DNA of 64,000 bases, from contig CANJLH010000002.1 in assembly GCA_947475415.1 (NCBI GenBank), positions 1-64,000 of the forward strand, written 5' to 3'. The notes under the pieces were generated by a model. That model was not told the DNA's origin, did not search any database, and saw only the letters and a list, made by a program, of their open reading frames with translations. Both the position numbers and the translations under genes were made by a program. The stretch is from Caulobacteraceae bacterium. GTDB lineage: Bacteria; Pseudomonadota; Alphaproteobacteria; Caulobacterales; Caulobacteraceae. Positions 1 through 64,000 of this stretch are shown one piece after another (the first letter of the stretch is position 1; the number at the start of each line of letters is the position of its first letter).

Positions 1-303
1 CAGCAGCGCACCCCGCGGCGATGCGCTGCGCTACGCAATGGCTCCACGCATCGCCGCTCAGACGCCCGGGATGGGTGACCAACGCGCACCGCCAGTGGCC
101 TGGTTTTACACCGCCACACTGGCCTGGTTTTGCTCCGCCGTTGACACTCCAAGGCGCCGTTCCGAGCGGCGCCCCCAGACTGACCCCCAACGGCCTGCGA
201 TCAGGCCCGGACGTCAGCGCACATCAACGGCGCGACCGCACCCCTATATACATGATTCAGCTTGGGTTTTCTAGCCGCCGGCGACCGCCGGCGACCGATC
301 CGA
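1..303. other. Gene-free left edge with short tandem repeat
   Basis: I see no convincing gene here. An open frame crosses the stretch but has no ribosome binding site and runs straight through the tRNA that follows, so it looks accidental. Two imperfect 24-base tandem copies lie at 96-119 and 120-143; both begin with the 12-mer TGGCCTGGTTTT. A short GCCGGCGACC duplication sits just before the tRNA, near 276-295. The upstream neighbour is outside the window. Confidence 0.5.
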
Positions 304-390
<87 letters not shown>

Positions 391-520
391 CCGCGCCATC
401 GGCTCGGGAGGCGCTCTGTTAGGGCGCCGCCCCGCCCCCGTCAACGGCGCCCCACGGCGCTGATTGCGGCGCAGCGGCGCTTCGTCTATCGGCATGAGGC
501 GGACGGACCAGGAAAACGCC

Positions 521-1486
521 ATGCAGAACCTCGTTACGATCTTCGGCGGCTCGGGCTTTGTGGGGAGCCAGACGGTCCGCGCCTTCGCCCGCCGCGGTTG
601 GCGGGTGCGCGTGGCGGTGCGCCAACCGCATCTGGCCTATGAAATGCGGCTGCATGGCGACGTGGGCCAGGTGGACATCGTCCAGGCCAATATCCGCAAC
701 GAAGCTTCGATCCGGCGCGCACTGGAGGGCGCGTCCGCGGCGGTGAACGCGGTGGGCGTGCTCTATTCCAGCGGTCGCCAGGGCTTTGGCCCGGTGCATA
801 TCGCCGGCGCCGCAAACGTCGCCGCCGCGGCTGCGGACATGGGCGTTTCCACGCTGGTCCATGTGTCGGCCCTGGGCGCCGATGCGGACTCCCCGTCCGC
901 TTACGCCCGCTCAAAGGCCGAGGGCGAGGCCGCGGTCCGCGCCGCCCTCCCCTCTGCGTCGGTCGTGCGCCCATCCATCGTGTTCGGACAGCAGGACGAC
1001 TTCTTCAACCGCTTCGCCGCCATGGCGCGGATGAGCCCCGCCCTGCCCTTGATCGGCGGCGGCAAGACCCGGTTCCAACCGGTCTTCGTGGGCGATGTCG
1101 CCGACGCGATAGCGCGGATCGTCGTGTCCGGCGCATCGGGCGGGACCTATGAGCTGGGCGGACCCTCCGTGCAGACATTCCGCGAACTGATGGAGAGGGT
1201 GCTGGCCGAGACCGGCCGGCGGCGATTGCTGGTTCCGATGCCTTATCCGGTCGCTGGCCTGGTCGGCATCGGAGGCGATCTCGCCGCCTGGGTCGGCCTG
1301 AAACCGCCGTTGACCAGCGATCAGGTGACGCTGCTCAGAGCCGACAACGTCGCCGGCGGAGACCATCCCGGCCTGGCCGAGCTTGGCATCGCGCCAACGC
1401 CGCTGGAATCTATCCTGCCGACCTATTTGTATCGCTACCGCAAGGGCGGGCAGTTCGCCGACCAGGACGCCGTCGCCACCGCCTGA
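521..1486 (+). CDS. NDUFA9-like NAD(P)-binding protein
   Basis: This 321-residue protein belongs to the atypical short-chain dehydrogenase (NmrA/NDUFA9) group. The N-terminus carries a Rossmann dinucleotide motif, IFGGSGFVGSQ, right after the start. A conserved HVSALGAD-SAYARSK segment in the middle is typical of the complex I NDUFA9 family found in alphaproteobacteria. Known relatives either bind NADPH in complex I or act as free NAD(P)-dependent enzymes; the substrate cannot be read here. I chose the ATG at 521 over the one at 494 because the Rossmann fold begins immediately and a GGACCAGGAAAA ribosome-binding-like stretch precedes it. A sulfotransferase follows 21 bases downstream on the same strand. 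Confidence 0.85.
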   Translation: MQNLVTIFGGSGFVGSQTVRAFARRGWRVRVAVRQPHLAYEMRLHGDVGQVDIVQANIRNEASIRRALEGASAAVNAVGVLYSSGRQGFGPVHIAGAANVAAAAADMGVSTLVHVSALGADADSPSAYARSKAEGEAAVRAALPSASVVRPSIVFGQQDDFFNRFAAMARMSPALPLIGGGKTRFQPVFVGDVADAIARIVVSGASGGTYELGGPSVQTFRELMERVLAETGRRRLLVPMPYPVAGLVGIGGDLAAWVGLKPPLTSDQVTLLRADNVAGGDHPGLAELGIAPTPLESILPTYLYRYRKGGQFADQDAVATA

Positions 1487-1507
1487 TCACGTCTTGCTGA
1501 GAATTTC

Positions 1508-2404
1508 ATGACCATGGCCGTTCCCAAGAAGACCCGCGAACTGCACAACCACCACATGGATTCCACCGTCTGGAACGATTTTGAGTTCCGCGATGGCGAC
1601 GTGATCGTCGGGACCTATGGCAAATCCGGCACCACCTGGACCCAACAGATTGTCGGCCAACTGATCTTCCAGGGCGATGCGGATGTGCGGATCGCCGAGA
1701 TTTCGCCCTGGTGGGACATGCGAATCATTCCACCGGAGGTGCGCGACATGGTCCGCGCCCAGACCCACCGGCGGGTGGTCAAGACCCACCTGCCCGCTGA
1801 CGCCCTGGTGATGTCTCCCAAGGCCAAATACATCTATGTGGCCCGCGACGGTCGCGACGCCATCTGGAGCATGTACAACCACCATGCGGCCTTCAAGCCA
1901 ATGGTCTACGACATGTTCAACAATACCCCGGGGCTGGTGGGGCCGCCGCTGACGCCGCCGGATCCGGACATCCGCCGCTACGCCATGACATGGGTTGAGA
2001 ATGATGGCGCGCCATTCTGGTCGTTCTGGGAGAACATCGCCACCTGGTGGGCCATACGCGACCAGCCAAACGTCAAGCTGATCCACTTCAACCGCTTGAA
2101 GGCCGACCTGGAGGGCGAGATGCGCGGCATCGCGGCCTTCCTTGACGTCGACCTGCCGGCGGGCCGCTGGCCGGCGGCGGTGGAGCACTGCACATTCGAC
2201 TACATGAAGGCCCACGCCGAGCGGTACGCCCCCATGGGTGGCGCGATCTGGGAAGGCGGCGCCGAAACCTTCGTCAACAAGGGCACCAACGGTCGCTGGC
2301 GCGATGTCCTCAGCGCCGAGGATAGCGCCCGCTACGAAGCGCTGGCGCTGGAAAAGCTGGGTCCCGACTGCGCGCGATGGCTGGCGAGCGGCGAAGGGAC
2401 CTAG
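1508..2404 (+). CDS. Cytosolic-type sulfotransferase
   Basis: This 298-residue protein is probably a PAPS-dependent sulfotransferase (Sulfotransfer_1 fold). It would move a sulfuryl group from 3'-phosphoadenosine 5'-phosphosulfate to a hydroxyl or amine acceptor. The 5'-phosphosulfate loop is seen as TYGKSGTTWTQ near residues 36-46. The 3'-phosphate-binding motif YVARDGRDAIWS lies near residue 115, and a conserved WENIATWWAIRD region around 178 follows. No signal peptide or membrane segment is visible, so it should act in the cytosol. The acceptor is unknown. It ends tail to tail with uppP, overlapping by four bases. Confidence 0.9.
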   Translation: MTMAVPKKTRELHNHHMDSTVWNDFEFRDGDVIVGTYGKSGTTWTQQIVGQLIFQGDADVRIAEISPWWDMRIIPPEVRDMVRAQTHRRVVKTHLPADALVMSPKAKYIYVARDGRDAIWSMYNHHAAFKPMVYDMFNNTPGLVGPPLTPPDPDIRRYAMTWVENDGAPFWSFWENIATWWAIRDQPNVKLIHFNRLKADLEGEMRGIAAFLDVDLPAGRWPAAVEHCTFDYMKAHAERYAPMGGAIWEGGAETFVNKGTNGRWRDVLSAEDSARYEALALEKLGPDCARWLASGEGT

Positions 2405-3201
2405 CGCAACGCCAGCCAGGCCAGGCCCGCGCCGCCGACCGCGATCCGCCACCAGCCGAACAGGGCGAAACCCCGCTTGGCGACAACGTCCAGCATCCAG
2501 CGGATCACCACGATCGCCACGATGAACGACACTGCGAACCCCACGGCGATCAGGCCGGCGTGGCTGAGGTCAATGGCCTTGCGGCTCTCCCAGGCATCCA
2601 GCCCGAACGCGGCGACCATGGTGGGAATGGCCAGGAAGAAGGAGAACTCCGCCGCCGCGCGCTTTTCCACCCCCAGCACCATGGCGCCGACGATGGTCGC
2701 CCCGGACCGGGAGACGCCGGGGATCAGGGCCAGACACTGAAAGCAGCCGATCCCCACCAGGGTCAGCCACGGCAACTGCATGGAATCCTCATGGCGTGGC
2801 GCCGGCGCGAAGCGGTCGATCGCCAGCAGCACCACGCCGCCGAGCACCAGCGAGGCGCAGATCAGACCCACGCTCTCGAACAGCACCGTCTTGATCAGGT
2901 CGTGCAACAAGAGGCCCGCCGCAGCGCCGGGGACGAAGGCCGCCAGGACACCCAGGGCGAAACGCCGCGCCGCCGGATTGGTGGGAAGCTCCACCAGCAC
3001 CTTCCACAGCCGTTGGAAATAAAGCGCCACCACCGCCAGGATCGCGCCCAACTGGATCAGCACCACGAAGGTGTCCCAGAAACCCGACGGCAGGCCCAGC
3101 AAGGTCTTGGTGAGCAGCAGGTGGCCGGTGGAGGAAACGGGAATAAACTCCGTCAGCCCTTCCACCACCCCCAGGATGACGGCGTAGATCCAATCCGACA
3201 T
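2401..3201 (-). CDS. uppP: Undecaprenyl-diphosphate phosphatase
   Basis: UppP (BacA) removes a phosphate from undecaprenyl diphosphate in the inner membrane, recycling the lipid carrier for peptidoglycan and other envelope polymers. The 266-residue length is normal. The two signature motifs are present: EGLTEFIPVSSTGH near residues 14-27 and PGVSRSGATI further on, supplying the catalytic Glu, Ser and Arg. The rest is a string of hydrophobic helices. I chose the ATG at 3201 because family members start just before IYAVILGVVEG. A longer frame exists upstream but has no support. A 7-bp inverted repeat (GGCTCCC at 3208-3214, GGGAGCC at 3233-3239) lies just upstream. Confidence 0.96.
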   Translation of the reverse strand: MSDWIYAVILGVVEGLTEFIPVSSTGHLLLTKTLLGLPSGFWDTFVVLIQLGAILAVVALYFQRLWKVLVELPTNPAARRFALGVLAAFVPGAAAGLLLHDLIKTVLFESVGLICASLVLGGVVLLAIDRFAPAPRHEDSMQLPWLTLVGIGCFQCLALIPGVSRSGATIVGAMVLGVEKRAAAEFSFFLAIPTMVAAFGLDAWESRKAIDLSHAGLIAVGFAVSFIVAIVVIRWMLDVVAKRGFALFGWWRIAVGGAGLAWLALR

Positions 3202-3266
3202 GGCCGTGGCTCCCAGGTCTGCAAGGCGCCCAGGGAGCCCCGACACGGTAAACAGGCCGTTAGCGT

Positions 3267-4412
3267 CTACTCAGGCTCAGGTCCCACATAGCGGGCGCGA
3301 GGGCGGATGATCCCAGGCTCAGCCGCCTGTTCGATGGCGTGGGCGATCCACCCAGCGCAGCGGGCGGTGGCGAACAGCGCGAAGGGCGCGTCGTGCGGCA
3401 GGCCATGCGCCTGGGCCAGCGCGACCAGGGCGAAGTCGATGTTGGGCGCCTGACCGGTCTCGGCATCCGCCACCCGGGCCAGGTCGGTGAACAGCTTCGG
3501 CGGCTGGAAATGCGTCAGCAGCGCCGCCGCCCGCGGATCGCCAGCGGGATAGAGCGGGTGACCGAACCCGGGGAGAACTCGCTCCTCCCGCAGCATCGCC
3601 GACACCGCCGCTGCGGGTCCCCGGCGCGCCGCATCGTCAGCCAACAATCGCAGCGCCGCGGCCGCCCCGCCATGCCGCGGCCCCGACAGGGCGGCCAGTC
3701 CCGCCAGCGCTGAGGCGGCGAGGGACGCTCCGGTGGACGCCGCCACCCGCGCCGCGAAGGTCGAGGCGTTGAATTCGTGGTCAGCCAGCAGCACCAGCGC
3801 CCGGCGCACCAGATCGCCCGCCGACTCGTCGCAACCCCAGGCCGACGCCAGGCGCTGGTGGACCGGTCCCTCCGTCACCACGCCGGCCACGGCGTCAGCC
3901 ATGACGTCGAGCAGCGCCGTGGCTTCCGCCGCCAGGCGAAGGGGGTTGCGGCCAAGCGCCGGCGGCTCAACCGCCGCCCGCGCCGCCAGGGCCACGAAGG
4001 CTCGGGTCTGGACGTCGATACCCACGGGCGGCGCGGGCCGGTCGGGGCGTTTCAGCGCTGCCCCGTGTCCGCCTCGCAACAGCCGCGCTACCGCTTCCAG
4101 CGTCGTGGTCTCCGCCAGCCGCACCGCCTCTCGGCCCCGGTAGTAGAGGCGGCCCTCGACCACGGTGGTGATGGCCGACTCCAACACCGGCTCGCCCCAG
4201 GCGACCGCGCCCGCGGCCACATCGGCCGGGCGGCGACTTCGCGTCCGACGCTCGGCCAACGCCCCGATGTCGGCGGCCCGGTAGAGGCTGCGGCGCGGGT
4301 CCTGCGGGTCGGCTCGGGCCCGCACCCGCCCGCGGCTGACATAGGCGTAGAGGGTCTGGGCTCGCACCCCCAGACGCTCCCGCGCGATTTCGGCGCTGAT
4401 CCAGTCCGACAT
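3267..4412 (-). CDS. Citrate-synthase-family protein with N-terminal HTH
   Basis: This 381-residue protein has two parts. Residues 1-55 look like an excisionase/MerR-type helix-turn-helix (ISAEIARERLGVRAQTLYAYV followed by RGRV). The rest is a citrate synthase fold. The expected active-site residues are visible: His212 in DHEFNAST, His247 in GPRHGGA, His285 in GFGHPLY and Asp326 in PNIDFA. It therefore could still condense oxaloacetate with an acyl-CoA while binding DNA. The start at 4412 puts the HTH at the very N-terminus; the extra upstream codons run into the likely operator. A second citrate synthase gene is transcribed divergently 83 bases away. The exact substrate and any regulatory role are not shown by the sequence. 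Confidence 0.85.
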   Translation of the reverse strand: MSDWISAEIARERLGVRAQTLYAYVSRGRVRARADPQDPRRSLYRAADIGALAERRTRSRRPADVAAGAVAWGEPVLESAITTVVEGRLYYRGREAVRLAETTTLEAVARLLRGGHGAALKRPDRPAPPVGIDVQTRAFVALAARAAVEPPALGRNPLRLAAEATALLDVMADAVAGVVTEGPVHQRLASAWGCDESAGDLVRRALVLLADHEFNASTFAARVAASTGASLAASALAGLAALSGPRHGGAAAALRLLADDAARRGPAAAVSAMLREERVLPGFGHPLYPAGDPRAAALLTHFQPPKLFTDLARVADAETGQAPNIDFALVALAQAHGLPHDAPFALFATARCAGWIAHAIEQAAEPGIIRPRARYVGPEPE

Positions 4413-4440
4413 GTTGATTATATTGATCAAGATTGACGTC
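4413..4440. promoter_or_regulatory. Phased TTGA repeats between divergent citrate synthase genes
   Basis: Three TTGA elements start at 4414, 4423 and 4433, so they recur every 9-10 bases on one face of the helix. The middle one forms the perfect 8-bp palindrome TTGATCAA at 4423-4430. The block is AT-rich, unlike its surroundings, and lies immediately upstream of the HTH-citrate synthase start. It is a plausible binding site for that protein's own HTH and for control of the divergent gene. This role is inferred. Confidence 0.4.
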
Positions 4441-4495
4441 TCAACACTGCCTGAGCATCGTCCTGCTGGCAAGCTGAGATGAAAGGAAAATTGTG

Positions 4496-5590
4496 ATGGT
4501 CGACGCCCTGAATGGATTGGAAGGCGTGGTCGCCGCCGAAACCGTGCTGTCGGAAGTTGACGGACTGGCGGGCCGTTTGGTGATCCGCGGCCGCTTACTG
4601 GACCAGTTGGCAGGCCGGGTGCGGTTCGAGGCTGTGGTCCATATGTTGTTCGAGGGATTTTTTCCGGACTTGCCGGGCGACCTCGCCGCCCCTCTGGGCG
4701 CAGCCCGCGCAGAAGTGTTCGCCGAGACCGCCGCGATCGATGCGCGGCTGCTAGCCCTCAATCCCGTCGAAGCTATGCGGGCGCTGACCGCCCGGATCGC
4801 CGATGGCGACGACCTCGCCACCGCCCTGCGGCTGACGGCGGCGCCGGCGGTTTTCACCACGGCCGTGTTGCGCGCCCGGGGCGGCGGCGGGCCACTGGCC
4901 CCGGACCCTGACCTCTCCCACGCCGCCGATATCCTACGCATGCTGCGGGGCATAACCGCCAGCCCGGCCGAGACCGAGGCGCTGGACGCCTATCTGGTGA
5001 CCGTCTGCGACCACGGGCTCAACGCCTCGACGTTCGCCGCGCGGGTGATCGCTTCTACCCAGGCGGGACTGGCCTCGGCGGTGCTGGGTGGAATCAGCGC
5101 CCTCAAGGGCCCTCTGCACGGCGGAGCGCCGGGGCCGATCATCGACATGCTGGACGAGATTGGTCAGCCTGAGAACGCCCGGGCTTGGCTGGAGGCGGCC
5201 TTGGACCGCGGCGACAGGCTGATGGGCTTCGGCCACCGCATCTACCGGGTGCGCGACCCGCGCGCCGACGCCCTGAAGGCCGCGGTCGCGCGGCTTGGTC
5301 ACGGCGCGGAGCGCCTGCCCGGCCGCCTGGCCTTCGCCGAAGCCGTAGAGGCTGCGGCCCTGGCGATCCTTAAGGCGCGCAAGCCAGACCGGCCCCTGCA
5401 GACCAATGTGGAGCTCTACACGGCATTGTTGCTCGAGGCTCTGGCCCTCCCCCCGGCGGCCTTCACGGGCGTCTTCGCTATGGGCCGGGTCGCAGGCTGG
5501 ATCGCCCATGCGCGGGAACAGGCGGCAGGAGGCAGGTTGATCCGGCCCCAGTCGCGTTACGTCGGCCCAGCGCCGAAGCTGGCCGCCTAG
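4496..5590 (+). CDS. Citrate synthase family protein, Asp-to-Glu at active site
   Basis: This 364-residue protein is a citrate/2-methylcitrate synthase family member. Conserved elements are CDHGLNAST (His173), KGPLHGGAPG (His208) and MGFGHRIYRVRDPRAD (His247). The third catalytic residue, normally Asp in NVDFYS or NVDAHS, is Glu306 here in NVELYT (codon GAG). That substitution may slow or change the reaction. The ATG at 4496 is preferred to the GTG at 4493; a GAAAGGA ribosome site ends eight bases upstream. It faces the HTH-citrate synthase gene and both proteins end in RYVGP-type tails, which suggests duplication and perhaps a hetero-oligomer. It meets the dehydrogenase gene tail to tail with a four-base overlap. 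Confidence 0.85.
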   Translation: MVDALNGLEGVVAAETVLSEVDGLAGRLVIRGRLLDQLAGRVRFEAVVHMLFEGFFPDLPGDLAAPLGAARAEVFAETAAIDARLLALNPVEAMRALTARIADGDDLATALRLTAAPAVFTTAVLRARGGGGPLAPDPDLSHAADILRMLRGITASPAETEALDAYLVTVCDHGLNASTFAARVIASTQAGLASAVLGGISALKGPLHGGAPGPIIDMLDEIGQPENARAWLEAALDRGDRLMGFGHRIYRVRDPRADALKAAVARLGHGAERLPGRLAFAEAVEAAALAILKARKPDRPLQTNVELYTALLLEALALPPAAFTGVFAMGRVAGWIAHAREQAAGGRLIRPQSRYVGPAPKLAA

Positions 5591-6573
5591 AGCATCGCCG
5601 GGATCACCCGGTCCGGCGGGCGGTGGCCGTCCATCCAGGTGCGGATGTTGATGATCACCCGCTCGCCCATTTCGATGCGCCCCTCGACTGTGGCCGAACT
5701 CATGTGCGGCAACAGCACCACATTGGGCATGGCCAAGAGCCTGGGGTTCACGGTCGGTTCGAACTCAAACACGTCCAGTCCCGCGCCGGCGATGGCGCCC
5801 TTGGCCAACAGATCGGCGAGGGCCGCCTCGTCGATGATCTCGCCGCGAGCGGTATTCACGACGATGGCGTGGGGCTGAAGCAGTTTCAGACGCCGGGCCG
5901 ACAGCAGATGATAGGTGCCCGGCGTGTGCGGGCAGTTCACCGAGATGATGTCGGCCCGCGCCAGCATCTGGTCCAGGCTTTCCCAATAGGTCGCGCCCAG
6001 GGCCTCGGCGATCCGCGGCGATACCGGCTTGCGGTTGTGGTAGTGGATCGACAGCCCGAAGGCCCGCGCGCGGCGCGCAACGGCCTGGCCAATGCGGCCC
6101 ATACCGATGATACCCAGTTTCTTGCCGTGGATTCGGCGGCCCAGCATCCAAGTGGGCGACCAACCGGTGAACTGGCCGGCCTGGAGGATGTTGGCGCCCT
6201 CCACCACCCGGCGCGCTACCGCCATGATCAGTGAAAGCGTCAGGTCGGCGGTATCCTCTGTCAGCACGCCGGGCGTATTGGTGATGGTCACCCCCCGCGC
6301 AGTGGCTGCGTTCACATCGATATGATCGACACCGGCGCCAAAATTGGCCACCAGTTTCAGGCGCGGGCCCGCAGCGGCGAAAAGCTCGGCGTCCAGTCGG
6401 TCGGTGATGGTGGATGCGATCACTTCGGCGCGTCCCATCGCCTCCGCCAGCGCCGCGCGGCTCATCGGCCGGTCATCAGCATTGACTTCGACGTCGAACA
6501 GTTCGGCCATCCGAAGCTCGACCGGTTCCGGAAGTTTTCGCGTCACGATGACTTTCGGCTTGCGGGCGGGCAT
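5587..6573 (-). CDS. D-isomer-specific 2-hydroxyacid dehydrogenase
   Basis: This 328-residue NAD(P)-dependent oxidoreductase reduces 2-keto acids to D-2-hydroxy acids; glyoxylate/hydroxypyruvate reductase is the closest likely activity. The nucleotide-binding loop GMGRIGQAVARRA is near the middle. The catalytic triad can be placed as Arg in NTARGEIID, Glu in EFEPTVNP and His in LLPHMSSAT. Length and layout are normal for the family and no export signal is present. The ATG at 6573 was chosen because the conserved KVIVTRKLPEPV strand begins right after it. The upstream extension would overlap the divergent SH3 gene promoter. Confidence 0.9.
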   Translation of the reverse strand: MPARKPKVIVTRKLPEPVELRMAELFDVEVNADDRPMSRAALAEAMGRAEVIASTITDRLDAELFAAAGPRLKLVANFGAGVDHIDVNAATARGVTITNTPGVLTEDTADLTLSLIMAVARRVVEGANILQAGQFTGWSPTWMLGRRIHGKKLGIIGMGRIGQAVARRARAFGLSIHYHNRKPVSPRIAEALGATYWESLDQMLARADIISVNCPHTPGTYHLLSARRLKLLQPHAIVVNTARGEIIDEAALADLLAKGAIAGAGLDVFEFEPTVNPRLLAMPNVVLLPHMSSATVEGRIEMGERVIINIRTWMDGHRPPDRVIPAML

Positions 6574-6641
6574 GGGCGATCTGAAAAGGGGGCGTGGCCC
6601 GACATCGGGCGGATGCGACAATGATCTCTAGCAAAGGGCCC

Positions 6642-7178
6642 ATGTCCGGCAAAGGCAAGGTGAAGCGGCAGGTGAGGCGGTGGGCGGTGGCGTTGGCCGG
6701 TTGCGCAGCAGTTCTGGCGGCCGGCGGCGCGGAAGCGAGCGCCGCCGATCGTCCGACTCCGTCCGGCTTGCCCGTTCCGCGGTATGTGTCGCTCAAATTC
6801 AGCGAAGTGAACGCCCGCGCTGGCCCTGGCGATGACTATCGCCTGCTATGGGTCTATCAGGTGCGCGGCCTGCCGGTGCAGGTGGTGGCGGAAACCGCCG
6901 AGTGGCGGCGCATCTGTGATCCCAATGGCGGCGCGGCCTGGGTCCACCGGCGCACAACGGATGGCCGGCGCATGGTCATGAACCGCCAGTCACAGGCGAT
7001 AAGCCTGCGCCGCTCGCCAAAGATGAAGGCTCCTGTGCGAGCTCTGCTTGGCCCCAGATCCCTCGGCGCTCTCGACCGCTGCTCGAAGGGCTGGTGCAAG
7101 ATCCGCGCTGGGGGGCTGACCGGCTGGGCGCCTGCCGACGCCGTCTGGGGGACGAGCGAAGCGGCCCAATGCCGTTGA
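6642..7178 (+). CDS. Exported bacterial SH3-domain protein
   Basis: The protein starts with a basic n-region (KGKVKRQVRR) and a hydrophobic stretch ending in an Ala-rich signal-peptidase site near GAEASA, so it should be exported to the periplasm. Two SH3-like repeats follow: VNARAGPGDDYRLLWVY and a second ISLRRSPKMKAPV, each of the kind seen in the COG3807 family. These domains bind peptidoglycan or proteins in the envelope; the partner is unknown. An alternative ATG lies at 6621. I prefer 6642 because AAAGGG precedes it and the signal peptide is then of normal length. It is divergent from the dehydrogenase and 67 bases before fabA. Confidence 0.8.
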   Translation: MSGKGKVKRQVRRWAVALAGCAAVLAAGGAEASAADRPTPSGLPVPRYVSLKFSEVNARAGPGDDYRLLWVYQVRGLPVQVVAETAEWRRICDPNGGAAWVHRRTTDGRRMVMNRQSQAISLRRSPKMKAPVRALLGPRSLGALDRCSKGWCKIRAGGLTGWAPADAVWGTSEAAQCR

Positions 7179-7245
7179 GCAGCGAGGCCGCCTCTGCTAG
7201 GCCCAGAGCCGCGCCCGGCCCACGGGCGCCTGTTTCGAGCGAGCG

Positions 7246-7770
7246 ATGACGAACGCCAAGGCCAAGAACGCCTACGCCTATGAGGATCTCATCGCCTGCG
7301 CGCGGGGCGAAATGTTCGGCCCCGGCAATGCCCAACTGCCCGCGCCGCCGATGCTGCTGTTCGACCGAATCACCCGCATCAGCGATCAGGGCGGCGCCCA
7401 CGGCAAGGGCTTCATCGAGGCGGAATTCGACATCAATCCGGACCTCTGGTTCTTCGACTGCCACTTCCTGGGCGATCCCGTCATGCCTGGCAGCCTGGGC
7501 CTGGACGCCATGTGGCAGTTGGTCGGGTTCTTCCTCGGCTGGATCGGCGGCGCCGGGCGCGGCCGTGCGCTCGGGTGCAGTTCTGTCAAATTCGCTGGCC
7601 AGGTAACCCAGGACATCAAGACCGTCGTCTATAAGATCGACATGAAGCGGGTGATAAACCGCTCACTTGTCATGGGCGTCGGCGATGGGGTGATGGAAGC
7701 CGATGGCAAGCCTATCTATTGGGCCGAAGACCTTCGGGTCGGATTGATGAAGCCCCAGGACCCCGCCTGA
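7246..7770 (+). CDS. fabA: 3-hydroxydecanoyl-ACP dehydratase/isomerase
   Basis: FabA dehydrates 3-hydroxydecanoyl-ACP and isomerises the product to cis-3-decenoyl-ACP, the branch point for unsaturated fatty acids. The 174-residue length is standard. The catalytic pair is visible: His73 in [13 protein letters not shown] and Asp87 in LGLDAMWQ. It is the first gene of fabA-fabB-fabI, with a 24-base gap to fabB, a layout well known in alphaproteobacteria. The product acts in the cytosol. No clear FabR- or FadR-like site was recognised in the 67-base upstream gap. Confidence 0.97.
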
Positions 7771-7794
7771 CATCGTCGGGGATAGGAGACGAGA

Positions 7795-9003
7795 ATGCGC
7801 CGTGTCGTTGTCACCGGGATCGGGATCGTCTCCTCGATCGGAAACAACGCCAATGAGGTGCTGGCCTCACTACGCGAAGCGAAGTCGGGAATCTCCGCCG
7901 CCCCACAGTACGCCGAATTGGGCTTCCGATCCCAGGTTCACGCCGATCCTGGTCTGGACTGGGAGGCGATGGTCGACCGTCGGGCCGCGCGGTTCCTGGC
8001 CCCCGGCACCGCCTACGGCCACATCGCAATGGAACAGGCGATCGCAGACGCCGGTCTGGAAGATGGCGAAATTTCCCACGAGATGACCGGCCTGATCGTG
8101 GGTTCCGGCGGCCCGTCGACCCGCGTGATCATTGAATCCGCCGAGACCGCCCGGACCCGCGGCCCCAAGCGCGTCGGGCCCTTCGCGGTCCCCAAGGCGA
8201 TGAGCTCCGGCGCCTCGGCGACGCTCGCCACCTGGTTCAAGATTCGCGGCCTCAATTTTTCCATCTCGTCGGCTTGCGCCACCTCCACCCACTGCATCGG
8301 AGTGGCCTACGAGCAGATTCTCATGGGCAAGCAGGATGTAGTGTTCGCCGGCGGCGTGGAGGAGCTGGACTGGACCCTTAGCGTGCTGTTCGACGCCATG
8401 GGCGCCATGAGCTCCAACTTCAACGACCGCCCCGCCACCGCCAGCCGAGCCTATGACCGCGACCGCGACGGTTTCGTGATCGCCGGCGGAGGAGGCATCC
8501 TGGTGCTCGAGGAATACGAGCACGCCAAGGCCCGAGGCGCGAAGATCTATGGCGAGATCGTTGGCTACGCGGCGAATTCCGACGGCTTCGACATGGTCGC
8601 GCCCTCCGGAGAGGGCGCCCAGCGCTGCATGCGCATGGCCCTGTCGACGGTGAAGACGCCCGTGGACTATCTGAACCCCCATGGCACTTCGACGCCGATC
8701 GGCGACATCAAAGAGATGGAGGCCGTCCGCGCAGTGTTCGGCGACAAGCCGCCGCTCATTTCGTCGACCAAATCGCTGACCGGCCACAGCCTCGGCGCAG
8801 CCGGCGCCCAGGAGGCGATCTATTCGCTGATGATGCTGAACAACGGTTTCGCCTGCGAAAGCGCCCATATCGAAAATCTCGACCCCGCATTCGCCGACCT
8901 GCCGATTGTCCGCCAGCGGATCGACAAGTCGCTGCACACGGTGATGTCCAACTCATTCGGCTTCGGCGGCACCAACGGCTGTCTGGTGATGTCGCGGGCC
9001 TAG
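7795..9003 (+). CDS. fabB: 3-oxoacyl-ACP synthase I
   Basis: FabB is the ketosynthase that elongates the cis-unsaturated chain made by FabA. The thiolase-fold catalytic triad is complete: Cys161 in [10 protein letters not shown], His296 in [11 protein letters not shown] and His331 in [12 protein letters not shown]. At 402 residues it is full length. The start ATG is preceded by GATAGGAGACGAG, a strong ribosome binding site. Its place directly after fabA distinguishes it from the related FabF, which usually sits with acpP. Confidence 0.97.
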
Positions 9004-9074
9004 GCGTTCGCCGCCCTTGCCAGCCAGGGCCGGCGCGGCCACAAACACCAAAAGCCGCAACGCTGAGGATTCCC

Positions 9075-9896
9075 ATGGCCGACGACTACGACCTGCCCAA
9101 GGGCGAACTCATGAAGGGCAAGCGGGGGGTGGTGACCGGGGTCGCCAACCACCAGTCCATCGCCTGGGGCATCGCCTCGCAGCTGGCCGCCCAGGGCGCC
9201 GATCTGGCCTTCCTGCACCTGCCGGGGATGGAGCGGCGGGTTGAGCCGCTGGCTGCGAGCCTGGGAGTCAAATGTGTCGCGCCGGCCGACGTCACCGATG
9301 ACGACTCCATGGATGCGGCCTTCGCCGCCGTGGCCAAGACCTTTGGAACCATCGACTTCTTCGTCCACGCCATCGCCTTCGCCAACAAGGACGAGCTGAA
9401 GGGCTCCTTCGTCGACAACACCACCCGCGAGGGTTTCCTGCGGGCGCTGAACATTTCCGCCTTCAGTTTCGTAGACTGCGCCCGACGCGCCTCGGCCCTG
9501 ATGCCGAACGGCGGCTCGATCGTGACCATGACCTATCTGGGCGCGGAGCGTGCGATCCCCAACTACAACACCATGGGGGTGGCGAAGGCCGCCCTGGAGG
9601 CTGCTGTCCGCTACGCCGCCCGCGATCTGGGCCCGCGGGAGATCAGGGTGAACGCCATCTCCGCCGGCGCCATGCGCACCCTTTCCCTGGCCGGCATCTC
9701 CGGCGGGCGCGGCATGTTGGCCCAGGGTCGGACCATGTCGGCGATGAAGGCCGACACTTCCATGGAAGGCGTGGCCGGCGCGGCGCTGTGGCTGTTGTCG
9801 GATCTGGGTCGCTCCACCACCGGCGAGGTGGTGCATGTGGATGCGGGCTTCCACATCATGGGACTGCCCGACGACATGGGCGGCGGCGAGGGCTGA
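9075..9896 (+). CDS. fabI: Enoyl-ACP reductase (NADH)
   Basis: FabI carries out the last reduction of each fatty-acid elongation cycle, turning trans-2-enoyl-ACP into acyl-ACP. It is an SDR-fold protein with the FabI-type nucleotide motif GVANHQSIAWGIA and the Tyr-X6-Lys pair Tyr164/Lys171 in NYNTMGVAK; Tyr154 matches the second conserved tyrosine. This is the triclosan-sensitive class by motif. The 273-residue length is normal. It closes the fabA-fabB-fabI cluster, 71 bases after fabB, and ends five bases from the convergent tetR-type gene. Confidence 0.96.
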   Translation: MADDYDLPKGELMKGKRGVVTGVANHQSIAWGIASQLAAQGADLAFLHLPGMERRVEPLAASLGVKCVAPADVTDDDSMDAAFAAVAKTFGTIDFFVHAIAFANKDELKGSFVDNTTREGFLRALNISAFSFVDCARRASALMPNGGSIVTMTYLGAERAIPNYNTMGVAKAALEAAVRYAARDLGPREIRVNAISAGAMRTLSLAGISGGRGMLAQGRTMSAMKADTSMEGVAGAALWLLSDLGRSTTGEVVHVDAGFHIMGLPDDMGGGEG

Positions 9897-9901
9897 CGGT
9901 C

Positions 9902-10510
9902 CTATGGCGCGTAGGCGCGCACGAATCGCCTCGCGGCCTCGCCGGCGACGCGGCGGATATCGGATTGCGCCAGCTGCGGCCCCAGGCCCAAGATGACCGC
10001 CAGCTGATTGGCGCCGCCCACCATGCCCATGAACTGTTCGGCCGCCAGCGCCGGATCCGGGACTTGGAGGCGCCCCGCCTTCGTTTCCTGCTCCAGGAAC
10101 TGAGCCAGGCGCGCCCGGCTCGACCGCGGGCCGGCCTGATAGAAGGTGAGCGCCAGGTCCGGCGCCTCCACCGCCCCCAGGGCGATCACCCTGAGAAAGG
10201 AAGCGGTGGCGGGGTTGACCATCCCTTCCAGCAGGACCTGGGCGAAGCTGGCCAGGGCTTCCTCAGGTCGGGCTTCCGCGCCTGGCATGTCCAGGACCGC
10301 GGTGATCGCATCGACCCGCCGCGCCAGCAGCACCCGCAAGAGCTCCGTCTTGGAGCCGAAATGATTGTAGATGGTCTGCTTGGACACGCCGGCGCGGCGC
10401 GCGATGTCCTCCAGTGGCGCGGCTAGGCCCCGTTCAGCCAGGGCCGCGGCCGCCGCGTTGAGGATGGCCTCGGTCTTGACCAGGTCGATCTGGCCGGCGA
10501 TGCGCGGCAT
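9902..10510 (-). CDS. TetR-family repressor of the efflux operon
   Basis: This 202-residue regulator has a typical TetR N-terminal HTH (LEDIARRAGVSKQTIYNHFGSK, residues about 33-54) and an all-helical ligand-binding C-terminal part. It is the last gene of a minus-strand operon, emrA-like, emrB-like, then this gene. It overlaps the transporter stop codon in a TGATG arrangement, so translation is probably coupled. By family knowledge it should repress its own operon until a drug or metabolite binds. Two near-identical palindromes in front of the operon (13265-13280 and 13321-13336) are the obvious candidate operators. Confidence 0.9.
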   Translation of the reverse strand: MPRIAGQIDLVKTEAILNAAAAALAERGLAAPLEDIARRAGVSKQTIYNHFGSKTELLRVLLARRVDAITAVLDMPGAEARPEEALASFAQVLLEGMVNPATASFLRVIALGAVEAPDLALTFYQAGPRSSRARLAQFLEQETKAGRLQVPDPALAAEQFMGMVGGANQLAVILGLGPQLAQSDIRRVAGEAARRFVRAYAP

Positions 10511-12114
10511 CAGTGCCCCCCGCTCAACTGGGCCGGCGGCGGGGTCTTGGCCGGGCGGGCGAAGAAGACCACGGCGGCCGCGAACAGGCAGCCCACCGCC
10601 AGGAAAGCGAAGGCGTCGGCGAAGGCCAGCACCAGGGCTTCACGATGCAGCATGAACGAGAACGCCTTGCGACCCGCCCCGCCGGGATCGAACGATTCCG
10701 ACTGCGCCATCATCGCGGCCATGCCTTCCATGAAGTCGACGCTAACCGGATTGGATGCCCCCATCCGCGCGGCGAGATCATTGTAGTGGGCGGCGGTCTG
10801 ATGGGTGATGATCGACGACAGGATCGCCAGACCGAACGCCCCGCCGATGTTGCGAACCAGGGTGATCAGGCTGGAGGCGTCCTTCATCATCGAAACCGGC
10901 AGGGTGGCGATGGAGATCTGCTGGGTGCCGGTCATGGCGATCATCGTGCCCAGGGAGCGCACCACCTGCATGAAGGCGAATTCCCAGAAACCCCAGCGGT
11001 CGGTAATGCGCACGCCCAGGGCCAGGGCCCAGGCGGAGATCGTGAAACCTGACACCATGGCCACACGCGGCTCAATATACCGTGCCAACCGCGCCGCGAG
11101 CGGCGCGGCCAACATCATGGTCAGGCCGCCAACCAGCATAGTTGTGCCGGTCTCCGCGGCGGAGTACCGCAGCACCTGTCCCAGATAGAGGGGCAGGATG
11201 AACACCGCCCCGAAAAGGCTCATGCCGGAGATGACCCCCATGACCATGCCGACCACGAAGTTGAGGTCGCCGAAGGGCTTGAGCGAGACGATCGGCTGCC
11301 GGTAGGTCAGTTGACGCCAGATGAAGGCGACGCCGGTGATTACGCCGGCCACCGTCAGCCAGAGAATCACGTCATCGGCGAACCAGCCCTTTTTGTTGCC
11401 CTCCTCGACCACATACTGGATCGAAAGCAGGCAGACGCTCATCAGACCGGCGCCCCACCAGTCGATGCCCTTGGCCAGAGCCGGATCGCCCCGGTCGAAA
11501 CCGCCGTACCGCCCCACCAGGAAAAGGCAGACAGCTCCGGCCGGCACATTGATGAAGAACAGCCAGCGCCAGGATAGCGCCTCGGTTAAGTGACCGCCGA
11601 GGGTCGGCCCGATGGTCGGCGCCAAGGTTATGATCAGGCTGGTGTACACCATGGCGGCCACCCGCTTTTCGGGGGGAAAGACCGACATGGAGGTGGCGAA
11701 CACCATCGGCATCATCGCACCCGCCGCAAGGCCTTGCAGCGCTCGGGTGAAGATCATCATCTCGATGGTGGCTGAGAGCCCCGTCAGCATCGAAGCGATC
11801 ATGAAGAAGGCGCAGGCCGCCAAAAAGAACGGGCGCGTGCCCCACAATTTCGATAGGTAGGCGGTCAGTGGAATGATCAACACTTCCGCCAGGATATAGA
11901 TGGTCTGCACCCAGGCGATCTCGTCGGCGTTGGCGCCGACGCCGGCCTGGATCTGCGACAACGAGCTGGCCACGATCTGCATGTCCAGCATGGCCATGAA
12001 CTGGCCCAGCGCCATGCCGGCGAAGCCCAGATAGATCTTCAACCAGTCGGACCGGGTGAGGTCCGGCGAGGTTGGATCAAAGGTCAGGCCGCCGGGAGCG
12101 GCGAGCGCGGTCAT
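10510..12114 (-). CDS. EmrB-type DHA2 MFS drug exporter
   Basis: This 534-residue integral membrane protein belongs to the 14-helix DHA2 drug:H+ antiporter family (EmrB/QacA). It shows many hydrophobic helices and a signature MLDMQIVASSLSQIQ motif in the first helix region, and matches family length. It would work with the adjacent periplasmic adaptor and an outer-membrane TolC-type channel encoded elsewhere. The ATG at 12114 gives a short cytosolic N-tail before the first helix. Ten bases separate it from the stop of the adaptor gene upstream, and its stop overlaps the tetR start. Confidence 0.93.
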   Translation of the reverse strand: MTALAAPGGLTFDPTSPDLTRSDWLKIYLGFAGMALGQFMAMLDMQIVASSLSQIQAGVGANADEIAWVQTIYILAEVLIIPLTAYLSKLWGTRPFFLAACAFFMIASMLTGLSATIEMMIFTRALQGLAAGAMMPMVFATSMSVFPPEKRVAAMVYTSLIITLAPTIGPTLGGHLTEALSWRWLFFINVPAGAVCLFLVGRYGGFDRGDPALAKGIDWWGAGLMSVCLLSIQYVVEEGNKKGWFADDVILWLTVAGVITGVAFIWRQLTYRQPIVSLKPFGDLNFVVGMVMGVISGMSLFGAVFILPLYLGQVLRYSAAETGTTMLVGGLTMMLAAPLAARLARYIEPRVAMVSGFTISAWALALGVRITDRWGFWEFAFMQVVRSLGTMIAMTGTQQISIATLPVSMMKDASSLITLVRNIGGAFGLAILSSIITHQTAAHYNDLAARMGASNPVSVDFMEGMAAMMAQSESFDPGGAGRKAFSFMLHREALVLAFADAFAFLAVGCLFAAAVVFFARPAKTPPPAQLSGGH

Positions 12115-12124
12115 GATCGTGGCT

Positions 12125-13252
12125 TCAGCGCGGCTCGCCGCGGCGGGCGTAAGCGGCAGGCGCAACCCCGACCTCGGAGAAACTGGGGCCCGTGTTTTCC
12201 CTTACGTCCACCTTCACCGATACCGACAACCCCGGACGCAGGGCGGCGGCGAACTTGGCGCCGCGGTCGATCCGGATCTTCACCGGCACCCGCTGGGCGA
12301 TCTTGGTGAAATTGCCCACCGCATTCTCCACCGGAATCAGCGCGAACTCCGATCCGGTGGCCGGGGCGAAGGAATCGATACGTCCAGGCAGGGACGCACC
12401 GCCGAAGGCGTCGGCCTTGACCTCCACCGGTTGGCCGATACGCAGCCGGCCCAGCTGGGTTTCCTTGAAATTGGCCACCACGAAGGCTTCGCCCAGGGGC
12501 ACGATACTCATCAGGGCGGCGCCCGGGCGCACATATTGGCCCGGCCGCACGGCGCGGGCGCCGACCACGCCGCTGAGCGGCGCGCGGATCTCGGCCCGGG
12601 CAAGGGCAAGTCGCGCCTGATCCACCGCCGCGCGGGCGGCCAGCGCCTGGGAGACGGTCTGGTCGCGGGCGGAGGTCAGCGAGGTGGCGGTGCGGCGCTC
12701 GGCCTCCAGGGTCGCCTGCGCCTGGTTGACGCTGGCCGCGGCCTGATCCGCCGCCGCATCGGCGACCTGCACCCGCTGAGAGGAGACCCAGCCCTTGTCG
12801 GCGAGCGCGCCATAGCGTTTCTGCTCGGCGCCCGCCAGGCTGGCCTGGGCGTTCGCCGCCGCCACCGCGGCGGCCTTCTGGGCGATCATCGCCTGTTCCA
12901 GCGCAGCCTTGTCGCCGACGCTGCGGATGGCGGCCTCCAAGGCCTGGGCGTTGGCTTCCGCCTGGACGAGCTTGGCGCGAAGGTCGGCCGCGTCCAGCCG
13001 CACGACAACGTCGCCGGCGCGCACCGCCTGATTGTCCGCCACCAACACCTCGGCGACGAAGCCGTCGATCTGCGGCGTCACCGAAGCCTTGTCGGCGGCG
13101 ACAAAGGCGTTGTCGGTCTTTTCGAAGCGCTGTTTGGCCTGCCACCAGACTACGCCGCCGATCAGAACCGCGACCGCCGTCAGCAGACCCACCGACACCG
13201 GAACGATCCGTCCCCGCAACAACCCTGACGCCAAAACCGGCCTCCAACGCAT
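12125..13252 (-). CDS. EmrA/HlyD-type membrane fusion adaptor
   Basis: This 375-residue protein has one N-terminal membrane anchor (residues about 17-38). It then has the biotinyl-lipoyl-like half motif TDNAFVAADKASVTPQIDGFV, a long Ala/Gln/Glu-rich alpha-helical hairpin, and the second lipoyl half APLSGVVGARAVRPGQYV. This is the classic EmrA layout: anchored in the inner membrane and bridging to an outer-membrane channel. It is first in the efflux operon. The start codon lies 12 bases from the nearer of two TetR-type palindromes, consistent with repression by the tetR gene at the operon end. Confidence 0.93.
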   Translation of the reverse strand: MRWRPVLASGLLRGRIVPVSVGLLTAVAVLIGGVVWWQAKQRFEKTDNAFVAADKASVTPQIDGFVAEVLVADNQAVRAGDVVVRLDAADLRAKLVQAEANAQALEAAIRSVGDKAALEQAMIAQKAAAVAAANAQASLAGAEQKRYGALADKGWVSSQRVQVADAAADQAAASVNQAQATLEAERRTATSLTSARDQTVSQALAARAAVDQARLALARAEIRAPLSGVVGARAVRPGQYVRPGAALMSIVPLGEAFVVANFKETQLGRLRIGQPVEVKADAFGGASLPGRIDSFAPATGSEFALIPVENAVGNFTKIAQRVPVKIRIDRGAKFAAALRPGLSVSVKVDVRENTGPSFSEVGVAPAAYARRGEPR

Positions 13253-13264
13253 ATTCGTTAAACT

Positions 13265-13280
13265 TGGACTCTTCAGTCCA
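13265..13280. promoter_or_regulatory. Candidate TetR operator 1
   Basis: A perfect inverted repeat, TGGACT-CTTC-AGTCCA, lies 12 bases upstream of the emrA-like start. It shares half-site and spacing with a second palindrome 56 bases away. Position and symmetry fit a dimeric TetR repressor binding over the efflux promoter. The assignment to the operon's own TetR gene is inferred. Confidence 0.65.
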
Positions 13281-13320
13281 GGCTTGGATCACAGTCGATG
13301 GCGGCGGCGCAACTGAAAAA

Positions 13321-13336
13321 TGGACGCTGGCGTCCA
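13321..13336. promoter_or_regulatory. Candidate TetR operator 2
   Basis: TGGACG-CTGG-CGTCCA is a perfect 16-bp palindrome that matches operator 1 in its TGGAC/GTCCA half-sites and 4-base spacer. It sits in the gap between the efflux operon and the divergent UbiH-like gene, so binding here could affect both directions. It also argues against an upstream ATG at 13320 for the hydroxylase, because that start would overlap it. Confidence 0.65.
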
Positions 13337-13397
13337 AGAAACAGTGAATGGCGCCGTCGGGCTGGACGCGGCCTTCGCAACGTCGGCATATCGGCCC

Positions 13398-14651
13398 ATG
13401 AGCGGGCAGTTCGACGCCGACGTGATCATCGCGGGAGCCGGTATGGCCGGCGCGACCCTGGCGCTCGCGCTGCATCAGGCCGGGCTGAAGCCGGTGCTCA
13501 TTGATCCTGCGCCCTTCGACACCCAGTTGGCGCCCAGTTTCGACGGACGCGCCTCGGCGATCGCTTATGCCTGTTTCCGCCAGTGGCGGGCGCTCGGCCT
13601 GGCTGACGCTCTGGAGCCGTACGCCCAGCGGATCGAGCAGATCCTGGTGACCGACGGACGCACGCCGGGCGCCGCGTCGCCGGGCGCGAGCCCGTTCTTC
13701 CTGCGGTTTGACGCTGAGGAGATCGCAGAGCGCGCCGACGGCGAGCCGCTGGGCTATCTGATCGAGAACCGGCGCACCCGCGCGGCGCTCGCCAGCGCCG
13801 TGCAGGCGGCGGACATCGAAGTGCTGGCCCCGGCCCGTGTCGTGGGCGCTGCGTTCGGACCCCACGCCGCGGCGGTAAGCCTGGCCGACGGGCGGACGCT
13901 GACCGCGCCCCTGGCCGTAGGCGCCGAGGGCCGCGGCTCGGTGCTGCGCCAGGCGGCGGGGATCGAATGCGTTGGCTGGGACTACAAGCAGGCCGGCGTG
14001 GTGGCCACGGTGCGATTGGCGCGCCCACACGACGGCGTGGCGCACGAATATTTCCTTCCCTCAGGTCCCTTCGCGATCCTGCCGCTGACCGACCAGCGGG
14101 TGAGCCTTGTATGGACGGAGTCCGTCGCCCGCGCCGCCGCCCTTAAGTCCGTCCGCCCGGAGGTGTTCGACGCCCATCTCGCCCGCCGCTTCGGCGGCTT
14201 CCTGGGTCGGGTGGAGGTGGAGGGCGAGGTGTTCACTTATCCCCTGAGCCTGCAGTTGGCCGAGCGGTTGACCAGGCCCCGGCTGGCGCTGCTGGGCGAC
14301 GCCGCCCACGGGGTGCATCCCATCGCCGGGCAGGGGCTCAACCTTGGCCTGAAAGGCGCTGCGGCCCTGGCCGAGGTGATCGTCGAGGCCGCCCGCCTGG
14401 GCGAGGATTTCGGCGCCGAAACGGTGCTGGAGCGTTACGCCCGCTGGCGCAGGTTCGATACCGTGGCGCTGAGCGCCGGCATGGACCTGATGGTGCGGCT
14501 GTTCTCCAACGACAACCCCCTCCTGCGGCTGGCCCGCGGCGCCGGCATGGCGGCGGTCAACCGCATCGGCCCGGCGAGACGGTTCTTCATGCAGCAGGCC
14601 GGCGGGGCGGTGGGCGACCTGCCGCGGCTGCTGAAGGGCGAGGCGCTTTAG
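13398..14651 (+). CDS. UbiH/UbiF/COQ6-family FAD hydroxylase
   Basis: This 417-residue flavoprotein monooxygenase has the N-terminal FAD loop [17 protein letters not shown]. Near the C-terminal third it has the second FAD motif [22 protein letters not shown], which is diagnostic of ubiquinone-ring hydroxylases. Such enzymes add hydroxyl groups to the polyprenyl benzoate ring during ubiquinone synthesis, peripherally at the inner membrane. Which ring carbon it modifies (UbiH, UbiF, UbiI or UbiL role) cannot be told. The ATG at 13398 is chosen because conserved sequence starts there; the longer frame overlaps a palindrome. It is divergent from the efflux operon. Confidence 0.9.
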
Positions 14652-14842
14652 CCCTCCAGGAGCTCGCGGGCTTCCTCGGGCAGCATGATCGGCACGCCGT
14701 CGCGGATCGGATAGGCCAACTTGGCCGACCGGCTGATCAGTTCGCCCTTCTCGCGGTCATATTCCAGCGGCCCATGGGTCACCGGACAAACCAGGATCTC
14801 CAGGAGGCGGGGGTCGACGTCGGGCTGCGGCGGATCGTCCAT
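14648..14842 (-). CDS. Trm112-like small protein
   Basis: This 64-residue protein matches the Trm112/YcaR (UPF0434) family. The core is [17 protein letters not shown], then a central [25 protein letters not shown]. Family members activate methyltransferases or have zinc-ribbon relatives, but only one Cys remains here, so no zinc knuckle is possible. It lies ten bases after the Lon-N-domain gene, in the same direction, and overlaps the UbiH-like gene tail to tail by four bases. Confidence 0.9.
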
Positions 14843-14851
14843 GGCTTGCCT

Positions 14852-15505
14852 CTACTGCAAAGGCCGCGGTTCGTCATCGTCATCCTCGGCGGCGCCGATC
14901 TCCAACATGACGGTGAGCACCTCGACCCGGTCGGCGAAATCGCGCGCCTCCAGCAGCGCCTGCTTTTCCGCCACGTCGAAAGGCAGCCCCATGCACAGGC
15001 TGTTGACCAAAGGCTCCAGCGGCGCGTTGTTGGCGCTGTCCCAATCGATGTCGTAGCTGCGGTGGTTCAGATAACGCCTTAGCGCGCGGGACAGCCGAGC
15101 ACGGTCGGGGAAGGGCGGGACCGGTTCGGCCAGGTCGGCCTCGTAGGGGGCGAACACGGCGCGCACCTGACGATAAGGAGTCATCGCGGAGAGTTCCTCG
15201 GCGATCTCGAAGCGGCAGACGCCGGTGAGCGTGATGCGATAGCGACCATCCGGAGTTTCGGCATAGCTGGTGATGCGTCCCGCGCAACCGACGCCGGCCA
15301 GCCTTGGCCGCGCCCGTTCACCGCCGGGCCTCGTCTGCACCATGCCGATGATCCGGTCGCCGGCCATGACGTCGTCGACCATGTTCAGGTAGCGGGGCTC
15401 GAAGATCTGCAGCGGCAGCGGGCTGCGCGGCAGCACCAGCGCCCGGTCCAGCGGAAACACCGGGAACACCTGCGGCAGGTCGTCGGCGCGGCGATAGCCG
15501 GCCAT
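14852..15505 (-). CDS. Lon N-terminal (substrate-binding) domain protein
   Basis: This 217-residue protein consists only of the Lon protease N-terminal (PUA-like) domain: FPVFPLDRALVLPRSPLPLQIFEPRYLNM at the start is the family signature. The AAA+ and protease parts are absent, so it is not a protease itself. Stand-alone LonN proteins are common next to a thioredoxin-fold cnoX in alphaproteobacteria, and that is the order here. They are thought to bind unfolded protein. Two starts are possible, GTG at 15517 overlapping the upstream stop and ATG at 15505; I chose the ATG. Confidence 0.88.
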   Translation of the reverse strand: MAGYRRADDLPQVFPVFPLDRALVLPRSPLPLQIFEPRYLNMVDDVMAGDRIIGMVQTRPGGERARPRLAGVGCAGRITSYAETPDGRYRITLTGVCRFEIAEELSAMTPYRQVRAVFAPYEADLAEPVPPFPDRARLSRALRRYLNHRSYDIDWDSANNAPLEPLVNSLCMGLPFDVAEKQALLEARDFADRVEVLTVMLEIGAAEDDDDEPRPLQ

Positions 15506-15516
15506 GCTCACCCCCA

Positions 15517-16407
15517 CTAACTGAACAGGATCGCAGACAGCCGGCGGCGACCGGTCTTGGCCACATCACTCATCTGGCCGGCGGCCTCGAATACGGTGAG
15601 CAACTGCTTGCGGGCGGCCTGGTCGTCCCATTCCCGGTCGCGCTCGATGATCGCGAGCAGATGGTCGGCGGCGGCCTGGAAATCGCCGCGCCCGGCCAGG
15701 GCCTTGGCCAGTTCCAGCCGCGCCTCATGGTCGTCGGGGTCGGCGGACAGGCGCGCCTCCAGGGGGGCGGTCTCCGCGTCGGCCTGGGCGGCCAGCGCCA
15801 ATGCCGCGCGCACCGAATCGATCTCGGCGCTCTTGGCGTCGGCGGGCGCCATGGCCAGGATCTCTCCCGCCCGCTCAGCATCGCCGCCATTCAGATAGAT
15901 TCGCGCCATGCCGGCGATGGCGGCGAGGTTCGCTGGGTCGGCCTGCAGAACCTGGGCGAAGGCCTGGGCCGCGCCGGCCGCGTCGCCAAGGTCCATGGAT
16001 TCCTTGGCCATCTCCAAGAGCTGGGCGGTCTCCGCGCCGCCGGGGGGACCGGCCAGGCGGGCGATGAAGGCCTTGATCTGGCTCTCCGGCACCGCGCCCA
16101 TGAAGCCATCCACCGGCCGGCCGTCGACGAAGGCGAACACCGCCGGGATCGACTGCACCCGGAGCTGTCCGGCGAAGGCCGGGTTCTTGTCGATGTCGAT
16201 CTTGACCAGCTTCACCGCCCCCTTGGCGGCGGTCACCGCGCGCTCCAGAGCCGGGCCAAGGGTCTTGCAGGGGCCGCACCAGGGGGCCCAGAAATCGACG
16301 ATCACCGGCTGCTGGCGCGAAGCCTCGATGACGTCCTTGGCGAAGGTCGCGTCGGCGCCGTCCTTTATCAGGTCGGCGGGCGCATTGGATTCCCCGATCA
16401 GGCTCAT
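15517..16407 (-). CDS. cnoX: Thioredoxin-TPR co-chaperone
   Basis: This 296-residue protein joins an N-terminal thioredoxin domain to C-terminal TPR-like helices, the CnoX (YbbN) layout. The active site is WAPWCGPC with Cys44 and Cys47. So, unlike the E. coli protein (which has SQHC), it should retain redox activity, as reported for the Caulobacter homologue. CnoX shields proteins from oxidative aggregation and hands them to GroEL. The C-terminal half shows helical repeats such as LLEMAKESMDLGDAAGAAQAF. It is first in the cnoX, LonN, Trm112-like set. Confidence 0.88.
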   Translation of the reverse strand: MSLIGESNAPADLIKDGADATFAKDVIEASRQQPVIVDFWAPWCGPCKTLGPALERAVTAAKGAVKLVKIDIDKNPAFAGQLRVQSIPAVFAFVDGRPVDGFMGAVPESQIKAFIARLAGPPGGAETAQLLEMAKESMDLGDAAGAAQAFAQVLQADPANLAAIAGMARIYLNGGDAERAGEILAMAPADAKSAEIDSVRAALALAAQADAETAPLEARLSADPDDHEARLELAKALAGRGDFQAAADHLLAIIERDREWDDQAARKQLLTVFEAAGQMSDVAKTGRRRLSAILFS

Positions 16408-16466
16408 CCGTTCAGTCCTCTTATCAGCTCAGGCTCGCGGTTAGATGGCCTTAAGCCCCGCCCGGT

Positions 16467-16988
16467 TCAACCGGCGTTGCGTTCATGGATAACCTTCATG
16501 GCCTCGAAGTCCACCACCAGGGGCGCGACGCCCAGCGCGGCCAGGAACTTTGCGAACCCCGCCCGGGTCAGCGCGATGGTGGCGGTGTTGGTCAAGGGGT
16601 GGAAGTTGACCACCGGCGCGTCGGCCAGCGCCCGGTCCAGCACGAAGCGCACCTGCCGGTCCGGATCATTGATCAGCGCCAGGGCCGTCACCGACCCCGG
16701 CGTCACGCCCAGCGCCGCCCAGAGCCGCTCGGCCGAGCCGAACGACAGCCGCGCAGACCCGATCACCGGCGGCAGGGCTTTCAAGTCGATGGCCGTGCGA
16801 TCCCCAGCCGAAATCAGCCACAGCTGGCCCTTGGCGTCCTTCAGGAACAGGTTCTTGGTGTGGGCGCCGGGCAGGCCGGCCTTGATCTCGGCGCCCTCCC
16901 CCACCCGGAACACCGCCGCGTGCTCCAGGGTCGGATGGTCGATGGCGCGCTCGTCCAGGAAGGCCATCAGGTCGGCGCGGGTCAGCAT
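16467..16988 (-). CDS. Prolyl-tRNA editing (YbaK/ProX) deacylase
   Basis: This 173-residue protein is a YbaK/EbsC-domain aminoacyl-tRNA deacylase, most like the PrdX/ProX type that clears Ala or Cys mischarged on tRNA-Pro. Recognisable elements are [16 protein letters not shown], the [14 protein letters not shown] region and [14 protein letters not shown]. It stands alone without a synthetase fused to it and acts in the cytosol. The ATG at 16988 starts the conserved [12 protein letters not shown] helix; an alternative ATG is at 17000. Confidence 0.88.
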
Positions 16989-17112
16989 GGCGGCCTCCAT
17001 AACCGAAGACGCCGCGCCGCGCACGCCGCCCTTGCGTAGACACCGCGACTGGACGAAGCCGCCGCCGGCTGGCTAAGGGTCTGGGGTCGCCAACGCGCAC
17101 CAAGGGCCCGCC

Positions 17113-17853
17113 ATGATCCTGGAATGCTTCCCCGTCACCGAGCGTCCGCCGGAGATCGTGCCCGGCCGTCCGCAGCGCGCCTGGATGGACCACTTCGCCG
17201 CGCGCCATCCCTACCGCTGCCTGCCGCTCTCCATGGCCAACACCACCGGCTGGGAGCTGCTCTGTCCCATGGCCATGACCCTGGAGTGGAACGGGGGAAC
17301 CCATCAGCAGGACATCACCCTGACCCCGGACTTCCCCAATCCGGACTTCCACCGCCACGTCACCTCCCATTTCAGCCATGGGGTGGTCACCTTCCACACC
17401 GGCTACCTGTTCCGCTCGCCGCCAGGCTGGTCCATGTGGGTGATGGGACCGCCCAACCACATCAAGGACGGCATCCAGCCGCTGGCCGGCCTGGTGGAGA
17501 CCGAGTGGCTGCCCTTCCCCTTCACCATGAACTGGCTGTTCACCCGGCCCGGCAAGGTGCGGTTCGAAAAGAACGAGCCCTTCTGTTTCATCACCCTGGT
17601 GCAGGACAAGCCGCTGGAGGAGATCCAGCCGATGATCCGGCGCATGGACGCCGACCCGGACCTGCGCGGCCAGTACGACCTGTGGGAGAAGCACCGCTCG
17701 CGGTTCAACGAACGCATCTTCCGCCAGGAGCCCGAGGCGGTGAAGGAGGCCTGGCAGCGCTATTACTTCAAGGGCGAGTTCCCCGAGGAAGTGGCCCCGG
17801 CCAAGGAAGGCCACGTCAACAAGCGCCGGCTGAAGACGCCCCGGCGGGGGTGA
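17113..17853 (+). CDS. DUF6065-like protein of unknown function
   Basis: This 246-residue soluble protein is rich in Trp, Phe, Pro and His. The opening YRCLPLSMANTTGWELLCP and later GPPNHIKDGIQPLAGLVETEW are, from memory, features of the DUF6065 family. No enzyme has been assigned. Several conserved-looking histidines (FHRHVTSHFSHGVV) could bind metal, but that is speculation. There is no signal peptide. It stands alone, ahead of the tRNA-Gly gene, and the 227 bases after it contain nothing I recognise apart from a possible tRNA promoter. Confidence 0.65.
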   Translation: MILECFPVTERPPEIVPGRPQRAWMDHFAARHPYRCLPLSMANTTGWELLCPMAMTLEWNGGTHQQDITLTPDFPNPDFHRHVTSHFSHGVVTFHTGYLFRSPPGWSMWVMGPPNHIKDGIQPLAGLVETEWLPFPFTMNWLFTRPGKVRFEKNEPFCFITLVQDKPLEEIQPMIRRMDADPDLRGQYDLWEKHRSRFNERIFRQEPEAVKEAWQRYYFKGEFPEEVAPAKEGHVNKRRLKTPRRG

Positions 17854-18080
17854 CGGGGGCGCCTTGGTGGGGGGCGTTCGGCGTCAATAACGGGTCCCAG
17901 GGTCAATTTTTCGAGGATCAATCCCATGCGCCTTGCAAGCGACCGCTTCTGACGCACCCGCCCCGCAAACTTGCGGCCGCGGCCCGTCCAACCCGCCTTG
18001 CCAACCCAGGACCCGTCTGCCATAAGCCGCCTTCCGAAAATTCGGGGCGCGGCGCCTGCGGGCGCACCGACCCGAGGAGC

Positions 18081-18155
18081 GCGGGCGTAGCTCAGTGGTA
18101 GAGCACAACCTTGCCAAGGTTGGGGTCGAGAGTTCGAATCTCTTCGCCCGCTCCA
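18081..18155 (+). tRNA. tRNA-Gly (anticodon GCC)
   Basis: A 75-nt tRNA with encoded CCA. Acceptor GCGGGCG pairs with CGCCCGC, discriminator is T, and the CCA is at 18153-18155. The anticodon arm is CAACC-TTGCCAA-GGTTG, giving GCC. The T-arm GAGAGTTCGAATCTC is canonical. Matching 9-base inverted copies TTCCGAAAA (18032-18040) and TTTTCGGAA (18157-18165) flank the gene; their meaning is unknown. Confidence 0.97.
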
Positions 18156-18277
18156 GTTTTCGGAAATCCGCGATCGTATAGGGGTAGGCGTTTCGGCGCC
18201 TGGGGCAGGTTGTCCTGAACCCAAACCCCTCCCAAACCACCAAGGTCGCCTCTTGCAGGTCGACAAGACGGGGTTAT

Positions 18278-18649
18278 ATGCTGAACCAAATGGTTCAGTA
18301 TTCACAGGCCCGCCTCGACGCCTCCTTCGCCGCGCTCTCGGACGCCACCCGCCGGGGCGTTCTGGAGCATCTTGGCCAGGCGGACGCCTCGATCACGGAC
18401 CTCGCCGAGAGGTTCCACATGACCCTCACGGGCATGAAGAAACATGTGGGCGTGCTGGAGCGGGCGGGTCTGGTCACCACGCGGAAGGTCGGACGGGTGC
18501 GGTCCTGCCGGCTCGGCCAGCGCCGGCTGGAGGAAGAGGTCGCCTGGATCGCGGGGCGCCAACAACTCTGGGCGGCGCGGTTCGATGCGCTGGACCAGGT
18601 TGTCGAGGACCTGAAGCATAAGGAGACGGACGATGGCCTCGGGACGTGA
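18278..18649 (+). CDS. ArsR-family repressor
   Basis: This 123-residue protein is a winged-helix ArsR-type regulator. The core is FAALSDATRRGVLEHLGQADASITDLAERFHMTLTGMKKHVGVLERAGLV; no metal-binding Cys motif is present. It is of the kind paired with AHSA1/SRPBCC proteins. Such pairs are common and the ligand is seldom known. The start is uncertain: ATG at 18278, or ATG at 18290 giving MVQYSQ. A perfect palindrome covers both starts, suggesting autorepression. The SRPBCC gene follows 27 bases downstream. Confidence 0.9.
   Translation: MLNQMVQYSQARLDASFAALSDATRRGVLEHLGQADASITDLAERFHMTLTGMKKHVGVLERAGLVTTRKVGRVRSCRLGQRRLEEEVAWIAGRQQLWAARFDALDQVVEDLKHKETDDGLGT
18281..18298. promoter_or_regulatory. 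ArsR-type operator overlapping its own start codon
   Basis: CTGAACCA-AA-TGGTTCAG is a perfect 8+8-bp inverted repeat. The alternative start ATG (18290) lies at its centre, so a bound repressor would block both transcription and initiation. That it is the site for the encoded ArsR protein is inferred from position and symmetry. Confidence 0.6.
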
Positions 18650-18676
18650 ACATGACCCCTCGACGGGTAAAAACCC

Positions 18677-19147
18677 ATGACGGTGGAGCGGACCTCCGAG
18701 CGGGAGATGGTGGTCACCCGGACCTTCAACGCCCCGGCGCGGATCGTCTTCGAGGCCTGGACCAAGCCCGAACTGCTCAGGCTATGGTGGGCGCCGAAGT
18801 CGTTCGGGATATTCTTCATCTCCTGCGAGGCCGATGTGCGCGCGGGCGGCGCCTACCGGTTCGTGTTCGGCCACCCGGACGCGCCGGAGCCGATGGCGTT
18901 CTTCGGCCGCTACCTCGAGGTGACGCCGCCCGAGCGCCTAGTCTGGACCAACGAAGAAAGCGGCGAGACCGGGGCCGTCACCACGGTGACCTTTGAAGAC
19001 CAAGGCGGCGAGACCCGGGTGGTCATGCGCGATCTCTATCCCTCCAAGGCGGCCCTCGACGAGGCGATAGACTCCGGCGCCACAGGCGGGTGTGGTGAGA
19101 CGTTCGAGCAACTGGATGAGCTGCTGGCGGGGCGAGGTTGGGGCTGA
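18677..19147 (+). CDS. AHSA1-type SRPBCC protein
   Basis: This 156-residue protein has the START/AHSA1 lipid-cavity fold. It has FNAPARIVFEAWTKPELLRLWWAPKSFG at the N-terminus and VVMRDLYPSKAALDEAIDSG-GGCGETFEQLDELL at the C-terminus. The hydrophobic cavity probably binds a small lipophilic molecule. Genes of this type almost always follow an ArsR regulator, as here, and may sense or transform the inducing compound. The actual ligand cannot be predicted. Confidence 0.9.
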   Translation: MTVERTSEREMVVTRTFNAPARIVFEAWTKPELLRLWWAPKSFGIFFISCEADVRAGGAYRFVFGHPDAPEPMAFFGRYLEVTPPERLVWTNEESGETGAVTTVTFEDQGGETRVVMRDLYPSKAALDEAIDSGATGGCGETFEQLDELLAGRGWG

Positions 19148-19358
19148 GAGTTGAAACCGCCGGGCAGGCCCCAGCTCAAATCTCCTGGCGACCAGTCTGT
19201 CTGGCGTCCCGGCCGAGTCAAGGACGAGCGGGCAGGGCTCGAGTTACGGCGCCACCGCATGAAATTGGTCGTTGGTGCGCTTAGGCGTCAATGCCAGCCG
19301 CGTTAGAGGCCGGACATGGGCGGGCTTCCAGCGGTTGCGCCGCAATCCCCCTCGCCCC

Positions 19359-19844
19359 CTACTTCGCTTCCGCGGCGGCCTTCATCGCCGCCACGATGGC
19401 GGTGAACTGTTTGATCCGGCGGGCCTTGTCCGCCGCCTTGGCCTCGGGGGTCGCCAGGGGCTCGGCGTCATAGACCAGGGTGTAGAGCAGCCTGGCGTGG
19501 CGCTTGTCGATGGGCTGGATCTCCACGGTCCCGTGGTAGTCGATGGGCGACTTCGGCTGGGCGTAGGTGTAGGACCACGCCGTTCTGGCCACCAACAGCT
19601 CGTCGACGCGGTCGGCGATGCGGCGCACGGCGCCCATTTCACCATCCTGGCCGGAGGTGATCACGCAGCTGGTCTTCAGCCAGGCGCCGATGGCGCAATA
19701 GCCGGAGAGCGTCTTCCAGGCGACGGCGGCGGGGGCGTTGATCGTCGCCTCCACCGGAACCGTGACGAACTCCGCGGCGGCGGCGGCCGATCCGATGCCG
19801 GCGGCCAGCAGGGCGCAGGCCGCCAGGTGAGGTCTGAAGGTCAT
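19359..19844 (-). CDS. Exported SRPBCC-type protein
   Basis: This 161-residue protein begins with a clear signal peptide (ACALLAAGIGSAAAAA) and continues into a SRPBCC-like fold: VTVPVEATINAPAAVAWKTLSGYCAIGAW is the usual first strand and helix. It therefore should lie in the periplasm. The two cysteines (in GYCAIG and KTSCVIT) could form a disulfide. The start at 19844 was chosen because it opens the signal peptide. The function is unknown. It is unrelated in position to the ArsR-linked SRPBCC gene, which reads the other way. Confidence 0.8.
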   Translation of the reverse strand: MTFRPHLAACALLAAGIGSAAAAAEFVTVPVEATINAPAAVAWKTLSGYCAIGAWLKTSCVITSGQDGEMGAVRRIADRVDELLVARTAWSYTYAQPKSPIDYHGTVEIQPIDKRHARLLYTLVYDAEPLATPEAKAADKARRIKQFTAIVAAMKAAAEAK

Positions 19845-20096
19845 GGTCGCTCTCCCCGTTGGGGTCCAACTTAGCCGCTCGGTCCCGGTTGGCCATCCCG
19901 GAATTGCAGCGACGCCAGACGCGGGCGAATGGGACAGAATATTGGACTGCACCCCGAACCCCGAACCCCGAGCCGGGAACCTAGAGGTGGGCTTGCCAAA
20001 GCGTCGGGCGCCGGATTCAAAAGCGCAGACTGGGATTGAGCCTTCTGAACGGATCGATCTGAAGCCATAAGGGTCGCGGGACCAAGGGAGTCGCAT

Positions 20097-20735
20097 ATGA
20101 AGAAACTGATCGGTCTGGACCGTGGCCAGGCCTCGGCCCTGGTGGTGGTGGAATGCCAGAACCGCCAGACCAATCCGGCCTATCTGGACGTCAATCGTCA
20201 GGGGCTGATGGACCAGGTGGTCTCGCGGGACATCATCAGCAAGATCAACACCCTGGCCGCGACCTTCCGCGCCGCCGGCCGGCCGGTGATCTTCGCCACC
20301 ATCGCGCCGCGCCCCGGCTTTGTCGGCTTCAAGGTCAACTGCGCCCTGGCCGCCCAGCTGGTCAAGAACGGCCAGATGACCATGGGCGCCCGCGCCGCGG
20401 CGGTGAACGACGATCTGCTAGTGACCGATGACGACATCGTCACCAACCGCACCCACGGCATGGCGATCTTTACGGGCACGCAGATGGACGCGATCCTGCG
20501 CGGCTTCGGCGTTGAGACGGTGGTGCTGGCGGGGGTCTCCACCAACATCGCCCTGCCCGGCAGCGCCTGCGAAGCGGTGGGGCTGGGCTACAATGTCGTG
20601 CTGGCCGAGGACTGCACCGCCGGCGGCTCGGCCGAGACCCACCAAATGCAGGTGACCATGCACCTGCCCTTCCTGGCCACAATGGCGACGGGGGCGCAGA
20701 TCGCCGAGGTGCTGGCCGGATCGAAGGTCGCTTAG
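20097..20735 (+). CDS. Isochorismatase-like fold, catalytic triad replaced
   Basis: This 212-residue protein has the cysteine-hydrolase (isochorismatase/nicotinamidase) fold but lacks all three catalytic residues. The Asp of the first strand is Glu19 in VVVECQN. The Lys position reads Arg118 in VTNRTHGMAIFTGT. The nucleophile Cys position is Ala152 in GVSTNIALPG. I recall a large actinobacterial and alphaproteobacterial subgroup with the same GVS-N-A-PG pattern, so the change is probably old rather than damage. It may be a binding protein or use another chemistry. It is divergent from the exported SRPBCC gene and 13 bases from the convergent SDR. Confidence 0.85.
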   Translation: MKKLIGLDRGQASALVVVECQNRQTNPAYLDVNRQGLMDQVVSRDIISKINTLAATFRAAGRPVIFATIAPRPGFVGFKVNCALAAQLVKNGQMTMGARAAAVNDDLLVTDDDIVTNRTHGMAIFTGTQMDAILRGFGVETVVLAGVSTNIALPGSACEAVGLGYNVVLAEDCTAGGSAETHQMQVTMHLPFLATMATGAQIAEVLAGSKVA

Positions 20736-20748
20736 AGCCGCGCCCGCG

Positions 20749-21522
20749 TTAAGTGAGCAGCCAGCCGGAATCCACCGCCAGGGACTGGCCGGTGATCTTC
20801 TGAGCCGCCGGTGAGACCAGGAAGGCCACGGCGGCGGCGATATCGGGGGGCATCAGCTGACCCAGGGGCGCGGGGCGGGTGGAGCCCGGGCCGACCACCT
20901 TGCGCGCCGCGCCGTGCGACGACCCAGGCGTCGCCACCCCGCCGGGCAGGATGGCGTTCACCCGGATCCCATGCGCCATGAGCTCGAAGGCCGCGTTGCG
21001 GGTCAAGGCCTTCAACCCTCCCTTCGAGGCCGAATAGGCGGCCAGGCCGGGGATCATCGGGTGCTCGACTCCCAGGGAGGCGATGTTGACAATCGCGCCC
21101 GGCCGGCCCGCCGCCACCATCGCCTTGGCGCATTCGCGCAGCATCAGGAATGCGCCGCGCAGGTTGATGCGCTGGATGCGGTCCCATTCGTCGCCGGTGA
21201 TGTCGAGCATCGGTTCGCGATCCTGGACGCCGGCGTTGTTGACCAGGATGGTCGGCGCCCCAAGCCGGGCGGCGGCGTCGGCCACCGCGTCGATCACAGC
21301 CGCCTCGCCGGTGATGTCGACCACCACCTCGGATGCGTCGAGGTCCCTGGCGCGGATTTCCCGGGCGACCCTGGCCGCGCCCTCAGCGTCGCGGTCGAAG
21401 ATGGCCACCCGCGCGCCCAATTCGGCCAGACAATGTGCGACGGCCTCACCGATCCCAGAGGCGGCGCCGGTGACGAAGGCGACCTGATCGCCCAGGCCCA
21501 GAAGACGATCCGCAGCGCTCAT
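20749..21522 (-). CDS. Short-chain dehydrogenase/reductase
   Basis: A classical 257-residue SDR. The cofactor loop is TGAASGIGEAVA, the structural NNAG motif is present, and the active-site Ser-Tyr-Lys is in NIASLGVEHPMIPGLAAYSASKGG. Asp at the end of beta-2 (AIFDRD) suggests NAD(H) preference. The C-terminus VDSGWLLT is typical. The substrate is unknown. It reads away from the DUF4197 gene and has no operon partner that would help. Confidence 0.88.
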   Translation of the reverse strand: MSAADRLLGLGDQVAFVTGAASGIGEAVAHCLAELGARVAIFDRDAEGAARVAREIRARDLDASEVVVDITGEAAVIDAVADAAARLGAPTILVNNAGVQDREPMLDITGDEWDRIQRINLRGAFLMLRECAKAMVAAGRPGAIVNIASLGVEHPMIPGLAAYSASKGGLKALTRNAAFELMAHGIRVNAILPGGVATPGSSHGAARKVVGPGSTRPAPLGQLMPPDIAAAVAFLVSPAAQKITGQSLAVDSGWLLT

Positions 21523-21592
21523 GGCGTGCTTCCCCGTTCGCCCGCAGCCTATAGCGCCCCGAACACCTTTCTCAACAGGTCTGTGGTGCGTT

Positions 21593-22279
21593 TCACCGGG
21601 TCATGTGGCGGATGGCGCGCTCCTCCTCGCCCACATAGAAGAACAGGCCGTCGAGCGCCTTGGTGACGGCGAAGTTGGTGAGAATATCGGTGGGGTTGCC
21701 CCCAAGGGCGCCGGCCAGACCGTTCTTGGTCACGGCGCGGTCAAGGGAGCGCAGGGCGCCGGTGGAGGTCAGAGCGCTGGCCATGGGCTGGCGGAACAGG
21801 CCGATGAGCTGGGGCGTGGTCTTCTGATTCAGATAGTCGGTAGCCGAGGTGTCGCCGCCGCGCAAAACGCCGACCACATCGTCGACCGTCATGGCCCGGA
21901 TGGCGCCGGTGAACATGTCGCGGGCCTGGGGGGCGGCCTTTTCGGCGGAGATGTTGACCTTGCGCTGGAGGTCGTCGAGGGGGGCGGAAAGGCCGAGCTT
22001 GGTGAGGGTGCGTTGAGTGCGGCCGAGCACGCCCGGCAGCGGGATGCGGATCTTCGTATCCCCCCAGTAGCCATCCGGCCTGCCTACCCGCAGCACCGCG
22101 CTCACCGCGCCGGCGATCAGGGCCTCGCGCAGGCCCCCTTCCGCCTGGGCGCCGGTGACGCCGGCGGGCAGGCCAAGGCCGGCGCCGAGCAGACCCCCCA
22201 CGGCCTTGCCGAAATCCTGGGCGCCCGCGGGGCCGGCGAGCCCGCCTGCGGCGAGGGCGAGGAACAGTCTGCGGTCCAT
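21593..22279 (-). CDS. DUF4197 family exported protein
   Basis: This 228-residue protein starts with a short signal peptide (RRLFLALAAGGLAGPAGAQ). Its DUF4197 domain is marked by the GLREALIAGAVSAV segment, by DDLQRKVNISAEKAAPQA, and by the late AVTKALDGLFFYVGEEERAIRH tail that usually ends the family. It should be periplasmic. The biochemical role of DUF4197 is not known. The ATG at 22279 is favoured because the signal peptide follows; the longer frame would overlap the LLM gene. Confidence 0.88.
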   Translation of the reverse strand: MDRRLFLALAAGGLAGPAGAQDFGKAVGGLLGAGLGLPAGVTGAQAEGGLREALIAGAVSAVLRVGRPDGYWGDTKIRIPLPGVLGRTQRTLTKLGLSAPLDDLQRKVNISAEKAAPQARDMFTGAIRAMTVDDVVGVLRGGDTSATDYLNQKTTPQLIGLFRQPMASALTSTGALRSLDRAVTKNGLAGALGGNPTDILTNFAVTKALDGLFFYVGEEERAIRHMTR

Positions 22280-22341
22280 GGGGCCTCCCTTTCGTCCTGC
22301 AGCCTGCGGCGGGGCGGGTGACGCAGGGATGAACGGAACGC

Positions 22342-23232
22342 CTAAAGCAGCGCCCCGGCCAGGGCCCGCCACTGGTCCATGGGCAGGTTCACCGCATCGC
22401 GGATCGAGCCGCGAACCACCTGGATGCAGACGTGGTCAGCGCCGGCGTCCAGGTGGGCCTGTACGATGCGGGCGGCGGCGCCCACGTCACCCCAGCCGAA
22501 AATCGTGTCGATCAGCCGGTCGGCGGCGCCCAGGGCCTCTTCCTCGGTGAAGCCGAAGCGCCGCCAGTTGTTGGTGTAGTTGGGAAGCGGCAGATAGATT
22601 CCCAGCGCGTCGCGGGCGATGGCGCGGGCCTTTTCGGGGTCGGTCTCGAAGATCACGCCAACCTCAGGCGCCAGCAGCGCCGCCTTGCCCATCCTCGCGC
22701 GGGCGAAAGCGGTGTGGGCGGGGGACCCAAGATAGGGGTGCGCGCCAGCGGTCCGCTCAGCCGACAGGTCCAGCATCAGCGGACCCAACGCGGCCAGACA
22801 CATGTGCTCGGCCGGAATGCCCTCAGCGTCCAGCTTATCCAGATAGGCCCGGGTGGTGGCCACCGGGCGTTGGTAATCCGCGCCGATGGCCGGGCCATGG
22901 CTGACCCCGATGCCCAGCAAGGTGCGTTCCTTGTGGGCGTCCGGCAGGGCGCGCCACCAGGTTCCCAGCTCGGCGGGCTCATGCTTCCAAAGGTTGATGA
23001 TGCCCGAGGCGATGGTGGTGCGTTTGGTGGCGTCCAGCAGCCGGCGCATGTCCTCCAGCACCGGGCCGCCGAAGCCGCCCGGCGTCCAGATGGCGCCAAA
23101 GCCCAGTTCGTCCAGTTCGGCGGCGGCCCTGGCGCCCGCGGCGGTGTCGCCGAAGCGCAGCTCCCCGGACCAGATTCCAATACGGCCGATGCGGTCGGCG
23201 GGGGTCTTTTGCGGCGTGGCTGGCGTGCTCAT
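22342..23232 (-). CDS. LLM-class F420/flavin-dependent oxidoreductase
   Basis: This 296-residue protein belongs to the luciferase-like monooxygenase family, closest to the MSMEG_4141-type group annotated as F420-dependent. Features are GFGAIWTPGGFGGPVLEDMRRLLDATKRTTIASGI at the beta-barrel start and ALPDAHKERTLLGIGVSHGPAIG. Similar genes are numerous in Mycobacterium and in some sphingomonads and caulobacters. Whether the host makes F420 cannot be seen here, so FMN use is also possible. The substrate is unknown. It has no obvious operon partner. Confidence 0.85.
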   Translation of the reverse strand: MSTPATPQKTPADRIGRIGIWSGELRFGDTAAGARAAAELDELGFGAIWTPGGFGGPVLEDMRRLLDATKRTTIASGIINLWKHEPAELGTWWRALPDAHKERTLLGIGVSHGPAIGADYQRPVATTRAYLDKLDAEGIPAEHMCLAALGPLMLDLSAERTAGAHPYLGSPAHTAFARARMGKAALLAPEVGVIFETDPEKARAIARDALGIYLPLPNYTNNWRRFGFTEEEALGAADRLIDTIFGWGDVGAAARIVQAHLDAGADHVCIQVVRGSIRDAVNLPMDQWRALAGALL

Positions 23233-23280
23233 GGGCGCCAGTCTAGGCCCGAGCTCACCCGCCGGTCCAGGGCTCGCAGT

Positions 23281-23871
23281 TCAACCGTGGGCCGGGGCCG
23301 GCCGCTGGATGCGCGGTCCCAGGTTTTCCGAGACCCCGCGAGCGTCGAACGCTGACGGATCGTCCGCGGGCTTGGCGCCCGCATGCATGACGATCTCGGC
23401 CGAGGCCTCGAAGCGGTCGACGGTGCGCACATCCATCCGGTCAGCCCAGAACGGGTCGCCCAGGAACGGATCCCAGCCACGCCAGCCATAGCCCGCCCCA
23501 TGGAAACGCCAGCTGGGCCGCCAGTAGCCGAAGCCGGGGCCGCGCCAGGGCGAGTAGAAGGGGTCGGGCTCGACGTAGGTGCGGCTCTGCTTGTCAGTGT
23601 TTCGGTTGACCACCGAGAACCAGTCGCGATTCTGCTGCAAGGTCAGCTCCGCGGCCCGGTAAAGCAGGTAGGACTCCACCGTCTCGCGCGAGGTCAGGCT
23701 GTTGCCCGCGAAGGTGACCCGCCAGCGATCGGCGTCGATTCGCTGCTCGGCAAAGCCGCCATCCGACGATGACTTGCCGGCCAGGCGCGGCTGATAGGGC
23801 GTCGGCGTCGCACAGCCCGCCAGCCCCGCGGCCAGGACTAGGGCGGCGATGGCGAGGTTCTTGACCATCAT
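23281..23871 (-). CDS. CC0125/CC1285-family lipoprotein
   Basis: The protein starts with a lipoprotein signal ending in LAGC, so Cys20 would be lipidated. The mature part has the family hallmark RVTFAGNSLTSRETVESYLLYRAAELTLQQNRDWFSVVN, followed by a Trp/Gly/Pro/Phe-rich patch (PWRGPGFGYWRPSWRFHGAGYGW). The family takes its name from two Caulobacter crescentus proteins, and function is unknown. The location is presumably the inner face of the outer membrane or the inner membrane. Confidence 0.88.
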   Translation of the reverse strand: MMVKNLAIAALVLAAGLAGCATPTPYQPRLAGKSSSDGGFAEQRIDADRWRVTFAGNSLTSRETVESYLLYRAAELTLQQNRDWFSVVNRNTDKQSRTYVEPDPFYSPWRGPGFGYWRPSWRFHGAGYGWRGWDPFLGDPFWADRMDVRTVDRFEASAEIVMHAGAKPADDPSAFDARGVSENLGPRIQRPAPAHG

Positions 23872-23934
23872 GGCTCCAACTCCAAAGCGTCCCCTGCTTA
23901 TCAGATGGCGCGTCGGAGGCCCTGGCGCAACAGC

Positions 23935-24339
23935 CTATGCGCCCTGCGTCACCATGGACCACACGATCCGGCCGATACCGCCGAACAGCAGAACGGCGGT
24001 GGCCAGGGCCTGGATCAGAAATCCGGCCCCGCGCTTGCTGGGATCCGAAACATAGGCGAGGGCGTAGAGGATCCGCCCGGTGATCCACACCACCCCGGCG
24101 CCGGCGGCGACCGTGGGGCTCCAATAGATGGCGAAGATCCACATCGAGACCAGGAAGGTGGGCAACCATTCGAGGGTGTTGAGATGGGCGCGGATCGCCC
24201 GTTCCAGGCCCTCGTCCCCAGTCATCGCCGGCGCCTTCACGCCACTCTTCATTCGGGCTTTGCCGACCCGCATCATCATCCAGACATAGGTCAGAAGCGC
24301 CAGAAGGCTGACGAGTGCGACACATGAATACTGTTGCAT
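23935..24339 (-). CDS. MAPEG-family membrane protein
   Basis: This 134-residue protein has four predicted membrane helices, the MAPEG arrangement. The helix 2 motif is GLERAIRAHLNTLEWLPTFLV, with the conserved R-A-N-E-like pattern that binds glutathione in family enzymes. The third and fourth helices include RILYALAYVSDPSKRGAGF. Bacterial members may conjugate or use glutathione; gshB is present at 61.6 kb. The ATG at 24339 gives a proper first helix and was chosen over the longer frame. Confidence 0.88.
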   Translation of the reverse strand: MQQYSCVALVSLLALLTYVWMMMRVGKARMKSGVKAPAMTGDEGLERAIRAHLNTLEWLPTFLVSMWIFAIYWSPTVAAGAGVVWITGRILYALAYVSDPSKRGAGFLIQALATAVLLFGGIGRIVWSMVTQGA

Positions 24340-24418
24340 TGTGGTTTCCCCCGGAACAACCAGCCCGCTAGCCGGTTTCGGCAAAGCTTGCCACGGGGGC
24401 GGCGTCTGGGAAAGCCGC

Positions 24419-25651
24419 TCAGCGCGCCCGACGGTCGCGGCGGGTCTTCACCTGCAGGCGCAGGGCGTTGAGCTTGATGAACCCTGCGGCGTCGCGGTGG
24501 TCATAGGCGACTTTGCCCTCCTCGAAGGTGACCAGGTCCTGGTCGTAGAGGGAATAGGGGCTGGTGCGGCCGATGACGGTGACGTTGCCCTTGTAGAGCT
24601 TGATGCGCACCTGACCCGAGACCATCGACTGGGAATGGTCAATGGCCGCCTGCAGCATCTCGCGCTCGGGGGCGAACCAGAAGCCGTTGTAGATCAGGGC
24701 GGCGTAGCGGGGCATCAGCTCGTCCTTCAGGTGCATGGACCCGCGGTCGAGGGTGATGGACTCAATGCCCCGATGGGCGGCCAAGAGGATGGTTCCGCCC
24801 GGCGTCTCATAGACCCCGCGGGACTTCATGCCCACGAAGCGGTTCTCCACCAGGTCGAGGCGGCCGATCCCGTTGTCGTGTCCCAGCTCATTTAGGCGGG
24901 TGAGCAGGGCGGCCGGCGACAGGGCGACGCCATCAATGGCGACGGGATCGCCCTTTTCGAAGTCGACGGTGATGACGGTGGGCCGGTCCGGGGCGTCCTC
25001 CGGCGCGATCGTGCGCATGTGGACGTATTCCGGCGCTTCCACCGACGGGTCCTCCAGCACCTTGCCCTCCGAGGAGGAGTGCAGCAGGTTGGCGTCGACG
25101 CTGAACGGCGCCTCGCCGCGCTTGTCCTTGGCGATCTGGATCTGGTGCTGTTCGGCGAAGGCCAGCAGCGCCTCGCGGCTCTTGAACTCCCACTCCCGCC
25201 AGGGGGCGATGACGTGAATGTCGGGCTCCAGGGCGTAGTAGGCCACTTCAAAACGGACCTGGTCGTTACCCTTGCCGGTGGCGCCGTGGCAGACCGCCTC
25301 GGCCCCCATCTTGCGGGCGATCTCGATCTGACGCTTGGCGATCAGCGGTCGTGCGATGGAGGTGCCCAGCAGGTACTGGCCCTCATAGACGGTGTTGGCG
25401 CGGAACATGGGGAACACGAAGTCGCGGACAAACTCCTCGCGCAGGTCCTCGATGAAGATGTTTTCCGGCTTCACCCCGGCGTTCAGCGCCTTGGCGCGGG
25501 CGGGCTCCAGTTCCTCGCCTTGCCCTAAGTCGGCGGTGAAGGTGATCACCTCGGCCTGGTACTCGGTCTGCAGCCACTTCAGGATGATCGAGGTGTCCAG
25601 ACCGCCGGAATAGGCGAGAACGACCTTCTTTTTCGGCGATGTGGCGGACAT
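24419..25651 (-). CDS. argG: Argininosuccinate synthase
   Basis: ArgG joins citrulline and aspartate using ATP, the penultimate step of arginine synthesis. The ATP pyrophosphatase loop [15 protein letters not shown] is at the N-terminus. [13 protein letters not shown] and the substrate-binding [16 protein letters not shown] segment are conserved. At 410 residues it is full length. It is transcribed alone; the 78-base gap upstream, before kup, must hold its promoter, although no strong box is visible. Confidence 0.97.
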
Positions 25652-25729
25652 GGGCGTCGTCCCGGGCGCTGGAAGTGAAAAGAGGCCGCCTATAGTGGCG
25701 AAGCGGGCGCCGGTTCAAGTGCCCGCGGA

Positions 25730-27646
25730 TCAGACGGTGACCTGGGCGCCCATTTCCACCACCCGGCCGGGGGGGATGTGATAGAAGTCGGTGGGGTTGG
25801 CGGCGTTCTTCATCAGGAAGATGAACAGCTTGTCCTGCCACAGCGGCATGCCCGAATGAGCCGAGGGCACCACCGATCGTCTTCCCAGGAAGAAGCTGGT
25901 GGCCATGATGTCGAACTTCAGCCCAAGCCGTCGGCACTGACCCAGGGCCTTGGGAATATTGGGGCTCTCCATGAAGCCGTAGCTGATGATCACCTTGGTG
26001 AAGTCGTCGTTCAGAGGTTCTATGGCGATGCGGTCGTCGTCCTTCACCCGCGGCGTCTCGGTGACGCTGACCGTGAGGATGACGTTCTTCTGGTGCAACA
26101 CCTTGTTGTGCTTGAGGTTGTGCATCAGGGCCACGGGCGCCACGCTGGGCTCCGAGGTCAGGAACACCGCCGTGCCGGCGATCCGGTGCGGGCTGCGCGC
26201 CCGAAGGATCTCGGCCAGTTCGTTGAGCGGCACAGAGTCGCGGCGGCTCTTCTCGCCCAGGATTTGCGCCCCCCGCGTCCAGGTCCACATGATCACCATC
26301 AGGGCCGCGCCAATGGCCAGCGGCAGCCAGGCGCCCTGGGTGATCTTGAGCAAGTTGGAGCTGATGAACACCAGATCGAACACCCCGAAGAAGCTGGCGC
26401 CCGCCAGGGCCTGCCAGTTGGGGCGTTTCCACAGGTGGCGGATGATCACATAGAACAGCAGGGTGTCGACGAACATCGCCCCGGTCACCGCGATGCCATA
26501 GGCCGCCGCCAGGTTCGAAGACGTGCGGAACATCACCAGCAGCACCAGAACGCCCACCAACAGCAGGGTGTTGACCTGCGGCACATAGATCTGGCCGGCC
26601 TGGGTCTCGCTGGTGCGGCGGATGTCGATGCGCGGGAACAGGCCAAGCTGCACCGCCTGTTGGGTCATGGAGAAGGCGCCGGTGATCACCGCCTGACTGG
26701 CGATGATGGTGGCGGCGATCGAGAGCAGCCACACCGGCCAGTAGACCGCCTTGGGGATCATCTGGAAGAATGGGTTGGCCAGGGCCGCGGGATGCGACAG
26801 CACCAAGGCCCCCTGGCCCAGATAGTTCAGCACCAGCGAGGGAAGCACCAGCACCAGCCACGCGGCCTGGATCGGCTTCTTCCCGAAGTGGCCCATGTCG
26901 GCATAGAGCGCTTCCGCGCCGGTGACGGCCAGGAAGACGCTGCCGAGGATGACGAACCCCAGGTAGCCATTACTGAGTAGGAACTTCACGCCATAGTGCG
27001 GCGACAGAGCGCGGAACACCGAAAGGTCGTCGGCGATGTGATAGACGCCCAGCGCGCCCAGCACGAGGAACCACAGGGCGGTTACCGGGCCGAACAGCTT
27101 GGCGACGGTTGCCGTGCCTCGTGTCTGAACCAGGAACAGTATGATCAGCACCGCCGCCGCCGCTGGCAACACGGCAGGCGCAAGGCGCGCGCCCACGCCG
27201 GGAATTTCCTTCATGCCTTCCATGGACCCAAGCACCGACACCGCCGGCGTGATAATGCCGTCCGCGTAGAACAAAGCCGCGCCGAGCATGCCCAGATAGA
27301 GAACGACCGACGATCGGTTCGTCATCACCCTTTGGGCCAGCGCCATCAGGGCCAGAGTGCCGCCCTCGCCCTTGTTGTCGGCCCGCATCAGGAACACGAC
27401 GTACTTGAGCGTGACGATGAGCAGCAACGCCCAGGTGATCAGTGAGACCACGCCGAGCACGGCGAGTTCGGTGTCCGTGGAATGACTGCTGTGGTGCAGC
27501 GCCTCTCGCATGGCGTAGAGCGGGCTGGTGCCGATGTCGCCGAACACCACGCCCACGGAACCCAGCGCCAGCGCCCAGAAACTCTCCTTATGGGAGCCGT
27601 GGGACTCCTGCGCCGCCTCGTGGGCCGCATCGGCAGGGTCAGCCAT
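25730..27646 (-). CDS. kup: Low-affinity potassium uptake protein
   Basis: Kup (TrkD) is an inner-membrane K+:H+ symporter. The 638-residue product has about twelve hydrophobic helices, starting with the signature LGSVGVVFGDIGTSPLYAMREAL, and a hydrophilic C-terminal domain of about 180 residues. The N-terminal tail before helix 1 is short and charged (HEAAQESHGSHKE). It is a single gene, transcribed toward argG. The 168-base upstream gap separates it from a divergent SDR pseudogene. Confidence 0.96.
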   Translation of the reverse strand: MADPADAAHEAAQESHGSHKESFWALALGSVGVVFGDIGTSPLYAMREALHHSSHSTDTELAVLGVVSLITWALLLIVTLKYVVFLMRADNKGEGGTLALMALAQRVMTNRSSVVLYLGMLGAALFYADGIITPAVSVLGSMEGMKEIPGVGARLAPAVLPAAAAVLIILFLVQTRGTATVAKLFGPVTALWFLVLGALGVYHIADDLSVFRALSPHYGVKFLLSNGYLGFVILGSVFLAVTGAEALYADMGHFGKKPIQAAWLVLVLPSLVLNYLGQGALVLSHPAALANPFFQMIPKAVYWPVWLLSIAATIIASQAVITGAFSMTQQAVQLGLFPRIDIRRTSETQAGQIYVPQVNTLLLVGVLVLLVMFRTSSNLAAAYGIAVTGAMFVDTLLFYVIIRHLWKRPNWQALAGASFFGVFDLVFISSNLLKITQGAWLPLAIGAALMVIMWTWTRGAQILGEKSRRDSVPLNELAEILRARSPHRIAGTAVFLTSEPSVAPVALMHNLKHNKVLHQKNVILTVSVTETPRVKDDDRIAIEPLNDDFTKVIISYGFMESPNIPKALGQCRRLGLKFDIMATSFFLGRRSVVPSAHSGMPLWQDKLFIFLMKNAANPTDFYHIPPGRVVEMGAQVTV

Positions 27647-27814
27647 CCAAAGTCTCCGGGAACGTCACTTGATAAGTTCCCAAGGGGCGGCCCCATGCCG
27701 TCTCGCGGCGGCGCGATACACCCATTCAGAATAGGGTTCAATGCCGCGGTCCGCGCACCTTGACGCAGGGTTGAGATTCGCACCCTCCTTTGCACCTGAA
27801 CGCGAGGAGGCGGC

Positions 27815-28614
27815 ATGGATCGCAAATTGGCGCTGGTGACCGGAGCCTCAGCCGGAATTGGCGCGGCCTTCGCCCGAATTTACGCGAGCCACGGCTATGA
27901 TGTGGCGCTGAGCGCGCGCCGGAAGGACCGTCTGGACAGCCTGGGTGAGGAGCTTCGCCTGAGATTCGGGGTGGAGACCCTAAGTCTCGCCGCCGATCTG
28001 TCCGACCCGGCCGCGCCCCAGCGCATCCTGGACGACCTGGCGGCCCAGGGGCGCACGGTCGATGCGCTGGTCAACAACGCCGGCTACGGCGTGCCCGGCG
28101 GGTTCGCAGACAACGACTGGGCCACCCACGCGGCCTTCCTTCAGGTGATGGTCACCGCGCCCAGCGCGCTCGCCAGGCTAGTGGTGAATGGCATGATCGA
28201 GCGGCGGTTCGGGCGCATCGTCAATCTCGCCAGCCTGGCGGGGCTGGTGCCCGGCGGCGCAGGCTCCACCCTCTATGGCGCGGCCAAGGCTTTCTTGATC
28301 CGCTTCTCCCAGAGCCTGCACCTGGAGGTGCGCGAAAGCGATGTGCATGTCTGCGCCCTGTGCCCAGGATTCACCTATTCGGAGTTTCACGACGTCACCG
28401 GAACGCGGGCCCGCGTGAGCCGATCCGTCCCCCCCTGGGCGTGGCTGGGCGCCGACGAGGTGGCCGCCTGCGGCTATAGGCCGCCGAAGCGAACAGGGCG
28501 ATCAGCGTGCCCGGCGCACCCAACAAGGCGATCGCGGCGCTGGCAAAGCTGCTGCCGGAAGACTGGGGACTGGCGATCGCCGCCTCGCAGGGTGGTCGGT
28601 TCCGCGACCTTTGA
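27815..28614 (+). pseudogene. SDR gene with a C-terminal frameshift
   Basis: The first 220 or so residues read as a normal DltE/YqjQ-type SDR: TGASAGIGAAFA, VNNAGYG, and the active site LASLAGLVPGGAGSTLYGAAK. At about 28478-28482 (TATAGGCCGCC) one G appears to be missing. In the current frame the tail becomes Arg/Pro-rich nonsense ending at 28636. If one base is added, it reads on as GYRAAEANRAISVPG, then KAIAALAKLLPEDW, to a TGA at 28612-28614, a normal C-terminus for this family. Either a recent mutation or a sequencing error. The SDR catalytic core is upstream and intact. Confidence 0.8.
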
Positions 28615-28700
28615 TCGCTGGCGAACCAGGCGTTGACCGCGCCGCCCGGCCGGATCATTCAAGGCTCTTAGCCCATATTGACGCCCACCTGGAGACCGCC

Positions 28701-29423
28701 ATGGCCGCCACCGCGCCCACACGCACGCCCGAAGCCCTCGCTGATCCCCGTCTGATCGTCCCGCTTGACCTGCCCAGCGTTAGTGAGGCCCGCGCCATGG
28801 TCGACGCCCTGGGCGACACGGTGAATTTCTATAAGGTGGGCCTGGAACTGTTCGCTAGCGACGGCATGGCGCTGGCCCGCGCCCTGAAGGCCGAGGGCAA
28901 GCAGGTGTTCCTGGACTGGAAACTGCATGACATCGGCGCCACGGTGCAGCGCGCCGCGGCCGCCCTGTCGAGCTCCGGCTGCGACCTGCTGACCGTCCAC
29001 GGCGAGCCCCAGGTGATGAAGGCCGCCGTGCAGGGCCGCGGCCGCTCTGGCCTGAAAATCCTGGCGGTCACCGTGCTCACCAGCCTCAACGACGAGGATC
29101 TGCGGGAAATTGGCTATGGCGAGAGCGCCCGCGCCCTGGTGGAGCGGCGCATCCACCAGGCGGTCGCAGCCGGCTGCGATGGCGTCGTGGCGAGTCCCCT
29201 TGAGGCGGAACTTGCCCGGCGTATCGGCGGGACGGATTTCCTGGTGGTGACGCCGGGCGTGCGGCCGGACTGGTCGGCGAAGAACGATCAGGCCCGGGCC
29301 GCGACGCCCGCAGACGCCCTTAGCGCCGGCGCTTCACATATCGTTTGCGGACGACCGATCACCGCCGCCAATGACCCGCGGGAAGCGGCGCGGCGGGTCG
29401 TCGCGGAGATGCGCGGCGCCTGA
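28701..29423 (+). CDS. pyrF: Orotidine 5'-phosphate decarboxylase
   Basis: PyrF makes UMP from OMP, the last step of pyrimidine synthesis. The catalytic DxKxxD signature appears as LDWKLHDIGATV. The N-terminal LIVPLDLPSVSEA strand and the late GVRPDWSAKNDQARAATP and GRPITAANDPREAA phosphate-binding parts are all present. The ATG at 28701 is preceded by CTGGAGACC, a good ribosome site, so the 30-codon upstream extension is unlikely. It follows the frameshifted SDR by 86 bases and is probably transcribed separately. Confidence 0.96.
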   Translation: MAATAPTRTPEALADPRLIVPLDLPSVSEARAMVDALGDTVNFYKVGLELFASDGMALARALKAEGKQVFLDWKLHDIGATVQRAAAALSSSGCDLLTVHGEPQVMKAAVQGRGRSGLKILAVTVLTSLNDEDLREIGYGESARALVERRIHQAVAAGCDGVVASPLEAELARRIGGTDFLVVTPGVRPDWSAKNDQARAATPADALSAGASHIVCGRPITAANDPREAARRVVAEMRGA

Positions 29424-29451
29424 ACGAACCCGCCGATCCGGCGACCGCCGC

Positions 29452-30429
29452 TCAGTGGCCGCCCTTGCCGCCGCAGCCGCCACATCCGCCGGACTTGCCG
29501 CCGCCGTGATAGCCCCGGTACCCACCGTGGCCGATCCGCACGCTGGCGCTGGAACTCGCCGCAGCGCTGGCGAAAGCCGCCGCACGGCTGAACCCATAAC
29601 CGCCGCCGCCGACGAACACCACGCCGCCGCCGCCGCCATAGGAGTCGGAGGGGATCGGGCCCACGCCGCCGTCATAGGTGAAGAAGCTGTCAGACAGGCG
29701 AACATCACCGGGGCCCGGGGCGTAAGCGGCGTCGCCGTACCCGCCGCCGGACTGGTAGCTTGAGCTTTGGTAGTCGCTGCTGGCGGCCCCGCGGCTGTAG
29801 CTGGCGCCGTAGCGGCCGCCATAGCCCTGGCGACCGGCGGCTTCTCCATAGACCGCGCCCGCCTCATAGCTCGAGCCCTGATAGCCGCGGCTGTAGGATT
29901 CGCCGCTCCGGTAGGTCGCACCGTATTGGCCGGACTGGTAAGCGCCGTCGGAATAGCGTCCGCCAGAGCAGGGGCAGATCGGAGCCGGGCGACGACCGTC
30001 GCGGTACCACGGGCTCGCACCATCGGCCGGCGGAGGGACATAACGTTCGTCGTAAGCGTCGTAACCGTCACTGGCGTAACCGGAGGCCGCCGCTTCGCTC
30101 GCCTGATAGCCATCCTGGAACCCACGCCGGTAGGTCTGGCGTAGATAGGCGTCCCCGTGGCCATCGTAGGCGCCGCGACCGGCGTCGGCGCGTTCATCAT
30201 GACGACGGCCTTCATCGTTTCCGTAGGCCCGACCATGATCGGGGCGATCATCGCGGCGGGCGTCGAATACATCGCGCGACTCGCCGGCTTCACGGCCGCG
30301 CCGCGCATGAGCGTCCGATTGGTAGGCGTCGGCGCGATCACGCCCGTCCCGGTCCTGCGGACAGCCAGCATAAGCCCCCGAAACGAGGCCAACACTCAGG
30401 GCCAGAACTACTCCACGCACCAGACGCAT
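29452..30429 (-). CDS. Secreted Gly/Ser/Tyr-rich low-complexity protein
   Basis: This 325-residue protein has a clean signal peptide (RLVRGVVLALSVGLVSGAYA, cut before GC). After a charged Asp/Arg-rich stretch (residues about 24-95) come degenerate Tyr-Ser-Gly repeats such as YQSGQYGATYRSGESYSRGY, and a Gly-rich tail ending GGCGGCGGKGGH. Only about five Cys residues occur, three of them near the C-terminus or in PICPCSGG. I do not recognise a family. A surface, matrix or holdfast-like role is possible but unproven. AAGGAG precedes the start and an AT-rich TTTAAATAATTAAGG sequence lies just upstream. Confidence 0.7.
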   Translation of the reverse strand: MRLVRGVVLALSVGLVSGAYAGCPQDRDGRDRADAYQSDAHARRGREAGESRDVFDARRDDRPDHGRAYGNDEGRRHDERADAGRGAYDGHGDAYLRQTYRRGFQDGYQASEAAASGYASDGYDAYDERYVPPPADGASPWYRDGRRPAPICPCSGGRYSDGAYQSGQYGATYRSGESYSRGYQGSSYEAGAVYGEAAGRQGYGGRYGASYSRGAASSDYQSSSYQSGGGYGDAAYAPGPGDVRLSDSFFTYDGGVGPIPSDSYGGGGGVVFVGGGGYGFSRAAAFASAAASSSASVRIGHGGYRGYHGGGKSGGCGGCGGKGGH

Positions 30430-30515
30430 GCCGCGCGCTCCTTAATTATTTAAAGGAACTTAACGCGATGACGGCGACTTTTCGAGCGGATGCAAGCCGC
30501 AGGCGAGTGGTCTGG

Positions 30516-30716
30516 TCAGAAATCGACGGCGATGCCCTTGCGTTCCCAATCGCCATAGCGCGTGGGTTCCGGACCCTGTGGACCGCCCTGCTCCGCCGCG
30601 CGCAAGGCGGCGTCGGCGTCGGCGCGTCGGCGAGCAGCGGCCTCCTGCAGCGCGCGTCGGGCGGCGGGGCTTAGCGCCTTTCCGGGCGCAGCGTTTTCAG
30701 GTGGAAGCTCTTCCAT
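30516..30716 (-). CDS. DUF1674 / SDHAF4-like assembly factor
   Basis: A 66-residue protein ending in RYGDWERKGIAVDF, the hallmark of DUF1674. The eukaryotic relative SDHAF4 helps mature the flavoprotein subunit of succinate dehydrogenase, and the bacterial members are thought to do the same. The N-terminal half is a charged helix (ARRALQEAAARRRADADAALRAA). It lies upstream of the secreted low-complexity gene in the same direction and divergent from rsmB. Confidence 0.9.
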   Translation of the reverse strand: MEELPPENAAPGKALSPAARRALQEAAARRRADADAALRAAEQGGPQGPEPTRYGDWERKGIAVDF

Positions 30717-30800
30717 TGCTTGTATCTAAGTCCTGCGGGCTCGGGACGCCAGACGAACGCGGGACTTGCCCCGAGGCGACGGAGCGGGCAGGCGAGTGTG

Positions 30801-32081
30801 GTGACCGAAAAACCCTCCGGCTTGGCCGCCCGCGCCGCGGCTCTTGAACTTCTGACCGCGGCGCTCAGCGGGCGCAACGGCCTTGAATCCGCGCTCGCCC
30901 GTCCGGCGAACACTGTTCTCGAACCTCGCGACCGCGGTTTCGCCCGGGCCCTGGCCCTGGCCACCCTGCGCCGCCTCGGCCAGATCGATCGCACGCTCGA
31001 TGCGCGACTGAGCCGGCCGCCGCCGGACGCAGTGCGCAACATCCTGCGGCTGGGCGCCGTCCAGGCGCTGGTGCTGCAAACCGCGCCGCACGCCGCTGTG
31101 GCCGCCAGCGTTGATCTGGCCGCCAGCCGCGGCGACACACGGGCCTTCAAAGGGCTGGTCAACGCCGTGTTGCGCACGCTTTTGCGGGAGCCGCCCGACC
31201 TGAGCGATCCCGAGGCGTTGGCGCCCCCGTGGCTGTTCGCCCGCTGGCGCGCCGCCTACGGTGAGGCCGAGGCCCGCGCCATCGCCGCCGTCATCGCCGA
31301 TGAGCCCGCCGCCGACCTCAACCTGCGCGATTCGGCCGAAACTGCCGAATTGGGCGAAGCCCTTGAGGCCGAAATCCTACCTGGGGGCGGACTGCGGACC
31401 CGGCGGCGCGGAGACATCGCGACCTGGCCCGCCTTCGAGACTGGCCGCTGGTGGGTGCAGGACGCCGCCGCGGCTATCCCCGCCCGCCTGCTGGCCACGC
31501 AACCCGGCGAGACAGTGCTCGATCTTTGTGCGGCGCCGGGCGGCAAGACCATGCAGTTGGCGGCGACCGGCGCCACCGTCACCGCCCTCGATCGCTCCGC
31601 CGGACGACTGAAGCGCGTGATCGAGAACCTGGCGCGCACGGGCCTGAGCGCTGAGATCATCACCGCTGACGCCGCCGCTTGGGGCGACCCACGCACCTTC
31701 GATGCGGTGCTCTTGGACGCTCCCTGCAGCGCCACCGGGACTTTTCGCCGCCACCCCGACGTGTTGTGGGCGGCCAAACCGGGCGACATCGCCAGCCTCG
31801 CCGCCGTCCAGACCCGTCTGCTGGACGCCGCCGCCACACGAACGCGGCCCGGCGGGCGGCTGGTCTACTGCGTCTGTTCCCTTGAGCCGGAAGAGGGCGA
31901 GGCCCAGGTCGCGGCCTTCCTGGCGCGGCGGCCCGCGTTCGCAATCTCGCCGATCACCGCCGGCGAAGGCGGCGCACCGGTTCCCAGCCTGCGCCCGGAC
32001 GGATCCCTCCGCATCCTGCCGCACCACATGACCGGCGGTCTGGACGGATTTTTCGTCGCGCGCTTCCGTCGCGTGGACTAG
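30801..32081 (+). CDS. rsmB: 16S rRNA m5C967 methyltransferase
   Basis: RsmB methylates C967 of 16S rRNA. The protein has an N-terminal NusB-like RNA-binding domain (residues about 1-135) and a C-terminal SAM-dependent domain. The SAM motif is VLDLCAAPGGKTMQLA. The two catalytic cysteines lie in APCSATGTFRRHPD and YCVCSLEPEE. I start it at the GTG at 30801; a TTG at 30720 also keeps the frame open but would begin four bases from the divergent DUF1674 start. It is followed 45 bases later by rpe, the usual Caulobacter order rsmB-rpe-heparinase-purH. Confidence 0.92.
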   Translation: MTEKPSGLAARAAALELLTAALSGRNGLESALARPANTVLEPRDRGFARALALATLRRLGQIDRTLDARLSRPPPDAVRNILRLGAVQALVLQTAPHAAVAASVDLAASRGDTRAFKGLVNAVLRTLLREPPDLSDPEALAPPWLFARWRAAYGEAEARAIAAVIADEPAADLNLRDSAETAELGEALEAEILPGGGLRTRRRGDIATWPAFETGRWWVQDAAAAIPARLLATQPGETVLDLCAAPGGKTMQLAATGATVTALDRSAGRLKRVIENLARTGLSAEIITADAAAWGDPRTFDAVLLDAPCSATGTFRRHPDVLWAAKPGDIASLAAVQTRLLDAAATRTRPGGRLVYCVCSLEPEEGEAQVAAFLARRPAFAISPITAGEGGAPVPSLRPDGSLRILPHHMTGGLDGFFVARFRRVD

Positions 32082-32126
32082 GTTCGCTCCCTTGTTCCGA
32101 ATCCGGGGTTTCGATAAGGCAGGCTG

Positions 32127-32789
32127 ATGCCGCAGCGCCCCCTCATCGCCCCCTCCATCCTGGCTTCGGACTTCGCCCGGCTAGGCGAGGAGGCGCGTGC
32201 GGTCGAGGCCGCCGGCGCCGACTGGTTGCATGTGGACGTTATGGACGGCCACTTCGTTCCCAACCTGACCATCGGACCTGAGGTGGTGAAGGCCCTGCGG
32301 CCTCTGGTGTCGATCCCTTTTGACGTCCACCTGATGATCTCGCCCGCAGATCCGTTTCTGGAGGCGTTCCGCGCCGCCGGCGCGGACCTGATCAGTGTCC
32401 ACCCGGAGGCGGGACCCCACCTAAACCGCACCTTGAAGCGCATCCGCGAGCTGGGCGCCAAGGCTGGCGTGGTGTTCAACCCCTCCACCCCCCCTGAGGT
32501 GATCGAGTGGATGATGGACGAGGTCGACCTGATCCTGGTGATGTCGATCAATCCAGGATTCGGGGGCCAGAGTTTCATGACCTCACAGCTGGCGAAGATC
32601 GAGCGCCTGCGTGGGATGATTGACGCCAGCGGCCGCGACATCCCGCTGGAAGTCGACGGCGGCGTGACGCCGCAAACCGCCCGCCAGTGCGTGGACGCCG
32701 GCGCCACAGTTCTGGTGGCCGGCACCGCAGTGTTCCGCGGCGGGCCTGCGGCCTATGCGGACAACATCCGCGCCTTGCGCGGCGGCTGA
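32127..32789 (+). CDS. rpe: Ribulose-phosphate 3-epimerase
   Basis: Rpe interconverts ribulose 5-phosphate and xylulose 5-phosphate in the pentose phosphate pathway. The 220-residue TIM barrel is full length. Metal and substrate residues are recognisable in HVDVMDGHFVPNLTIGPEVV, VHLMI, MSINPGFGGQSFM and EVDGGVTP. The start follows AAGGCAGGCTG. It lies between rsmB and the heparinase-like gene on the same strand and is probably cotranscribed with both. Confidence 0.97.
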   Translation: MPQRPLIAPSILASDFARLGEEARAVEAAGADWLHVDVMDGHFVPNLTIGPEVVKALRPLVSIPFDVHLMISPADPFLEAFRAAGADLISVHPEAGPHLNRTLKRIRELGAKAGVVFNPSTPPEVIEWMMDEVDLILVMSINPGFGGQSFMTSQLAKIERLRGMIDASGRDIPLEVDGGVTPQTARQCVDAGATVLVAGTAVFRGGPAAYADNIRALRGG

Positions 32790-32801
32790 ACGGAGCGCGG
32801 C

Positions 32802-34520
32802 ATGGTCGTCCCCGCGCTGTCGCGCCTGCCGGGACGCACCAGCCTGATGGCGCTGGGCGCGGCGGCGCGCCGCCAGCTCATGGCGGAGTGGCGGGGGTCG
32901 GCCCTGCATCGAGCCTCCCTGTTAGCGCCCCGGCCCGAAGGGCTCGGAGTCCAGCCTCGCGATCTCAGACCTGGCGATGTCGAGACCGGCGCGCGGCTTC
33001 TGGCGGGCGCCTTCACTTTCGCAGGCCTTACCCTGCAGTTGGGGCCCCAGGGCGATCCCTGGGACCGGCCCAGCCCCAGCCGGCGATTCGCCGAGGCCTT
33101 GCATGGTTTCGGCTGGATGGGGGATTTGCTGACTCAGGGCGAGGCGGGCGCACGGGCGGGCCTGCGACTGACCCTCGACTGGGGCCGGCTCTTTGGCGGC
33201 TGGAACAGCTTTGCGTGGGGCGCAGATCTGGCGGAGCGGCGGGTGTTCAACCTGGCCTGCGCCGCGCGCAGCCTCTGCGCCGCCGCCTCCGAGGCGGAGA
33301 CCGCCGCAATCGCCCTTGACCTCGCTCGCCAGGCGCGGTTCCTGCTGCGGGTTTCGGAAGGCCCGTTCCGCGCCGCCGAACGGGCCGCGGCCGCGGGGGT
33401 CGCGGGCGCCGCCCTTGCGGGTCAGACAGGCGGAACGATCCTAACCGCGGCGCTGCGCCAACTGGAGCGGACGCTGCCCCTGACGGTGGAAGCGGACGGC
33501 GGCCATGCGTCACGCAATCCGCAGGCGGCGCTGGAGCTGCTTTTCGATCTGCGCTGCCTGGATGCCGCTCTGGAGGATCGCGGCCTCGCCGCGCCCCCCG
33601 CCATGATGCGCGCCATCGACCGACTGGGCGGGGCGATCCGCTTTTTTACCCTGGCCGATGGAGGCCTGCCGGATTTCCAGGGCGGCGAGGAGACCCGCTC
33701 GGTCTATGTCGCCGCCGCCCGCGCGGCCGACGACGCTCCCGACGCCCCGATCCCCGCCGCCCGGAACGGTTATCACCGGCTGGACACCGGAAAGCTGCAG
33801 CTGGTGGTGGACGCCGCGCCGGCGGCGCGGGGGCCGTGGAGCGTCAACGCCTGTGGTCAGCCGCTGGCCGTCGAGGTCCTGGCCGGCGGTCGGCGGTTGA
33901 TCGTGGGCTGCGGCTGGTCACCCGGGGCGGTCGCTCCGCCGGCGCTAAGGATCGCAGACGCCGCCTCCACGGTGACGATCGGCGACCAGCCCTGCGGCGC
34001 GCCTCTGTCCGGCTTCGCCGCCGAGGCGCTGGGCCCGTGGCTGTTCGGAGGTTGCCAGGCTGTGACGGTGCGCCGACAGGAAGGCGAGGAGGGCCAATTG
34101 CTTGAGCTTTCCCACGACGGATGGTCGCCCAGATTCGGCCTTCGCCACGAGCGGCGCCTGTTCCTGGATCCAACACTCGGAGAACTGCGGGGCGAAGATC
34201 GCTTCGTTCCAGCCGTCGGCGCCCAAGGACGCGAGCCGCGCCAATCCGTGCCCTTCATGGTGCGCTTCCACGTGCATCCCGACGTGAATGTGTCCCGCGC
34301 CCTGGACCGGCGCAGCGTGCTGTTGCGCACCCACCCGCAGGACGCCGGCTGGTGGCTGCGCAATGACGCCGGCGAGGTGGAGCTGGAGCCGTCGGTCTAT
34401 CACCGCCAGGGCCTGCCGCGGCGCACCAGCCAGATTGTGCTCCGTGGCCAGATGCGGCTGAGCGAAGGCGCGAGGGTGCGCTGGAAACTCACCCAGGCCG
34501 AGAACGCGGCGCCACGTTGA
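32802..34520 (+). CDS. Heparinase II/III-like protein
   Basis: This 572-residue protein has the layout of the heparinase II/III family. It has an alpha/alpha-barrel-like first half (for example [24 protein letters not shown]) and a beta-sandwich second half with [30 protein letters not shown] and [12 protein letters not shown]. Known relatives are polysaccharide lyases, but the alphaproteobacterial version between rpe and purH is conserved and untested. No signal peptide is obvious, which is odd for a lyase and points to a cytosolic or envelope role. It starts 12 bases after rpe. A 9-bp hairpin follows the stop. Confidence 0.8.
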
Positions 34521-34523
34521 CAG

Positions 34524-34550
34524 GCGCGGACCGGCGGCTATGGTCCGCGC
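34524..34550 (+). terminator. GC-rich hairpin after the heparinase-like gene
   Basis: GCGCGGACC and GGTCCGCGC form a perfect 9-bp stem with a 9-base loop, starting three bases after the stop codon. There is no run of T, so it is not a classical intrinsic terminator, but it may stabilise the upstream transcript or end it. It lies directly in front of the riboswitch and could also belong to the leader. Confidence 0.45.
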
Positions 34551-34636
34551 GGCCTTGCGTAACTGGCGATTTCGAGGTGGGAGACCACCGGGGAGCGCAG
34601 GGACTTTCCGCCGCGCGCCTGGGCATCTTCCGCGAT
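34551..34636 (+). ncRNA. ZTP (pfl) riboswitch
   Basis: The segment carries the conserved pfl core: TAACTGGCG, the hairpin GGTGG-GAGA-CCACC followed by GGGGAGCG, and the downstream loop CGCGCGCCTGGGCA. ZTP riboswitches sense ZMP/ZTP, intermediates that build up when folate is short, and turn on purine and one-carbon genes. This one sits 19 bases before purH, whose enzyme consumes ZMP (AICAR), the expected target. Whether it acts on transcription or translation is not clear; the short gap favours translation. Confidence 0.92.
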
Positions 34637-34654
34637 TGCAACAGGAGACGCTCC

Positions 34655-36244
34655 ATGCCTGCCGCCCCGGACTTTCCGCCCGCCCCTTACCGCGTGCCCG
34701 TCCGCCGCGCCCTGATCTCGGTGTCGGACAAGACCGGCCTTACCGAGGCCGCCCGCAAGCTGGCTGCATTGGGTGTGGAGCTGGTCTCCACCGGCGGCAC
34801 CGCCAAGGCCATAGCCGACGCCGGCCTGGCGGTGAGGGATATCTCCGAACTGACCGGCTTTCCCGAAATGATGGACGGCCGGGTGAAGACCTTGCACCCG
34901 GTAGTGCATGGCGGCCTGCTTGGCGTGCGTGACGCGCCGGAGCACGCCAGGGCGATGGCCGAGCATGGGATCGGCGCCATCGACCTGGTCTATGTGAACC
35001 TCTACCCGTTCGAGGCGACCGTCGCCGCCGGCGGGAACTACGAAACCTGTGTCGAGAACATCGATATCGGCGGTCCGGCGATGATCCGATCGGCGGCCAA
35101 GAACCACGGCTATGTGGCGATCTGCACCGATCCCGCCGACATGGATGAGGTGCTGGCGGAGCTTGCGGACGGCGGGGCGACCAGCCTGACGCTGCGCAAG
35201 CAGCTCGCCGCCCGGGCCTATGCGCGCACCGCGGCCTATGACGCCGCGATTTCGGCCTGGTTCGCCGGCGCCTTGGGCGAGACGGCGCCTCGGAGGCGCA
35301 CCATCGCCGGCGAATTGGTCCAGACCATGCGCTATGGCGAGAATCCACACCAGAGCGCCGCCTTCTACCGCTTCGCCAACCCACGCACCGGCGTGGCGAC
35401 GGCGCGGCAGCTGCAAGGCAAGGAGCTCAGCTACAACAATATCAACGACACCGACGCAGCCTTCGAGCTGATCGCCGAGTTCGCCGAGGCTGGACCCGCC
35501 TGCGCCATCATCAAGCACGCCAATCCCTGTGGCGTGGCGACGGGCGGATCCCTGCGCGAGGCCTATGAACGGGCGCTGGCCTGCGATCCCACCAGCGCCT
35601 TCGGCGGCATCGTGGCGCTGAACCGGCGGCTGGACGCGGCGACGGCGGCGGAGGTGCTGAAGGTGTTCACCGAGGTGGTCATCGCCCCGGGCGCCGACGA
35701 AGACGCTGTGGCGTTGTTCAAGAAAAAGAAGAACGTCCGTCTACTGACGACTGACGGCCTGCCTGATCCGCTGGCGCCGGGCGAGACGTTCAAGTCAGTG
35801 TCCGGCGGCTTCCTGGTGCAGAGCCGCGACGACGCCAGGTTGACCGCAGCGGACCTCAAGCTGGTCACCAAGCGCGCGCCCAGCGAGGCGGAGATCGCCG
35901 ACATGCTTTTCGCCTTCACCATAGCCAAGCATGTGAAGTCGAACTCCATCGTCTACGCCCGCGCCGGCCAGACGCTGGGCGTCGGCGCAGGCCAGATGAA
36001 CCGCAAGGATTCGGCCCGCATCGCCGCCCTGCGCGCCGCCGATTTCGGCCTGGACTTGAAAGGCTCAGCCTGCGCCTCCGAGGCTTTCTTCCCCTTCCCC
36101 GATGGTCTGCTTCAGGCCGCCGACGCAGGTTGCACCGCGGTGATCCAGCCCGGCGGCTCCATTGGCGACCAGGCGGTGATCGACGCCGCCGACGAACGCG
36201 GCGTGGCCATGGTGTTCACCGGGGTGCGGGTATTCCGGCACTGA
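34655..36244 (+). CDS. purH: AICAR transformylase / IMP cyclohydrolase
   Basis: PurH performs the last two steps of IMP synthesis: formylation of AICAR using 10-formyl-THF, then ring closure. The 529-residue product has the cyclohydrolase N-domain ([38 protein letters not shown]) and the transformylase C-domain ([53 protein letters not shown]). I start it at the ATG at 34655, after ACAGGAGA. The frame is open upstream but runs through the ZTP riboswitch. Its 3' end overlaps the intact reading frame of the GNAT pseudogene on the other strand. Confidence 0.97.
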
Positions 36245-36808
36245 GGGCGTCTCGCCAGATTTTTTCGGAGAAGGCGATCGGCGGACGCGGGTCATCCTGT
36301 GTCCGGCCGAGCTTGAGGCCCCACCAGCCCACATCCCACCAGCTTCCCAGCTTCCCAGCTTGAACCCCACCTCCCGGTAGACTCCAACCGGCTCATAGCC
36401 GCAGGCCTCGTGCAGGCCTACGCTGCCCGCATTGGGCAGAGTTATGCCGCCAAACACGCTGTGGTGGCCCTGCAAGGTGAGAATGGCGTGGAGTCGCGCG
36501 TACAGCGCCTTGCCGACGCCGCGGCGATGCGCACCGCGCGCCACATAGACGGTCGACTCAACCGACCACTGGTAGGCCGCCCGCTCCTTGAATGGCGCCG
36601 CATAGGCATAGCCGAGAATCGCGCCGTCCGCCTCATAGGCCAGCCAGGGATGGACCGCGCCGATCCGCCTGACCCGCTCGGCCATCTCCTCCACAGTCGG
36701 CGGAACGAGCTCGAACGATATCGGCGTCTCGATCACATAGGGCGCGTAGATCGCCTGCAAGGCGGGCGCGTCGGCCGGGGTGGCGATCCGGATGACTTCA
36801 GCGGTCAT
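36216..36808 (-). pseudogene. GNAT N-acetyltransferase broken by an 8-bp repeat
   Basis: The first 148 residues are a normal phosphinothricin-acetyltransferase-type GNAT: IRIATPADAPALQAIYAPYVIETPISFE, ESTVYVARGAHRRGVGKALY (acetyl-CoA loop) and GFKLGSW. The frame then leaves the family sequence. The cause is a tandem repeat: on the plus strand AGCTTCCC occurs twice at 36341-36356 followed by a partial AGCTT. Removing one 8-base unit restores [18 protein letters not shown] and an end at the TGA at 36216-36218. As it stands, the product runs on for about 100 unrelated residues to 36065, antisense to purH. A sequencing error is possible. Confidence 0.85.
36341..36361. repeat. 8-bp tandem repeat causing the GNAT frameshift
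   Basis: Two complete AGCTTCCC units and a partial third (AGCTT) lie head to tail. Loss or gain of one unit by slipped-strand mispairing would switch the GNAT reading frame, as in bacterial contingency loci. Only two full units makes high-frequency switching unlikely, but the reading-frame consequence is certain. Confidence 0.8.
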
Positions 36809-36824
36809 GGGCAGCCAGGACCTC

Positions 36825-39800
36825 CTAGCCCCGCGCGGCGCGCTTGCCGCCAGCGGACTGCGCGCCAGCCCCCGCCGACGCCAGCTCCCGCAGCGCCGCA
36901 TTGGCGATGGTGAGCTTGGCGAAAGTCCAGCCGCCGGGGGATCCTTCGATCTCCTCCAGGGTCCGCTTCGCCGTGGCCACCGCATCGCCGCGCATGGCCG
37001 ACCAGGAGGCGATGGCGCCGTCGGCGGCCTCATCGCTTTCAGCGGCTTGGGACTTGCCGGCGAAGCTCATCAGCTGGCGGGTGACGGCGGTCTGGGCGAT
37101 CAGCAGATCCTCCACAAGGCGCCGCACGGCGGTGCGCTCGAAGTGGTCGCCGGCGGTGTAGCCGCCCGCCGCGGCCCGTAAACGGTCGAAACCAAAGGCC
37201 TCGCCGGCGCGGTGGTAGAGCCGCGCCGCCTCCGCCAGCGGCCAGGCCGAGCCGCCCGCCAGATCGACGAGATCGCCGGCGGTGGTTAGCGTCTGCAGCA
37301 CGGCGGTGGCCCGGGCCAGGTCCTCCGGAGCCCCGGCCGCCACCAGGTCGGCGCAATGGTCGTCGACAACCATGCGGTCCACCGCCGACAGCACGCCAGG
37401 CGACAGCTCCCGCAGGACGCGGTAGGCCGGGCCGTAACGCTCACGCAGACGCGCCACGGTGAGTGTTTCGCGCGCCGCCCGGCGGGCCAGCCAGAAGGTG
37501 GCGCCGCGGGCCGCGTCAGCCAGCCGTCGGAACAGGGCCATCTGGGCCGGGGCTGGAATGCGTCCGTCCAGAGCCTCCACCGCCGCCCAGATCCGATCCA
37601 GGTCGAGCACCGCCTTGGCCGCCTCATAGCCAATGGCCAGGGCGCCGGCGTCACAGTCGGCGGCCGCCTGCAGCCGCGAAGGGAAGCTGGGGCCGCAACG
37701 GTTGATCAGATCATTGGCGACCACGGTGGCGATGATTTCGCGCCGAAGCCGGTGGCCCGCGATCGCCTCGCGATGCTTGCGCAGGGCCTTGGGGAAATAG
37801 GCCTCCAGCACCCCATCGAAATAGTCATCGTCGGGGGCGGCGGACTCCACGATGGCTTCGGACAGCTCCAGCTTGCCGTAGGCCAGCAGCACCGCCAGCT
37901 CCGGCCGGGTGAGGCCCCGGCCCGCCGCCCTGCGCGCGGTGATCTCGGCGATGTCGGGCAGGAACTCCACCGCCCGATCGAGCCGGCCCGCCGCCTCCAG
38001 CCGGGCCATGAACCGCGCATGGGCGTCCAGGTCGCCAGAGGAATCCATTTCCAGCAGGGACAGCGCTAGGGTCTGGCCGTAGTTGTGGGCCAACACGTGC
38101 TGGGCCACCTCATCGGTCATCGATTTCAGCAGCGCATCCCGGCGCTTGCGGGTGAGTTTGCCCTGCCGCTCCAGGGCGCCGGTGACGATCTTGATGTTCA
38201 CTTCGTGGTCTGAGCAGTCGACGCCGGCGGAATTATCGATGGCGTCGGTGTCGATCCGTCCGCCAGCCTGAGCGAACTCGATGCGCCCGCGCTGGGTGAG
38301 GCCAAGGTTGGCCCCTTCCCCCACCACCTGCACCCGCAGGTCGGCCCCATTGACGCGCACCGCGTCGCTGGCCTTATCCCCGGCGTCAGCGTGAGATTCC
38401 GCGGACGACTTCACATAGGTGCCGATGCCGCCCAGGTAGAGCAGTTCGGCGCGCATCTTCAGGATGGCGTTGATCAGTTCGGTTGGCGCCATGGCTTCGG
38501 CGTCGACGTCAAGCAGGGCGCGGACTTCGGGGCTGAGCGGGATCGATTTCAGCGTCCGGGGAAACACGCCGCCGCCCTTGGAGATCAGCTTGCGGTCATA
38601 GTCGTCCCAGGACGAGCGCGGCAGGGCGAACATCCGCTGCCGCTCCACGAAGCTCGCCGCCGGGTCGGGATCGGGATCCAGGAAGACGTGGCGGTGGTCA
38701 AAGGCCGCCACCAGCCGGATCTGCCGCGACAGCAACATGCCATTGCCGAACACGTCGCCGGACATGTCGCCCACACCGGCCACCGTGAAGGATTCGGCCT
38801 GGATGTCCTTACCCAGTTCCCGGAAATGGCGCTTCACCGCCTCCCAGGCGCCGCGCGCGGTGATCGCCATCACCTTGTGGTCATAGCCCGCCGAACCGCC
38901 GGAGGCGAAGGCGTCGTCCAGCCAGAAGCCGTAGTCGCGCGCCACGCCATTGGCGATATCGGAAAAGGTGGCCGTGCCCTTGTCGGCGGCCACCACCAGA
39001 TAGGGATCGTCGCCGTCATGGGCGATGACGCCCTCCGGACGGATCACCTTGCCGTCGGGGCCGAGGTTGTCGGTGATGTCCAGCAGGCCGGAGAGGAAGG
39101 TCCGGTAGGCGCGGATCCCTTCGGCGCGGATGGCGTCGGGGCCGGATTTTGGCAGCATCTTCGGGTAGAAGCCGCCCTTGGATCCCACCGGCACGATCAC
39201 CGCGTTCTTGACCTGCTGAGCTTTCACCAGTCCCAGAACCTCGGTGCGGAAATCGTCGCGACGGTCCGACCAGCGCAGACCGCCGCGCGCCACCGGGCCA
39301 AAGCGCAGATGCACGCCTTCAACCTCCGCGGCGGAGACGAAGATTTCCCTATAGGGTTTGGGCGCCGGCAGGTCGGCGACCTCGGGGCTCGCAACCTTGA
39401 AGCTGATGTAGGGCTTGGGCTGTCCGGCCGCATCGCGCTGGTAATAGTTGGTGCGCTTGATGGCAGCGGTCAGCAGGGCCATGCGCCGCAGGGCCCGGTC
39501 ATGATCCAAGCTTTCGACCAGTTGCAGGGCTTCGGTGATTTCCCCCATGATCGCCTGCGCCTGGGCCTGGCGCTGTTCCAGGTTCGCCTTGACCGCCGGA
39601 TCGAAGCGACTGCGGAACAGATCCAGGATCAGCCGCGCCACGCCGGGATAGTCGTTGAGCGCCTGTTCCTGCACGCGCTGGCTGGGATCCAGCCCTGACT
39701 GCTGCCGGTGGCGGGCGATCGCCCGGATCAGAGCCGCCTCGCGCCAGGAGATCGACAGCTCCAGAACCAGCCGGTTGAAGCCGTCATTCTCCGCGCGTCC

Positions 39801-41711
39801 GCTCCAGACCGCCGTGATCGCGTCCTCGAAGGCCAGCTTCAGGTCGGCGAACACCAGGTGTTCGCCCCGCTCGTCCTCGATTTCGAAGTCGTGGACCCAG
39901 ACGGGTTCCGCGCCCGCCGGACGGACCGGGAAACCCTGTTCGGCCAAGGCCTTCAGTCCCATGTTCTCGACGATCGGCAGCACGTCGGCCAGCAGCGCCG
40001 GCGCGCCAGGACGATAGAGCTTGAATCGGAACCGGGTGGGCGGATCGTCGGGCAGGCGGAACGCTCTCGCCCGGATCGTTTCGCCCACAGGCAAGGCCTC
40101 GATCTCAGCGATGTCGGCGAGAGCCTCAGCCGCATCGTAGCGGTCCTTATAACCGGCGCGGAAAGCGTCTCGATAGCAGGCGATCTTCGACCCTATGGCG
40201 GCGGGCTCGCCGACGTCGGCGCGCACAACGGCTTCGAAGCGATCCTCCCAGGTGCGGGCCGCCTCGCTGGCCGCGGCCTCAAGGGTCGCGAGACTGGGGT
40301 TCAGATGCGCCTGCGGGGTGAACCCGATGATGAAGTGGACACGGGCCAACGCGCCCTCGCCGAAAGCCGGATAGGCCGCGGAGACCCGGCCGCCGTAGGC
40401 CTCGGCGAGCATGGCGCCGACCTGCGCCTGCAGGTCGGAGTTGAACCGGTCCCGGGGCGCGTAGAACAGGATTGATGCGAACCGGTCAAAGGGATCGCGC
40501 CGCTCGAACAGCCGCACCCGGGGCCGGTCGAACAGGTGCAGGATTCCCAGCGCCTGGGTGAGCAACTCGCTTTCCGAAATCTGGAAGAGTTCGTCGCGCG
40601 GGTGGTTCTCAAGGACGTTGCGCAGGCGTTTTTCGTTGTGCCCGCCGGGCGCCAAGGCCGCCTTGTCGATCACATGGGCGAGCTTGGCTCTGAGCAGCGG
40701 CACCGAGGCGGCGGGCTGGTCATAAACCTCCGACGAAAACAGCCCGACGAACCGAACCTCTCCGACGGGCGTCCCGTCCGGCGCGTAGCGTTTGACGCCG
40801 ACGTAATCCATATGGGTGCGCCGATGCACCCGGGAGCGGAGGTTGGACTTGGCCACCGTGAGCGCCGGTTCGCTGCGCAAGCGGCCCTGCATGCGCGCGC
40901 CCAGCACCGCCGGCTCGTTGGCCCGGCGCAGGACGCTGCGATCCGGATCGCGCAGGACGCCCAGCCCGTCTCCAGGCTTGTAGAGCTCCGCGGCGGGTGA
41001 AATCTTGCCGCCTCGCGGCTTGGGGTAGTCGTAGTTGCGCGCGCCAAGGAACACAAAATGGCCGTCCTGCAGCCAGGTCAGGAAAGCCACCGCCTCGTCC
41101 CGCTCGGCCGGCGGCAGTGCGGTCACCCGCAGTTCGGCGATGGTGGTCCCCATCAGGCCCAGCATCGCCTGGAAGTCCTGGGTGGCGGTGAGGGCGTCGG
41201 CGAGGGTTTCGCGTACGCCCGTGATGAGCGCCGCCTCGCGGTCGGGACCCAGGTGCTCCAGTATCACCTGGATCGCGGACTCCCGGCGCATGGTCCCCGT
41301 CGCGACCCGCGTCCCGCGCCGATCACGCGCGACGCCGACCACCGGGTGATACATTGCTCGCACCGCCAGACCCTGCTCGGCGATCTCCCCCATCACGCTG
41401 TCCACCAGGAACGGCGCGTCGTCCTGCAGGATCTCCAGGCGGTCCAGGCGCGCTTCGGCGCCCAGAACGGGGAGGATTCGCAGGCGTGGCTTGCGGTCTG
41501 GCCGCCGGGCCCCGAAAGCCCAGAAATCCGCCAGGTTGAGCGCCAATTGCTCCGGGGTCAGTTCGGGCGGCTCTTCCGGCTCAGCATCGCCAGCGGCGAA
41601 GGCGATGAAGGTCTGGGCCGCCTCGGCGGCGGGGTCTTCACCAACAGCATCCAGAAATGCCTGCGTGATGCGCTTGCCCAGTGGGGTTCTGGCCCTTGGC
41701 GCGCGGCTCAC
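36825..41711 (-). CDS. gdhZ: NAD-specific glutamate dehydrogenase, large type
   Basis: This 1628-residue protein is the 180-kDa class of NAD-dependent glutamate dehydrogenase, which degrades glutamate to 2-oxoglutarate and ammonia. The N-terminal two-fifths is the family-specific regulatory region with RRTHMDYVGVKRY. The catalytic part contains FGPVARGGLRWSDRRDDFRTEVLGL and VPVGSKGGFYPK (about residue 845). A long C-terminal domain follows. In Caulobacter the GdhZ enzyme also binds FtsZ and tunes division; that role is known there and only inferred here. The start is a GTG at 41711; an 11-bp hairpin lies 22 bases upstream of it. Confidence 0.95.
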   Translation of the reverse strand: MSRAPRARTPLGKRITQAFLDAVGEDPAAEAAQTFIAFAAGDAEPEEPPELTPEQLALNLADFWAFGARRPDRKPRLRILPVLGAEARLDRLEILQDDAPFLVDSVMGEIAEQGLAVRAMYHPVVGVARDRRGTRVATGTMRRESAIQVILEHLGPDREAALITGVRETLADALTATQDFQAMLGLMGTTIAELRVTALPPAERDEAVAFLTWLQDGHFVFLGARNYDYPKPRGGKISPAAELYKPGDGLGVLRDPDRSVLRRANEPAVLGARMQGRLRSEPALTVAKSNLRSRVHRRTHMDYVGVKRYAPDGTPVGEVRFVGLFSSEVYDQPAASVPLLRAKLAHVIDKAALAPGGHNEKRLRNVLENHPRDELFQISESELLTQALGILHLFDRPRVRLFERRDPFDRFASILFYAPRDRFNSDLQAQVGAMLAEAYGGRVSAAYPAFGEGALARVHFIIGFTPQAHLNPSLATLEAAASEAARTWEDRFEAVVRADVGEPAAIGSKIACYRDAFRAGYKDRYDAAEALADIAEIEALPVGETIRARAFRLPDDPPTRFRFKLYRPGAPALLADVLPIVENMGLKALAEQGFPVRPAGAEPVWVHDFEIEDERGEHLVFADLKLAFEDAITAVWSGRAENDGFNRLVLELSISWREAALIRAIARHRQQSGLDPSQRVQEQALNDYPGVARLILDLFRSRFDPAVKANLEQRQAQAQAIMGEITEALQLVESLDHDRALRRMALLTAAIKRTNYYQRDAAGQPKPYISFKVASPEVADLPAPKPYREIFVSAAEVEGVHLRFGPVARGGLRWSDRRDDFRTEVLGLVKAQQVKNAVIVPVGSKGGFYPKMLPKSGPDAIRAEGIRAYRTFLSGLLDITDNLGPDGKVIRPEGVIAHDGDDPYLVVAADKGTATFSDIANGVARDYGFWLDDAFASGGSAGYDHKVMAITARGAWEAVKRHFRELGKDIQAESFTVAGVGDMSGDVFGNGMLLSRQIRLVAAFDHRHVFLDPDPDPAASFVERQRMFALPRSSWDDYDRKLISKGGGVFPRTLKSIPLSPEVRALLDVDAEAMAPTELINAILKMRAELLYLGGIGTYVKSSAESHADAGDKASDAVRVNGADLRVQVVGEGANLGLTQRGRIEFAQAGGRIDTDAIDNSAGVDCSDHEVNIKIVTGALERQGKLTRKRRDALLKSMTDEVAQHVLAHNYGQTLALSLLEMDSSGDLDAHARFMARLEAAGRLDRAVEFLPDIAEITARRAAGRGLTRPELAVLLAYGKLELSEAIVESAAPDDDYFDGVLEAYFPKALRKHREAIAGHRLRREIIATVVANDLINRCGPSFPSRLQAAADCDAGALAIGYEAAKAVLDLDRIWAAVEALDGRIPAPAQMALFRRLADAARGATFWLARRAARETLTVARLRERYGPAYRVLRELSPGVLSAVDRMVVDDHCADLVAAGAPEDLARATAVLQTLTTAGDLVDLAGGSAWPLAEAARLYHRAGEAFGFDRLRAAAGGYTAGDHFERTAVRRLVEDLLIAQTAVTRQLMSFAGKSQAAESDEAADGAIASWSAMRGDAVATAKRTLEEIEGSPGGWTFAKLTIANAALRELASAGAGAQSAGGKRAARG

Positions 41712-41732
41712 AAGCGGAGCCCCGACGCGAGT

Positions 41733-41762
41733 GCGCCGCCGGAGGAGAGTGTCCGGCGGCGC
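41733..41762 (-). promoter_or_regulatory. Stable hairpin in the gdhZ leader
   Basis: GCGCCGCCGGA and TCCGGCGGCGC form a perfect 11-bp stem with an 8-base loop, 22 bases upstream of the gdhZ GTG. On the transcript the loop reads CACTCTCC. No run of U follows. It may shape translation or mRNA life of gdhZ, but this is inference. The rest of the 196-base gap (41712-41907) holds nothing I recognise. Confidence 0.45.
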
Positions 41763-41907
41763 GTCGCTCCCCCGTGGGGGACCGGGGAAGCAGACTTTGC
41801 TCGCGGCGTCCGTGGGCTGGGGTGGCGGACGCTCGTCTGGGATCCAGTAGGACCCGAGCCAACCATAGATAGGAACGCCTCAGTCATATTCACCCCCCTG
41901 GTCACAG

Positions 41908-43005
41908 TCATTTTACGGCGGGATCCCGTACGTCCCGCGTCTCCGCCGTTTGACGGGCGTCGGAGCGGTCGGGGTCGCCATCGGCGGACAGCAGAACCGC
42001 CACCCAGCGCGTGCCTGGAAACTGTGACAGGATGACCATGATCATCACCGTCAGCGGCGTGGACAGGAACATGCCCGCCACACCCCAGATTTGGCCCCAG
42101 AACGCCAGCGCCAGCAGCACCACGACCGGATCGATGTTGAGGCTGCGGCCCTGCATGCGCGGCAAGACGACGTTCGCGACGACCAGATGCACCGCGTAGA
42201 GGACGCCCAGCAGCGTGGCCGCCTGCCAGAGGGTGTCGAACTGCAACAGAGCGAAAACCGTCGGCGCCAGGATACCTATGAAGCCGCCGAGCACCGGGAC
42301 ATAGGACGCGATGAAAATCAGAAAGGCCCAGAACATGGCGTCTTCCAGCCCGACCACCGCCATGGCCACCCAGGAGGCGAAACCGAGGATCAGGCCGGTT
42401 ACGGTCTGCACCCAAAGATACTGTTCGACGCCATCACGCACGCGAAGGAACGTCTCCACCGCTTCCTGCCGTTCGGGTCGGTGGGGGAAAAGCCCTACGA
42501 TCTTGCGCTCGAAGCCGCGTTCCGAGGCGATGATGAAACCCAGGTAGATGATTATAAAGATGGCGTTGGACGTGAAGCCCTGCAGCCCGCGGGCGACGTC
42601 GGCGAGATACTTGGCCGGATCGAGCCGCACGAACAACTGGTCGATGGTGGGCGGAACCTGGGCGCCGAACGCTGCGGCGGCGCGCGCCAGCAGGCCATTG
42701 AGGCGCGGCGTATAGGCGTCCAACTGGCTGACGAATCCGGTGGCGTTGTCCGCGATCACGAATACCGCCGCGCCGAACAGGGCGATCGACAATACGATGG
42801 CGAGCGGCCTTTCCGCACCACGGGGCAGGAACGGCGCCCGTCGGCGCAGGACCCGGGAAAAGCCATCGATCATGATGGCCAGGAAGACCGCAAGCGCCAA
42901 CGGACTGAGAATGCCGTGGAGGAGAAAGAGTGTCGCGCCGCCGGCGATCACCGCCAGGATCACAAGCGCATTTCGGGATACGCCGTCAGAACGATCGGCC
43001 GCCAT
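41908..43005 (-). CDS. AI-2E family (PerM-like) permease
   Basis: This 365-residue membrane protein has the AI-2E/PerM layout: two N-terminal helices (ALVILAVIAGGATLFLLHGILSPLALAVFLAIM), a soluble loop of about 120 residues, then a cluster of helices with the signature ASYVPVLGGFIGILAPTVFALLQF. Members export small hydrophilic compounds or act as Na+/H+ antiporters, so the AI-2 name should not be taken literally. The ATG at 43005 gives a sensible cytosolic tail; the upstream extension has no support. It reads toward gdhZ and may share its transcript. Confidence 0.88.
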   Translation of the reverse strand: MAADRSDGVSRNALVILAVIAGGATLFLLHGILSPLALAVFLAIMIDGFSRVLRRRAPFLPRGAERPLAIVLSIALFGAAVFVIADNATGFVSQLDAYTPRLNGLLARAAAAFGAQVPPTIDQLFVRLDPAKYLADVARGLQGFTSNAIFIIIYLGFIIASERGFERKIVGLFPHRPERQEAVETFLRVRDGVEQYLWVQTVTGLILGFASWVAMAVVGLEDAMFWAFLIFIASYVPVLGGFIGILAPTVFALLQFDTLWQAATLLGVLYAVHLVVANVVLPRMQGRSLNIDPVVVLLALAFWGQIWGVAGMFLSTPLTVMIMVILSQFPGTRWVAVLLSADGDPDRSDARQTAETRDVRDPAVK

Positions 43006-43120
43006 GGGTGGAGTTTTCCGCCTGATTCGCCAAAGATCGAGGCTGCGATGGTGGACTTCTGCTGGCGGCGCGTCGAGGGCGCGGTTAGCTTCGCGGCGCA
43101 ACAACGGCGGAGAAACCTAA

Positions 43121-44602
43121 ATGGCGGCGGAAGACGGCGTGGTGATCGGTTTTTCCGATCATTTCGAAGTGCTCAGACTGGACCGGGCCAATCGCCATGG
43201 CCTGGTGGCCGGAGCGACGGGAACCGGCAAGACCGTCACCCTGCAGATTCTGGCCCAGGGCCTGTCCGATGCCGGCGTCCCCGTCTTCGCCGCCGACGTC
43301 AAGGGCGACCTGTGCGGCGTGGCCGCCGTGGGCGCCCCCAATGAAAAGATGTTGGCCCGCGCCAAGGGCATGGGCCTCGACCTGCGCCCCGCGGCCGCCC
43401 CGACGGTGTTCTGGGACCTGTTCGGCGAGAAGGGCCACCCGATCCGGGCCACCATTTCGGAAATGGGTCCGGTGCTGTTGTCACGCATGCTCGAACTGAA
43501 CGACGTCCAGGAGGGCGCGCTCAACGTGGTGTTCAAGGCCGCGGATGCCGAGGGACTGATGCTGCTGGACCTGAAGGACCTGCAGGCGGCGCTGACCTAC
43601 GCCTCCGAACACTCCAAGGAGCTGGGCGCGCAGTATGGAGCGGTGGCGCCGGCCACGGTGGCGACGATCCAGCGCAAGCTGCTGGTGCTGGAGAACCAGG
43701 GCGGGACCAACCTGTTCGGCGAACCTGCGTTGCAGCTATCCGACCTGATGCGCACGGAGCCCGGCGGGCGCGGTTATGTGAACGTCCTGGCGGCCGACCG
43801 GTTGATCAATTCGCCGCAACTCTACGCCACTTTCCTGCTTTGGCTGCTGTCGGAGCTGTTCGAGGATCTGCCCGAGGTGGGCGACCCGGCCAAGCCCCGA
43901 CTGGTGTTCTTCTTCGACGAGGCGCACCTGCTGTTCCGGGATGCGCCCTCGGGCCTGTTGCAGAAGGTGGAGCAGGTGGTGCGGCTGATCCGCTCTAAGG
44001 GCGTCGGCGTCTACTTCATCACCCAGAACCCCGCCGACATCCCGGAGACCGTGCTCGGCCAGCTGGGCAACCGCGTGCAGCATGCGCTGCGCGCCTATAC
44101 GCCCTCCGAGCAGCGAGGCCTGAAGGCGGCGTCGGATTCGTTCCGCCCCAACCCGGCCTTCGACACCGCCGAGGCGATCCAGGGCCTGGGCGTCGGCGAG
44201 GCCCTTGTCTCCGTACTGGACGAAAAGGGCGCGCCCACCGTGGTGCAGAAGACCCTGATCCGTCCGCCGGCTTCGCGTCTGGGGCCCCTGACGCCCGATG
44301 AGCGCGCCAATGTGGTGGCGCAAAGTCCGGTGCGGGGAATCTATGACGTCGCCAAGGATCGCGAATCCGCCTTCGAGGTGCTGCAACAGCGCGCCAAGGC
44401 CGCAGCCGCCGCTGCCGCCGGTGAGGAGGCCGAGGCCGCCGAGGCCAAGGTCGCCGCCCGGCCGCGCGCCGCCGCGCCGCGCAGCGCCAGCCGGCAGGGC
44501 ATGGGCGAGGCCTTCGCCAAGTCGCTGCTGCGCACCATAGGCTCGACGGTGGGACGCGAATTGATCCGCGGCGTGCTGGGCGGGCTCAAGCGGCGTCGCT
44601 AG
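43121..44602 (+). CDS. HerA-like helicase/ATPase (DUF853)
   Basis: This 493-residue protein belongs to the FtsK/HerA P-loop group, DUF853 type. Walker A is [11 protein letters not shown] near residue 31, Walker B is [12 protein letters not shown], and a DVKGDL segment follows strand 2. The conserved [27 protein letters not shown] stretch contains the sensor and arginine-finger region. An Ala/Glu-rich linker (about residues 425-460) precedes a short basic C-terminus. Similar E. coli YjgR-type proteins have no established role. GGAG precedes the ATG by eight bases. The gene overlaps the 3' end of the kinase gene by 17 bases, tail to tail. Confidence 0.88.
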
Positions 44603-46949
44603 ACGGTAGGGAACCCGCCTCGCCGGGCCGCAGGACCCGGTGAAGGGCTTCGGCCAGCTGATCAGCGTTGAAGGGCTTGCGCAGCACCGGCCAATCCATG
44701 GCCTCGGTCGCCTCGGCCCGTTCGCCCGCATATCCGGTGGCCAGCACGATCGGCAGGTCGGGACGCAGAGCGGACGCGGCGCGGGCGAGGTCGAATCCGC
44801 TCATGGCGCCGGGCATCACGATATCGGACAGGACAAGATCAAAAGCCTCGCCGCTCTGCAGCCGCTCCAGGGCTGGCGGCCCGCCGGCCTCGCAGGTCAC
44901 CGCAAAGCCCATTTCCACCAGCAGCGCCTCGGTCACCTCGCGGACGGCCTCATCATCCTCCACCAGCAGCACGCGAACGCCGGCCGCCCACGGCGCCGGT
45001 CGGGATAATTCGCCGCCGGCCGGCGCATCAGCGACACCCGACGCCAGGGGCAGACGCAGGCGAACGGTGGTGCCTTCGCCGACAACGCTATCGATCACCA
45101 CGGTCCCGCCGCATTGGGTGACGAAACCGAACACCTGGGCGAGCCCGAGCCCCGTGCCCTTGCCCACCTCCTTGGTGGTGAAGAAGGGCTCATAGACCCG
45201 CTCCAGCACCTCGCGCGGCATGCCCGCGCCGGTGTCTGAGACCGAGATTCGCACATAGTCACCCGGCGCGGCCCCACTTCTATCGCCGGCTCCGAGCCGC
45301 ACACGCGCGGCCTCGATGCGGATCTCGCCGCCGGCGGGCGTGGCGTCCGCCGCATTGACCACCAGGTTCAAAAGGGCCGCTTCGAACTGGGCGGCGTCGA
45401 GGCGACTGTGGCCAAGTTCGGACTCGCAGAAGACGCTAAGCTCAAGGGCCTCGCCAATCGCACGCCGCACCAGGGGCTCGATCTGCAGGATCAGGGCGGC
45501 CACATCGGTGACTTCAAGCTTCAGTTCCTGACGGCGCGCGAAGGCGAGCAGTTGGCGGGTCAGGCGCTCTCCACGCTGGCCCGCCGCGAGGGCCGCCTCT
45601 CCCAGCCGCGTAACCCGGGCGGCGTCATCGGGCTTGCGCAGGATCATGTCGAGGCCGCCGATAATCACCGTGAGCAGGTTGTTGAAGTCGTGCGCCACAC
45701 CGCCGGTGAGCCGACCAACGGTCTCCAGTCGCTGCGCCTGGGCCAGCGACGCCTCCGCCCGCGCCCGCTCCTCCAGGCTCGCCTCCAGCGCACGGGTGCG
45801 TTCGGCCACCCGCTCTTCGAGGTTCTGCCGGGCTTCGACGATTTCGGTGATGTCGGTGGCCGATCCATACCAACGCAGGACCGCGCCGGAAGGGTCGCGC
45901 ACCGACGTCACCCGGCCGCTGAACCAGCGCCAGACCCCGTCATGGCGCCGGATTCGATATTCCAGGTCCGGCGGCGGGACGCCGGCCTGCAGGCTGCGCC
46001 AGACCGACTCGACGCGCGGATGGTCTTCCGGATGCACCACTTCCAGCCAATCCATCCCGTAGAGCTGTTCCGCCGGCAGGCCCGTGTAACGGTTCCATTG
46101 CGGGCTGAAGAAGTCGACTTCGCCTCGGTTGGGGCTGGACCAGAGCAATTGCGGCAGGGCGTTGATCAGGACACGGATCTGGGCTTCGCCCTGGCGCAGC
46201 GCCTCTTCCGCCGCCCGTTGCTCGGTGACGTCGCGATAAGTGATGGCCACCCCGTGATCGAGACGCACGCCCGCGTTTCGCATCCAGCGCACTTCGCCGC
46301 CGATGGTGACCTTGACCTCCTTCTCGGCCTGAGGGGCCGGGTCCATAGCCTCCATCAGGCGGGCGAACATCGCCTCACCCTCCTGCCCAGCGAACACCTC
46401 CCGGACCCTTCTGCCCACCAGGCCGCCCAGGCTTGCCGGAGTCGTGCGTTCAGCGGCGGGATTGGCGTAGAGCCAGCGGAAGTCCACGATCCGTCCGCCG
46501 CGGGAAACGGGCTCCAGGATGACGAACGGATCCCGGGCGCCTTCCAGAGCGACACGGAATTGCTGCGCCGCGGCTGCGCCCCGCTGCGCGCCCAGGCGCA
46601 GGATCCGGGTCATAGCGACCAGCAACAGGGCGATCACTGCGAACAGGATCGAGGCCGCGCCGCGGCCGGCGAAGGGGCCTGCCGGAGACGGTGGAGAAAA
46701 CAGGAACAGTTCAGCGGCAAAGCTCAGCACGATCGCCAGAACGCCGCCGCGCGCGCCCGCCACAACGGTGGAGAACAGGATCGCCGGGATGAAGGTCATG
46801 CCGAAGGGCGGCGGCAGGAACAATCCGGTCAGCGTGCGAAGAAGCGTGCGAAGAAAGGAGCTGACCGCCACGGAAGCGCCGACGAGGCCGAAGGCGACTG
46901 TCCGGCGATCGCTGGCCTTGGTCAAACGCTCGGCCCAACGTCCGATCAT
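44586..46949 (-). CDS. PAS-containing hybrid histidine kinase
   Basis: This 787-residue sensor has four N-terminal membrane helices in a DUF4118-like arrangement (to about residue 115), then two PAS domains (about 125-245 and 255-375; the second has [20 protein letters not shown]). HisKA (His420 in GGVAHDFNN), HATPase ([21 protein letters not shown]) and a receiver with Asp709 (VLSDIVMPG) follow. The [10 protein letters not shown]-box is the HWE-like/HisKA type that often signals to GcrA-independent stress pathways. The stimulus is unknown. There is no linked response regulator, so a separate partner or phosphotransferase is likely. Confidence 0.9.
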
Positions 46950-47057
46950 CTCTGCCCCCCGAAGGCGGGTCCCCCAGGGCGTACGAGACGCCGATTTCGC
47001 CCTGAGGTAAAGTGACCGCTGCAGTGAGGCAGGCTAGCAGGCGTGCCCAGGCGGAAT

Positions 47058-47840
47058 CTATCGCGCCGCCATGCGGATCGCCCCGTCCAGGCGCACGCAC
47101 TCGCCATTAAAGTAGCCGTTGCGAATCATCTCCAGCGCCAGTGACGCATATTCCGGCGGGTCCCCGAGACGCTTGGGGAACGGCACCGAGGCGGCCAGAG
47201 CAGCCTTCACGGGCTCCGGAGCGGCGTTCATCAGCGGCGTGGAGAATATCCCCGGCATGATGGTGTTCACCCGGATGCCGTCGCCCATCAGGTCGCGGGC
47301 CATCGGCAGGGTGACACCCAGCACGCCGCCCTTAGATGCGGAATAAGCGGCCTGACCCACCTGGCCGTCCGTGGCGGCCACCGAGGCGGTGTTGATGATC
47401 ACCCCGCGTTCGCCGTCCTTAAGCGGCTCCAGATCGAGCATCCCCCTGGCCGACTTGGCGGCGCAGCGGAACGTGCCGACCAGATTGAGCTGGATGATGA
47501 AGTTGAAGGCTTCGAGCGGAAAGTGCTGGGTCGCGCCCGTGGTCTTGTCGCGGCTGGCGGTCTTGTGGGCGTTGCCCGTGCCGGCGCAGTTGACCAGAAT
47601 CCGCTCCTGGCCATGGGCGGCCCGGGCTTTTTCGAGGCCGGCGTCGACGCTCTCATCAGAGGTGACGTCAACCTTGCAGAATACGCCGCCGATCTCCTTG
47701 GCGATGGCTTCGCCCCTGTCGGCGTTGATGTCGAACAGGGCGACCTTGACGCCCTGGGCGGCCAAAGCGCGGGCGGTAGCCTCGCCCAGACCGGATGCGC
47801 CGCCGGTAACGACGGCGGCGACGGATGAATTCAGTTGCAT
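47058..47840 (-). CDS. HSD10-like 3-hydroxyacyl-CoA dehydrogenase (SDR)
   Basis: This 260-residue SDR resembles human HSD17B10, which oxidises 2-methyl-3-hydroxybutyryl-CoA and similar acyl-CoAs. The motifs are TGGASGLGEATA, LVNCAGTGNAHKT, the active site NTASVAATDGQVGQAAYSASKGG and the diagnostic end FNGECVRLDGAIRMAAR. It has no acyl-CoA neighbours in the window. A YkvA-type gene is divergent, with their starts only 60 bases apart. Confidence 0.9.
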   Translation of the reverse strand: MQLNSSVAAVVTGGASGLGEATARALAAQGVKVALFDINADRGEAIAKEIGGVFCKVDVTSDESVDAGLEKARAAHGQERILVNCAGTGNAHKTASRDKTTGATQHFPLEAFNFIIQLNLVGTFRCAAKSARGMLDLEPLKDGERGVIINTASVAATDGQVGQAAYSASKGGVLGVTLPMARDLMGDGIRVNTIMPGIFSTPLMNAAPEPVKAALAASVPFPKRLGDPPEYASLALEMIRNGYFNGECVRLDGAIRMAAR

Positions 47841-47900
47841 GGAGGCCTATATTCCCTGTTCGTCGAAATGAATGGCGTTCGGGGCAAGGGTCTTAAACGG

Positions 47901-48326
47901 ATGAGCGCGGACGCAAAAGCATCACCCGACGTCAACGGGGCCGAATTCGACCCCGGCGGGCCTCTGGATCCCGCCCAGGCGCTGATTCCAGCGGTGATCC
48001 GGGTCAATGAACAGCGTGTCGTCCGGGGGTTCTGGCCGAAAATGCGGCGGGTGGCGGCGCGAATTCCGTTTGCTGCAGACCTGTTGGCGGTCTGGTTCTG
48101 CGCCCGTGACCCTGAAACTCCGGCGCGGGCCAAGGGGATGATGTTCGCCGCGCTGGCCTATTTCGTCCTGCCCGTGGACGTGATCCCGGACATTCTGGTC
48201 GGCGTTGGCTTCACCGACGATGCGGCGGTGCTGGCCGCCTTGATCACCCTTGTCGGCCGGCATCTGAAGGCCCGGCACAGGACCGAGGCCCGCGCGGTGC
48301 TTGAACGCATGTCAACCGAAGATTGA
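47901..48326 (+). CDS. YkvA-family (DUF1232) protein
   Basis: This protein of about 141 residues carries the DUF1232 hallmark FAALAYFVLPVDVIPDILVGVGFTDDAAVLAALI in two short helices near the C-terminal third. Family members are small membrane-linked proteins of unknown role. The ATG at 47901 is favoured over 47868 and 47835 because the conserved body starts later and the earliest start overlaps the divergent SDR start. It lies between two SDR genes on the other strand. Confidence 0.82.
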   Translation: MSADAKASPDVNGAEFDPGGPLDPAQALIPAVIRVNEQRVVRGFWPKMRRVAARIPFAADLLAVWFCARDPETPARAKGMMFAALAYFVLPVDVIPDILVGVGFTDDAAVLAALITLVGRHLKARHRTEARAVLERMSTED

Positions 48327-48333
48327 AAGCCGG

Positions 48334-49179
48334 TCAGGACGACGACGGCTGCGGCGCCAGGACGGCGAGCGGCGAGGGCGTCGAACGGTCCCAGGCGTGG
48401 GCCGGTCCCACCGTCGCGCCGCCATCGACCACAATATGGGTTCCTGTGACGAAACTCGAAGCGTCCGAGGCCAAATACAGCGCCGCCTCGGCGATGTCGC
48501 GGGGCAGACCTGCTCTGGCGATGGGCTGCAGCTTCGGAGCGACGGCGATGGTGTGAGCCACCATCTTGTCGGCCTCCTCCGGGACCAGACCCATGGATGC
48601 GCCCATGATCGAGGTGGCGATGATGCCCGGGCAAATGGCGTTGACGCGGATTTGATGGCGGGCGAGCTGGGAGGCGGCGACCTTGCTCATGTGCAAGACC
48701 GCCGCCTTGGCCGACGAATAGGCCAGCGGCCCCCAGCCGGCCTCCAGGGCGGCGACTGAGGCGGTGTTGATGATCGAGCCGCCGCCCCGGGTCCGCATCC
48801 ATGGAATTGCGTGCTTCATGCCCAGCATGGGTCCCCGGACCAGCACAGCGAACATGGTGTCCCAGGTCTCGGCGTCGATGGAGGTCAGGTTCCCCATGTT
48901 GTCGGCGTAGCCAGCGTTGTTGAACAGGATGTCCAGCCCCCCGAACCCGTCGCCGGCGGCGGCGATCGCAGCAGCGACATGCGCCTCGTCGGTGATGTCG
49001 CAGCGCACATATCGAACCTGGCCTGGAAACCGCTGCTCCAGCGCAGCGCCCTTGGCGTCCTGGATGTCCGCGCAAACCACCTGCGCGCCTTCGGCGACGA
49101 ACAGCTCAAGACTTCCAAGCCCGATGCCGGAGCAGGCTCCGGTGATCAGGGCGACCTTGCCTTCCAGACGTTGCGTCAT
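48334..49179 (-). CDS. Short-chain dehydrogenase/reductase
   Basis: A 281-residue classical [29 protein letters not shown] and active site [23 protein letters not shown]. Asp after beta-2 (CADIQD) fits NAD use. The tail after [14 protein letters not shown] is about 20 residues longer than usual. The substrate is unknown. It converges on the YkvA-family gene with seven bases between them and is divergent from rlmN. Confidence 0.88.
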
Positions 49180-49290
49180 GCGACTTCTCCCTGCGGCCCG
49201 GTTCCGTCGACATTATGCTCAGGCGCGGCGATTTGGCGACCCGGCCGCTTGCGACTATATGAAGGCTTCCCTCAAGCCGATGGATCCGAA

Positions 49291-50451
49291 TTGGGCGTCA
49301 CCCTCGACCTTACGCGCGCCGCCGTTCGGGCGAAGCCGCCGAACCTGTCCGGCCTGACCCGCAAGGCCCTGGCCGAAGCGCTGGTCACGGCCGAGGTCGT
49401 TCGGCCGGACAAGGCGCGGATGCGCGCCGGCCAGCTGTGGCGCTGGATCCATCACTACGGCGTCACCGACTTCGAGCGGATGACCGACGTGGCCAAGGAG
49501 ACACGGGCGGCGCTGGCGGAACATTTCACCCTCGCCCGCCCGGAGATTGTGGAGCGTCAGGTCAGCCGGGACGGGACCCGCAAATGGCTGATCCGGATGG
49601 GCGCCGGCATCGAGGTCGAGACCGTCTATATTCCCGATGTGGGCCGGGCCGGCGCGCTCTGCGTTTCCAGCCAGGTGGGCTGCACCCTGAACTGCACCTT
49701 CTGCCACACCGGCACCCAGGCCCTGGTGCGGAACCTGACCGCCGCCGAGATCGTCGCCCAGGTTCAAATCGCCCGCGACGACCTGGAGGAATGGCCCTCG
49801 CCCAAGGCCGACCGGCGGCTTTCCAACATTGTGTTCATGGGCATGGGCGAGCCGCTGTACAATCTGGATGCGGTGGCCGACGCCATCGACGTCATCGCCG
49901 ACAATGAAGGCATCGCCATCTCGCGGCGGCGGATCACGGTTTCAACCTCCGGCGTGGTTCCCGAGTTGCAGGCGTTGGGCGAGCGCACCCAGGCGATGCT
50001 GGCGATCTCCCTGCATGCCACCAACGACCCCCTGCGCGATGTGCTGGCGCCCCTCAATCGAAAATATCCCATCGCCGAGCTTATGGCCGGCGTCCGCGCC
50101 TATCCGGGCCTGAGCAACGCCCGGCGGGTGACCTTCGAATATGTGATGCTGAAGGGCGTAAACGACAGCCCCGCCGAAGCCCGGGCCCTGGTCAACCTGC
50201 TCAAGGGGATTCCGGCCAAGATCAATCTGATCCCGTTCAATCCCTGGCCGGGCTCTGATTACGCCTGTTCCGACTGGGGGACGATCGAGGCGTTCGCGGC
50301 GATCCTCAACCGGGCTGGCTATGCGTCTCCCATCCGCACGCCCCGAGGCCGCGACATCCTGGCCGCCTGCGGCCAACTGAAATCCCAAAGCGAAAAACTG
50401 CGGGCCAGCGCGCGCCGCCTACTGGCGCCGACTGAGGATGCGACAAGCTGA
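49291..50451 (+). CDS. rlmN: 23S rRNA A2503 / tRNA A37 methyltransferase
   Basis: RlmN is a radical-SAM enzyme that makes 2-methyladenosine in 23S rRNA and some tRNAs. The 4Fe-4S motif [11 protein letters not shown] follows the conserved [23 protein letters not shown] and [13 protein letters not shown] are family blocks, and the resolving cysteine is in [13 protein letters not shown] or the C-terminal ILAACGQL. The protein is about 386 residues. The start is a problem: the first good candidate is a TTG at 49291, giving [12 protein letters not shown], like Caulobacter RlmN. No ATG in frame is close. A much longer open frame upstream runs antisense through the SDR and is not real. Confidence 0.93.
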
Positions 50452-50521
50452 GTCGTTGCCATCAGCCGCCGTCTTCGTGCTAACCAACCTCTCCAACGAC
50501 CTAGGCGAGCTCCAGATCCTG

Positions 50522-50950
50522 ATGCCCCCTGCCCTGCAATCGCCGGAGATCCAGGCTTTCGCGACCGGGTTTCCGATCACCCTGATGCACACCGGCGTGA
50601 CCATACTGATCCTGTTCATCGGGGCGGCGATCTATGTGATGCTGACGCCGCATCGGGAGATCGCTCTTATCCGCGAGGGCAACGCCGCAGCCGCCCTGTC
50701 CCTGGGCGGCGTGCTGGTGGGTCTGGCCGCACCGCTGGCGGTGTCGATGAACGCCTCAGCCTCGGTGGCGGAAATCGCCATCTGGGGGTTCTCGACGGTG
50801 GCGGTGCAGCTTTTGGTGTTCCGACTGGTGGACATGCTCCTGAGGGGCCTGCCGCAGCGAATTCGCGAAGGCGAGGTGTCGGCCGCCGCCCTGCTGGTGG
50901 GCGCCAAGCTGGCCACGGCGCTGATTCTTTCCGCCGCGGTGGCGGGCTGA
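50522..50950 (+). CDS. DUF350 membrane protein
   Basis: This protein of about 142 residues has four hydrophobic segments, including LMHTGVTILILFIGAAIYVML, LSLGGVLVGLAAPLA and ALLVGAKLATALILSAAVAG, plus a conserved HREIALIREGNAAAALSLGG loop. This is the DUF350 pattern (YjfL family). The role is not established. An earlier ATG at 50438 overlaps the rlmN stop and gives a 170-residue product; I prefer 50522, where the conserved body begins. A serine protease gene starts six bases after its stop. Confidence 0.8.
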   Translation: MPPALQSPEIQAFATGFPITLMHTGVTILILFIGAAIYVMLTPHREIALIREGNAAAALSLGGVLVGLAAPLAVSMNASASVAEIAIWGFSTVAVQLLVFRLVDMLLRGLPQRIREGEVSAAALLVGAKLATALILSAAVAG

Positions 50951-50956
50951 CCCGGG

Positions 50957-51781
50957 ATGCATTTTCCCAGGCTCCCGGATTGGCTTCTCTATGGCGCGGT
51001 GGTCGGCGCCCTGCTGGTGGTCGCCCTCGGTCGCCAGGAGCGCGCCGACGCGCCGCCGCCGCCGCCGGACGGGGGTGACGGCATGGCTCTGGGCCCCGCC
51101 TCGCCCTTCGACCCCGAAGTGGTGGTCGACGTGCCGAACAAGGTGTCCCCTGGCGCAGGCACGGCGTTTTCGGTCTCCGATGACGGGGTATGGCTGACCG
51201 CCCGTCATGTGGTGGACGGCTGCCGGACAGCCGCCATCGTCGTGGGCGACAACCGAGGGGTGGCCGCCGAGATCCGCATTGATCCGCGGGGGGAGGCGGC
51301 GATTCTCACCACCGCCGGCGGCGCACCGGCGCTGCCGCTCGGACTTACCCAGAACCTGCACCGCGGGACCCGGGCTTTCCATCCTGGCTATCCGCAGGGG
51401 CGGCCCGGCGAGGCGACCTCGCGGCTGTTGGGCCGCGAGACCCTGGTGGTTCGAGGCCGCGGCGCGCGCAGCGAGCCCGTGCTGGTCTGGGCTGAGACCG
51501 GCCGCACCGACGGCCTTCGGGGCACCTTGGGCGGCCTCTCAGGATCTCCGGCCCTGGATTCCGAGGGTCGCGTGATCGGGATCACGGTCGCCGAATCTCC
51601 GCGTCGCGGCCGCATCTACACCACGTCGCCGGAGACCACCGGGGCCGCAATCGCAAGCACCAGGGCGGGCGCGCCCGGCTTCATCGCCGGCCAGTCGATC
51701 ACCACCGAGAACTACGGCCGCGTCGCCGACGCTCTGCGCCGCGAACTTCGCGTGGCGCAAGTGGTGTGCATGGCGGTTTAG
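50957..51781 (+). CDS. Membrane-anchored trypsin-like serine protease
   Basis: A 274-residue protein with an N-terminal hydrophobic anchor (LPDWLLYGAVVGALLVVALG), a Pro-rich spacer and a trypsin-2 fold. His84 (LTARHVVDGC) and Ser195 (GLSGSPAL) fit the catalytic sites. The expected Asp of a D-x-A-hydrophobic motif reads Glu113 in DPRGEAAIL, so activity is uncertain. It would face the periplasm. No PDZ domain is present, unlike DegP. It follows the DUF350 gene in a likely two-gene operon and overlaps ampG tail to tail. Confidence 0.82.
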   Translation: MHFPRLPDWLLYGAVVGALLVVALGRQERADAPPPPPDGGDGMALGPASPFDPEVVVDVPNKVSPGAGTAFSVSDDGVWLTARHVVDGCRTAAIVVGDNRGVAAEIRIDPRGEAAILTTAGGAPALPLGLTQNLHRGTRAFHPGYPQGRPGEATSRLLGRETLVVRGRGARSEPVLVWAETGRTDGLRGTLGGLSGSPALDSEGRVIGITVAESPRRGRIYTTSPETTGAAIASTRAGAPGFIAGQSITTENYGRVADALRRELRVAQVVCMAV

Positions 51782-53133
51782 GCCGGGGTCTCAGCCTTGT
51801 GTGCGTCAGCGCCGGCCTGGATCCGGGCCAGGATTATGAAGAGGATCATCGGCGGAATCGCCAGAGCGCCGGTGGCGACGAAGGCGGTTGCATAGGCGCC
51901 GATGAGGCCGTGGACCGGCGTAAGCGACTCCACCGCCGCGCCGGAGAAGCCCTTCAGAAACTTGCCCAGCATCGCATAAGTCGATGACAGCAGTGCGTAT
52001 TGTGTCGCGGTATAACCCAGGCCGGTCAGGCTGGACATATAGGCGACCAACGCGACACCCGCGAAGGACTGCGCAAAGTTGTCCATCGCCATCACCGAAC
52101 TGAACACGGCCAGGCTGGGCGTCAGACTCAGCAGCGCGAAGGCCGCCGTCCCCAGGCCCTGGAGAATGGCCCCGAGGATCAGCGTGGGGAACATGCCCAA
52201 GCGGAGCGTACAAAAGCCCCCGGCGGCGATCCCGACAAACGCTGCGACCAGGCCGATAGAGCCTCGCACCGCCGCGATGGTGTCCTTGGTCAGACCCAGA
52301 TCGTGATAGTAGGGATTGTACATCGGCCCCATCACAAAATCCGGGAGCCGGTAGAGCGCGACGGCCGCCAGCATCAAAAAGGCGACCCACTTGTGTTTGG
52401 CGAAAAACTCCACGAACGGCCCAACCACGGCGTCGAAAAATCCCCGTGGCGTCCATAGCGGAGTCAGAGCTTGCGCAGGCGCCGTCTTGGTCCGGGTGGG
52501 CTCAATGGCGGCAAGGCTCGCCGCGACGCCGATCCCCATGGCGAGGCCGAACGCCAAATAGGAGCCCGGCCAGCCAATCCGCGCCGCCACAGCCAGGATC
52601 AATGCGTCCGTGGCCAGAAGAGCGATCCGGTATCCGAGTTGATAGGCGGAGCTCATCAGGCCCATTTCGTCGCCATCTTCCGAGGCCTCGATCCGCCAGG
52701 CGTCAACCACGATGTCCTGGGTCGCTGAGGCGAAAGCCGCGACCACCGCGAACGCAGCCACAGCGGTCAGGCCCGCCGTCGGCCCGACCGCGGCCATGCC
52801 TATCAGTCCGAGCGCGACCACCACCTGCGACAGCACCATCCAACCGCGCCGCCGACCCAGGCGGCCCAGACCAGGCGCATCGACCCGATCGACGATTGGC
52901 GCCCAGAGGAATTTAAAGAAGTAGGCCAGCCCGACCCAGGACAGGAAGCCGATCGCCTTCAGGCTGGTCCCTTCTTCGCGCAGCCAATAGCCGAGGGTAT
53001 TGCCCGTCAGCAGGAATGGCAGGCCAGATGAGACCCCCAGCGTCATCATGACCGCCACTTTCGGGCGGCGAAGCGAGCGGATGACATCTAGAGCGGTGCG
53101 ACGCTTGGCGCTCGCAGAATTGGGCTGGGCCAT
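51778..53133 (-). CDS. ampG: AmpG-type muropeptide permease
   Basis: This 451-residue MFS protein matches AmpG, which imports GlcNAc-anhydroMurNAc peptides for peptidoglycan recycling and, in many species, controls beta-lactam resistance. The start (LRRPKVAVMMTLGVSSGLPFLLTGNTLGYWL) and ATQDIVVDAWRIE are AmpG signatures. Twelve or more helices are visible. In Caulobacter an ampG gene lies next to shkA, and the same order is seen here, 37 bases after the kinase stop on the same strand. Confidence 0.92.
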   Translation of the reverse strand: MAQPNSASAKRRTALDVIRSLRRPKVAVMMTLGVSSGLPFLLTGNTLGYWLREEGTSLKAIGFLSWVGLAYFFKFLWAPIVDRVDAPGLGRLGRRRGWMVLSQVVVALGLIGMAAVGPTAGLTAVAAFAVVAAFASATQDIVVDAWRIEASEDGDEMGLMSSAYQLGYRIALLATDALILAVAARIGWPGSYLAFGLAMGIGVAASLAAIEPTRTKTAPAQALTPLWTPRGFFDAVVGPFVEFFAKHKWVAFLMLAAVALYRLPDFVMGPMYNPYYHDLGLTKDTIAAVRGSIGLVAAFVGIAAGGFCTLRLGMFPTLILGAILQGLGTAAFALLSLTPSLAVFSSVMAMDNFAQSFAGVALVAYMSSLTGLGYTATQYALLSSTYAMLGKFLKGFSGAAVESLTPVHGLIGAYATAFVATGALAIPPMILFIILARIQAGADAHKAETPA

Positions 53134-53170
53134 GGGTTCTCCCTTCTTCGGGAGCCCACGGCCCCGCGGA

Positions 53171-54679
53171 TCACCCGACCTTGGCGTGCGCCGCGGTTTC
53201 CGTCCAGCCGCCCTTGGCCCACTTGGCCAGCATGGCGCGCAGGGCGTCAGGGGCGAGGGGCTTGACCAGGAAATCGTTCATGCCGGCGGCCAGGCAGGCC
53301 TGGCGGTCTTCCTCGAAGGCGTTGGCCGTCAGCGCCACGATGGGCGTGACCGTGCCTTCCCGGCGGAGCACCTGAGAAGCCTCCACGCCGGACATCCCCG
53401 GCATGCGCATGTCCATCAGAATCAGGTCATAGCGGCCGACCTTCACCGCCGCGATAGCCTCCTCGCCGGCGCGGGCGTGGTCGACGGCGCAACCCTCCCG
53501 GGCCAGTAGGGTCCGCGCCAGCATGGCGTTGATCGGATTGTCCTCCACCAGCAGCACCCGCGCGCCAGGCGCCGCGGCGGCGGCGATGCGCTCATCTTCC
53601 ACCACCGGCGCGCGGGTTGGCTGGGTCCCGCCGGTCGCCAGCACGCGCTCGGCCAGAGAGGCGCGACGAAGAGGCTTGATCAGGTATCCGGCGAAGCCCG
53701 CATCGCGGTAGGCGCGTATGCGGCCGCGCTCTTCCGCAGCCAGGAGGACGATAGCCGGTCGATCGGTCGGCGGCCGGAGAGGGCGCCGGGGCGCCGCCAG
53801 CCGGTGGTCCAGCAGCACCACGGATCCGGGCTGCAACCGCGCCATCAGGGTTTCAGCCGTGGTGTCGATCACCGGTTGGCCGCCGCAGGCGATGATCTGC
53901 CGGCGCGCCGCTTCCCGGACGATGGGGTTCGGCGAGGCGACACCCACCTGGAGACCTTCCAGCGGTCGGGCGGAGCCCGACCCCGGCGCGGGCGCGAATT
54001 TCGCCTGGAACCAGAAGTCCGCCCCCCCGCTGCGGGCGCGCCCAACGCCTGTGGTTCCGGCCATGGCGTCGGCCAATCGCCGGGCGATCGCCAGGCCGAG
54101 GCCCACCCCGCCCAGGCTGGCGTGCGCCGGATCCGCCTGGGTGAAAGCCTCGAAGATCGATTCTCGGTGGGCCTTGGCGACGCCGGGCCCGGTATCCTCC
54201 ACGCGGAAGCGGAGCACGCCGCCGCGGAGGAGGTCAACACAGATCAGCACGCCTCCGGACTCGGTGAACTTGACGGCGTTGGCGGCGAAATTGAGCAGGA
54301 TCTGCCTAAGGCGAGCCTCGTCCGCCATGATCAGGCCCGCCCCGGCCGGCGCCGCCCAGGCGACCTCGATCCCTTTTTCATGGGCCCGGGGCGACATCAG
54401 TTCGCAAACAGACCGCAGCAGCGCTTCGACGTCCATCGGCGCCGGATGCAATTCGACGGAGCCGTCGCCCAGCTTGGCGAAGTCCAGCACGTCGTTGACC
54501 ATGGTCAGCAGGTGCTCGCCGCTCTCGCGAAGCGCCCCCACATAGGAACGCTGCTCGGCGGTGAGCCGCGTGCCTTCCAGCAGGCGGGCCATGCCGAGGA
54601 CCCCGTTCAGCGGGGTCCTCAGCTCGTGGCTCAGGGCGGCGAATTGATCGGCGGGGATGGGCTTGGCGGCGCGTCGCAT
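53171..54679 (-). CDS. shkA: ShkA-like soluble hybrid histidine kinase
   Basis: This 502-residue protein has no membrane segment. It has a HisKA domain (His18 in LSHELRTPLNG), HATPase (VEDTGPGV, GVGLGLAIARRL), a degenerate receiver (about 242-350, no acidic pair in GVASPNP) and a true receiver with Asp423 (LMDMRMPG). Caulobacter ShkA is built the same way: c-di-GMP binds its pseudo-receiver through Arg324, Tyr338, Ile340, Pro342 and Arg344. The equivalents here are Arg318, Tyr332, Ile334, Pro336 and Arg338, with identical spacing, and a linker EDER at 361-364 resembles the inhibitory DDR motif. It sits beside ampG, as in Caulobacter. In that organism it drives the ShkA-ShpA-TacA relay for stalk genes. 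Confidence 0.72.
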   Translation of the reverse strand: MRRAAKPIPADQFAALSHELRTPLNGVLGMARLLEGTRLTAEQRSYVGALRESGEHLLTMVNDVLDFAKLGDGSVELHPAPMDVEALLRSVCELMSPRAHEKGIEVAWAAPAGAGLIMADEARLRQILLNFAANAVKFTESGGVLICVDLLRGGVLRFRVEDTGPGVAKAHRESIFEAFTQADPAHASLGGVGLGLAIARRLADAMAGTTGVGRARSGGADFWFQAKFAPAPGSGSARPLEGLQVGVASPNPIVREAARRQIIACGGQPVIDTTAETLMARLQPGSVVLLDHRLAAPRRPLRPPTDRPAIVLLAAEERGRIRAYRDAGFAGYLIKPLRRASLAERVLATGGTQPTRAPVVEDERIAAAAAPGARVLLVEDNPINAMLARTLLAREGCAVDHARAGEEAIAAVKVGRYDLILMDMRMPGMSGVEASQVLRREGTVTPIVALTANAFEEDRQACLAAGMNDFLVKPLAPDALRAMLAKWAKGGWTETAAHAKVG

Positions 54680-54714
54680 GGCGCCGTCATAACCCGGCTC
54701 GGCTTAACGGGCGG

Positions 54715-55140
54715 TCAAGCCAACTCGCGGTTGCGCACCGCGTCGAGGTCGACCAGCACGTCTGCTTCGGCCGACATCTGCTGCACCAGGGCCAGCAGCG
54801 CCGCACGCGTCCGCGCCGCCTGGATGCCGGCATAGGCGTGCAGAATCTCCAGCGCGCCGGGCGTGGAAAGGGCGCTGAACACATCGTCGCTCTGCGCGCC
54901 GGCGCCTTCTTCCCCGACCAGCCAGCCCACCGTGGTGCTCAAGGCGCCCGCGGCGGCCACCAGGGTGGAGCCGGAAACGCGATTCACGCCGCGCTCGTAT
55001 TTTTGAACCTGTTGGAACGAAACCCCCAGGGCGGCGGCCAGATCACCCTGGCTCAAGTCCAGCTGGCGGCGGCGTGCGCGCATGCGCGCCCCAATCGCAA
55101 AGTCGACGGGATCGGGGCCTTCGGCGTCTTTCGGTTGCAT
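54715..55140 (-). CDS. XRE-family regulator
   Basis: This 141-residue protein has an N-terminal Cro/C1 HTH (GARMRARRRQLDLSQGDLAAALGVSFQQVQKYERGVNRVS) and a helical C-terminal part of unknown role, with a mostly acidic tail. Proteins of this layout are common in caulobacters. It is divergent from the LuxR-type gene, 89 bases apart. An inverted repeat, CGTGT-AAATA-ACACG at 55157-55171, lies 16 bases from its start and could be its operator. Confidence 0.88.
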   Translation of the reverse strand: MQPKDAEGPDPVDFAIGARMRARRRQLDLSQGDLAAALGVSFQQVQKYERGVNRVSGSTLVAAAGALSTTVGWLVGEEGAGAQSDDVFSALSTPGALEILHAYAGIQAARTRAALLALVQQMSAEADVLVDLDAVRNRELA

Positions 55141-55156
55141 TCGTCTACTCCGTTAC

Positions 55157-55171
55157 CGTGTAAATAACACG
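55157..55171. promoter_or_regulatory. Inverted repeat between XRE and LuxR genes
   Basis: CGTGT-AAATA-ACACG is a perfect 5+5-bp dyad in a short AT-rich patch of the 89-base divergent gap. It could bind the XRE protein and control both genes. That role is inferred. Confidence 0.35.
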
Positions 55172-55229
55172 AAACTAGACGGAACCGCTAGGGTCGCGTT
55201 AACTATTCGCCGTACGCGAGTATTCGGCC

Positions 55230-55973
55230 ATGGACGACACCAGCATCGAGCGCCTCACCAACCGCGAGCGGGACTGCCTGCGGCTGGTTGATCGGCACCT
55301 GTCTTCCAAGCAGATCGCCCGCGAACTCGGCATGTCGAAAACCTCGGTCGACACCTATTGCGACCGGGCGCGGCGCAAGCTTGGGGTCAACGATCGCTAT
55401 GCCGCCGCCCGCCTGTTGGCCGATGTGGATGGCGGCCGATCTGTCCTGATCGCATCAGGACATGATCCGGTCAGGACAGACAGACCCGCCGAACCCTGGA
55501 TGGATGCCTCTGCGACGAGAGGTGCTCACGATGGGCGACTGGCAGAACACACAGAACAGAATGGCGGTCGGACGCGCAGTCCGGATGCGTCAGGAAATAG
55601 TAGCCTTCGAGGCCCGGTGGCCGAACCGGGACCGCTGGGAGGAGCCGATGCCGCGCTTCTCCTGGACCCAGCTGGAGCGCCAGCTCGTCGATCTGGCGGC
55701 GACGGAAACGCAGGCGGAGATGGCCCGGCACCTGGTGTCGGCGACTCGCAAGCAGGCGCAGTTCAAGCCGCCGGAAATGGTCTTGCGCGAGATCCTTTGC
55801 TACGCCTGGGTTTTGCTGGACGAGAACTTTCGTCCAGAGCCTGGGACCCGGAACGAGGACTCCAGTTAGGCGCCGGCGGGCGATTGGTCGCGATCCTGAC
55901 CATCGCCATCGTTTCAGCCATGGCGTTCGGATCCGTCCTGGCTGGGCTGCACGCCCTTAAGGATCTCATTTAG
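55230..55973 (+). CDS. LuxR-type regulator with C-terminal membrane helix
   Basis: Residues 1-65 form a GerE-type HTH (LTNRERDCLRLVDRHLSSKQIARELGMSKTSVDTYCDRARRKLGV). The last 32 residues (216-247) form one hydrophobic helix (LVAILTIAIVSAMAFGSVLAG). HTH plus C-terminal helix is a known caulobacter layout for membrane-tethered regulators. The middle is unusual: from about residue 70 to 213 this frame has poor third-position GC, while a 112-codon ORF in another frame occupies 55531-55869. A small gene may have been inserted between the two functional parts, leaving this frame open by chance. If so, the true protein may end earlier. Confidence 0.7.
   Translation: MDDTSIERLTNRERDCLRLVDRHLSSKQIARELGMSKTSVDTYCDRARRKLGVNDRYAAARLLADVDGGRSVLIASGHDPVRTDRPAEPWMDASATRGAHDGRLAEHTEQNGGRTRSPDASGNSSLRGPVAEPGPLGGADAALLLDPAGAPARRSGGDGNAGGDGPAPGVGDSQAGAVQAAGNGLARDPLLRLGFAGRELSSRAWDPERGLQLGAGGRLVAILTIAIVSAMAFGSVLAGLHALKDLI
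55443..55461. repeat. Perfect inverted repeat upstream of the nested ORF
   Basis: GTCCTGAT-CGC-ATCAGGAC is an 8+8-bp inverted repeat, and TCAGGAC recurs at 55471-55477. The segment 55440-55530 has no clear coding bias in either frame, as if it were intergenic. It may be an operator or a hairpin for the nested gene that begins 70 bases downstream. Confidence 0.5.
55531..55869 (+). CDS. Nested small protein of unknown function
   Basis: This 112-residue protein (first residues GDWQNTQNRMAVGRAVRMRQ) is not a family I know. It is Trp- and Arg-rich, with a helix-like second half. I count G or C in the third position of about 93 of its 112 codons, while the overlapping LuxR frame has well under half to about half in the same stretch, so this frame is the one under selection. 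GAGAGGTG ending 8 bases before the ATG is a good ribosome site. It lies wholly inside the LuxR-type gene's linker. An earlier in-frame ATG at 55462 exists but lacks that site. Confidence 0.75.
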   Translation: MGDWQNTQNRMAVGRAVRMRQEIVAFEARWPNRDRWEEPMPRFSWTQLERQLVDLAATETQAEMARHLVSATRKQAQFKPPEMVLREILCYAWVLLDENFRPEPGTRNEDSS

Positions 55974-56061
55974 CACGGTTTTTAACCGCGCTTAGTCGCC
56001 ACTTCCGAAACCTTAATCCCATAACGTGTCCAGCCTGGATCTGGACGCGAAGGAGACTCAC

Positions 56062-56421
56062 ATGCTTAAGCAACGCCGTCTGATGGCCGACCAAGTCGCC
56101 ACATCGCTCTTTGAAGCCGAAGCCGCCATCGACGCAGCGCTCGGTAAGGCCGCCGCCCTGGCCGGCGTGATGCCCAGCCTACGGGCCGACGCCGGCATCT
56201 CTGCCCTGATCGGCCAGGGCGCCGTCGAATGGACCTCCAAGTCCATCCTGGCGCTCACCGAGGCGCGCCGCGCCATCGTCGAGACCCACAAGGAACTCAG
56301 CATCGCCCAGAAGCAGGTCGGGCTCGGCGCGGTCATGTATGGCGATGGCATGGAGAAGTCGATGCGCGGCGACGAACAACCCACGCTGCGCACCGTGGAG
56401 GACAAGGCGCGCGCCGCCTGA
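56062..56421 (+). CDS. Small helical protein of unknown function
   Basis: A 119-residue, mostly alpha-helical soluble protein rich in Ala, Glu and Lys (TSLFEAEAAIDAALGKAAALAGVMPSLRA, LTEARRAIVETHKELSIAQKQVGLG). I recall similar short proteins in caulobacters but no name. GAAGGAGA precedes the ATG by five bases, a strong start. The upstream gap is 88 bases from the LuxR stop and may hold a promoter. A perfect stem-loop 43 bases after its stop probably ends its transcript. Confidence 0.85.
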   Translation: MLKQRRLMADQVATSLFEAEAAIDAALGKAAALAGVMPSLRADAGISALIGQGAVEWTSKSILALTEARRAIVETHKELSIAQKQVGLGAVMYGDGMEKSMRGDEQPTLRTVEDKARAA

Positions 56422-56464
56422 CCGGCTGACACCACCTACGACTTGCGCATTGCGCGCAAAATAG

Positions 56465-56497
56465 GGACCCTCAAGGCGACTTGAGGGTCCTTTCGGT
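56465..56497 (+). terminator. Intrinsic terminator, possibly also a translational hairpin
   Basis: GGACCCTCAA and TTGAGGGTCC make a perfect 10-bp stem with loop GGCGAC, followed by TTTCGGTTT. It should end the upstream 119-codon gene. The 3' arm holds GAGGG, the only ribosome-site-like sequence for the next gene, whose start is eight bases after the stem, so the hairpin could also hide it. Confidence 0.75.
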
Positions 56498-56953
56498 TTG
56501 CACCTCTCTGAGAGCTATTACTTCCTGCCGAACCAGCAGATCTGGCTGGTTATGATGTTCGCTGTGTCGGGGTTCGCCCTGTGGCGGGGCGGCAAGCCTG
56601 AGCGCATGGTCGCTATCAGCAATGTGCTCGCCTGGTTCCTGACGCCGATCGCCCAGAACCACCAGGATCTGTTTGACCCCCAGTGGGGCATGCTTGGCGT
56701 GGACGTGGCTTTCCTGGCGGTGCTCCTCGGCATGGCCCTCCGCTACGACCGGGTCTGGCTACTGTTCGCCACCGCATTTCAGCTGTTGGGGGTGGTGATC
56801 CACCTGGCCATCGTCGTCGATCCGAGCCTTCGCAGCCTCGTCTATCTGCGTGGCCTGGTGATCTGGAGTTACATGGTGCTGGCCTCCCTGGCCGCCGGAT
56901 CCCTCGCTGCGGCGAAGCGGGCGCGCAGGCCTGCGCTGTCCACCGGCGGCTGA
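56498..56953 (+). CDS. Four-helix membrane protein of unknown function
   Basis: This 151-residue protein has four or five hydrophobic segments (IWLVMMFAVSGFALW, AWFLTPIAQ, VDVAFLAVLLGMAL, LFATAFQLLGVVIHLAIVV, LVIWSYMVLASLAAGSLAA). The N-terminal SESYYFLPNQQIWLVMM seems conserved in similar caulobacter and sphingomonad proteins, from memory. The only plausible start is a TTG at 56498, following the terminator stem; the next is the Met-Met pair inside helix 1. The function is unknown. Nothing in its surroundings helps. Confidence 0.7.
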   Translation: MHLSESYYFLPNQQIWLVMMFAVSGFALWRGGKPERMVAISNVLAWFLTPIAQNHQDLFDPQWGMLGVDVAFLAVLLGMALRYDRVWLLFATAFQLLGVVIHLAIVVDPSLRSLVYLRGLVIWSYMVLASLAAGSLAAAKRARRPALSTGG

Positions 56954-57317
56954 GCGCGGTGATCAGGCGCGGCGCCCGCTGTGGCCTTCGGGACACAAAT
57001 TCGCCGCCCGTGTCAGGCGGCCTTGCTTGTGTCGCATAATCGCGGAATATAAGTCATAAATTCGAGATGCGTACGGCCCGCAGAAGGTCGGCGACAACTA
57101 GGGGCGGCGCGGCGGCCTGCGGGCCGACGATTTGGACAGCGCCAGAGGGACAGGAGACGAAACGGTTTTCCGTCGGCCGCGGGGTGAATTCACCGAACTG
57201 GCTCAGCACCGGCGCCTTCAGAAGAATTTCTAGTCGCGGTCGGCCCCATGCGCCCGCCGCTGCAAATCAATCGGCTGCGCCTGCAAGGCGCGGACGCAGA
57301 ATTGGGAAACAGGAAAT
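56954..57317. other. Leader and promoter region of the TonB receptor
   Basis: There is no convincing gene in these 364 bases. One 84-codon open frame overlaps the receptor start and has no coding look. The likely promoter is TTGCTT (57023-57028), a 17-base spacer, then AATATA (57046-57051), a sigma-70-like pair in an otherwise GC-rich stretch. That would leave a leader of about 260 bases. I recognised no riboswitch or Fur box. Confidence 0.45.
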
Positions 57318-59846
57318 ATGAAACTCAAGTCGATGTTGCTGCGGAGCGTTTTCGCCCTTGGCGCGGTCTCGCTGTTGCCGGCCGGCCAGGCCTTCGCCCA
57401 GGACGACAACGCCATCGAGGAAGTGGTCGTCACGGCGCGGAAGCGCGAGGAAAGCCTGCAGTCGGTCCCGGTGGCCGTTACGGCCCAGACCGCCGCTCAG
57501 CTTGAGAACAAGTCGATCGATGAGCCGACCGACCTCTCCCGGATCGTCCCCAGCCTCTATGTGCCGCAGGCGGCCAGCGCCAAGCCCAACATCGCCTTCT
57601 TCACCCTGCGCGGCCAGACCGGCGGCGACAACATCCTCACCGTCAGCCAGCCGGTGGGCCTCTACATCGACGGCGTCAACGTTCCGCACCCGGTGGGCGC
57701 CAACGGCTCCTTCTTCGACCTGAGCCGGGTTGAGGTGCTCAAGGGTCCCCAGGGCACCCTGTACGGCCGCAACACCACGGCCGGCGCCATCAACTTCATC
57801 ACCCGCAACGCCGACTGGGAGGGCATGCACGGTTTCGTGCAGGGCGAACTCGGCAGCTTCAAGGGCCGCAAGGCCGTGGGCGCGGTCAACATTCCGATCG
57901 CCGAGGATATGCTGGCGGCGCGCATCGCCGGCCAGTACTGGAAGCGCGACGGCTTCGGCAAATCGCGGATCACCGGCCAGAAGATGGGCGGCGACCATGA
58001 CGACTGGAACATCCGCGGGACGCTGAATTTCAAGCCCTCCGACAGTTTCTCGGCGGTCCTGAAGGGCGAACTTGGCAAGGCCAACCGGGTCGGCAACCTG
58101 GTCAAGATGGTCGACCTGATCACCACCGGCGCCGCCGCCACCGCCGTTCAGGAGGCCAACGCCAACGACGGCGCGCCGGCCGGCCTGAACCTGCTGCAGT
58201 CCTGCACCGGCGGCGACCTTTTCGTCAGCTGCTCGGGCAGCGATAATTTTGAGGTCGACAAGACCAAGCACCTGTCCCTCGACATGAACTGGGACATCAC
58301 CGACAACGTCAGCCTGCGCTCGGTGACCGGTTATCACTGGTTCACGGTGTTCTCCCACTTCGACATCGACGGCAGCCCCTATCAGCTGGGCGAATCCTCG
58401 GGCGGCACCAACTCCTTCCAGCCAGACACCGGCATCGCCGCGCCGCCGGCCGCCGCACGCCTGCCGAACGGCGCGGTCCCGCCGCTGGGGCCCTACCTGC
58501 TGCCGTTTGCGGCCCGGCCTGACCAGGAATCCGGCCAGTGGACCCAGGAGTTCAACCTCTCCGGTTCCGTCATGGACAACAAGGTGAAGTGGCTCTTGGG
58601 CGCCTTCGCCTCCAAGGACAGGGGTAAGGGCGTCCAGATCTCGGTCCGCAACCCCTCGCTGGGCGTGGCGACCGCGCCATTCTTTGCGCCCTCGATCCCC
58701 AACTCCTTCGAGGGCCTGGACGTGGACGCCGACACCTGGGCGGTGTTCACCCAGGACGACATCAAGTTCACGGATATCTTCTCGGCTACGGTGGGGCTGC
58801 GCTACACCAAGGAGAAGCTGTTCATGAACAACGCCTCCTGGGCCTTCAACCAGAACTTCCCCAGCGACACCGCCAACCCCTCGGCCGGCGCCGGCAAGGT
58901 CTATCAATGCCTTTATGGGCCGCTTGGTCCGTCGGGGCCGCCCGTGGGCGGACGTCCGATCGGCGTCACCTACCAGTCGGACTACAAGGCCTGTTCGCTG
59001 ATCCAGAAGGCCAGCTTCCACGGCACCTCCTACATGCTGAGCCTGAACGCCCAGTGGACCCCGGACATCCTGACCTACGCCAAGATCTCCAAGGGCTTCC
59101 GCGGCGGGGCCTTGCAGCTTCGCCTGCCGTCCGCGGCGCCGGCGGGACCGGAAACCGGTAAGGACTACGAGATCGGCCTTAAGGCGGATTTCCTGGAGCA
59201 TCGCCTGCGGGCCAATATCGCGGCGTTCCGCACCAATTACTCGAACCAGCAGTTCTCCTTCCTGGTGATCCTGCCTTCGGGAGCGCGGACCACCCAGCTC
59301 TTCAACGCCGCCTCCTCTGTGTACAAGGGCTGGGAGGCGGAGTTCACCGCGCGGCCCATGTCGGGCCTGACGCTCGGCTCCAACATCAGCTACCTGGACG
59401 CCAAGTATAAGAAGTTCCCGGGCTTCCCGAGCGCGGCGTTCGGCAACATCGACGCCGCCGGCCTGACCCCGGAATCGTCGGGTCCGAAGTGGAACTACAG
59501 CTTCTCGGCCCGCTATGAGGTGGCGATGGGCTCCGGCAAGCTTGGGCTGCAAGGGGATTACAGCAACCAGAGCGACGTCGCGCTAAACCGCACCAACGAA
59601 CAACCGGCGGTGCCTGACCCGATCGAAAAGAGCCTGCGCCACCTGCCCGGTCTGGTGAACGCGCGGATCGATTACAGCCTGGCTGACTCCGGGGTGAAGC
59701 TATCGGTGTTCGGCACCAACCTCACCAACGAGAAATACGCCGGCTTTGGTCTGGCCCAGGGCGTCAACGGCGGCATCACCACCGGTATCGTCCGCGAGCC
59801 ACGTGTCTACGGCGTCGCGGTTCGCTATGCCTTCGGCGGCGAATAA
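57318..59846 (+). CDS. TonB-dependent outer-membrane receptor
   Basis: An 842-residue receptor. The signal peptide ends near AFAQDD, followed by the TonB box EEVVVTARKREESLQSVPVAVTA. The plug domain (to about residue 150) contains VEVLKGPQGTLYGRNTTAGAINFITR. The rest is a 22-strand barrel with NISYLDAKY and the final strand VYGVAVRYAFGGE with terminal-type residues. It imports a ligand using TonB energy; siderophore, sugar or other substrate cannot be decided. It stands alone and ends 30 bases before a strong terminator. Confidence 0.93.
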   Translation: MKLKSMLLRSVFALGAVSLLPAGQAFAQDDNAIEEVVVTARKREESLQSVPVAVTAQTAAQLENKSIDEPTDLSRIVPSLYVPQAASAKPNIAFFTLRGQTGGDNILTVSQPVGLYIDGVNVPHPVGANGSFFDLSRVEVLKGPQGTLYGRNTTAGAINFITRNADWEGMHGFVQGELGSFKGRKAVGAVNIPIAEDMLAARIAGQYWKRDGFGKSRITGQKMGGDHDDWNIRGTLNFKPSDSFSAVLKGELGKANRVGNLVKMVDLITTGAAATAVQEANANDGAPAGLNLLQSCTGGDLFVSCSGSDNFEVDKTKHLSLDMNWDITDNVSLRSVTGYHWFTVFSHFDIDGSPYQLGESSGGTNSFQPDTGIAAPPAAARLPNGAVPPLGPYLLPFAARPDQESGQWTQEFNLSGSVMDNKVKWLLGAFASKDRGKGVQISVRNPSLGVATAPFFAPSIPNSFEGLDVDADTWAVFTQDDIKFTDIFSATVGLRYTKEKLFMNNASWAFNQNFPSDTANPSAGAGKVYQCLYGPLGPSGPPVGGRPIGVTYQSDYKACSLIQKASFHGTSYMLSLNAQWTPDILTYAKISKGFRGGALQLRLPSAAPAGPETGKDYEIGLKADFLEHRLRANIAAFRTNYSNQQFSFLVILPSGARTTQLFNAASSVYKGWEAEFTARPMSGLTLGSNISYLDAKYKKFPGFPSAAFGNIDAAGLTPESSGPKWNYSFSARYEVAMGSGKLGLQGDYSNQSDVALNRTNEQPAVPDPIEKSLRHLPGLVNARIDYSLADSGVKLSVFGTNLTNEKYAGFGLAQGVNGGITTGIVREPRVYGVAVRYAFGGE

Positions 59847-59876
59847 CCTACCGGCCCCAACGGCCTGAACTGGCGA

Positions 59877-59904
59877 ACGCCCTCCCTCACCGGAGGGCGT
59901 TTTG
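59877..59904 (+). terminator. Intrinsic terminator after the TonB receptor
   Basis: ACGCCCTCC and GGAGGGCGT form a 9-bp stem with loop CTCACC and a run of T after it. It lies 30 bases beyond the receptor stop. The stem can also form on the other strand, with AA in place of T, so it may serve the convergent comM-like gene less well. Confidence 0.9.
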
Positions 59905-59913
59905 CTGTGGGTT

Positions 59914-61452
59914 TCAGCCCGCGAACGCAGGATGGGCGCCGGCCGGGGCGACCCTCCGATAGACCAGCGCCTCGGCCACATGCACCCGGCGCACAGCGTC
60001 CGCCCCCTCCAGGTCGGCGATCGTGCGGGCGAGCCGAAGCGTGCGGGTCCAGCCCCGTGCGGTCAGCCCCCCCGCCTCCGCCGCCCGTGACAGCAGCGTC
60101 CGCGCCGGGGCGTCCAGACCGAGCATGGCCTCCAGCCGCTCACCCTCCGCCTGAGCGTTGAGCGGCTGACTTTCCGCGCCCGCAGCCGCGGCCCGTTCGG
60201 CCTGCAGCGTCCGGGCGGCCGCAACCCGCGCCGCCGCCTCGGCCGTACCCTCCGCTGGGGCCGGCAGGGCGAGGTCGGCGGCGGTCACCGCGGGAACCTC
60301 CACCTGCAGGTCGATGCGGTCCATCAGCGGGCCCGAGATGCGGCCCTGGTAATCGGTCTGGCACCGGGGCGCGCGACCGCAGGCGCCCTTGCCCGGCCCG
60401 CCATGGCCACAGCGGCAGGGGTTCATCGCCGCCACCAGCTGGAATCGGGCCGGATAGCGCACGTGGGCGTTGGCGCGGGCCACCACCACCTCGCCGGTCT
60501 CCAGCGGCTGGCGAAGCGAATCCAGCGCCTGAGCCGAGAATTCCGGCAACTCGTCCAGGAACAGCACCCCGTTGTGAGCCAGGGAAACCTCGCCGGGCTT
60601 GGCCTTCAACCCACCGCCGGTGAGCGCGGCCATGCTGGCCGAATGATGCGGGCTGCGGAACGGCCGCGCGCGGGTGAGTTCGCCCCGGGCCAGCAGGCCA
60701 GCCACCGAATGGATCATGGAGGTGGCCAGCAGCTCCTCCGGCGTCAGGGGCGGCAACAGGCCCGGCAGTCGCGCGGCCATCATCGACTTGCCCGATCCCG
60801 GCGGTCCCAGGAAGCACAGGTTGTGGCCGCCGGCCGCGGCGATCTCCAAGGCGCGCTTGGCGTTCTCCTGACCCTTGACCTCGCGCAGATCCGGAGCCGG
60901 CCCCCCCTCCACCAGCGGCCCCGGTCTGGGCGGCGACAGCACCTGGGTTCCGCGGAAATGGTTGACGAGGGCGATCAGCGACGGCGCGGCCAGGATCCGC
61001 ACGTCGCCGCCCCAGGCCGCTTCAGCGCCGCTGGCCTCGGGACAGATCAGCCCAAGGCCCAGCCCCGCCGCGGCCACTGCGGCCGGCAACGCGCCGGTGA
61101 CCCCGACGATTCGTCCGTCCAGCGACAGCTCTCCCACCGCGGCCCAGCCCATCAGGGCGTCCGGCGGCACGATGCCCATCACCGCCATCACCGCCAGGGC
61201 GATGGGCAGGTCGTAGTGGCTGCCCTCCTTGGGCAGGTCGGCGGGGGCGAGGTTGCAGATAATCCGCTTGGGCGGCATGGCCAGGCCCAGACCCGCGAAG
61301 GCCGCCCGCACCCGCTCGCGGCTTTCGCCCACCGCCTTGTCGCCAAGCCCCACCAGGATGAAGGCCGGATCGCCGCCCACCAGCTGGACTTCCACGTCCA
61401 CCCGGCGCGCATCGACTCCTTGAAAGGCCACGGTGACCACCTTTGCGGCCAT
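59914..61452 (-). CDS. comM: YifB/ComM-type Mg-chelatase-like AAA+ ATPase
   Basis: This 512-residue protein is the ComM/YifB family, an AAA+ ATPase that in naturally transformable species is a branch-migration helicase for integrating DNA. The N-terminal LonB-like part (VDVEVQLVGGDPAFILVGLGDKAV) precedes Walker A FLGPPGSGKSMMAARL and Walker B LFLDELPEF, plus the Cys cluster MNPCRCGHGGPGKGAC. The ATG at 61452 begins the conserved AAKVVTVAFQG. It runs toward the TonB receptor. Natural competence cannot be inferred from this gene alone. Confidence 0.93.
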   Translation of the reverse strand: MAAKVVTVAFQGVDARRVDVEVQLVGGDPAFILVGLGDKAVGESRERVRAAFAGLGLAMPPKRIICNLAPADLPKEGSHYDLPIALAVMAVMGIVPPDALMGWAAVGELSLDGRIVGVTGALPAAVAAAGLGLGLICPEASGAEAAWGGDVRILAAPSLIALVNHFRGTQVLSPPRPGPLVEGGPAPDLREVKGQENAKRALEIAAAGGHNLCFLGPPGSGKSMMAARLPGLLPPLTPEELLATSMIHSVAGLLARGELTRARPFRSPHHSASMAALTGGGLKAKPGEVSLAHNGVLFLDELPEFSAQALDSLRQPLETGEVVVARANAHVRYPARFQLVAAMNPCRCGHGGPGKGACGRAPRCQTDYQGRISGPLMDRIDLQVEVPAVTAADLALPAPAEGTAEAAARVAAARTLQAERAAAAGAESQPLNAQAEGERLEAMLGLDAPARTLLSRAAEAGGLTARGWTRTLRLARTIADLEGADAVRRVHVAEALVYRRVAPAGAHPAFAG

Positions 61453-61591
61453 CGCCAATCTCCTGCGCACCCGCCCAATCTATCCACAAGGTGAGCAGGT
61501 TCAGCGGCTCAGATCAAGAACAAATATGGAACAACTGGGGAAATGAAGGCAAATCCGTGACATAGGCCGAAGTCTTGCCACGGCCGGGCGC

Positions 61592-62536
61592 CTATCCGGC
61601 CCGGATCGCCTCGATCCGCGTCCAGAGCAATTCGGTGGCGTCCACCCCGGTGAATCGCTTCAGCTGCTGCGCGCCCGTTGGCGAGGTGACGTTGATTTCG
61701 GTGAGATAGTCGCCGATCACGTCGATGCCCACGAACAGCAGACCGCGCCGCTTGAGTTCCGGACCGATGGTGGCGCACAGTTCCTTGTCTCTGGCGGTGA
61801 GCTCCACCGCCTCGGCCCGCCCGCCGACCCGCAGGTTTGACCGCACCTGGCCCGCCGCAGGCACCCGGTTTATCGCGCCCACCGGCTCGCCATCCACCAG
61901 CAGGATCCGCTTGTCGCCCTTGGATACCGCCGGGATGAACTTCTGCGCGATCACCGGCTCGCGCCCGATCATGGCGTGCAGTTCCAGGAGCGCATCCAGG
62001 TTGGGATCGTCCGCCGACAGACGCACCACCCCGGACCCGCCGCCGCCGTAGAGGGGCTTCAGCACCATGTCCCCGTGCTTGGCCCGGAAATCGAGGATCG
62101 CCTCGGGATCGCTGGTCACCAGGGTCGGCGGCTGCACGCCGGGAAAGCCGGTGACGAACAGTTTTTCCGGCGCGCTGCGAACCTCGGCGGGATTGTTCAC
62201 CACCAGCGTCTTCGGGTGAATCGCCTCCAGGAAGTGGGTGGTCGTTATGTAGGCCATGTCGAAGGGTGGGTCCTGGCGGAGCAGCACCACATCCATCTGG
62301 GCCAGTTCGCGACGTTCCCAGGAACCAAACTGCGCATGGGCGCCATGCTCGGATCGGACGTTCACCGCCCGCCCGCGCGCGGTCAGAACTCCATCCTCCA
62401 GCGCGAGCTTGTCCGGCGTATAGACCCACAACTTATGGCCGCGGGCCTGGGCCGACAGCATCATCAGAAAGGTGGTGTCAGTCTCGATGTTCGCCGCCTC
62501 GAGCGGATCCATCTGGACGGCGACCTTCAACGACAT
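61592..62536 (-). CDS. gshB: Glutathione synthetase
   Basis: GshB joins gamma-glutamylcysteine and glycine in an ATP-dependent reaction. The ATP-grasp motifs are visible: [36 protein letters not shown] and [21 protein letters not shown]. The substrate-binding [20 protein letters not shown] is present, and the 314-residue length is standard. The gene is the last of the run rsmI-yraN-SirB1-gshB, common in alphaproteobacteria, with 55 bases after the SirB1 gene. Confidence 0.97.
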
Positions 62537-62591
62537 GGCGGACTCCCTGCGGCGATGGGCGACACATAATGCGCCTGGGCATTCCGCGCCA

Positions 62592-63407
62592 TCAGTTCAG
62601 CTTCAACCGCATCCGCTCCCGCTGCGCCCGGGCGGCAAGCGCCGCGCCGCCGTCGAGCTCGCTGGCCTTGGATAGCGCCTGCATGGCGCCGGCCAGCGCT
62701 CCCTGCCCTTCCCGCGCGGCGGCCACATCCAGCCACGGCCGGTGGTCTGAGGGATCGATCAGCGCCCGGCGCAAGGCCGCCCGCTCGGCGCGCGCGTAGG
62801 ACCGGGCGCTGTGAGCACGGGCGAAGATGTTGTTCTGCAGCCGGATCAGCACCGCCCGGTCGCTCACCGGCGCCATCAGTCGGTCGAGCCGTTCGGCCAC
62901 ATCTGGCGTCAGGCCGGCGTGCAGCGCCCGCCGGGTGAGTTCTGAGGGCAACACGACCCGGCCCTCGCTGAACGGATCCAAGGCCAGCGGCCCTTCCGCG
63001 GTCTCGATCCGCAGCAGGAAATGGCCGGGAAAATCCACCCCCATCAGGTCAAGGCCGCAGCTTCGTCCCACGTGCAAATAATAGACGCCCAGGGCCACCG
63101 GCAGACCCTTGCGCCGCTCGGCCACGGCGATGATGTCGGCGTTGTCCGGGTGCTCATAAGTCATCACGTCGCCGGCCAACCGCAGGTCTCCCGCCATGGC
63201 CTCGGCCAGGGCCTCTTCGGCGGACTCGCCCTTCAACCGCTGGGCCAACCGGTCGACCCCGGCCTGCGCCAGGTCCCGCGCGGCCTGGGCGTCGCGGCCC
63301 GGATCTTCGTGCAGCGCGCAGGCCACGGCAGCTTCCATCAATGGAAAATCGCCGTCCGCCGCCCCTCCGGCTGCGGTTAGGACCGCTTCGGCCTCCTCAC
63401 GGGTCAT
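62592..63407 (-). CDS. SirB1-family transglutaminase-like TPR protein
   Basis: A 271-residue SirB1-type protein. The Transglut_core2 part has [40 protein letters not shown], with the His of PGHFL conserved. The usual catalytic Cys and Asp are less clear, so this may be a non-enzymatic relative. TPR-like helices at the C-terminus ([45 protein letters not shown]) support protein binding. The role is unknown. It lies between yraN and gshB on the same strand, gaps of 19 and 55 bases. Confidence 0.85.
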
Positions 63408-63426
63408 CGCCGCCTCATTGCTCCGC

Positions 63427-63804
63427 TTAGGCCCCGCCCCACGCGTCCGGACTATGCCTAGGAAGACGGCCAGGCGCGAGCGCGATCAGATCGAGGCGCA
63501 CCGTGGCGCCTTGCAGACGTTTGCGGCGAGCCGCCAGCGCCACGCCCGCGCGGCGCAACCGCTCACGCTGGTCATAGCTCACCGCGGCCAGGGCGCTTTC
63601 CAGGGTGGCGCGGGTCTTGACCTCCACCACCGCCAGCACATCACCGCGCAAGGCGAGCAGATCGATTTCCGCCTGGGGCGTCTTCAGCCGAAAGCCCAGG
63701 ATCCGATAGCCCTTGGCCAGCAGCCATAGCGCCGCCCAGATCTCGCCGCGCCGGCCGGCCGCCCGCGCCGCCGCCCCCATGGCGCGCCGGTCGCGGCCGC
63801 TCAC
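63427..63804 (-). CDS. yraN: YraN-family (UPF0102) endonuclease-fold protein
   Basis: A 125-residue protein with the PD-(D/E)XK-like UPF0102 fold: GEIWAALWLLAKGYRILGFRLKTPQAEIDLLALRGDVLAVVEVKTR carries the Glu, Asp and E-x-K residues. Function is unproven. The gene follows rsmI in most proteobacteria. Its GTG start at 63804 overlaps the rsmI stop by four bases (GTGA), consistent with translational coupling. Confidence 0.9.
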   Translation of the reverse strand: MSGRDRRAMGAAARAAGRRGEIWAALWLLAKGYRILGFRLKTPQAEIDLLALRGDVLAVVEVKTRATLESALAAVSYDQRERLRRAGVALAARRKRLQGATVRLDLIALAPGRLPRHSPDAWGGA

Positions 63805-64000
63805 CGCCCCGCATCCTTCAGCGCCAGCGCCCGGCGGTAGAGGTCGCGGCGGGGCAGCCCCAGGGCCTTGGCGACCTCGGCGGCCGCCTCGGTGGGACGC
63901 AGGCGGGTGAGCGCATCCAGCAAGGCGGTATCGGCGTCGTCCGCCGTCGCCGCCTCGTCCCGGCCCGGAGCCACCAGCACGACGATCTCCCCCTTGGGCG
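63801..64000 (-). CDS. rsmI: 16S rRNA 2'-O-ribose C1402 methyltransferase, 3' part
   Basis: Only the C-terminal 65 codons are in the window; the gene continues past its right edge. They read PKGEIVVLVAPGRDEAA then TALLDALTRLRPTEAAAEVAKALGLPRRDLYRRALALK before the stop at 63801. KGEIVVLV and a C-terminal HTH-like helix pair are the usual RsmI ending. RsmI, with RsmH, methylates C1402 in the ribosomal P site. It overlaps yraN by four bases. Confidence 0.88.
   Translation of the reverse strand, partial: PKGEIVVLVAPGRDEAATADDADTALLDALTRLRPTEAAAEVAKALGLPRRDLYRRALALKDAGR

Follow-up and report, generated by a model that had tools for sequence, protein, structure and literature searches.

A small folded protein probably encoded wholly within the disordered linker of a membrane-tethered LuxR-type regulator of Caulobacteraceae

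The first 64,000 nucleotides of contig CANJLH010000002.1 from a Caulobacteraceae bacterium (in the following the window) include a gene for a LuxR-type regulator, and inside this gene a shorter open reading frame with a strong coding signal runs in a different frame. How can both be read from the same DNA? The original prediction considered a small gene, inserted in or evolved from the linker of the regulator, to be the simplest reading and a truly overlapping gene pair to be the more unusual one. The parts of the locus and its surroundings are the following.

54715 to 55140, minus strand: divergent XRE-type HTH regulator (Pfam HTH_3, E 7.8e-13).
55230 to 55973, plus strand: outer gene, 247 aa, predicted to consist of a LuxR/GerE HTH, a disordered linker and a C-terminal membrane helix (Pfam, homologous loci, AlphaFold model).
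55251 to 55415, plus strand: GerE HTH domain, residues 8-62 of the outer protein (Pfam; block pLDDT 89-98).
55442 to 55462, plus strand: perfect palindrome TGTCCTGA-N5-TCAGGACA inside the LuxR code (genome scan, conservation).
55471 to 55481, plus strand: third half-site TCAGGACAGAC, a direct repeat of the palindrome's second arm (conservation across loci).
55517 to 55524, plus strand: GAGAGGTG, Shine-Dalgarno-like site of the nested gene (sequence; conservation of Shine-Dalgarno letters).
55531 to 55869, plus strand: nested gene for a 112-aa helical protein, in the +1 frame relative to the outer gene and wholly inside it (conservation, AlphaFold model).
55872 to 55967, plus strand: C-terminal hydrophobic helix of the outer gene, 3' of the nested stop (modelled helix 215-246, hydropathy).
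56062 to 56421, plus strand: neighbour encoding a 119-aa protein (MLKQRR family), same cassette (relatives; gene order like that of plasmid cassettes).
56498 to 56953, plus strand: neighbour encoding a 151-aa hydrophobic protein, judged by eye to be probably a multi-pass membrane protein (sequence).

Relatives of the 119-aa neighbour occur in 113 of 149 Caulobacteraceae genomes. A search for a sigma-70-type promoter in 55100-56100 detected none. The spacer that separates the LuxR gene from the divergent XRE regulator contains GTGT-AAATA-ACAC (55158-55170), noticed by eye as a possible operator.

Within the overlap the third-position bias lies in the small frame. Over 55531-55869 the G+C content at the three codon positions is 0.65/0.45/0.83 when read in the small frame and 0.83/0.65/0.46 when read in the LuxR frame; third-position G+C of the LuxR frame is 0.83 in 55230-55439 and 0.76 after the small stop. 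The hand count of about 83% G/C at third positions in the small frame thus holds (0.83), the LuxR frame is indeed devoid of this bias over the small ORF (0.46), and both the HTH region and the tail bear the coding signature in the LuxR frame that had been ascribed to them (0.83 and 0.76). The proposed ribosome site is also present: it is GAGAGGTG, separated by 6 nt from the ATG at 55531. Among the 70 loci whose nested start could be recognised from the first residues of the protein alone, at least four Shine-Dalgarno letters precede it in 63 (22-38% in control windows) and at least five in 28 (0-7% in control windows).

The original prediction had advised looking for the 112-residue protein elsewhere, and relatives were found in 165 of 299 Caulobacteraceae genomes, belonging to 9 of 22 genera (11-sequence profile, E 0.01). 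Matches to the small protein itself came from 29 of 60 genomes searched, all of the genus to which the window belongs, and in that genus 28 of 35 other genomes have a match with an E-value of 4.8e-21 or better. The 11-sequence profile hits 5 of 385 genomes across the class, of which two are Caulobacteraceae and the other three are weak. Wider profiles match 29 of 200 genomes across the order, all of them Caulobacteraceae, and 4 of 289 across the class, two of these being weak matches elsewhere, and the widest profile matches 34 of 200 genomes with four outside the Caulobacteraceae at E 0.002 or worse. Judged from these profiles, the small protein has only weak and scattered matches outside the Caulobacteraceae. 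The named matches are from Phenylobacterium, Caulobacter, Peiella sedimenti and unclassified relatives. One of the two genes has been lost in some lineages. In one lineage of uncultured MAGs (L016/L153) a nonsense codon lies in the small ORF and the LuxR frame is intact. At two loci (L104 in genome G235, L205 in G096) the small protein is present and no LuxR regulator was detected, which suggests that the small protein can act, or linger, on its own.

AlphaFold predicts a helical fold for the small protein, with a mean pLDDT of 81 and helices at residues 45-55, 59-78 and 81-96 (blocks 85-95). At the limits used, the protein of the window matches no family in Pfam, NCBIfam or the PHROGs, so that membership of a known family in these collections is rejected. 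A Pfam search with 58 members of the group returned seven weak families, the commonest in 18 members and the best with an E-value of 0.0073. Comparison with the PDB by sequence gave a best match of only E 0.048. Foldseek found no PDB match for the model at E 0.001 or below, and VIA-align, applied to Foldseek's candidates, scored none above Z 6.1, this value being for a helical bundle. No plasmid or phage sequence was matched by tblastn at E 1, and the only two Rfam matches score far under the gathering threshold.

The protein of the outer gene has a clear HTH (GerE, PF00196, residues 8-62, E 9e-13, 48.1 bits at a cut-off of 23.5). Pfam detects neither a sensor nor a receiver family in it, and as the HTH starts already at residue 8 the protein is to be regarded as a GerE-HTH protein rather than a classical LuxR/NarL regulator. 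Its AlphaFold model falls into three parts, with block means of pLDDT of 89-98 for residues 1-70, 43-49 for residues 71-200 and 82-91 from residue 211 on, and a terminal helix at residues 215-246. In 135 complete loci the tail of the LuxR frame reaches a 19-residue hydropathy of 1.82-3.19. The C-terminal helix would anchor the regulator in the membrane and leave the HTH on the cytoplasmic side. In the overlap the LuxR-frame translation is rich in glycine (0.20), alanine (0.16), arginine (0.115) and proline (0.087).

Whether the LuxR frame is a gene right through the overlap can be read from the relatives. In 135 of 140 distinct loci the HTH, a linker across the small ORF and the hydrophobic helix form one ORF, and over the small core and on to its own stop the LuxR frame is open in 139 of 140. 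Stops are found only in L104, which has two of them and no HTH within 700 nt. L205 has no HTH within 700 nt and no helix, in L097 and in L029 (identical with L193) the HTH is in another frame, and L185, the fifth incomplete locus, is cut by the contig end. In L193/L029 the frame change joins the HTH and the small-protein core in an ORF of 290 aa, which is either a natural fusion or an assembly error. The complete nested pair occurs in seven genera (handles g1, g13, g14, g18, g19, g22 and g32).

An open frame could arise by chance in GC-rich DNA. With the small protein held fixed, the LuxR frame is expected to be open in 17.2% (codons of the window genes) or 19.4% (permutation within the gene) of resampled sequences; for the small ORF of the window itself the figures are 3% with its own codons permuted and 14% with the codon usage of the window. 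The frame is stop-free over the small ORF in all of 134 distinct proteins that had been pre-selected as intact, so that a chance opening is rejected by this synonymous resampling (134/134 against 0.17-0.19 expected). For 26 representatives that are less than 65% identical in the small core, the product of the open-frame chances is about 1e-15 to 1e-17, which serves as a measure rather than as a strict probability because the representatives share ancestry.

Taken from the sequences, both frames appear to be under selection, the small protein being conserved and the LuxR frame being free of stops beyond chance, and both are presumably translated. We therefore consider it very probable that 55531-55869 within 55230-55973 is a fully nested overlapping gene pair on the same strand in the +1 frame. 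A recent insert that replaces or breaks the linker is at odds with a LuxR frame that is open in 139 and complete in 135 of 140 loci, and such an insertion is rejected. Since the LuxR frame is kept, also in the 26 representatives below 65% identity in the core, the true overlap that the original prediction had ranked second is the better account.

The conservation of the linker wording is another matter. In the 26 representatives the similarity of the LuxR-frame translations exceeds that after synonymous permutation (z 8.3 for BLOSUM scores, 6.6 for identity), and the unused third frame likewise does so (z 4.1 and 4.8). Differences at four-fold sites amount to 575/2069 (0.278) in the overlap, 467/1301 (0.359) in the HTH and 302/884 (0.342) in the tail, compared in 41 pairs with each locus used once and the pairs chosen by the rate of the neighbour gene. 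The neighbour gene has 573/2263 (0.253), a figure that is lowered because the pairs were picked by that gene's rate, and the rate of the overlap is not below it. The sequence comparisons thus point to a weak constraint: the outer frame seems to be held open and its wording to matter little. HTH and small-core identities are correlated among the representatives (r 0.56, reached by none of 2000 permutations), as expected of inheritance as a unit.

The nested pair has to be weighed against a locus at which a short HTH protein, the small protein and a small membrane peptide each have a gene of their own, with the LuxR frame between these three genes open by chance. The third-position bias in the overlap, which belongs to the small frame, is compatible with this, as are the chance openings in 0.17-0.19 of resampled sequences and a possible start codon before the helix in 57 of 134 loci. 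However, the LuxR frame has stops over the core in only 1 of 140 loci and forms one ORF in 135 although the spacer lengths vary, and in 77 of 134 loci the stretch that begins 90 nt ahead of the small stop and runs to the helix contains no ATG, GTG or TTG. Moreover, the HTH and the membrane helix lie in one short ORF in 9 of 10 plasmid relatives. We regard the three-gene arrangement as quite improbable, a separate membrane peptide being possible in the 57 loci with a possible start codon.

These plasmid relatives also bear on the origin of the pair. We compared ten plasmid loci, nine from Sphingomonadaceae and one from Caulobacter rhizosphaerae. Most of them encode a GerE-HTH protein of 152-193 aa with a hydrophobic helix at its end (one of these genes is split in two in the annotation and another is missing from it), followed downstream by a protein of about 110-125 aa and then in most cases by a hydrophobic protein of about 145-160 aa. 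Where the window has the 151-aa neighbour, most of these cassettes encode a protein that resembles it in size and appearance. From the HTH end to the helix there are 54-85 residues in nine of the ten loci, the HTH frame of the tenth (L213) ending at once, and a median of 153 residues (109-190) in the nested loci. In none of the ten loci did the small-protein profile find a match below E 1.7, whichever frame was read; their other frames contain chance open stretches of as many as 133 codons (L214).

A small gene could therefore have been inserted into the linker as a unit, with the LuxR frame surviving by luck or decaying, because the difference between linkers of 54-85 residues and a median of 153 is of the order of the small ORF. 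Against this, the overlap has been kept through divergence to less than 65% identity in the small core, and no standalone donor family was found, the profiles being convincing in Caulobacteraceae only. The indel boundaries expected at 55440 and 55869 were not found either; position 55440 falls approximately at the start of the conserved palindrome. Insertion is thus possible as an origin but fails as an account of the present state, for which we hold it to be distinctly improbable. What stands of the original reading is a genuine gene, equipped with a ribosome site and a conserved upstream element of its own, that lies within the linker of a membrane-tethered regulator. The wording given there for the origin, inserted in or evolved from the linker, fits the short plasmid linkers.

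A search anchored on the neighbour gene may extend the nested pair to more distant loci. Among 40 hand-chosen loci, 11 have an HTH regulator with a hydrophobic helix (L293-L295, L303, L305-L307, L309, L315, L316 and L319), nine of them from one genus (g24), and none was detected in the other 29. All 11 have an open stretch of 81-161 codons in the +1 frame over the linker, the other frame having 21-94. By eye these +1 sequences resemble the small core. As four of the 11 have no profile match, the family of small proteins is probably larger than counted here, and the neighbour-anchored loci suggest that the nested gene is old within the Caulobacteraceae. In the genome of the window itself, a second copy of the 119-aa neighbour (L281, 1376-1738, in C1:372300-374700) is followed by a hydrophobic protein (1804-2277), with no HTH regulator detected in this stretch.

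Two further explanations can be dealt with briefly. By a programmed -1 frameshift, ribosomes translating the small frame would continue in the LuxR frame and fuse the small protein to the membrane helix, the LuxR stop lying 62-146 nt past the small stop among the intact loci listed. But slippery sites of the form X XXY YYZ are scarce: within the final 150 nt of the small ORF only 6 of 134 loci have such a heptamer, each a different one, and among the 26 representatives 2 have one where permutation gives 3.7. Given this scarcity the fusion is rejected as highly improbable. That only the regulator is expressed and codon use has created the small ORF incidentally, for which the interrupted small ORF of L016/L153 beside an intact LuxR frame might be quoted, is scarcely credible in view of the third-position bias, the conserved protein, the predicted fold and the Shine-Dalgarno site of the small frame and of small genes that persist where the regulator is undetected (L104, L205).

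Between the HTH code and the small start the LuxR frame carries a further signal, the element TGTCCTGA-N5-TCAGGACA-N8-TCAGGACAGAC at 55442-55481. Of 134 loci, 70 have it in its strict form, 57 of them with its end exactly 49 nt before the assigned small start. The LuxR-frame codons within it are nearly invariant (GGA in 70/70, AGG in 69/70, ACA in 70/70), although in three genes of the window these codons make up only 0.046, 0.032 and 0.014 of their codon families. As rare codons are fixed, the constraint acts on nucleotides and not on residues. The genome contains no other copy of the palindrome within one mismatch and one copy at two. One pair of the palindrome varies among the 70 loci (53 T-A, 14 C-G, 3 C-A). 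Covariation is confined to this one of the eight pairs and perhaps goes back to a single event. Compared with shuffles the changed pairs are not in excess (419 of 500 reach the count) but the changed cells are (3 of 500). As RNA the element is predicted to fold better than all of 200 shuffles (z -3.0), although the stem pairs the first arm with the third; 94.4% of the cells pair in this manner.

In the Phenylobacterium clade, with its near-fixed distance to the inner start, the element probably controls the inner gene. Its symmetry would be explained by an operator for the regulator itself, and an RNA hairpin would explain it too. It may thus be a candidate operator of the regulator or a candidate RNA hairpin, the data fitting both.

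How, then, might the nested pair work? The outer product would be a membrane-tethered LuxR-type regulator with an HTH, a disordered linker of about 140 residues and a single C-terminal membrane helix, and the inner product a small folded helical protein that would be made from its own Shine-Dalgarno site and would stay in the cytoplasm. In the models order and disorder are complementary, the small frame coding for a predicted fold where the LuxR frame codes for predicted disorder. Because the outer frame needs only an open flexible linker and the inner one carries the folded, codon-biased protein, such a pair can persist. The nesting would tie production of the small protein to the mRNA of the regulator, and the small protein would bind the HTH protein or its membrane partners and tune the regulator. 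We tentatively propose that it acts with or against the tethered HTH protein, as its partner or antagonist; being encoded on the same mRNA, the two would always be inherited and expressed together. It may instead do something unrelated and be merely trapped in the linker. A more speculative and rather doubtful extension is that the 744-bp gene forms a circuit of three layers, a tethered factor, an operator or RNA switch on which it acts and a partner feeding back on it, with a linker that chiefly carries the code of the partner, and that this circuit was duplicated as a whole to give many paralogues.

To our knowledge, long fully nested gene pairs on bacterial chromosomes have mostly been reported as single young cases with little conservation. 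The pair described here is complete in seven genera, with 26 representatives less than 65% identical, and there is a visible reason for its persistence, since disorder suffices in one frame at the place where the other must encode a fold. ComS of Bacillus subtilis, a small regulatory protein, is likewise encoded entirely within a larger gene, srfAB, in a different frame. The host gene there is a synthetase subunit and here it is the regulator itself; furthermore, the overlap here covers almost half of the host and the pair is repeated in many paralogues. In phage lambda, Rz1 lies completely inside Rz, in the +1 frame of the same strand, and the two products act together. These are phage lysis proteins, however, and we know of no regulator and no disordered-linker trade-off in that case. 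The sphingomonad plasmid cassette has a gene order and protein types like those of the genes at 55230, 56062 and 56498 in the window, the second and third genes having been compared by eye and position only. It differs in its linker of 54-85 residues, where measured, and in having no detectable nested gene.

Standard annotation programs disallow such genes, as stated in the accessible part of PMC8665328, so that a whole family of small proteins may be hidden. With Caulobacter, the group includes a laboratory model in which the two frames are accessible together. Our search, which covered part of the literature without supplements, found no paper naming the nested pair, and the accessible part of PMC3951458 has nothing on it; PMC4117421 may describe a member. 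According to the sections of that paper available, Caulobacter crescentus CCNA_00832 consists of an 804-nt CDS and an overlapping 360-nt CDS in the +2 frame that is read from an internal transcript, and LC-MS peptides were found for both frames (PMC4117421). The lengths are near those of L074, L077 and L106, where a regulator of 804 nt with a small gene of 363 nt is possible. Of the surrounding genes, CCNA_00830 is given as a putative beta-galactosidase and CCNA_00835 as FljN in the portions accessible of PMC9007349 and PMC4551563, respectively. In the Caulobacter genome G186 the genes between such landmarks, read from the sequence, are a large enzyme, a LysR-type and a WrbA-like gene, and the nested pair lies on the far side of the landmarks and not between them. 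CCNA_00832 may thus be a member, its lengths and frame fitting but the gene order in relatives not; if it is the same gene, one member of the group has already been seen translated in both frames.
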